This document shows, one piece after another, positions 1 to 31,576 of a stretch of 31,576 nt of DNA. The position numbers and the translations under genes are program-made. Numbering within the stretch: the stretch's first letter is position 1; the number at the start of each line of letters is the position of its first letter. The notes under the pieces are model-generated. The model made no database searches, had not been told where the DNA came from, and worked only from the letters and a program-made list of their open reading frames with translations. Origin of the DNA: a virus. Location of the stretch: the IMG/VR virus record IMGVR_UViG_3300032293_000203, positions 1-31,576 of that record; one strand, given 5' to 3'.

Positions 1-9
1 ATCACTACA

Positions 10-819
10 ATGTGTAAGCTTCTCTTCCTCACGGGCCACAAGCCCTCCCAGCGTAACTCCATCATCCGCCACGCTTGGCGCTATTTCGAGCGCACTGGCG
101 AACGCGATGGCTTCGGCGCAGCGTGGATTTCACGATCTGGCAAGCTCGCCCACATCCGCTCATCCAACCCGCTCCTGACCAATCGCCTCACCGAATGGTC
201 GGAAGGCTGGCACGACCAAGTGGGCTACAACGAGCCCTCCGATGGCTCCGCCCTCATCATTCACGGGCGGAAGGCCACTTGTGGCAAGTCCCTCAACAAC
301 ACGCATCCAATGCTAGACGTAGAGCAAGCTCTCGTCCACAACGGCATCGTTGAGTCGGACGACTACAAGAACTCGTCCACCACCTGTGACTCGGAGCTTC
401 TCCTCCGCGCCATGCAGGACAAGGGCACGGCAGGCCTTGCCTCCATCGAAGGCTACTTCGCCTTCGCCCTCCTCGATGCCAAGGCCAAGCGCCTCACCAT
501 CGTCAAGGACGACCAAGCCAGCCTAGTCTCCGCCCGCATCCCGGGCTATGGCTACGCATTCGGCACCACTAGGGAAGCCGTAGCTTGCGCCACACCCCTC
601 GATTCATCCCCAGTCAAGGACTTCACCGCCCTTGAGTGGTCCACCCGCAAGCCCCACCGTCCCTTGTCCATCTCCAACTTCACCAAGAAGGAGAAGGTAT
701 ACATTGCGCCTCAGTCCACCAACTGGCGCAGCTCCAAGGAATACTACGGGTCCATCGAACGCACCAACGGCAGCACCCATCACAACGCCGCATCGTACAA
801 CGACCTGTTCAATCAATGA
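10..819 (+). CDS. Class II glutamine amidotransferase (Ntn-hydrolase domain)
   Basis: A 269-residue stand-alone GATase type 2 domain, which releases ammonia from glutamine for an acceptor. Visible family signatures are the catalytic Cys2 exposed after Met removal (MCKLLFLTGHK), the glutamine-binding HGR at 85-87, THP at 98-100, the oxyanion-hole HNG at 110-112, CDSE at 126-129 and an IEGYFAFALLD strand near 146-155. All key residues are present, so it is probably active. It lacks the synthetase or isomerase domain found in GlmS, PurF or AsnB, so the ammonia acceptor is unknown and must lie on another protein or another part of the genome. The ATG at 10 directly precedes the essential Cys. It overlaps the next gene by ATGA. 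Class is confident; substrate is not. Confidence 0.88.
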   Translation: MCKLLFLTGHKPSQRNSIIRHAWRYFERTGERDGFGAAWISRSGKLAHIRSSNPLLTNRLTEWSEGWHDQVGYNEPSDGSALIIHGRKATCGKSLNNTHPMLDVEQALVHNGIVESDDYKNSSTTCDSELLLRAMQDKGTAGLASIEGYFAFALLDAKAKRLTIVKDDQASLVSARIPGYGYAFGTTREAVACATPLDSSPVKDFTALEWSTRKPHRPLSISNFTKKEKVYIAPQSTNWRSSKEYYGSIERTNGSTHHNAASYNDLFNQ

Positions 820-977
820 AGCACAACCTACTCGGCGGCTTTGCCGACTTCGCCCTAGGAGCCCTAGCCGCCCTGCTCACCATCTGTAGCGTTCTGCTCT
901 ACCTCATCCTCTACGGCGGGCCTGACAAGCCCACCCGACCCAAGCCCAAAAAGGGGCACGAGGACTCACAGCAATAG
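816..977 (+). CDS. Small single-pass membrane protein
   Basis: A 53-residue protein starting at an ATG that overlaps the amidotransferase stop (ATGA), implying coupled translation. Residues about 9-34 form one long hydrophobic helix (LTICSVLLYLILYGG is its core), followed by a Pro/Lys-rich, charged tail (KPTRPKPKKGHEDSQQ). It is the last gene before an intrinsic terminator. I do not recognise a family. Its size and shape would fit a pinholin, a spanin-like or a superinfection-related membrane protein, but nothing in the sequence chooses between these. Confidence 0.6.
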   Translation: MKHNLLGGFADFALGALAALLTICSVLLYLILYGGPDKPTRPKPKKGHEDSQQ

Positions 978-1006
978 GTTAGCCCTCACATATCCCTCGC
1001 ACACGC

Positions 1007-1037
1007 AAGCCCTAGGCTCACCCCCTAGGGCTTTTTT
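1007..1037 (+). terminator. Intrinsic terminator after the amidotransferase operon
   Basis: AGCCCTAGG (1008-1016) pairs perfectly with CCTAGGGCT (1024-1032) across a 7-nt loop, and the arm runs straight into a T6 tract (1032-1037). It ends the transcription unit at 10-977 and insulates it from the terminase operon. Confidence 0.9.
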
Positions 1038-1217
1038 GTTGCCCACGAATCGAGAGCGAGCCAGAGGCTCGCAGTAATCACCTGTTCCCTCCCAAGGTGC
1101 TCGTTCAGTAGGTGGGGGGGAGGGGGCTGCCCGCCCCTTCGGGGCGTCCAGACCATTGGGTCCGCCCAGTCGGTTCAAAAAAATTTACACAGTCGCCCGG
1201 TAACGGAAGGAGTTCCT

Positions 1218-1304
1218 GTGGGTTTCCCGGGGATTAAAAGGAGTAGGGGACGGGGGGAAGGCACCAAAGGTTACGCTGGTTTAGTAGAAAGATTCCATTT
1301 ATGA
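1218..1304 (+). CDS. Possible 28-residue basic leader peptide
   Basis: A strong Shine-Dalgarno AAGGAG (1207-1212) lies 5 nt before a GTG that opens a 28-codon frame ending in TGA at 1302-1304, just before the terminase small subunit. The peptide is Arg/Lys/Gly-rich. The ribosome site is one of the best in the window, which is the only reason to list it. It could be a leader peptide or chance in purine-rich DNA. Confidence 0.2.
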   Translation: MGFPGIKRSRGRGEGTKGYAGLVERFHL

Positions 1305-1320
1305 TTTATGGATGTAGATG

Positions 1321-1350
1321 TTGACAAAACTGGGCAGTATTCCCTACACA
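1321..1350 (+). promoter_or_regulatory. Candidate sigma70-like promoter for the terminase operon
   Basis: A perfect -35 hexamer TTGACA (1321-1326) is followed after 18 nt by TACACA (1345-1350), a poor -10. The ATG at 1356 lies 5 nt downstream, so a transcript from here would be nearly leaderless. This favours the start at 1356 over the in-frame ATG at 1308. Confidence 0.35.
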
Positions 1351-1355
1351 GGGGT

Positions 1356-1901
1356 ATGGGTGAACGAGCTGCCATAAGGAAGGAAGTGGCCAAGGCCATA
1401 GTGGCGGCTGGGGAGAATGGCCGTAGCATTGAGGCGCGTCAGCCTGAGCGGGCGGCTAGGTTGTTGGAGTTGATGGCTGAGGGTAGGAGCTGGAAGAGCA
1501 TTGTGCGTGACGAGGGGGTGGATTGGTACACGCTGGTGGGCCTGCGGGCTCGGCATAAGGGCTTGATAGAGAAGCGGAAGGAGATTGTGGCGCAGGATGC
1601 GATGGAGTTGATTGAGGGGGCGAGGATGCTTCAGCAGGAGAAGATGAAGATGCTGGCGGAGGATGAGGGGGCGCTCAAGCGAGTGAATATCAGGGACTTG
1701 GCTATGAGCTACGGCATTTATGCCGATAAGTTCTTTATGGCCACGGACGGCAATCGGGTGACGATTGAGCACAAGGGTGGGGCTCCTTCGATTGAGGATG
1801 CCCGTAAGGCAATTGAGGAGGCTAGGGCCAAGCTCAGGGCTGACGCTTTGGAAGTTGTAACCAAGAACGTAACCAATGAATCACCTAGTAGCGGGAGTTA
1901 A
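1356..1901 (+). CDS. terS: Putative terminase small subunit
   Basis: A 181-residue, highly charged, mostly helical protein encoded just upstream of the large terminase. Residues about 42-68 (EGRSWKSIVRDEGV then WYTLVGLRARHK) look like a helix-turn-helix DNA-binding unit, followed by a long helical oligomerisation-like segment and a charged C-terminus, the usual order for TerS. It would recognise phage DNA and load it onto TerL. An in-frame ATG at 1308 would add 16 residues, but that segment has AT-rich third positions unlike the rest and covers the TTGACA box, so I chose 1356. The assignment rests on position and architecture, not on a diagnostic motif. Confidence 0.6.
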   Translation: MGERAAIRKEVAKAIVAAGENGRSIEARQPERAARLLELMAEGRSWKSIVRDEGVDWYTLVGLRARHKGLIEKRKEIVAQDAMELIEGARMLQQEKMKMLAEDEGALKRVNIRDLAMSYGIYADKFFMATDGNRVTIEHKGGAPSIEDARKAIEEARAKLRADALEVVTKNVTNESPSSGS

Positions 1902-1911
1902 GAGCTTGGCA

Positions 1912-2643
1912 ATGTGGGACCAGTGGCAGCAGAAGGTTGCTGACGCTGGAGACCAGTATGCGAAGAGCCCTGTCTTTGTGGAGCAGGACAGCCAGAGGCC
2001 CGAGGAGTTTGAGGAGGTGGCCAACTGGATTGATGGCTGGGACGAACCTCCGTTCGACTTCTATGGCCGGTTGCGGGATGTCAACCACGGCGCTAGGCCT
2101 GTGCCCACCAGTGCGTTTTGCCACGTTACTCGTCAGTGGCTAGACTCCAACACTGAGCTTTGGTTTCTGAACAAGCACGGGCTGCTTAGGCGCAACTTCT
2201 TGGACATTGGAGCTGGGTATGGGCGGCTGGCCGTGAGTGCGTCCCCCTACGTCAGGGACTACTGGTGCACGGATGGGGTGGAGGTGAGTCAGCAAGTCTG
2301 TCGGATGTACGTTAAAACGTACGTCCACACTGAAAACGTTCAAGTAATGAGTCCTGAGCAGCTCTTGGAGCAGAAGCCCTTGCTGGATGTGGCGGTGAAC
2401 ATCCATAGCTGGAATGAGTGCTCGCTGCATTCTATTGCTTGCTGGCTGGAGATATTGAAGCTGCTCAAGGTGCCGTTCCTGTTCACGGTGAGTCACGGGC
2501 AACTAGCCAACAACAACGCCTATCTCTGCCATCAGGACGGCCACCCCTCCTACCTGCCCCTCTTGCAGGACAAGTATGATTTGGTGGAGGAACTGACGCT
2601 TGGGATGTCCTGCCACCCCTACGCTTTGTGGAAGGCTAAATGA
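1912..2643 (+). CDS. SAM-dependent methyltransferase (class I)
   Basis: A 243-residue protein with a classic Rossmann motif I, FLDIGAGYGRL, about 95 residues in, and a later strand LLDVAVNIHSWNE resembling the motif IV region, followed by a helix and FLFTVSHG. No DNA-methylase catalytic motif (DPPY, NPPY or PCQ) is seen, so a small-molecule, sugar or protein target is more likely than DNA. The start at ATG 1912 has AAGAG 7 nt upstream; an in-frame ATG at 1876 without a good ribosome site would overlap TerS by 26 nt. It sits between the two terminase genes and ends in an ATGA overlap with TerL, so it is co-translated with the packaging motor. The target is unknown. Confidence 0.75.
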   Translation: MWDQWQQKVADAGDQYAKSPVFVEQDSQRPEEFEEVANWIDGWDEPPFDFYGRLRDVNHGARPVPTSAFCHVTRQWLDSNTELWFLNKHGLLRRNFLDIGAGYGRLAVSASPYVRDYWCTDGVEVSQQVCRMYVKTYVHTENVQVMSPEQLLEQKPLLDVAVNIHSWNECSLHSIACWLEILKLLKVPFLFTVSHGQLANNNAYLCHQDGHPSYLPLLQDKYDLVEELTLGMSCHPYALWKAK

Positions 2644-4253
2644 GCCTAGTTTGGCAGAAGCACGAAATTCTCAAGGCCCCCTCCGACAAGGAGTTGGTCC
2701 AGATGGAGCCCGAGGATGTCCTCAAGCTCCACGAGCTTTACCATTCGGCCATCGCCAATAGCAGGCGCGATCCCTACCGTTATGGGTGGGACCTGCCCCA
2801 CTGGAAGAAGGCGGAGGAGATGCTGGCTAGGCGCAAGACGCTGCTCCTGCTAGGGGCCAACCGTAGCGGCAAGACAATGTTTGGGGCCAAGACGGTGGTG
2901 AAGGCGGCGCTGGAGAACGAGGAGAGCCTCCTGTATTGCTTCAGCCAGAATCAGGAGACTTCCATTCTGGTGCAGCAGAGTGCCGTCTACACCTACCTGC
3001 CGCTAGAGCTGAAGAAGAAGGCTACGGAGGAAACCCACTACATCAGCTATTCGATGCAGAATGGCTTTGCTGGGAACAGCTTGGTGCTGCCCAACCGTAG
3101 CCGCATCATCTTCAAGACGTACAGCCAGTATCAGCAGAACCAAACCATCCTTGAGGGTATGGAGCTGGGGAGCCTGAGCCCCAAGTGGACGAACGTCGGG
3201 GCGTGGTGCGACGAATACCTGATGGGGATGGAGATGCTGGACCGGCTCTACTTGCGTTTGGCCACCCGTGGGTCTAAGCTCCTGTTGACGTTCACTCCCA
3301 AGGACGGGACGACGGAGACGGTGCGCTACTACTTGGATGGGGCAAAGACCATCGAGTCGAGGCGGGCTGAGCTGCTGCGGAACATCGAGGTGCCCTACCT
3401 TCAGGAGAACGAGCCCAAGAACACAGGCATCGTCTACTTCCACAGCAAGGACAACCCTTGGTCTGGGTATGCCAGCATTGCCGAGCAGTGTAAGGCAAAG
3501 GGCGACGACGCCTACACGCTCACTGCGGCCTATGGCGTGCCCACCAAGACGCTCACCACACGCTTCCCGGGCTTCTCCCTTGAGGTGAACGTCATTGAAC
3601 CGGAGAAGATACCCAAGAAGGACTGCACCCACTATATGGTGCTAGACCCTGCGGGGCGCAAAAACTGGTTTATGTGCTGGATTGTGGTCGATCCCAGCGA
3701 CACTTGGTACGTGGTGGCTGAGTGGCCCGACATCAATGTGGGTGAGTGGGCTGAAATGCGGGGCGGAAAGTGGATGAATGGCCCCGGTGCCAAGGGCTTG
3801 GGGTATGGGATAGGCGACTATGTGGCCCTGATTGGCCAGATTGAGCAGGACTTGGGGCTGAAGCCCCTTGAAAGACTCATCGACCCCCGCCTAGGTGCCC
3901 AAAAGTACCAAACCCAGAACGGCGCGTCGTCCATCATCGAGGATTTGAGCGACAATGCGTTGGTGTTTGTGCCCGCACCGGGGTTGGACATCGAGGATGG
4001 GCTTCAGGCGCTGCAAACCAAGATGGCTTACGACCGCAAGAAGCCGATGGACAGCGTCAACCGGCCCCGCATCTACATCAGCAACCGCTGTCAGAACATC
4101 ATCACGGCCATTCAGGAGTATACGGCTGAGGGCGGGCTGGATGAGGCGTGGAAAGACCCCGTGGATGTCCTCCGGTATGCTGCCATAGCCGACATTAGGC
4201 ACATTTCCCCCGGCCAGATGGCCATAACCCGCCCTAAGAATGCATTCTACTAA
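2640..4253 (+). CDS. terL: Terminase large subunit (ATPase-nuclease)
   Basis: A 537-residue DNA-packaging motor. The N-terminal ATPase has Walker A GANRSGKT (72-79), Walker B ending VGAWCDE (186-192) and a coupling segment LLLTFTP (214-220). The C-terminal RNase H-like nuclease shows acidic residues in YMVLDPAG (D336), LIDPRLG (D415) and KDPVDVLRYAA (D507/D509). Length and domain order are normal for the family. It docks on the portal, translocates DNA into the prohead and cuts concatemers. It starts by ATGA overlap with the methyltransferase, and its last 14 nt overlap the next gene. Confidence 0.95.
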   Translation: MSLVWQKHEILKAPSDKELVQMEPEDVLKLHELYHSAIANSRRDPYRYGWDLPHWKKAEEMLARRKTLLLLGANRSGKTMFGAKTVVKAALENEESLLYCFSQNQETSILVQQSAVYTYLPLELKKKATEETHYISYSMQNGFAGNSLVLPNRSRIIFKTYSQYQQNQTILEGMELGSLSPKWTNVGAWCDEYLMGMEMLDRLYLRLATRGSKLLLTFTPKDGTTETVRYYLDGAKTIESRRAELLRNIEVPYLQENEPKNTGIVYFHSKDNPWSGYASIAEQCKAKGDDAYTLTAAYGVPTKTLTTRFPGFSLEVNVIEPEKIPKKDCTHYMVLDPAGRKNWFMCWIVVDPSDTWYVVAEWPDINVGEWAEMRGGKWMNGPGAKGLGYGIGDYVALIGQIEQDLGLKPLERLIDPRLGAQKYQTQNGASSIIEDLSDNALVFVPAPGLDIEDGLQALQTKMAYDRKKPMDSVNRPRIYISNRCQNIITAIQEYTAEGGLDEAWKDPVDVLRYAAIADIRHISPGQMAITRPKNAFY

Positions 4254-4638
4254 CCTAGTGTCCTTTAAGGACCTCGCGGACGAGCTGAAGATCACTCGTT
4301 TTGAGCTTGCTCGCATCCGAGACGAGAAGTTGGCCCCTGACGAGCACGCAACCATCGACGGCAAGAAGTGGTTTACACGCGCAGGGGCGGACAAGGTACG
4401 ATTGGCCTTAGCTGTGCCTTTGGCGGTGCCTAAGCGCATCCGTGTACGCGCCGTCAAGGCGGCTCCCAACCCACATTGGATTTACTGCATCCCCGAAACG
4501 GGCCTTGGAGAGAAGGTGTTGGTGGCCGTCAAACCCAGTTGGTGTGATAGGCTGGTTGGCAAGCTAATCAACGTAGATGTCATTGAAGACGCCAACGGTG
4601 GAAAATCATACCGACACGAAGCTCTTGGCGGGCGTTGA
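4240..4638 (+). CDS. Small protein with N-terminal winged-helix-like segment
   Basis: A 132-residue protein whose first ~50 residues (VSFKDLADELKITRFELARI then KKWFTRAGADKVR) resemble the helix-turn-helix of MerR/excisionase-type proteins: a helix, a turn, then a wing ending in an aromatic residue. The C-terminal half (WIYCIPETGLGEKVLVAVKP) looks beta-rich and is unrecognised. It overlaps the TerL 3' end by 14 nt and the next gene by about 60 nt. It could bind DNA or aid packaging, but its function is not known. Confidence 0.65.
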   Translation: MHSTNLVSFKDLADELKITRFELARIRDEKLAPDEHATIDGKKWFTRAGADKVRLALAVPLAVPKRIRVRAVKAAPNPHWIYCIPETGLGEKVLVAVKPSWCDRLVGKLINVDVIEDANGGKSYRHEALGGR

Positions 4639-4831
4639 CCCGACCCTAAATCCGGCGTGGCAAGCCGAGCAGATGGACCGTCTGCTCGGGTTTGAAATCC
4701 TCACGCGGACCCTGAGCGCCTGCTATCAGCCGATTGCCCCTGAGCTTCTGGCCGACAAGGTGGGTGCCAACAAGTCTTTCAGCAACAAAATCATAGTCGG
4801 ACTTCAGCGCAAGCTACGCCCACAGGAATGA
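4577..4831 (+). CDS. Small hypothetical protein coupled to portal
   Basis: An 84-residue frame that fills the gap between the HTH-like protein and the portal and ends in an ATGA overlap with the portal start, good evidence that it is translated. The ATG at 4577 gives a 62-nt overlap with the previous gene. In-frame GTG (4598) and TTG (4625) codons are alternatives, so the start is uncertain. Residues LNPAWQAEQMDRLLGFEILTR followed by a helical C-terminus suggest a compact helical protein. No family recognised. Confidence 0.6.
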   Translation: MSLKTPTVENHTDTKLLAGVDPTLNPAWQAEQMDRLLGFEILTRTLSACYQPIAPELLADKVGANKSFSNKIIVGLQRKLRPQE

Positions 4832-6903
4832 ATACGAACACCACCGAGGCCCTCACCTACGTCGGCAAGCAGCCTGACGTTCTTGCCCTGAAGACCGCCT
4901 ATGACCGGACGGTGAACGACTTGGCTTGGTATCTTAGCTCCACCCGTGACAGCTTCGACTACCGCCGTTGCATCTGGCCCAACAAAGCCAAGGACCTCCG
5001 TAAGTGGGGACCCGAAGCCTTCCCGTTTGAAGGCGCGTCGGACACCGAGGTGCCCCTCATCAACAACTTCATCAATACTTACGTTGCGCTGTGTATGTCG
5101 GCGCTCTCGCGGGCGAACATCCGCGCCTACCCCGTAGAGGTGAGTGACCTCGGGCGTGCTCGGGTGACATCCGCGTTCCTGAAGTGGATGGTGAGTAGCT
5201 ACATCCCCGACTTCAAGCGGCAGATGGAGCTGGGGGCCAACTACCTGTTTGAGCGTGGGATTATGGTGACCTACGTGGGCTGGAAGAAGGAGGACCGCAC
5301 GTTTATGCAGCGGCTCGACCTCCAGCAGATCGCGCAGATGAGCCCCGATATGGCCAACCTCATCATTGAGGGGAAGGCCGACGAGCAGATTGCCACGCTC
5401 TTCACGCAGCAGTTCAAGGGCGTCACCCTGAAGAAGGCCAAGGTGGCCGTGAAGAAGCTGCGGGATACGGGCAGCGCGGAGTTGTCCGTGGTGCGTCAGT
5501 CGATTAACGCGCCGTGCACGATGGCTTGTGCGCCTGACGGGGACGTATTCTTCCCGGCCTACACCACTGACTACCAGCGTGCCCCGTATTGCTTCTTCCG
5601 CGTCCTGCACACGGCTCAGGAGCTGCACAACAAGGTGGCGACGGAGGGCTGGGACGAGGAGTGGGTGGACCACGTAACGGCCACGCAGCCCGTCAGCATC
5701 GACCTCACTGATCCTCGGACGAACACCCAAACCAACCGCTCGGCGCAGGAGATGACGAACGAGTTGTACGAGGTGATCTACGCCTACCAGCGGATGGTGG
5801 ACAAGGAGGAGAACGCGCAGGGCATCTATTGCACGGTATTCCATCAGCGTTACACGGGGCGTTCGGATGAGCCCAAGTATGCCAAGTTTGAGCTGATGAA
5901 CGGCTACGATGACTACCCGTTCGTCGTCACCAAACTGTTTGAGGACAACAAGCGCCTGTACGAGCTGGCTACGGTGCCTGAGCAGCTCATTGGCCTTCAG
6001 TGGCAGATTAAGGGCGAGCGTGACAGTCGTTCAGACCGGAACAGTATGGCCACGATTCCGCCGCTGCTCTATCCGGTGACGGGCCAGCCGCCCACGGACT
6101 ACGGCCCCGCTGCCCGCATCCCCTACCGCCGGATGGGCGAGATTCAGTTTGGCCCTACGCCTCCGTTCAACCCCGGCTCCGTGGAGCTGGAGAACACGAT
6201 GATGCAGCAGGCCAACAGCATTATGGGTCTCGACCACGAGAACCCGATGAGCCGCATCCGTCAGCAGCACTTCGTGGACAAGTTCCTGACGCACGTTCGG
6301 GACGTTATGCGTCTGGCCTTCAAGTGCTATCAGCGCTTCGGCCCCGAGGAAGTGTTCTTCCGCGTCACGGGCGTGTCCGATCCGCAACGCTTCTCGCGTG
6401 GCGACCCGAATGAGAACTTCGACATCGTGGTCAACTACGACGTTCTCTCCGCTGACCCCGAGAACCTTGAGACGCAACTGAACCAGTTTGTCAGCCTCGT
6501 TCAGTTTGACCGCAACGGGCGGATTAATATGGACCGACTGCTGGAGGCGATGGCCTCGTCCATCAACCCCGTGTTGGCCGATGCCGTGCTCCAGCCTGCC
6601 GAGGAGTCACAGCAGCAGATTGTGAAGCAGGTGACGGACGACCTGTCCAAAATCTACGCCGGCATCGAGGTGGGTGCTCGACCCAATGGTGCTCAGGTGG
6701 CGATGCAAACCATCCAGCAGTATATGCAGCAGCCGGACGTTATGCAACGCTTCCAGCAGGACGAGGCGTTCAAGACCCGTCTGGAGAAGTATATGCAGCA
6801 GTACCAGTTCCAGATGCAGCAGATGCAGAACGCCCAGATTGGGCGGATTGGTACGGCCCCAGCCCAGATGGGTGAGGTCCAGACTCAGGGCCTTACAGCC
6901 TGA
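4828..6903 (+). CDS. Portal protein (podovirus-type)
   Basis: A 691-residue protein between TerL and the scaffold, of the size usual for podoviral portals. The N-terminus has a long helical region followed by a domain with FPFEGASDTEVPLINNFINT, and the middle has ERGIMVTYVGWKKEDR, a pattern typical of portal wings. The last ~75 residues are extremely Gln/Met-rich (QQYMQQ and QFQMQQMQN), as often seen in portal barrel or crown helices. As a dodecamer it would form the DNA entry channel, nucleate the prohead and bind the terminase. The start ATG overlaps the previous stop (ATGA). Its 3' end overlaps a convergent minus-strand gene by 11 nt. Confidence 0.85.
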   Translation: MNTNTTEALTYVGKQPDVLALKTAYDRTVNDLAWYLSSTRDSFDYRRCIWPNKAKDLRKWGPEAFPFEGASDTEVPLINNFINTYVALCMSALSRANIRAYPVEVSDLGRARVTSAFLKWMVSSYIPDFKRQMELGANYLFERGIMVTYVGWKKEDRTFMQRLDLQQIAQMSPDMANLIIEGKADEQIATLFTQQFKGVTLKKAKVAVKKLRDTGSAELSVVRQSINAPCTMACAPDGDVFFPAYTTDYQRAPYCFFRVLHTAQELHNKVATEGWDEEWVDHVTATQPVSIDLTDPRTNTQTNRSAQEMTNELYEVIYAYQRMVDKEENAQGIYCTVFHQRYTGRSDEPKYAKFELMNGYDDYPFVVTKLFEDNKRLYELATVPEQLIGLQWQIKGERDSRSDRNSMATIPPLLYPVTGQPPTDYGPAARIPYRRMGEIQFGPTPPFNPGSVELENTMMQQANSIMGLDHENPMSRIRQQHFVDKFLTHVRDVMRLAFKCYQRFGPEEVFFRVTGVSDPQRFSRGDPNENFDIVVNYDVLSADPENLETQLNQFVSLVQFDRNGRINMDRLLEAMASSINPVLADAVLQPAEESQQQIVKQVTDDLSKIYAGIEVGARPNGAQVAMQTIQQYMQQPDVMQRFQQDEAFKTRLEKYMQQYQFQMQQMQNAQIGRIGTAPAQMGEVQTQGLTA

Positions 6904-7111
6904 GCGAGGCCCACTTAGCCTTCAACTCCTTGTATTTGCCTGCGCCGAGGACATCGTCCAAGGCGCAGATGCGTCCTGCAATCTGCTGCACCGAGTCCGT
7001 GGTGCGGTCGTGAAGCTGTCCAATCCAGCCTTCGCGCTGGGACTGAACGTCCTCCAAGAAGGCAAGGAAGTCCTCGTTGTTGTGGAGACGTTCTAGGCTT
7101 TTAGGGTCCAT
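6893..7111 (-). CDS. Small helical protein on the opposite strand
   Basis: A 72-residue frame read against the operon. The protein (SLERLHNNEDFLAFLEDVQS, REGWIGQLHD, then QQIAGRICALDDVL) is a believable amphipathic helical protein, with codon choice (GAC, CTC, CAG, ATC) like the neighbouring genes. The same interval has no credible + strand gene. It resembles small proteins with the pattern 'L..L..n.dF..fle.L..qre' often found near phage portal genes, a comparison from memory. Its stop lies inside the portal 3' end. The start codon sits in the loop of a perfect hairpin (7101-7118). Confidence 0.65.
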   Translation of the reverse strand: MDPKSLERLHNNEDFLAFLEDVQSQREGWIGQLHDRTTDSVQQIAGRICALDDVLGAGKYKELKAKWASLRL

Positions 7112-7118
7112 ACCCTAA
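7101..7118 (-). promoter_or_regulatory. Perfect hairpin with the start codon in its loop
   Basis: TTAGGGT (7101-7107) and ACCCTAA (7112-7118) are perfect reverse complements around a 4-nt loop CCAT, which read on the minus strand contains the ATG of the 72-residue gene. A further TAGGG copy lies at 7127-7131. No U-tract follows on either strand, so this is not a terminator. An operator or a translation-blocking hairpin are both possible. Confidence 0.5.
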
Positions 7119-7200
7119 GTGACGACTAGGGAGATTTTGGGTCAAGCATCAAAATCGTGTGTTAGCATCCCGCTCAATTCGCAGTCGCCAAGGCGCAAAG

Positions 7201-8274
7201 ATGGCGGGAAAACCTATGTCAGAAGTCGTTACGTCAGACGCGGCAGACGCTAAACCAGCCGTGGAAAACAAGCCAACTTCGGAAGCCGCCTTCTTGTCGG
7301 CCCGAATTGCCAAACTGGGCGGCAAACCCGCGCAGTCTGAACCGGCTCCCACAGGGGAGGTTGAGGAGAAGGTGGAAGCGCCCAAGGAGGGCACCACTGA
7401 ATCCGAGGCCCCACCCCAGAAGGAGGTTCTTTCAAAGGACATCGAGGACCTTACGGACGAGGAGATTTCCGAGCTTGCCCAGAAGGGCAAGAGCGGGCTG
7501 CTCAAACGCATTGCCGAACTCACTGCTAAGCGCAAGCTTGCGGAGGAGAAGGCAGCGGCTCTGGAACTTGCCATCGCGCAAACCAGACAGCAGCTCCCTG
7601 AAGCCAAGGTTGAGGACAACCCCTACGAGTCGATTGTCACCGTCGAAGAGCTGCAAAAGCAGAAGGAAGAGGTGGACAGTTTCGTCGAGTCGGCGGAGGA
7701 CATCCTCTTCAAGGCTGAGGACCTTGGTAGTGATGAAGTCGTCTACACCAATGAAGACGGCAAGACCTACACCAAGATGCAGATGCGGGAAATGCTCCGC
7801 AACGCTCGTCGTCGTCAGACCAAATACATCCCGGCCCAGTGGAAGGAGCTTCAGCTCCGAGCACAGCGGCAGGGGATGGAGCAGCAGTTCAAGGCACTAG
7901 CCACGAACGAGCTGCCTTGGATGGCTGGTGACGACAATGACACTCGTAAGCGCTATGAAGCTATGGTGAGTGATCCTCGCCTCAAGCGAGCGAAGGAATT
8001 GGTCCCCGAGATTGCCCCGCAGATCGAATACTTGGTGGCTCACGCCGCCAACTCGATCTACGGGCGGCGCACGTTGGAGATGGACTCTAAGCCCAAAACT
8101 CCCGCGCTGTCGCCTCCGTCCACCCCGTCCCAAGTTGCTGGAGCTTCAGAGCGGCCCGAAAGCCGTCTGGACCGCCAGCTCAAGGACTTTGAAAGCCGGT
8201 TTAAGAAAACAGGAAGCTCTAACGACTTCGTTGCCCTCCGCGCAGCACAAATCTCTAAACGCAGTAAACAATAA
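7201..8274 (+). CDS. Putative capsid scaffold protein
   Basis: A 357-residue, strongly charged, Glu/Lys-rich protein directly before the major capsid gene, where scaffolds are encoded. The N-terminal ~120 residues look disordered and acidic, the middle is coiled-coil-like (ELTAKRKLAEEKAAALELA), and the C-terminus is basic (SRLDRQLKDFESRFKK then ISKRSKQ), as expected for the capsid-binding end of a scaffold. It would template prohead assembly and then leave. The ATG at 7201 has AAGGCG 5 nt upstream, so I preferred it to an upstream in-frame GTG (7159); ATG 7216 is another option. Confidence 0.7.
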   Translation: MAGKPMSEVVTSDAADAKPAVENKPTSEAAFLSARIAKLGGKPAQSEPAPTGEVEEKVEAPKEGTTESEAPPQKEVLSKDIEDLTDEEISELAQKGKSGLLKRIAELTAKRKLAEEKAAALELAIAQTRQQLPEAKVEDNPYESIVTVEELQKQKEEVDSFVESAEDILFKAEDLGSDEVVYTNEDGKTYTKMQMREMLRNARRRQTKYIPAQWKELQLRAQRQGMEQQFKALATNELPWMAGDDNDTRKRYEAMVSDPRLKRAKELVPEIAPQIEYLVAHAANSIYGRRTLEMDSKPKTPALSPPSTPSQVAGASERPESRLDRQLKDFESRFKKTGSSNDFVALRAAQISKRSKQ

Positions 8275-8280
8275 TTAGTT

Positions 8281-9261
8281 ATGTCGTTCTCCGCTACCTA
8301 CGATACCACCAGCCCCGGCGCCGCGGCCCTCAACCGTGAGGACCTTCACGACGCCATTAACACGCTCGCGCCCTCGGACACCCCGTTCCTGAGCGCGGCT
8401 GACAAGTTCAAGTGCAACGCCACCTTCGTTGAGTGGGGCGTTGATAAGCTCGCCGCGCCGGTTTCCGACGCGATTAGCGAGGGTGCCGATGTCACCGACT
8501 TCGACGACAAGTTTGAGTCGGTTGCCCGTCTCGGCAACTACATCCACAAGCGCCGCCGGTCCTTCCGCGTCAGCGACTTCCAGCAGGCCGTCTCCTCGGT
8601 TGGCCCGCAGGACATCGCTCGTGCGGAGATGAAGGCCGTCAAGGAGCTGAAGCGTGACGTTGAGAAGACCCTCCTCGGCACGCAAGACCGCGCTGCCGAG
8701 AACGGTGGCGGCGTCGCTTACACGATGCGCGGCTTCGGTGACTGGATTGACTCGGGTGGTCCGTCGGATGTCCCTGCGGACTACCGCACCCCGTCCGCGT
8801 CCATCCACGCCTCGGGCACGTTCAACGAGACGGTGCTGAACAACCTCATCACCTCCGTCTACCGGCAGAACGGCGCGACCAACAGCCTCACGCTGCTGGC
8901 CGACACCGCCCTTCGTCGGGTGGTGACGGACTTCGCCCGCGCTGACACGACCAGCGGTGCGCTGCGCAACTACAATGCCGACAGCTCCTCGGGCCTCATC
9001 AAGCTCGCGGTTGGTCAGTATCAGTCTGACCACGGCATCATCACCATCGTGGATATGAATCCCGATTGCGCTCCTGACACGACCAACAAGGACACCGGCT
9101 ACCTCATCAACCCCGACTTCTACGCGGTGGGTGAGCTTATCCCGCTCGGTTCGACCCGCCTCCAGAACGGTGGCGGTGGTGAGCGTGGCTACGTGGACTG
9201 GACCGGCACCCTCAAGGTGGCGCATCCTGCCGCTCACGGCAAGATCACCGTCCTCAGCTAA
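8281..9261 (+). CDS. Major capsid protein, SU10/DUF5309-like
   Basis: A 326-residue HK97-fold capsid protein candidate. The segment EGADVTDFDDKFESVARLGN, followed by YIHKRRRSFRVSDFQQAVSS and EMKAVKELKRDVEKTLLGT, matches my recollection of the SU10-type capsid family: an E-loop region, 'sgt..av' strand and spine helix with 'lkrDiE'. It follows the scaffold by 6 nt. No Shine-Dalgarno is seen; the preceding ~20 nt are unusually AT-rich. Codon use is strongly optimised (mostly C-ending), as expected for the most abundant virion protein. Confidence 0.85.
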   Translation: MSFSATYDTTSPGAAALNREDLHDAINTLAPSDTPFLSAADKFKCNATFVEWGVDKLAAPVSDAISEGADVTDFDDKFESVARLGNYIHKRRRSFRVSDFQQAVSSVGPQDIARAEMKAVKELKRDVEKTLLGTQDRAAENGGGVAYTMRGFGDWIDSGGPSDVPADYRTPSASIHASGTFNETVLNNLITSVYRQNGATNSLTLLADTALRRVVTDFARADTTSGALRNYNADSSSGLIKLAVGQYQSDHGIITIVDMNPDCAPDTTNKDTGYLINPDFYAVGELIPLGSTRLQNGGGGERGYVDWTGTLKVAHPAAHGKITVLS

Positions 9262-9285
9262 ACCCTAACCAAGGAGACCATTACA

Positions 9286-9732
9286 ATGGCTAAAGTTGCT
9301 GTTAACGAACTCGGTGCATTCACCGATGTCATTCGTCTGGATTACAATGATCTGAAGGCCATCGGCAACGGTGGCACGATGATCCTTGCCCAGATTCCTG
9401 CGCACGGTGCGGTTGAGCTGGTTGGCGTCGCCAAGACGGTGGCGGTTGCTGGCTCGACCTCGCTGGTGTTCGATGTGGGCACGACCCTCGCGGACCCCGA
9501 CGAGTTCATCAACGCGCTCGATGCGGACGCGATGACGGTTCCGGCGTTCAACACGGGTGACCAGTATCAGCTTGGCACCGCCACGACCACCACCGGCCTC
9601 ACGCAGGCTGCGAAGGCTGGCGCCTCCGCGCAGGACGTTTACCTGAAGGTGACCGATGCGGCTATCGCGTCCATCACCGCTGGTGAGTTCGTCATCGGCC
9701 TGCGCATCATCGACCTCGCTAAGTTCTCCTAA
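9286..9732 (+). CDS. Capsid-associated (decoration or stabilising) protein candidate
   Basis: A 148-residue, Ala/Thr/Val-rich, beta-looking protein immediately after the capsid gene, with the same optimised codons and a strong ribosome site, AAGGAG (9271-9276), 9 nt before ATG. A gene of this size, position and expression level is usually a head decoration or minor capsid protein. No enzymatic motif is visible. It is followed at once by a strong terminator, so capsid and this protein end a high-output transcript. Confidence 0.55.
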   Translation: MAKVAVNELGAFTDVIRLDYNDLKAIGNGGTMILAQIPAHGAVELVGVAKTVAVAGSTSLVFDVGTTLADPDEFINALDADAMTVPAFNTGDQYQLGTATTTTGLTQAAKAGASAQDVYLKVTDAAIASITAGEFVIGLRIIDLAKFS

Positions 9733-9756
9733 CGAGCCTAGCGGGCTGTTACAATG

Positions 9757-9786
9757 GGGCTCCTCCACACGGGGGAGCCCTTTTTT
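9757..9786 (+). terminator. Intrinsic terminator abutting the next start codon
   Basis: A 10-bp stem (GGGCTCCTCC 9757-9766 with GGGGGAGCCC 9771-9780, one G-U pair), a 4-nt ACAC loop and a T6 tract (9781-9786). The next gene's ATG is the very next base. It would reduce transcription beyond the capsid genes. A box TGTTACAAT (9747-9755) lies just upstream. Confidence 0.9.
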
Positions 9787-10089
9787 ATGCACATCATCAC
9801 CAGCTTGCCCGGGGAGGGCGCGGTAAAGGATGCCCTGATCCGAGAGATTCGCACCGGCTTTGAGCTGGTGAAGGTGAACCAGAAGAAGGAGGAGATTCTT
9901 GCTGCCCACGAGGCCCAGAAGTGGAAGAAGCACAAGACCGTTCCCGGGCTGGGCAAGGCGGTGGCGTTCTATCCCGCCGACGAGTATTTCCGCCTGATTC
10001 GTAAGTTTGGTCGGCAGGAGGTGAACAGCAAGGAGTTCATCCGCTACCACCAGAAGAAGTTCCCCCATCTGGCTCCCAATCGCGTCTGA
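9787..10089 (+). CDS. Small basic head-region protein
   Basis: A 100-residue protein (MHIITSLPGEGAVKDALIRE...), rich in Lys, Arg and aromatic residues, possibly with a helical N-terminal half. The frame extends upstream to an ATG at 9754, but that would translate the terminator hairpin, so the ATG at 9787, directly after the T-tract, is the likely start. It ends in a TGATG overlap with the adaptor gene. Unrecognised; a head-completion role is suggested only by position between capsid and adaptor genes. Confidence 0.6.
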   Translation: MHIITSLPGEGAVKDALIREIRTGFELVKVNQKKEEILAAHEAQKWKKHKTVPGLGKAVAFYPADEYFRLIRKFGRQEVNSKEFIRYHQKKFPHLAPNRV

Positions 10090-10712
10090 TGCAAACCGAC
10101 ACCTTCAGCAATCTCCTGACGCTCACCAAGGGGCTCACCGGAAACACCGCCTTTACGACGGAGGAGACGGCGCTGGTGTCGTCGTTCATCAACCGGAGGC
10201 TCTACAACGCCTATCGGCGCAACCAGCACTGGCCCCGCTACTTGGTCACGGGTGAAGCTCGTGCTGTCTCGGGCGGGCTGGTGCCGTTTACGCAGGCCAC
10301 CTTGGAGCCCATAGATACGTTCCTGCGCATCTATCGGGAATCGCCCTACGGCACCTACTCTGTGCCTGAGTATTCGTTCTACGTCACCAATGGCGGAGCC
10401 ACCATTCTGTCCAAGCCAGACGACGTAACGACGGTGTACGTGGACTACAAGAAGCGCTGGGACGGGGACTACAACACCACGACCAACACGCAGGTGCCGC
10501 AGGAGTTCTTCCAGTATGCTGCGCACGGGGCCTTTGCCGACTTCCTCCGGTATGATGGCCAGAACGAGAAGGCTGCGGCTGAGGATGGCTATGCCGAGTC
10601 GCTGTTGGCGTTGGAGCTGGAGAACGTGATGAACCAACGTAACTTCAACACCATTGGGAAGCGCATCCGGTCGCACAGCTCCACGCAGTCGCGTCACTCC
10701 ACCATTCGGTAG
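10089..10712 (+). CDS. Head-tail adaptor (connector) candidate
   Basis: A 207-residue protein after the capsid genes, the usual place of the ring that joins portal to tail. It has an N-terminal helical segment (FTTEETALVSSFINRRLYNAYRRNQHW), a beta-rich insertion (IDTFLRIYRESP, VTTVYVDYKKRW) and C-terminal helices (LPQ-like VPQEFFQYAAHGAFADFLR then GYAESLLALELENVM). This helix-beta-helix plan is that of gp6/gp15/T7 gp11-type adaptors. The start overlaps the previous stop (TGATG). A terminator follows 24 nt after the stop. Confidence 0.6.
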   Translation: MQTDTFSNLLTLTKGLTGNTAFTTEETALVSSFINRRLYNAYRRNQHWPRYLVTGEARAVSGGLVPFTQATLEPIDTFLRIYRESPYGTYSVPEYSFYVTNGGATILSKPDDVTTVYVDYKKRWDGDYNTTTNTQVPQEFFQYAAHGAFADFLRYDGQNEKAAAEDGYAESLLALELENVMNQRNFNTIGKRIRSHSSTQSRHSTIR

Positions 10713-10736
10713 TATTCGATTGACCCGAAGCTCAAC

Positions 10737-10764
10737 GGCGCATCCTTATGGGTGCGCCTTTTTT
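10737..10764 (+). terminator. Second intrinsic terminator abutting a start codon
   Basis: A 9-bp stem (GGCGCATCC 10737-10745 with GGGTGCGCC 10750-10758, one G-U pair), a TTAT loop and a T6 tract (10759-10764). The glycosyltransferase ATG begins at the next base (10765), the same arrangement as at 9757-9789 but with an unrelated stem sequence. Confidence 0.88.
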
Positions 10765-11799
10765 ATGCGATTCCACGTTGTAGCGATGCCGCAGAGTTTC
10801 ACCACCCGCGCCTACTCTGCCTGCGGGTTTAGCCAGAAGACCATTAGGTTCTGTTGGATGATGAAGACCTTGGGCCACACGGTGTTCATCTACAGCGGGC
10901 CTGAGAATCAGGCAATCTGTGATGAGCACGTTGTGATTAGCACCGATGAGGACCAGAAGCTCATCACTGGCGGAAGCCACTACATCTACCCGTCTTGGCA
11001 GACCGGCCATCCGATTTGGGTGAAGACCAACCAAACGGCTGTAGACGAAATAAGCAAGCGGAAGCAGCCCGGGGATTTCGTCTGCGTCTTGGGAGGCAAC
11101 TGCCAGAAGCAGATTGCCGACTCCCTGCCAGACCTGAAGGTGGTGGAGTATGGGATTGGCTACGAGGGCTTCTTCTCCAAGTGGAAGGTGTGGGAGAGTC
11201 ACGTTTGGCGCTCCTACTGCATTGGTCGATGGGCTAACAGCCGCCCCATTGACCAGCACGACACCGTGATTAACGCCTTTTACGACGATATGGAGTATGT
11301 CCGTAACGTACCCAAGAAGCCGTATGCGTTGTTTTTGGGACGAGTGACGCCAGCCAAGGGAATCGAAGAGGCCTGTGAGGCCGCTCAAAAGGCGGGTATG
11401 CCCCTCAAGGTGGCTGGTTTTGGCAACCCCAAGCTCGTAACGCGAAATGCCGAATACTTGGGCGTAGTTGATTTGGATCAGAAGCTGGCGCTCCTTGGCG
11501 AGGCTAGTGTGCTCATCTGCCCCACGCGCACCTTTGAGCCATTTGGCAACGTAGCCTGCGAGGCCCAGCTTTCTGGAACTCCAGTGGTATCAACAAATTA
11601 TGGAGGTTTTGTTGAGTCCGTCGAGGATGGTGTCACCGGCTTCCGGTGCAACACGGTGGATGAGATGGCCTCGGCCCTGCATAACGCCCAGTCGCTCAGT
11701 CGAATTACTATCATAAATCGTGCCATCAAGATGTTCTCGATGCGATCCAAGATGTTCGACTACAATCGCTACTTCAACGCGCTGTCCGCTGTGCAGTAG
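10765..11799 (+). CDS. GT4-family glycosyltransferase (GT-B fold)
   Basis: A 344-residue glycosyltransferase. The C-terminal half carries the GT4 signatures: ALFLGRVTPAKGIEE (R193, K198 for the sugar-nucleotide phosphates), VAGFGNP, and the E-x7-E motif EPFGNVACE (E258 and E266) followed by LSGTPVVSTNYGGFVE. It should transfer a sugar from an activated donor to an unknown acceptor (virion protein, phage DNA or host surface glycan). The start at 10765 directly follows a terminator T-tract; longer readings would translate the hairpin. It interrupts head and tail genes and is flanked by a terminator and a promoter-like box, giving it a moron-like look. The acceptor is not predictable. Confidence 0.85.
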   Translation: MRFHVVAMPQSFTTRAYSACGFSQKTIRFCWMMKTLGHTVFIYSGPENQAICDEHVVISTDEDQKLITGGSHYIYPSWQTGHPIWVKTNQTAVDEISKRKQPGDFVCVLGGNCQKQIADSLPDLKVVEYGIGYEGFFSKWKVWESHVWRSYCIGRWANSRPIDQHDTVINAFYDDMEYVRNVPKKPYALFLGRVTPAKGIEEACEAAQKAGMPLKVAGFGNPKLVTRNAEYLGVVDLDQKLALLGEASVLICPTRTFEPFGNVACEAQLSGTPVVSTNYGGFVESVEDGVTGFRCNTVDEMASALHNAQSLSRITIINRAIKMFSMRSKMFDYNRYFNALSAVQ

Positions 11800-11806
11800 C
11801 AGCCTG

Positions 11807-11815
11807 TGCTAGAAT
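11807..11815 (+). promoter_or_regulatory. Extended -10 box 6 nt before ATG (leaderless)
   Basis: TGCTAGAAT fits the extended -10 consensus TGNTATAAT with one mismatch. It ends 6 nt before the ATG at 11822, so transcription would start at or next to the A of the start codon. No -35 or Shine-Dalgarno is visible. Confidence 0.6.
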
Positions 11816-11821
11816 TGGCCT

Positions 11822-12142
11822 ATGTCCAACGCCCGCATCGTCAACACCCCGTCTCAGGCCATCCCCCAGAACAGCACGCTGCACGCTCAGAACTCGATTA
11901 CGACGGCTGAGAACGTCATCGACTTCACGCTGTCTGCGGACACCAGCCACGTTCTGGTGCAGTTTAACGGCGCTGACGCCCGGGTGACGTTCGACGGCAC
12001 CAACCCCACTTCCAGCAAGGGGTTCCTCTACAAGGACGGTGCCAGTGCGTATTGGACCCGACAGCTCGCCATTGCGGCCAAGGGCGTGCAAACCGGCGCC
12101 ACTGCCGTGGTGGCTGAAATCCAGCAGCTCAACTACCTATGA
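11822..12142 (+). CDS. Small beta-rich virion-protein candidate
   Basis: A 106-residue protein with alternating beta-strand character (VIDFTLSADTSHVLVQFNG, ARVTFDGT), consistent with a small jelly-roll or Ig-like structural subunit. No catalytic motif is present. It begins right after a leaderless-type promoter box and overlaps a following small frame by ATGA. Function is unknown; a head or tail decoration role is only inferred from its position and look. Confidence 0.7.
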   Translation: MSNARIVNTPSQAIPQNSTLHAQNSITTAENVIDFTLSADTSHVLVQFNGADARVTFDGTNPTSSKGFLYKDGASAYWTRQLAIAAKGVQTGATAVVAEIQQLNYL

Positions 12143-12252
12143 CCGTCTTTGAAACCGCTATTCTCCCCAAGGTTAGTGGCCTCTACCGTGGGTTCACCCC
12201 CGTGGTGGCTGATCGTGTGTTCTGGTCTGCAATCCTAATTAGTCCGCTCTAG
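12139..12252 (+). CDS. Possible 37-residue peptide
   Basis: The ATG overlaps the previous stop (ATGA) and opens a 37-codon frame (begins MTVFETAILPKVSGLYRGF) ending TAG at 12250-12252. The coupling geometry matches genuine gene junctions in this window and the peptide has a plausible composition. It is very short and unrecognised. Confidence 0.35.
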   Translation: MTVFETAILPKVSGLYRGFTPVVADRVFWSAILISPL

Positions 12253-12288
12253 CCGTTAGGATTGACTTCTGGCGGCTAGGGTTTAGCC
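12249..12288 (+). promoter_or_regulatory. Overlapping, mutually exclusive hairpins upstream of holin
   Basis: CTAGCCG (12249-12255) can pair with CGGCTAG (12273-12279), while GGCTA (12274-12278) can instead pair with TAGCC (12284-12288). The two helices share bases and cannot form together, as in attenuators. No U-tract follows directly. It lies in the 101-nt gap between the 37-codon frame and the holin gene. Confidence 0.3.
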
Positions 12289-12313
12289 CTCATTTATGAT
12301 CGTCTAAAGGCCA

Positions 12314-12341
12314 TTAACCACGATTAGATATCATCTATAAC
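12314..12341 (+). promoter_or_regulatory. Candidate sigma70-like promoter for holin
   Basis: TTAACC (12314-12319) and TATAAC (12336-12341) are separated by 16 nt; the -10 matches 5 of 6 consensus bases and the -35 matches 4 of 6. The start codon is at 12354, so the 5' leader would be only about 5-6 nt. The region is AT-rich compared with its neighbours. Confidence 0.5.
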
Positions 12342-12353
12342 ACTTATCCCAAA

Positions 12354-12533
12354 ATGAACTCCTCTATCCTCTCGTCCGTTGTTCGTCACGCTTTGGGCAT
12401 CGCTTCTGGCTGGCTCCTTGCCAAGGGCATTGAGCTGGATGCCGGGACCATTGAGATCATTGCCGGGGCACTGGGAAGTCTCGGGGCCGTCGGCTGGTCT
12501 CTCTGGTCGAAGCGTGCTGCCAAAGTGGCTTAA
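12354..12533 (+). CDS. Holin, Pam3_gp34-like
   Basis: A 59-residue protein with two short hydrophobic segments (about residues 11-24, HALGIASGWLLAKG, and 33-51, IEIIAGALGSLGAVGWSLW) joined by an acidic turn (IELDAGT), ending in a basic tail (SKRAAKVA). This is the two-helix holin plan, and 'AKGiDaGtle...GAl..l.g..WS.W.K' is what I recall for the Pam3_gp34 family. It would permeabilise the inner membrane to time lysis. It has its own promoter candidate and is far from the spanins, with fibre genes between. No adjacent endolysin is seen. Confidence 0.78.
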   Translation: MNSSILSSVVRHALGIASGWLLAKGIELDAGTIEIIAGALGSLGAVGWSLWSKRAAKVA

Positions 12534-12565
12534 ATCCAAAGGAAATGCCGTTTGCGGGCATAGGG

Positions 12566-12571
12566 TAGAAT
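12566..12571 (+). promoter_or_regulatory. -10 box TAGAAT 7 nt before ATG (leaderless)
   Basis: TAGAAT at 12566-12571 is 7 nt before the ATG at 12579, the same geometry as at 11807, 19425, 20054 and 27798, though without the TG extension. An upstream inverted repeat, ATGCC/GGCAT (in 12544-12560), precedes it. Confidence 0.5.
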
Positions 12572-12578
12572 AGCCCCT

Positions 12579-12865
12579 ATGCCCTCCATCACCAAGGATA
12601 CGTTAGTCAAGAACCTGCGAGGGGAGTGGTCCCTTGAGGACTTGGGCAGAGGGGCTGGATGGAAGCCCATTCCGCCATACAGGCGGGACACCCAGCACGT
12701 TCTGGGGCAGGACGGAAGGTGGCGTGCTGGCGGAACCCTCTCTGGAGCGTGGGATTTCTCGGAGGGGTCCAGCAGTGGGATATTGTCTCTTTTTGACCTA
12801 GATGAGGGAGTAAGCACCACCACCTACTCCGCATCTACGGTAGACTTGGAAAACGGAACATCTGA

Positions 12866-12869
<4 letters not shown>
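12579..12869 (+). CDS. Small hypothetical protein before the collagen fibre
   Basis: A 96-residue protein with an N-terminal segment rich in Arg, Trp and Gly ([20 protein letters not shown]) and a Ser/Thr-rich C-terminus. It starts behind a leaderless-type box and ends in an ATGA overlap with the giant fibre gene, so the two are probably co-expressed. A fibre adaptor or chaperone role is conceivable from the linkage. I do not recognise it. Confidence 0.65.
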
Positions 12870-16656
<3,787 letters not shown>

Positions 16657-16660
<4 letters not shown>

Positions 16661-18693
16661 GACACCCATTCCTGAGAACCTTAGCAGCGTCTCCTAGGGA
16701 CTCCAACTTTGAGAACGTCACCCTGCTTATGCACGGAGACGGAACCAATGGAGCGCAGAACACAACATTCCTAGATAGCTCAGCCAACAACTTCACCATC
16801 GCTCACAATGGTGAAATCAAGCAGGGTACGTTTTCTCCATTCGGCTCCAACTGGAGCAATTTCTTTGACGGTACTGGGGACTACCTAACTACGCCAGACA
16901 ACGCCGTGTTTGACTTTGGCACTGGCGATTTCACAATTGAGGCGTGGTTCTACATTAACGCAAACTCCAATACAAACAGTGCTGGAAATAGAACGGCAAC
17001 AATATTTTCTTGTGCGCCAGCTAGTGGAACATTGAACGATGCGTACCTTTTGGGATTACAAGCAAATGCGTCCACAACTGGAACTGGAATAATATTTCAG
17101 AATTATCAATCAGGGTCCCATGTCATCTCTTCAGCCGCGACGATTCCGCAATTAACGTGGCACCACGTTGCAGTCGCTCGATCAGGAACAACGACAAGAC
17201 TATTCTTAAACGGTCTACAAATAACCAGTGGAACGCTTGCAAACCAAAACGTAAATTCATCCCACACGGCATCAGTTGGGCGCCTTGGGTACACTGGTTT
17301 TCTTAATGAGCTAAATGGATACATCTCCAATCTGCGCGTGCTGAAGGGAACGGCTCAATACACTGGAAACTTCAGTGTACCGACGACCCCGCTAACTGCA
17401 ATTGCTAACACGGTACTTCTTACCTGTAATAGCAATCGGTTCCGCGATGCTTCGTCCAATAACTTGACCATTACTGGCAATGGCAATGCTAGTGTTCAGC
17501 GGTTTAGCCCGTTTTCTCCGGATCAAGCATACTCAGCATCCATAATTGCAGGAAGTGGATATTGCGACTACAACCTTGGAGGAAACTGGTTACAGTTTCC
17601 AACGGGTCAGACGCCACTGCTTATGAGTTCATCGGACTTCACGTTTGAAGCGTGGGTGTACCGAGATTTTCAACAGGCGTCCGCAGTGTTCTCTGGATTG
17701 GGCGGAACAGGTGGAGCAACTGATTCTAGTTACATATTTCTACTTTCTTCCAGTGTTTCTAGTTCTGTTTATCAGGGCGGTACAGCTCTTTCAATAACTT
17801 CCCCAAACCCAGCGCTTGGGCAATGGGCGCACGTTGCTTGGGTTAGAACAGGAGGGACGTTCTCATCCTACCTAAATGGGGTTCGTGTTGGAACAATCGG
17901 AACATTAGGCTCTACAGCAATCAACAACGGTACATCGGTTACACCCAAAATAGGGGACGATGGAGTTGGCCTAAATTACGAAATGGCCGGATGGATATCC
18001 GGTGCGCGCATAATCAAGGGGTCTGGCGGGTACAACGCTACATCGGCTACAATCACAGTACCAACCGCGCCTCCTACTGCGATAACCAATACTTCAGCGC
18101 TGGTTAATTTCACAAACGCTGGAATCATCGACAGCTCTGGGCTTAATGTCGCGATTACGTTTTTTGACGCCAAAATAGACACGGCGATCAAGAAGTACGG
18201 AACTGGATCAATCAAGTTTGACGGAACTACAGACCAAGTAACGGTAGAGCACACCATCGATCAATTATTAAGGGGCGGTGCGTTCACTATTGAGATGTGG
18301 GTCTACTTGTCCACCACTGGCGCGGCACGAGGCCTGATCTGCAAGGGTCAGTCTAGTACTGGGTGGCTTGTTTCGATAAATGCATCTAACGCAGTGGTGT
18401 TCACTCACGGAACCACCGCAATAACCACTACCACAACTCTGGCCGCAACAACTTGGTATCACATTGCAGCGGTTCGTCAGAGCAGCACCTTAACTATTTA
18501 CATCAATGGTGTTAGCTCAGCAAGTGCTAGCGTGACTACTGATTTCACTCAAGTAGAGGATATGCTTATTGGATGCAACCGAATTGGTGGAGATGTTTTG
18601 AATGGTTACCTAGACGACATCCGTATTACCAAAGGCGTAGCACGCTACACTGCTAACTTCACACCCCCATCCGCAGCATTTCCTGATCTATGA
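16657..18693 (+). CDS. Three-domain LamG (concanavalin A-like) tail fibre
   Basis: A 678-residue protein made of three related LamG-type lectin domains. Each carries the 'FTIEAWFY' signature: near residue 91 ([10 protein letters not shown]), 327 ([10 protein letters not shown]) and 542 ([10 protein letters not shown]), each with a later 'W.HVA..R' strand ([24 protein letters not shown]) and a 'LNG' turn. Such domains bind carbohydrates, so this is a candidate receptor-binding protein. The start is GTG 16657 overlapping the fibre stop (GTGA); longer readings would run out of frame inside the fibre. The gene is visibly more AT-rich, with A/T-ending codons, than its neighbours, suggesting acquisition. 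It ends by ATGA overlap with the assembly protein. Confidence 0.88.
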
Positions 18694-19127
18694 ACGTAGC
18701 CATCATTAGCAACGGACAGGTGTCTCAGGTAGGTGACTACCGAGCGCTGTTCCCACAGACTTCGTTCACCTCAAGCGGGCCTTCCGACGAGTTCCTCGCA
18801 GCCAACAGCGCGATGAAGGTCAACGCTTGGATGCCCTACGACGAGATGACCGAGAAACTGTCGGCCTGCGAGCCCTACATTGATGGCGAATGGGTTTACA
18901 CGGTTGAGGTGTTGCCCCTTACGCCCGAGGACATCGAGGCGCGCAACGAGGCTCAAGCCAACTCTGTTCGCACTCAACGCGATCGGCTGCTTGTGGAGTG
19001 CGACTGGACTCAGCTACCAGACTCTCCTGTTGATCCCCTTCCTTGGCGCACCTATCGACAAGAATTGCGGGATGTGCCCCAGCAGGCTGGGTTCCCGTGG
19101 GCAGTTGTCTGGCCCGTTTCCCCGTGA
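18690..19127 (+). CDS. Tail fibre assembly / XkdW-like chaperone
   Basis: A 145-residue protein with the C-terminal signature of phage tail assembly chaperones: RDRLLVECDWTQLPDSP, then PWRTYRQELRDVP, QQAGFPWAVVWP. These proteins help fold or attach tail fibres and are usually encoded right after them, as here. The N-terminal half (ISNGQVSQVGDYRALFP) is the variable, fibre-specific part. It starts by ATGA overlap with the LamG fibre, implying that this fibre is its client. The stop overlaps the inner spanin start (GTGA). Confidence 0.82.
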   Translation: MNVAIISNGQVSQVGDYRALFPQTSFTSSGPSDEFLAANSAMKVNAWMPYDEMTEKLSACEPYIDGEWVYTVEVLPLTPEDIEARNEAQANSVRTQRDRLLVECDWTQLPDSPVDPLPWRTYRQELRDVPQQAGFPWAVVWPVSP

Positions 19128-19345
19128 CCAGCGTCGTAGGCCTAGTCCTAGCCCTGTCTAAGATAGTTCCCCTCTTAAACAGGCTTCTAGACGCCCTACA
19201 GGAGGCTCGCCTAGTCCAAGCACACAATGCCATCGACCAAGCCATCCAGAACGCCCGCAATGGCCCTCCTGTGTGCCCTTACGGGGCTTGCCCTATGCGG
19301 GTGCGGAACAACCCCCAAGGTGCAGCAGCTTCTCCAGCACCCTGA
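19124..19345 (+). CDS. Inner-membrane spanin candidate (Rz-like)
   Basis: A 73-residue protein starting at GTG 19124, overlapping the previous stop. The N-terminus (VVGLVLALSKIVPLLNRLLDAL) is a membrane-inserting helix that runs into an amphipathic helix (ARLVQAHNAIDQAIQNARNG), then a Cys- and Pro-containing tail. It is short for an i-spanin, but the outer spanin is nested in its 3' half in another frame, the hallmark Rz/Rz1 arrangement. Together they fuse inner and outer membranes at the end of lysis. No homology claim is made; evidence is architecture. Confidence 0.6.
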   Translation: MTSVVGLVLALSKIVPLLNRLLDALQEARLVQAHNAIDQAIQNARNGPPVCPYGACPMRVRNNPQGAAASPAP

Positions 19346-19430
19346 GTTCCCGGCAGCGGCTCAGTTTGCCCCGCATTTCACTGCTGAGGCCCTGAAAGCC
19401 ATTGCCGACTATGAGCGCAAATCGTGGTAA
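19227..19430 (+). CDS. Outer-membrane spanin lipoprotein (Rz1-like)
   Basis: A 67-residue secreted lipoprotein whose first half overlaps the Rz-like gene in another frame. A basic N-region is followed by a hydrophobic core (MALLCALTGLALCGC) ending in a lipobox (L-C-G-C, lipidated Cys26), then a short periplasmic part with several Pro. An internal ATG at 19260 would also give a complete signal peptide. A lipoprotein of this kind requires an outer membrane, so the host is probably diderm. The stop codon overlaps the next promoter-like box. Confidence 0.7.
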   Translation: MPSTKPSRTPAMALLCALTGLALCGCGTTPKVQQLLQHPEFPAAAQFAPHFTAEALKAIADYERKSW

Positions 19431-19433
19431 ACT
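19425..19433 (+). promoter_or_regulatory. Extended -10 box 7 nt before ATG (leaderless)
   Basis: TGGTAAACT (19425-19433) overlaps the Rz1-like stop codon and lies 7 nt before the ATG at 19441. It matches the TGNTANNNT pattern shared with the other leaderless-type sites but is the weakest of them. Confidence 0.4.
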
Positions 19434-19440
19434 GTTTCAG

Positions 19441-19590
19441 ATGCTCCATCCTAGGGACATTCTCGCCGCCAGCACGCCAGTGGCCGCTTCCATCACTCTC
19501 ACCCAGATCAATCAGGTGGCTGGGCTCATTGGCACCCTTCTGGGCATCTTCTACCTCATCTGGAAGTGGAATCGGGAGGCCAGCAAATGA
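19441..19590 (+). CDS. Small membrane protein, possible second holin
   Basis: A 49-residue protein with one clear transmembrane helix (INQVAGLIGTLLGIFYLIWKW) and a short basic tail. It lies directly after the spanins, a usual holin position, and small phage proteins with 'INQ..G.i..LLGI.YL.WKW' are often called holins. Function is inferred from context. The start at 19441 follows the -10 box; an in-frame ATG at 19402 would overlap Rz1. Its stop overlaps the next gene (ATGA). Confidence 0.6.
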   Translation: MLHPRDILAASTPVAASITLTQINQVAGLIGTLLGIFYLIWKWNREASK

Positions 19591-19844
19591 AGAAGAGCAA
19601 GGCGGATATGCCGTGCAACCAGCCGATGAAGAGCTGGAGGCCGGGGAAGAAGAAGGTGGTGAAGGCCTGTGCGAATGGGCAGGAGAGGATCGTCCATTTC
19701 GGTGATAGCTCGATGAAGGACTACACCCAGCATCGCTCCGAGGAGCGCCGGAAGTCCTACTGCGCTAGGTCGGGAGGCATCAAGGGCGGGGACGGGAAGC
19801 TCTCGGCCAACTACTGGGCTCGCAAGGTGCTGTGGTCCTGCTAG
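19587..19844 (+). CDS. DUF5754-like small basic protein
   Basis: An 85-residue, Lys-rich protein. The motif string KKKVVKAC, then ERIVHFGDSSMKDYTQH, RRKSYCARSGGIKG and LSANYWARKVLW is one I recall as a small conserved family in several tailed phages (DUF5754 or similar), often near structural genes. Three or more Cys and several aromatic residues are conserved-looking. Its role is unknown. It starts by ATGA overlap with the membrane protein; an upstream in-frame ATG at 19566 is less likely. Confidence 0.7.
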   Translation: MKKSKADMPCNQPMKSWRPGKKKVVKACANGQERIVHFGDSSMKDYTQHRSEERRKSYCARSGGIKGGDGKLSANYWARKVLWSC

Positions 19845-19847
19845 CTT

Positions 19848-19865
19848 CCTCCCCTAGCGGGGAGG
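19848..19865 (+). repeat. Perfect hairpin without U-tract
   Basis: CCTCCCC (19848-19854) and GGGGAGG (19859-19865) pair perfectly around TAGC, just after a stop codon. No T-run follows, so it is not a standard intrinsic terminator; it may stabilise a transcript 3' end. Confidence 0.5.
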
Positions 19866-19901
19866 TGGAGGGAAATCTCAATTTCAGTCAAACCAATTCC
19901 T

Positions 19902-20042
19902 ATGAGTAAATCAGGCGAACGCTACAAGACCAAGAAGGCCAAGATGATGCACGAGAAGGGGGAGGGCAAGAAGGAGCGGATGATGGAGTATGGCGTTCCG
20001 CGCAAGGGCGACTACTCGTCCAAGCGCAAGGCCTGTTCTTGA
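19902..20042 (+). CDS. Very basic 46-residue protein
   Basis: A small frame filling the gap before the glycine-rich gene: 46 residues, about a third Lys or Arg (ERYKTKKAKMMHEKGEGKK). The codon pattern (AAG, GGC, CGC) matches the real genes around it. Such a basic peptide could bind nucleic acid or be a minor virion component. No Shine-Dalgarno is obvious and no family is recognised. Confidence 0.5.
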   Translation: MSKSGERYKTKKAKMMHEKGEGKKERMMEYGVPRKGDYSSKRKACS

Positions 20043-20053
20043 AGAGCTAGGCG

Positions 20054-20062
20054 TGGTAGGAT
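20054..20062 (+). promoter_or_regulatory. Extended -10 box 6 nt before ATG (leaderless)
   Basis: TGGTAGGAT (20054-20062) is followed after 6 nt by the ATG at 20069. It is nearly identical in sequence and spacing to the site at 27798 (TGGTAGAAT). Confidence 0.55.
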
Positions 20063-20068
20063 AGGGGT

Positions 20069-20785
20069 ATGCCGCTCCTATCCACCGCAGGCGCAGCCGG
20101 GGCCCGAGCCTTCGGGCTGTTTGGTATCAATGCAACCGTAGCTGGGTTCATATCGGCTACGGGCGGGACGATCACCACTAGTGGGAATTACAAATACCAC
20201 ACATTTACGTCTTCGGGGACGTTCTCCGTAACTTCGGCTCCCTCGGGCAGGACGATTGACTACATTCTCGTTGCTGGCGGAGGTGGCGCCCAAACTGGGG
20301 CAGGTGGTGGCGGCGGTGGCGTCATTGAAAGCCTAGTTCAATCCATTAGTTCTGGATCGTTTGCCGTCACCATTGGAACTGGTGGCGCAGTGGGGGCATC
20401 TGGGAACGACTCTGTTTTTAACGGTAAAACTGCCATTGGTGGTGGCCGTGGCAATTCTTCTGGCTTAGGTATTTCTGGTGGCTCGGGCGGCGGTGGTTCA
20501 ACTGGGGGCGGAGCCGCACTTCAGCCTACTTCTGCCTCTGGCGGATATGGCCACGCTGGAAACATAGCCAATGGCGGTGGCGGCGGAAGCGCAGCCGCAA
20601 GCAACAACAGCGGAGACCCCTACTTCAGCGCCACCTTCAATGAGAGCTATGCCGAGGGCGGGCCTACTGACACGATTCACGCAGGCCCCAGTTTTGCGGG
20701 CTCTGGAGGTGGGCACAACAGCGATACCAGCACTTCCTATGCTGGGGCGAATGGCGTCTTGGTTGTTCGCTACCTCTATCAATAA
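20069..20785 (+). CDS. Glycine-rich tail adhesin
   Basis: A 238-residue protein with an N-terminal beta region (YKYHTFTSSGTFSVTSAPSG then IDYILVAGGGG), followed by long Gly runs with Ser, Ala and Asn (GGGGGGVIE, GGSGGGGSTGGG, NGGGGGSAAAS) and a C-terminal strand NGVLVVRYLYQ. This is the 'glycine-rich domain' fibre type whose Gly runs pack as polyglycine-II helices and whose loops bind receptors. It sits behind a leaderless-type promoter box. The stop overlaps the nozzle gene start (TAATG). It is probably a distal tail tip or receptor-recognition protein. Confidence 0.75.
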   Translation: MPLLSTAGAAGARAFGLFGINATVAGFISATGGTITTSGNYKYHTFTSSGTFSVTSAPSGRTIDYILVAGGGGAQTGAGGGGGGVIESLVQSISSGSFAVTIGTGGAVGASGNDSVFNGKTAIGGGRGNSSGLGISGGSGGGGSTGGGAALQPTSASGGYGHAGNIANGGGGGSAAASNNSGDPYFSATFNESYAEGGPTDTIHAGPSFAGSGGGHNSDTSTSYAGANGVLVVRYLYQ

Positions 20786-22965
20786 TGCCTAGGTACTCCA
20801 AATACGGCACCCTCGACACGATGGTGCTAGACGACGGGGATGTTGGCTTCGCCAGCTTCAACAACCGCAAGCGCCCAGATCAGCTTGCCCAAGGGGAGTT
20901 GGCTGAGAGCATCAATGGCCGGATGGACCTTGAGGCCGCTTGGCAGGTGCGTAAGGGGCTGGACAGTTTTGGCCCTACGCTGACGGCCAACACGGAATCC
21001 ATTCGACTCTTAGACCCTTCCGTGTGGAAGCTGTATGCCACCGTGAACATCAGCTCCGCCACCCGCTCTTCTGCCACCGTCACGATCACCACCTCGTCAG
21101 CGCACAGCTTCAGCAGCAACACACTGGTGAGTGTGAACGGGGTTAATGGCACCATCGACCCCACCGGGAATCGGCTCATCACGGTGACGGGAGCCAGCAC
21201 CTTCACGTTCACAATCACTGGCGCTACTGGCAGCGAAACCTATGCCCTGAGTAGCGCCACTACGTCGGCGCCTAAGCTCTCGGCTACGGCCACCACTGGC
21301 GTTTACGGCTCCTGCCTGTTCTCGGACCCGTCCAGCAACAACGCCAACTACATCATTCGGGCGACCAACAAGGAGGCCATTGCCACGCCTGTGGGCGGAG
21401 GCGCTTCCACCACCATCGCCTACCCTGCCGGGGTGACCATTTCGAGCGCTGTGGAGCTGCTCCAGTGCTTCGACAAGGTGCTCCTGTTCCGCGAGGGGCA
21501 GGCTGCACTGGAGTGGAATGGCGTGCTTTCCGGCGCACCGGCGTTCACGGCTGTGGCCAGCGGCATCTACACGCAGCCGGTGTATTTTGACGCCGCCGTC
21601 AACTGCCAGATCAGCAATGGCGTGGTAACCGTTGCCGCGACCAACCACGGGCTGGCCGTTGGCGACAAGGTGTACGTCATTGACCGTGGAACCTCTGAGC
21701 TGGAGGAGGGCGATGTGGCCTACACCGTGGGCGACATTGGCGATGGCAACGCCTTCTACTTCTACGCTCAGGTGCGGGATATGGCCCCCAACTCGGTGGT
21801 CCTGTCCAAGAAGGTGAGCAGCGGGAAGGGCTTCATTCATATGCCCTCCCCGAGCTGGGGCTACTATCATCAGCGTCGGCTATGGGTTCCCTACTGGTAC
21901 GAGCCAGCCGCTGGGAGCTACACCAACCGCAATCGCCGGGACGAGATCATCGCGTCTGACATTCTCGACAGCAACACCTACGACCGGATTCAAAACCAAT
22001 ACCGCATCACGGCGGGCATTGCCGACTATGTGGTCGGCTTGCAGGCGTTTGCTGAGGACAATCTGCTGGTGTTCAACCGCAACTCCATCCACTTGGTGCG
22101 CGGCATCAGCGGTGCCATTTCCGACACCAGCGTCACTGCCATCACCTCGGAGATTGGGTGCGTGGCTCGACGGTCCATCCTTCAGGTGGGCAATCAGGTG
22201 CTGTTCCTCTCCGACAACGGCGTGTACGCAGCCGCTTTTGGCGACCTCTACAACTTGAGAGGGGCTGGCGTGCCGTTGTCGGAGCCTATCGCGGGCACCA
22301 TCGCACGCATCAACAAAGACTACGTCGGAAACGCCGTGGCGGCTTATTTCAACAACCGCTACTACCTTGCCATCCCGCTGGATGCGTCAACGACGAACAA
22401 CGCCCTGCTCGTCTACAACTTCCTCAATCAGGGCTGGGAGAGCGTGGACGAGGTGAGAGCGTCTGGCTGGGCCATCGACAACCTCATCGTGGGCGAGAAC
22501 AATGGACTGGCGTCTATGTTCACAATCAGCCCATCCGGCTCTATCCACAAGGTGGATGGCCGTGAGGACAACAATGACAATCTTTCCCTATTTGCTGGCG
22601 TCCCGTCCGTTGCCTATCCCATCTACTCTAAGCTAACGACGAGGCAATACAGCTACGGGACGATGGAGCGTAAGAAGTTCTCCACCTACGAGTTGCACAT
22701 TGAGTCGTCCAGCTCACAGGCGTCGAATGCTGGCATTGCGATTGAGGTGGAGAACCCAGACTCAACCACCTCTGCCGGAACCATTTCCGACCTGCTTGGT
22801 GGCTTTTTGAATGTGGGCGAAGACGCCTCTGTGCGTGGTAGAATCGGCAACAAGCGCGGATATGGCGCCCAGCTTGCAATCGTCCCGACTGCCGGACGCC
22901 CCAAGCTGCGAGCCGTAAAGGTGCAGGCTTCCACCACAGACCCAACGGCCACTTCCAAGACCTAA
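20785..22965 (+). CDS. Tail nozzle (tubular protein B-like) candidate
   Basis: A 726-residue, beta-rich protein. The N-terminus (FNNRKRPDQLAQGELAESIN, then GRMDLEAAWQVRKGLDSFG) follows the 'large gene near the start: lists of parameters, then Arg-Lys-Gly' pattern of T7 gp12-like nozzle proteins. Repeated blade-like segments (for example DNLLVFNRNSIHLVRGI, QVLFLSDNGVYAAAFGD, RYYLAIPLDAST) suggest a beta-propeller body. It would form the end of the short tail through which DNA exits. Length is right for the family. Alternative: another large tail-knob protein. Confidence 0.62.
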   Translation: MPRYSKYGTLDTMVLDDGDVGFASFNNRKRPDQLAQGELAESINGRMDLEAAWQVRKGLDSFGPTLTANTESIRLLDPSVWKLYATVNISSATRSSATVTITTSSAHSFSSNTLVSVNGVNGTIDPTGNRLITVTGASTFTFTITGATGSETYALSSATTSAPKLSATATTGVYGSCLFSDPSSNNANYIIRATNKEAIATPVGGGASTTIAYPAGVTISSAVELLQCFDKVLLFREGQAALEWNGVLSGAPAFTAVASGIYTQPVYFDAAVNCQISNGVVTVAATNHGLAVGDKVYVIDRGTSELEEGDVAYTVGDIGDGNAFYFYAQVRDMAPNSVVLSKKVSSGKGFIHMPSPSWGYYHQRRLWVPYWYEPAAGSYTNRNRRDEIIASDILDSNTYDRIQNQYRITAGIADYVVGLQAFAEDNLLVFNRNSIHLVRGISGAISDTSVTAITSEIGCVARRSILQVGNQVLFLSDNGVYAAAFGDLYNLRGAGVPLSEPIAGTIARINKDYVGNAVAAYFNNRYYLAIPLDASTTNNALLVYNFLNQGWESVDEVRASGWAIDNLIVGENNGLASMFTISPSGSIHKVDGREDNNDNLSLFAGVPSVAYPIYSKLTTRQYSYGTMERKKFSTYELHIESSSSQASNAGIAIEVENPDSTTSAGTISDLLGGFLNVGEDASVRGRIGNKRGYGAQLAIVPTAGRPKLRAVKVQASTTDPTATSKT

Positions 22966-22966
22966 A

Positions 22967-23665
22967 ATGCCCATCCTAGCCACAGGCAACACGTTCGCCA
23001 CGGGCGACAGCGTTACGGCCACGACGCTGAACAATGCCGTAAACAACGCCACGTTTGCAGCCAACGCGGTGGACAATGTCACGACGCAGCTTTCTGGCGG
23101 GGCAGTGATTGTTCGGGATGGGGGAATCACCCCAGCTAAGCTTTCTACGGGCGCCCCCACTTGGAACACCAGCTCGCAGCTATTTGCTGGGGCCATTGAG
23201 GACACTCCCATTGGCCTCAATGGGCCGTCTGACGCTGGATTTACGAACCTTTCCGCTTCCGGCACCACCAAGGTGTACGAGATGATCGAAAGGGCCGCTA
23301 TTTCGGGTACAGGGCTGTCTGGCACCGTCAACTTCAATGCCCTTGATGGCGCTGTGGTTTACGTCACTGCCAGTGCTACGGGCAACTGGACCATCAACCT
23401 GCGCGGGGACGGATCAAACACCCTGAACGCTATGATGGCCACGGGTGACTCGTTCACGTTCGTGGTGCTGGCCACGCAAGGCGCTACGGCCTACCATCAG
23501 ACCGGAATGCAAATCGACGGCAATAGCGTGTGGCCGATTAAGTGGGCTGGCGGCACGGCCCCGGCGGCTGGCAACGCCTCCTCGATTGACGCATACAGCT
23601 TCGTGGTGATTAAGACCGCATCTGCTACGTTCACCGTTCTGGCCAGCCAGACCAAGTTTGCCTAA
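22967..23665 (+). CDS. Tail fibre protein
   Basis: A 232-residue protein with a typical fibre N-terminus (ATGNTFATGDSVTATTLNNAV), then VRDGGITPAKLSTGAPTWN, a phrase common in phage fibres, and a beta-rich C-terminal head. The GNTFATGD element likely attaches to the tail. It follows the nozzle gene by one base. The frame ends at a stop just before the cupin gene ATG. Receptor specificity cannot be predicted. Confidence 0.7.
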   Translation: MPILATGNTFATGDSVTATTLNNAVNNATFAANAVDNVTTQLSGGAVIVRDGGITPAKLSTGAPTWNTSSQLFAGAIEDTPIGLNGPSDAGFTNLSASGTTKVYEMIERAAISGTGLSGTVNFNALDGAVVYVTASATGNWTINLRGDGSNTLNAMMATGDSFTFVVLATQGATAYHQTGMQIDGNSVWPIKWAGGTAPAAGNASSIDAYSFVVIKTASATFTVLASQTKFA

Positions 23666-23666
23666 T

Positions 23667-24182
23667 ATGGTGTACCAAGCCACAGAGGAAGTCGTCGCCA
23701 TTGAGCCGCAGGTTGCGGAGGTGGCTACGTCCGTTTCGTCCAAGCAGGCCATCGAGCTACAGAAGATCGAGGTGCTTGAGCGTTCGTTGCTCAATGCGCC
23801 GCAGGTGGAGTTCCCACTTGAACACGCCTTTGCCCCAAATGTCTACATTCGGCAGATTACTATGCCGAAGGACACGATTGTGATTGGTCACCAGCACAAG
23901 ACCGAGCACTTCAACATCGTTCTGTCCGGCAGGGCTAGCGTCTACTTTGAGGGCCAGATGCGCGAAATCGTGGCGCCCTGCATCTTCAAGTCCTCTGCCA
24001 ACGTGCGGAAGGTGCTGTTCATCCACGAAACTATGGTGTGGGCCACCGTACACCCTACGTCCGAAACCAATCTCGATAAGCTGGATGAGGAACTCATCAT
24101 CAAGAGCGAGTCCTTCAAGCAGCACGAAATCGACATCGCCAAGGCTAAGGAGCTAATGAACAACCAAAAGGAGACACTCTAA
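23667..24182 (+). CDS. Cupin-fold phage protein
   Basis: A 171-residue protein with a single cupin core: GHQHKTEHFNIVLSGRASVY (metal-ligand-like H75, H77, E80, H81), a Gly-rich turn, FKSSANVRKVLFIHE (H120) and WATVHPT (H129). Spacing departs slightly from the classic H-x-H-x3/4-E-x6-G motif, so metal binding is likely but not certain. It lies between fibre and ejection-protein genes, where similar small cupins occur in other podoviruses (from memory); a structural or assembly role is as likely as an enzymatic one. ATG 23667 is preferred over a TTG at 23658. The stop overlaps the next start (TAATG). Confidence 0.75.
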   Translation: MVYQATEEVVAIEPQVAEVATSVSSKQAIELQKIEVLERSLLNAPQVEFPLEHAFAPNVYIRQITMPKDTIVIGHQHKTEHFNIVLSGRASVYFEGQMREIVAPCIFKSSANVRKVLFIHETMVWATVHPTSETNLDKLDEELIIKSESFKQHEIDIAKAKELMNNQKETL

Positions 24183-26044
24183 TGGCTTGGGCAGCACTCG
24201 GTGCAGCAGCAATCAGCGCAGGCGCTCAGGCGTATGGCGCCAACAAGGTGGCCAAGGCGGGGAAAGTGAATGCACCCCCGCCTCCCGAGCCGGTGGACGC
24301 CGGGAAGGCTGCTCGTGCCTATCTCCTCGGGATGTCCGATCCCGATTTACAGCGCGACCTAATCAATGCTGAGGGCACATATCGCCCGCAAAACCTCATC
24401 AACACGGCTCGGGACGTTCAGACCAGCCTGATTGGTACGTCAGAGAACAAGGGCACGCTGGACTTCCTTAGCGACTCAGCCGACCGTATGGCGGCGCTTA
24501 ATCAGCGCCTCAGCACTCAGAACGTCGAATACACGCTGGACCAACTGAAGGCCTATGGCCCCGCGGCCACTCAGGCCTATTTGGATGCCAACCCCGGCTT
24601 CGCCAATGCGGTGAAGCAAATGGAGAGCCTTGGCGGTCGTCAGGTGAGTGGCTACCTGAATGCGATGGGCGACTTGGCTATGTCGCCCGGGACGGGGCAG
24701 CAGATTACGGCCCGTGGCATCAATGCCCCGGCCAACGTGCGGGCCGACCAAATCACTTCCGGTGGCACGCTCACCCCTGAGCGGGTGGCGGCTGAGCGGA
24801 TTGCGGCTGAGCGAGTGCGGGCAGGACAGGTGCAGGCTGGAAGCATTGGCGCTGGCGCTCTAGGCGAGTCCCTGTACCAGCAGGCCCTTCAGGGCCAGCA
24901 GCTCAGCCCCCTGTCGCAGGCCCTCCAGCAGCAGGGTATGGCTCGGGCGGCTACCCCGGGCCAGCTTTCCCCCGAGGAAATCCGTGCGGCTACGCAGGGC
25001 TCCCGGGAAGGCTATGCCAGTTCGGGTCGGCTGATGGACAATGCCTCCATCACTGGTGAGGCTCTTGCCCGTGCGGGTGCGGCCCGTGAGCGTTCTGCTC
25101 AGGACATTGCGACCGCGCAGCAGATTAACCAGCAGCTCCTTGGGGCCCAGCAGATGGGCCAGCAGCTTGCCACGGATGTCCTCCGTACCGACATCCAGCG
25201 CCAGCAGGCCAACGTGGGCAATCAGCTTCAGGCTGGTCAGTTCAACGTGGATGCGATGCTGCGTGGCGACCTCGCCAACCAGCAGACCAACCTTCAGGCC
25301 AATCTGGCCAATCAGGACGCCTTCCTCAAGGCGGCGCTGGCCAATCAGCAGGTCGGTATGCAGGCTGGGATGTTCAACATCCAGAACCTTCAGGACGTAC
25401 AGCGGCTCAATCAGCAGGCCAATCTGCAAGCCAATCTGGCCAATCAGCAGATGGGCTTCAACGTCACGCAGCTCGGCTCTGAGCAGGACCTTAGGGCTCA
25501 ACTTGCCAATCGCCAGTTTGGTCTGGACGAGCTTACGGCTCGATTCAACCGGCTCAACACCACGACGGGGATGGAGCAGAATATGCTCAATGCCGATCGC
25601 TCGTTCGCCAATCAGTTGGCCAACCAGTATGGCAACATCACGCCTGCTGCGCTGGCCCTGTCTGGTATTGGTCGCAATGCGGACGCCATCTCTATGGGCG
25701 GCAACGCCCTGAACACGGCGATGAATATGTCCACGCGCAACACGCCTGAGCTGTTCAACCTCGATGCTGGCGTCAATCTGGCCCTCGCCAACAACGCCAA
25801 CACGGCCAACTACAATGCCTCCGTGGCTGGCGCTGCTGGTGCGGCTGCTGGGGCTGGTGCGAACGCCGCCGGCAATATGTATGGCAACATCGCCAAGGGC
25901 CTTGGTGCTGCGGCTGGGAACATCAACTGGGGGAATGTGTTTGGCAACAACACGACTGCTTCCACGCCTCCTCCTTCACTAGCCAAAACTGGAACCCCGT
26001 GGAGCGCCCCCGGTAGCGGATTTAGCTACGGAGGCGGACGCTAA
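24182..26044 (+). CDS. Internal virion (ejection) protein 1
   Basis: A 620-residue Ala/Gln/Asn-rich protein. It starts with a hydrophobic Ala/Gly segment (WAALGAAAISAGAQAYG), continues with Pro-rich and helical regions, then near residues 360-425 has repeats of QANLANQ-type helices (NLQANLANQ twice, LANQQVGMQ), and ends with Ala/Gly- and Pro/Ser-rich tails. This composition is that of podovirus proteins packaged inside the capsid and ejected with DNA. The start ATG has a strong AAGGAG about 8-9 nt upstream (in 24170-24176). It is the first of three consecutive ejection-protein genes. Confidence 0.7.
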   Translation: MAWAALGAAAISAGAQAYGANKVAKAGKVNAPPPPEPVDAGKAARAYLLGMSDPDLQRDLINAEGTYRPQNLINTARDVQTSLIGTSENKGTLDFLSDSADRMAALNQRLSTQNVEYTLDQLKAYGPAATQAYLDANPGFANAVKQMESLGGRQVSGYLNAMGDLAMSPGTGQQITARGINAPANVRADQITSGGTLTPERVAAERIAAERVRAGQVQAGSIGAGALGESLYQQALQGQQLSPLSQALQQQGMARAATPGQLSPEEIRAATQGSREGYASSGRLMDNASITGEALARAGAARERSAQDIATAQQINQQLLGAQQMGQQLATDVLRTDIQRQQANVGNQLQAGQFNVDAMLRGDLANQQTNLQANLANQDAFLKAALANQQVGMQAGMFNIQNLQDVQRLNQQANLQANLANQQMGFNVTQLGSEQDLRAQLANRQFGLDELTARFNRLNTTTGMEQNMLNADRSFANQLANQYGNITPAALALSGIGRNADAISMGGNALNTAMNMSTRNTPELFNLDAGVNLALANNANTANYNASVAGAAGAAAGAGANAAGNMYGNIAKGLGAAAGNINWGNVFGNNTTASTPPPSLAKTGTPWSAPGSGFSYGGGR

Positions 26045-26056
26045 CTAAACAAAACT

Positions 26057-27787
26057 ATGGCAGCTATTGGCTCAGGCATCAATCCGGCCCTTGGCCGCGT
26101 AGACTATTCTCCCTTCCTGCAAGGGGCGCAGATGGCTGCTCAGGGCCGGATGCAGGGCTCCAATGCTCTTTCCGAGGGCGTCTCTCAGGGCTTTCAGGAC
26201 TACCTGAAGAAGCGGGAGCAGAACGCCATCCTTGAGGGCAGGAACAACGCCCTGCTGCGAGACATCTCAAGGGACCCCGAGCTCTCCTCCATTCCTGAGA
26301 TTCAGAAATACACGGCCAAGATGGCCAAGGGTGGCGGGCTTACGCTCAACGACAACATCAAGCTTAACGCCGAACTCACCACGGCAGTGGAGGCCACCAA
26401 GGCTCGCCGCGAGGAGAAGCGCCAGCAGGAATACCTAGCTATCCAACAGCAGCAGGCCGCAATCGCCAATGAGCGTGCAGCCCGAGAGAAGGCCGAAGCT
26501 GCCCGCACCCTGAAGGTGCAGCAGTCGTTCATCGACATCGCCAAGAACAGTCCAGACACGCTGAAGAACCCCAAGGACTCGTTCTTTGCCGCAATTAGCT
26601 CGGGCGCCTCCATCCCAGAGGCTATTCAGATGTCCAATTGGGCAGGTAGCCAGCAGGAGGCGGAGATGGCGCTTGTTGAGCGGAATATGAACTTCTCCAA
26701 GCGGGCATTGGAGCTTGCTGAGCTGGTTCGCAACAACGAGAAAGCGAATCTTCCGCCTGAGTTTAAGGTTGTCACCCAAGATGGCGTTAAGATCGGCTAT
26801 CTTCAGGATCAGTTCGGCAAGGTTGTGGCTAGTCAGATAATTGGCCCAGCCAAGCTGGATAAGGGCGGTCAGATTGCTGCCATCGCAAAGGACTACTGGG
26901 CCGCCAAGGGCCAAGGCGATCCGGTTGGAATTGATACTGCGCTAGAGAACTATCGAGCTGCTGTTGGTGGCCGAGACGGCCCGTTGATGAGCCGAGAAAT
27001 GCTTGTTGCAGGGGTGGAGAAATTCGGCAAGGGCGGTGACCTTGAGGTGACTGGCCTAAAGCGCAAAGAAGACTCCCCTTCCCCTAGTGCCGAGGACAAG
27101 AGGGTTACCCAATCTCCCAATCCGTCGCAAGCGGCCAACTCTATGTCGCTTGGTGGTGGCTATCAGCCCTTGGCCAATGCATCGGCCTTTCAGGGCCCTG
27201 CGGCCTCTATGGGCCAGCCTGCTGCTCAGGCTCCGTCGCAGGCCCCAACCACCCCCGCCGCCACCCGTCCTCCCGTGCAGGACATTGTTATTCCCACTCC
27301 TGCGCAGGACATCGTCATTCCTCCTAGCCTGCCTACTCAGGACATCATTCTGGATGATGCACCTGTTGTCCGGCCCGGTGCTTCTGGCTCGTTCAATGCG
27401 TATCGAAGCAATGCGGGGGTCGCTTCGGATGATTACGAGTTTGGCGCCCGAGGGTATAGCTACCTGCCAAAGCCCGGGGAGAAACTGAACGCTACGCAGG
27501 GGGCCTCGATCCTGAAACGGATGGAGGGAGAGCTGAAGCTGAGCAAGGCTCGCCTTGAGCTGCTTGAGCCCAAGGCCAAGGACAGCGCTGACACGTTGGC
27601 CCTAAAGAAGATCATCCCCTATCTGCCCAACAAGGCCTTGTCTATGCGTCTCCTGAAGGAGCTGTCGGAAGGGAAGCAGCCAAGCCTAAATGCGCTCAAC
27701 AAGGACCCGTTCGCCCGTTCGATGTTCGCTGCGGCCAAGGAGGGCCGTCTTCCCCAGTTGAATATGGCTGCTGCCGGTCGCAGCTAA
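26057..27787 (+). CDS. Internal virion (ejection) protein 2
   Basis: A 576-residue protein: short N-terminal region, long coiled coil (about residues 105-160: ARREEKRQQEYLAIQQQQAA, NERAAREKAEAART), a helical middle, a long disordered Ser/Pro/Ala/Gln-rich linker, and a short repeat QDIVIP (VQDIVIPTP, AQDIVIPP, TQDIILD) before a compact C-terminal helical domain. Length, position between two other ejection candidates and composition support this call. Upstream DNA is AT-rich (TAACTAAACAAAACT) without a clear Shine-Dalgarno. Function is inferred from context and not from a catalytic motif. Confidence 0.65.
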   Translation: MAAIGSGINPALGRVDYSPFLQGAQMAAQGRMQGSNALSEGVSQGFQDYLKKREQNAILEGRNNALLRDISRDPELSSIPEIQKYTAKMAKGGGLTLNDNIKLNAELTTAVEATKARREEKRQQEYLAIQQQQAAIANERAAREKAEAARTLKVQQSFIDIAKNSPDTLKNPKDSFFAAISSGASIPEAIQMSNWAGSQQEAEMALVERNMNFSKRALELAELVRNNEKANLPPEFKVVTQDGVKIGYLQDQFGKVVASQIIGPAKLDKGGQIAAIAKDYWAAKGQGDPVGIDTALENYRAAVGGRDGPLMSREMLVAGVEKFGKGGDLEVTGLKRKEDSPSPSAEDKRVTQSPNPSQAANSMSLGGGYQPLANASAFQGPAASMGQPAAQAPSQAPTTPAATRPPVQDIVIPTPAQDIVIPPSLPTQDIILDDAPVVRPGASGSFNAYRSNAGVASDDYEFGARGYSYLPKPGEKLNATQGASILKRMEGELKLSKARLELLEPKAKDSADTLALKKIIPYLPNKALSMRLLKELSEGKQPSLNALNKDPFARSMFAAAKEGRLPQLNMAAAGRS

Positions 27788-27797
27788 CGGGGTGGGG

Positions 27798-27806
27798 TGG
27801 TAGAAT
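27798..27806 (+). promoter_or_regulatory. Extended -10 box 6 nt before ATG (leaderless)
   Basis: TGGTAGAAT (27798-27806) differs from TGNTATAAT by one base. The ATG of the largest ejection protein follows after 6 nt. No Shine-Dalgarno or -35 is visible. Confidence 0.6.
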
Positions 27807-27812
27807 CACCCT

Positions 27813-30800
27813 ATGCCCGTTTTTACTATCAACACCAGCAAAGGCACCTTTGAGGTGGAGGCCAACCGGCAACCCACCCAAGAGGAGGCAGAGCAACTGG
27901 TGGCGGGTGAGGGCCAGAGGGAGCAGCAGATGCAGCAAGCCGCTCAGGCGGAGGATACCAACCTCCTCCGCCAAGCGCGTGGCGCCCTGCTGGAAACCGG
28001 CGGTGGCCTTGTGGGTGGTCTTGGCGGGTTCCTCGTTGGCGGACCTGTGGGCGCTGCCGTTGGTGCCGGTGGCGGGTCTGGCATTGGCAACTGGATTGAC
28101 CAGAAGCTGCAAGAGCGAGAGACGGGCCGTGAGGTGAAGCCCGGGCAGGTGGCTGGCGCCGTCATTGGCGCGGCAATTCCTGGAGGTGTGGCCACCAAGG
28201 CCGTGATGAAGACGCAGGGCTTCCTGCGTCCTATGCTCATTCGTGCCACCGAGGGCGGCGTTGCGGCTGCGACCTCCACCACGGTGGAGAAGGCCATCGA
28301 CGAGGGGCGCCTGCCTACGTTTCAGGAGGAGGTGCTGCCAGCAGCCGCTATGGGTGCTGCCTTTGGTGGCGTGGCTGGCGGTGTAGAGCGGCGCTATGCC
28401 CAAGCGGGGCGTTTCATCACCAACAACGCTGCCGCACAGGCGGCGCAGATTGGCACTGGCGCTGCCGTCAGCACCTACGTCTACAACCGGGAGAAGGAGC
28501 GAGGCAACGAGAACGCCCTGACGGCTGCGGCTGCGGCTGGCATCGCGGCTTACGGCGCCACCCACGTTCCCAGCCTGCTGTCCAGACTCGACAAGGGTTC
28601 GTTAAATCGGGCCGTATCCCCTGAGCGCGTGGTTGGCAGCGAGATAAAGATGCAGGCCGTCGAACGCATCAACACCGAGAAGGCGTTTCGGGACGATGCC
28701 GTTGAGTTGGCCACTCAGGCCAAGAAGCAGGCGGAGAAGTGGAACAGGGCCAACCCATCTAGTCAGGTGACGGACGCCGACATCCTCAGCGTGATGGAGG
28801 GCAGAGCGACGAGCAGTGTCGTCCCGGCTCCGCTGCGTCCATCGCTCATCCAGTGGCGTAAGCGCAGGGCCGAGTATTCGCAATACATCCTAGACAACAT
28901 CGACAACCTGCCAGAGGACATCCGAGACACCATCGAGAGGAATATGGTTTCGGAGAGCTACCTGCGCCGTAGCTACGCAGCGCACGATCCCGACGCCAAG
29001 CGAGGGGTGGACTTCGACGTTGATGCCGACCGCAAGGCCTACCACAAGGAGCTGTCCCAGCAAATCTACGACGAGTCGGCCAAGCAGGCTCTGGCTTCCA
29101 ATGGGGCAACGCTCAGGATGTCCACTCAGGAGGCTGAGGCGGCAGCGTCAGCCACGATGCACCGGATGCTGGGCGATGTCTACTACGCTGCCAGCGGCAA
29201 GGTGGGCGTAAAGACTGGGTCTGGCATTGGCTCCCCGCTGATGCAGCGCCACGAACTGTCCGATGCTGCACGCAGGTGGCTTGGCGAAGTGAAGGACCCG
29301 TTTATGGTGATGAAGTCCACCCTGAGCGCGCAGTCGCGTCTGGTGGTTCACACCAAGTATGACACCGAAATGGCCAAGTTCATTGTCGATGCTGGCATCG
29401 GCACTGAGAACCCCCAAGCCTTGGGCGGGTTGGTGAAGCTCACCGCTGGTGATCGCCCGATCATTGGCGAGAAGCTGTCCAAGATTTACGTGCCAGAGCA
29501 GTTTGCCAAGGCACTGGGTGAGGTGATGAGCCCCAACCTGTTTGGCGACGGTCCGGTGATGGCCACCTTTATGAAGGCGGCTACGTTGTCCAAGGCGATG
29601 AAGACCGTGGGCAACCTTCCTGAAGCGCTGGCCCCGCAGGCGCTGGGCAATATGCTGCTCGCCGCCACCTCGGGCAAGGTGAGCCTAGGCAATCTGGCTA
29701 TGGGCGTCAGGATGGCGATGCGCGACCTTGGCTGGACCGGCGGAGACCCAAAGAACAGCGTCAAGATCATCAACGAACTAAAGGAACTGCGCGGCTTGGG
29801 CGTGCTTCGTGGCGGCACGGACAGCGAGGAATTGCGCACCTTTATGTCGATGGCGGCACGGGAGAAGAACCCCTCCAAGGTGCTGGATAAGTTCAGCAAG
29901 ATTTACGGGTTTGCTGACGTTGCTGCCCGCTACGCCATCTACCGGGGCAACCTCACCGAGATGATGCAGATGTACGGCAGCAAGGGAATGAGTTTGGATG
30001 ATATGAAGCGGATGGCCGCTCGTCAGACGATGGACGACTTCGTCACGCAGGAGATGGTCCCCCGGCGCCTGCGTCAGGCGTCCGCCCTCACGTTGGCCAA
30101 CAACTTCGGCGCCTTTGAGTTTGAGGTGGCGCGCACTGCCGTGAAGCAGGTGAAGTATGCCGTGAATCTCTTCCAAGAAGGGAGCAGGACCGGGAACAAG
30201 GCGATGCAGCTCATCGGCCTCAAGCGGCTCATCTCGATGGGCAGCGTGGCTTCGGGAACGGCTGCTGCCGTCACCCTGTTCAATCGCTCGCAGGGCATCC
30301 TTGAGGACGAGGAGCGGGACTTGGCCAAGGCCGTCCCGGGCTTCGACCGGAACAAGGCCAACGCCTTCTTCTACACCAATCGGGAGAAGGGCGAGTTTGC
30401 CTACTTCCCGATGAACTACGTGATGCCCTACGCCAATATGACGAACGTCTTGGCGCAGGCCTATCGCGGGGAGAACCCCCTGCCTTACGCCAAGAGCATC
30501 ATCTTTGGTGACGATCTCGGTCCGCTGGCCACCCCGGCCATCGAGATGATTACCAACAAATACTACGGCAGCAACAGCGACATCAGCGCCACCAACGACA
30601 AGGTGGCCCTGTTTGAGCGGTTTGCCACCCGGGCGTTCCTGCCCCAGTTCTTTGCTGGCACCCTTGCCCGTGCGGAGAAGGCCTCCCGCGATGTCGTCAG
30701 CCCGATGGGTACGGTGTTCACCGAGAAGGACGTTGCCCGTCGCCTTGCGGGCATCCGCACCACGACCCTGCAATACGACAAGGCGATGGTGCCCGCCTTC

Positions 30801-31472
30801 AAGGATGCGCTTGTGCCCATCGCTGGCGAGCTTCAGGGCTACCGCCGCATCATCCGCGACCGCATCAACCGCGAGACGGGCGGCTACGACAACGTCAACG
30901 AGCCGCTGCTCTATCAGGAAAGCTCCAGTCGCTACGCCACTGCACAACGCCAGCTTCGCGACCTCTACCTCGCTTCGGTCCGTCGCTCGGGCAAGGATGG
31001 GGACTCCAAGGCCATCGCCATTATGGAGGAGGCAGGGGTGCCCAGTCGCCTCATTGCCGCCGCTGCCATTGGCTACACCGAGCAGATGCCCCGTGGCATC
31101 GAGGAGAGCGACTCCGAACTCTTTGATCGCCTGAAGGAGAAATACAAGGGCGATCCCAAGCAGATGTCCAAGATGCAGGACGAGATGCTCCAGATGGCTG
31201 GCAACAATCTGGTGAGGCGCAGGGCGCTTACCGACGCGCTTCGCTCAGGCCTGCGCCAAGACCTTCGCGGAAAAGCACCCATCTCGGACATCTTTGCCAA
31301 GTTGCCCGTACAGTCTGGTGAGCGTGCGCGGGCCATCGAACAGGCCACGCAGGCGCTTATTCAGCAGGGCGGCAAGGAGGCTGCGGCCAAGTTTGTGGAG
31401 CGCCTCCAGCGGGATGGGGTGCTCACCCCCGAGGTGCGCTACCAAATGGCCAACGGGTTCACCACCCGCTAA
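27813..31472 (+). CDS. Large internal virion (ejection) protein 3
   Basis: A 1219-residue protein. The N-terminus FTINTSKGTFEVEANRQPTQ is a phrase I associate with podovirus internal virion proteins. Residues 60-135 hold Gly/Ala-rich, glycine-zipper-like hydrophobic segments (GGGLVGGLGGFLVGGPVGAA, VAGAVIGAAIPGG), and more follow at about 180-225, suggesting membrane insertion after ejection. The rest is long, helical and charged. No lysozyme or transglycosylase motif is evident. It is probably the main component of the trans-envelope conduit, like T7 gp15/gp16. Start ATG lies 6 nt after an extended -10 box. Confidence 0.75.
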   Translation: MPVFTINTSKGTFEVEANRQPTQEEAEQLVAGEGQREQQMQQAAQAEDTNLLRQARGALLETGGGLVGGLGGFLVGGPVGAAVGAGGGSGIGNWIDQKLQERETGREVKPGQVAGAVIGAAIPGGVATKAVMKTQGFLRPMLIRATEGGVAAATSTTVEKAIDEGRLPTFQEEVLPAAAMGAAFGGVAGGVERRYAQAGRFITNNAAAQAAQIGTGAAVSTYVYNREKERGNENALTAAAAAGIAAYGATHVPSLLSRLDKGSLNRAVSPERVVGSEIKMQAVERINTEKAFRDDAVELATQAKKQAEKWNRANPSSQVTDADILSVMEGRATSSVVPAPLRPSLIQWRKRRAEYSQYILDNIDNLPEDIRDTIERNMVSESYLRRSYAAHDPDAKRGVDFDVDADRKAYHKELSQQIYDESAKQALASNGATLRMSTQEAEAAASATMHRMLGDVYYAASGKVGVKTGSGIGSPLMQRHELSDAARRWLGEVKDPFMVMKSTLSAQSRLVVHTKYDTEMAKFIVDAGIGTENPQALGGLVKLTAGDRPIIGEKLSKIYVPEQFAKALGEVMSPNLFGDGPVMATFMKAATLSKAMKTVGNLPEALAPQALGNMLLAATSGKVSLGNLAMGVRMAMRDLGWTGGDPKNSVKIINELKELRGLGVLRGGTDSEELRTFMSMAAREKNPSKVLDKFSKIYGFADVAARYAIYRGNLTEMMQMYGSKGMSLDDMKRMAARQTMDDFVTQEMVPRRLRQASALTLANNFGAFEFEVARTAVKQVKYAVNLFQEGSRTGNKAMQLIGLKRLISMGSVASGTAAAVTLFNRSQGILEDEERDLAKAVPGFDRNKANAFFYTNREKGEFAYFPMNYVMPYANMTNVLAQAYRGENPLPYAKSIIFGDDLGPLATPAIEMITNKYYGSNSDISATNDKVALFERFATRAFLPQFFAGTLARAEKASRDVVSPMGTVFTEKDVARRLAGIRTTTLQYDKAMVPAFKDALVPIAGELQGYRRIIRDRINRETGGYDNVNEPLLYQESSSRYATAQRQLRDLYLASVRRSGKDGDSKAIAIMEEAGVPSRLIAAAAIGYTEQMPRGIEESDSELFDRLKEKYKGDPKQMSKMQDEMLQMAGNNLVRRRALTDALRSGLRQDLRGKAPISDIFAKLPVQSGERARAIEQATQALIQQGGKEAAAKFVERLQRDGVLTPEVRYQMANGFTTR

Positions 31473-31477
31473 GCCCG

Positions 31478-31576
31478 TCAGCTAGTGCCACGGATGGAGA
31501 GGGTGAGGTGATCGCCTCCGTCTGTGGTGACACGCTTGGGCGTCACCTCAAACTCAATCCAGCCCAGCGCATTGGG
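31478..31576 (-). CDS. 3' end of a minus-strand gene (cut by window edge)
   Basis: Read on the minus strand from the window edge, 32 codons run without a stop and end TGA at 31478-31480. The peptide ends HLTLSIRGTS and has a believable beta-like composition with codons (GTG, GAG, CTC, ATC) like the rest of the genome. Only 5 nt separate it from the convergent ejection-protein stop. The product is not recognisable from 32 residues. Confidence 0.45.
   Translation of the reverse strand, partial: PNALGWIEFEVTPKRVTTDGGDHLTLSIRGTS

Follow-up and report, generated by a model that had tools for sequence, protein, structure and literature searches.

An oriented G-tract/A-tract site of fixed layout at the upstream edge of replication or terminase gene blocks in phages that probably infect Verrucomicrobiota

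The window, that is, the whole stretch of 31,576 nucleotides analyzed here (the 31.6-kb virus record IMGVR_UViG_3300032293_000203 of IMG/VR), opens at its left end with a GATase-type gene (10-816), followed by a terminator-like site, an intergenic stretch and the gene of the small terminase subunit (TerS). After TerS come a gene without family match, the gene of the large terminase subunit (TerL), a portal-like protein, called so by its relatives, and an SU10-type capsid protein. The gene between TerS and TerL (1876-2643) encodes 255 aa with no PHROGs or Pfam match; it has relatives in 15 of the 80 loci fetched for comparison, being present in some loci with a distant TerL and absent from some closer ones. 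Farther to the right, positions 12866-16660 encode a very long protein of collagen-like GPTGPTG repeats, probably a tail fibre. The features around the intergenic stretch are the following:

1007-1033, plus strand: intrinsic-terminator-like site, closing the upstream (GATase-type) gene block
1056-1099, no strand assigned: left flank with lineage-specific dyads (1056-1072 and 1079-1099), outside the conserved site
1114-1126, plus strand: G7-A-G5 tract, left landmark of the site; G6-10 [A/C/T] G5-6 in 75 unique relatives
1132-1146, plus strand: variable spacer, here holding a TTCG-type hairpin, which is replaced by a different one or missing in relatives
1155-1168, plus strand: ATTGG motif and short dyad TGGGT-CC-GCCCA; spacing of ATTGGT taken from an open scan
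1177-1192, plus strand: A/T-tract AAAAAAATTT, then ACACAG, right landmark; often CAAA or CAAT in relatives
1249-1276, plus strand: second block GACGGG..AAGG..AAAGGTTAC, visible on inspection in some members of the window's family, unscored
1321-1350, plus strand: candidate promoter TTGACA-N18-TACACA, called from sequence, 3' of the conserved site
1356-1901, plus strand: TerS (phrog_1482, E 5e-4, plus relatives); reading frame open from 1308
2640-4253, plus strand: TerL (phrog_2)

The terminator expected just before position 1038 is present at 1007-1033 as a 10-bp stem followed by a T-run, in a region where such a scan gives 2.0 chance matches. As the TerS alignment starts at residue 12 or later in 59 of 74 relatives (from the best 80 of 485), position 1356 (residue 17) is a more likely start than 1308. 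A counterpart of the candidate promoter, TTGACA-N18-TACAAT, was found in G030, G031 and G032, and the window's own copy falls below the threshold of the promoter scan. The 28-codon leader with a GTG start that had also been suggested (1218-1304) does read as an open frame. In L005, L014 and L015, however, it is disrupted by a 1-nt shift, so that it is probably non-coding, and a leader peptide was rejected.

The original prediction singled out the stretch 1038-1355 for three consecutive inverted repeats, which would suit a structured RNA, for its G-runs and for its place ahead of the terminase genes. Two of the repeats hold well, 1056-1072 as a perfect 7-bp dyad and 1132-1146 as a G/C hairpin with a TTCG-type loop, while 1079-1099 is weak (5 bp around an 11-nt loop). 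Results of the comparison with related phages, however, went against their conservation, as the hairpins are lineage-specific and other lineages carry other dyads. The sequence GCGAGCCAGAGGCTCGC of the first dyad was found in L001 and L006-L010; L002, L004, L005 and L015 have other left flanks, although L002 and L004 share 99% TerS identity with the window. Conserved hairpins were consequently rejected. Folding of this stretch is only mildly better than chance, with z -2.3 for the RNA of 1038-1210 (4 of 200 shuffles fold as well) and z -1.3 for the DNA of 1038-1355 (10 of 100 shuffles). The mild excess in 1038-1210 speaks for a structured RNA or hairpin element, against which stand the lack of hairpin conservation, the DNA fold and the absence of matches to Rfam families at gathering thresholds across the window. 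Comparison of relatives thus appears to have largely refuted this explanation, which we regard as very improbable. By eye, dyads of the type CATTAG-N5-CTAATG lie left of the G-tract in L045, L048 and L055, and of the type TGAGACA-N5-TGTCTCA in G011, G031 and G032; these repeated, lineage-specific dyads resemble early-control operators.

The truly non-random part of the stretch is G7AG5 itself, present once in the window (1114-1126) where 0.01 copies are expected. It holds 12 G in 13 nt, with further G-runs following in many relatives and none close to G7AG5T in phage C75C1. The quadruplex proposed from these G-runs is possible, but we infer that G7AG5 alone is short of guanines for a three-tetrad intramolecular structure; an RNA:DNA hybrid quadruplex is conceivable by analogy with the one described at CSB 2 of mitochondrial DNA (PMC5027508).

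We then looked at relatives upstream of TerS. A TerL search of viral contigs gave 485 relatives, of which the best 80 were fetched and 74 had a TerS match. In 52 of these 74, a tract G5+[ACT]G4+ precedes TerS by more than 100 nt. Among the 22 in which it was not found, ten have less than 230 nt of upstream sequence and twelve have more, and four of the twelve (L042, L044, L048, L061) carry a degenerate tract; that of G009 is likewise degenerate (GGGAGGGGAGGAGGGG). Contigs with 99% identical TerS differ in the left flank, and the G-tract, ATTGG and the A/T-tract persist. Phage C75C1, with a TerL 40% identical, has G7AG5T at 23095, upstream of CDS0028, which occupies the position expected for TerS; it is the only record found carrying the site in the collection of cultured phages, which was searched by BLAST. 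Nine further phage records that were fetched had no G7AG5T, and MW202524 has G5AG8 at 38516. As for the neighborhood of the site, GATase, gamma-glutamyl cyclotransferase and amidoligase genes lie near it in several relatives (at 10-816 in the window, at 20149-22830 in C75C1, and in G007 and G030), and L056 has a tRNA-like sequence directly downstream, about 100-160 nt past the G-tract. In G029 (L179-L181), TerL matches are found at both ends of the 40.2-kb contig, so this assembly may wrap with diverged copies.

The distance between the two landmarks is nearly constant. In 75 unique relatives, preselected for A5 at 35-75 nt, the A-tract starts 47-51 nt past the G-tract in 74, and in these same preselected copies the left-flank positions hold at most 0.5 bit each. 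This count left out L107, L130 and L156 (spacer 34), L111 (spacer 33) and L114 (spacer 42). The first three are probable members of group 5 (described below), considering that their A/T-tract is spaced as usual and that a DnaB-like gene lies downstream, while L111 and L114 were treated as chance. An open scan with G7AG5T-N20..50-ATTGGT returned 65 contigs, the spacer being 28 in 26 and 29 in 34 of them (60/65), with a TerS or TerL match downstream in 44. Scanning with G7AG5T alone gave at least 120 matches, and 113 unique copies with 110 nt on either side were analyzed: among the matches listed, a six-base A/T-tract lies 40-58 nt 3' of the string in 83 of 113, versus 12 of 113 on the mirror side. 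All of 22 records, selected because they contain the string, have exact G7AG5T once and the reversed string never. Positions 1114-1192 of the window are therefore one member of a widespread, oriented cis-site consisting of G7AG5T, about 48 nt, an A/T-tract and CAA, located at the upstream edge of a gene block with replication and/or terminase genes. Judged from these sequences, it is far more conserved than a reader of the window could know. It is a real control site and apparently an undescribed one, as no earlier description was found in the open-licence literature searched.

The genes that follow the site differ between groups of phages, and it is not tied to TerS. In group 1, the window's own family, the site is upstream of TerS, and in group 3 (L213, G035, G052; TerL of about 420 aa) it precedes a putative TerS and TerL. 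In group 4 (G037, G044, G045, G046, G049), the TerL ORF starts between 0.07 kb before and 1.35 kb after the G-tract. Elsewhere the site precedes a late tail-type gene, as in group 2 (G022, G024, G038), with TerL 10-13 kb further, or replication initiation and/or DnaB genes, as in group 5 (G033, G034, G036, G043, L195, L199, L210/G039, L244). In group 5, the 3' end of an upstream ORF coincides with the site or lies just ahead of it, and the replication genes follow the site after 0.4-2.8 kb, an initiation gene in L199, L210 and L244 and DnaB in L195 and L210; TerL is about 6 kb past the site in G033, G034, G036 and G043 and at the far contig end in G039. G040, G042, G047 and G048 gave neither a TerL match nor, close to the site, a replication match. 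The fetched part of G025 shows no site, and a search among phages with the DNA-binding protein of L191 found no match.

The original prediction was right about a conserved cis-site upstream of the terminase genes. A cos or pac site fits its position in many relatives, while the positions in groups 2 and 5 count against one. If the site were a packaging start (pac, or a cos or DTR junction), recognized or cut by terminase, the late end would be packaged first and the early genes would be the last in and the first injected. Its proximity to TerS/TerL in groups 1, 3 and 4 is consistent with this (it is close upstream of them throughout the window's family and the TerL-213 group and in most TerL-235 members), as is the location of TerL on the strand of the site in all 26 genomes or contigs with TerL found. 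In many genomes, moreover, the site marks an early/late boundary: of the 11 complete or near-complete genomes in groups 1 and 2, 8 have a nearest upstream mechanical ORF that points leftward, away from the rightward late block, with G007, G022 and G029 as exceptions and the window itself also having rightward genes upstream. Contig ends give a mixed picture. Ten contigs (L018, L027, L045, L046, L062, L067, L069, L071, L074, L078) begin at the site, their starts lying from about 5 nt before to 65 nt after the G-tract start as judged against relatives, and L045 (38.4 kb) both begins and ends in G-runs. Among the matches listed, 9 contig ends of 37 whole open-set contigs fall within 250 nt of the site, versus 2.5 expected; phiM5, whose capsid protein is 30% identical, has an annotated terminal repeat just before TerL. 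However, the starts scatter over about 70 nt, which also fits read loss or trimming at G-runs, contig-end distances overall do not differ from uniform (KS p 0.18, among the matches listed), and eleven contigs with overlapping ends have these elsewhere than at the site. The site is also far from TerL in groups 2 and 5, which weakens a TerS-bound pac as sole explanation, and no terminase gene was seen near the chromosomal copies described below. We consider a packaging start possible and incline to doubt it.

A start of transcription or translation would explain the constant position at the operon start whichever gene leads, and how chromosomal copies could exist as well: the site would be a promoter, a place of anti-terminator loading or the leader of a rightward operon, read by host RNA polymerase or another host-conserved factor. 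Among the matches listed, 66 open-set cases have an A/T-tract; in 25 of them an ATG-started ORF of at least 60 aa begins 50-160 nt past the G-tract, and in none does an ORF start in the first 50 nt. Likewise among the matches listed, 25 starts fall at 50-150 nt, versus 10 starts of leftward ORFs on the other side. Against this stand the TTGACA-N18-TACAAT promoter, which is 3' of the site in part of the window's family, the lack of any hexamer pair seen in common between groups, and the single copy per genome, unusual for a promoter class. We hold a transcription start to be unlikely.

We also searched bacterial and archaeal genomes. The pattern with AAAATTT was found in 16 genome contigs, 8 of which belong to Verrucomicrobiota, including one Kiritimatiellaeota; the other 8 (Magnetococcales, Enterococcus, Neolewinella, Flavobacteriaceae, Methanoregula, Oscillospiraceae, Deltaproteobacteria, Geobacter) were set aside, several having other spacings and looking like chance. 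Each of nine genomes checked has exactly one G7AG5T and no reversed copy. In G059-G062, the single copy lies in ordinary chromosomal DNA of these assemblies, near cstA in G060, G061 and G062 and between ychF and a flagellin-like gene in G059, and G057 has a copy similar to the chromosomal ones. In G192, a single Verrucomicrobiota contig of 3.75 Mb, the site sits in a prophage-like stretch with the gene order of group 5, having an initiation gene at 0.35 kb and a primase/helicase at 2.4 kb downstream. Phages bearing the site thus probably infect Verrucomicrobiota, and recognition by a host factor is plausible given the 8 of 16 genome hits in this phylum and the chromosomal copies of G059-G062.

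A universal host element found no support: 73 of 288 genomes in the phylum contain bare G6AG5T, reversed matches are numerous as well, and only 4 of 49 inspected copies have an A/T-tract at the right distance. The G6AG5T-type pattern plus A/T-tract was found in 4 of 103 genomes of one order, and a relaxed pattern in 11 of 286 genomes of one class, versus 10 with a reversed match. A role at the chromosome terminus or origin was unsupported in G287, where weaker look-alikes lie at neither GC-skew switch. Four of these were seen in the 400 kb sampled (at about 1.94, 2.37 and 2.83 Mb, two of them 1.4 kb apart), near small genes that are repeated and proteins whose C terminus reads VPDSGSTAALLGAG..ARRR, and they may form a separate, dispersed repeat family.

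The fixed layout recurs in five or more phage groups with terminases that have little in common, and in some chromosomes as well; whatever reads it must be something these phages share, most simply the host. In the same sense, the fixed spacing between G-tract and A-tract, together with its recurrence in phages that differ in their replication and terminase genes, suggests that the site is read by Verrucomicrobiota host machinery and not by one phage protein. Our best guess, weakly held and with the packaging and transcription starts as close rivals, is a replication-initiation (priming) site of the G-tract/R-loop type. A transcript crossing the G-tract would remain paired with its C-rich template strand as an R-loop, which may or may not include a hybrid G-quadruplex. 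Unwinding, cleavage of the RNA or hand-over of the primer would then occur at the A/T-tract, and loading of a DnaB-type helicase would take place there.

Replication initiation is supported by the group 5 context and the order of site, initiation gene and primase/helicase that G192 shares with it, by the chromosomal copies, by the fixed layout and spacing, by the single, unreversed G7AG5T in the 22 selected records and by the likeness to mitochondrial CSB II; the A-interrupted G-tract that marks an R-loop or CSB II-type priming site is there in the sequence. Against replication initiation, and a DnaA-dependent origin in particular, DnaA-like boxes (TTWTNCACA) are not enriched, with 1 within 600 nt of the site in 17 genomes, which is background density. 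Also counting against an origin are the sparse upstream promoters and the annotated initiator gene of C75C1, about 4 kb from the site; a scan for rightward promoters of the sigma-70-like type, covering the 700 nt before the G-tract, gave a match for only two (C75C1 and G006) of 11 complete or near-complete genomes. The order of the two G-runs, opposite to that in CSB 2, and the G287 look-alikes at neither GC-skew switch weigh against it too. The cumulative GC-skew minimum, a measure confounded by gene direction, coincides with the site for only 3 genomes out of 11, and strand-wise GC3 skew showed no clear sign of replication. The fuller proposal, namely a host-recognized site common to unrelated Verrucomicrobiota phages and some chromosomes that starts replication via an RNA-DNA hybrid and not via DnaA, as a bacterial counterpart of CSB II, we judge quite unlikely. 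In practice, the site can mark phages with a probable Verrucomicrobiota host, and its roughly 85 bp are a precise, small target for origin, packaging and transcription assays.

Several known systems resemble the site in part. Cos sites of the lambda type and pac sites of the P22 type lie close to terS, as does the phage site in many members; unlike them, it can be 6-13 kb from the terminase genes and is also chromosomal. The direct terminal repeat of phiM5 (MF074189) is comparable in being an annotated genome end that immediately precedes the terminase gene, and the capsid proteins are related, but phiM5 has no G5+[ACT]G4+ tract. In R-loop origins of the ColE1 type, a G-rich RNA hybridizes to a C-rich template and an A-run lies at the primer end; the phage site would likewise have a G-rich RNA stretch over a C-rich template and has an A-run, whereas an RNA II-like transcript and homology are hypothetical for it. 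As described in two reports (PMC4649627, PMC5027508), CSB 2 (CSB II, or D310) of human mitochondrial DNA is a G-tract interrupted by an A, mostly with 12-15 guanines and polymorphic in length, at which a hybrid quadruplex ends transcription, the transcript ends near downstream T-tracts and RNA-DNA hybrids are linked to replication priming. G7AG5 of the phage site is also an A-interrupted G-tract; the shorter G-run comes first in CSB 2 (G5-6AG7-9) and the longer first in the phage site, the distance to the A/T-tract differs, and an R-loop, an RNA polymerase and a promoter are hypothetical for the phage site. If the R-loop origin were true, a priming mechanism of mitochondrial type would be linked to bacteria and their phages.
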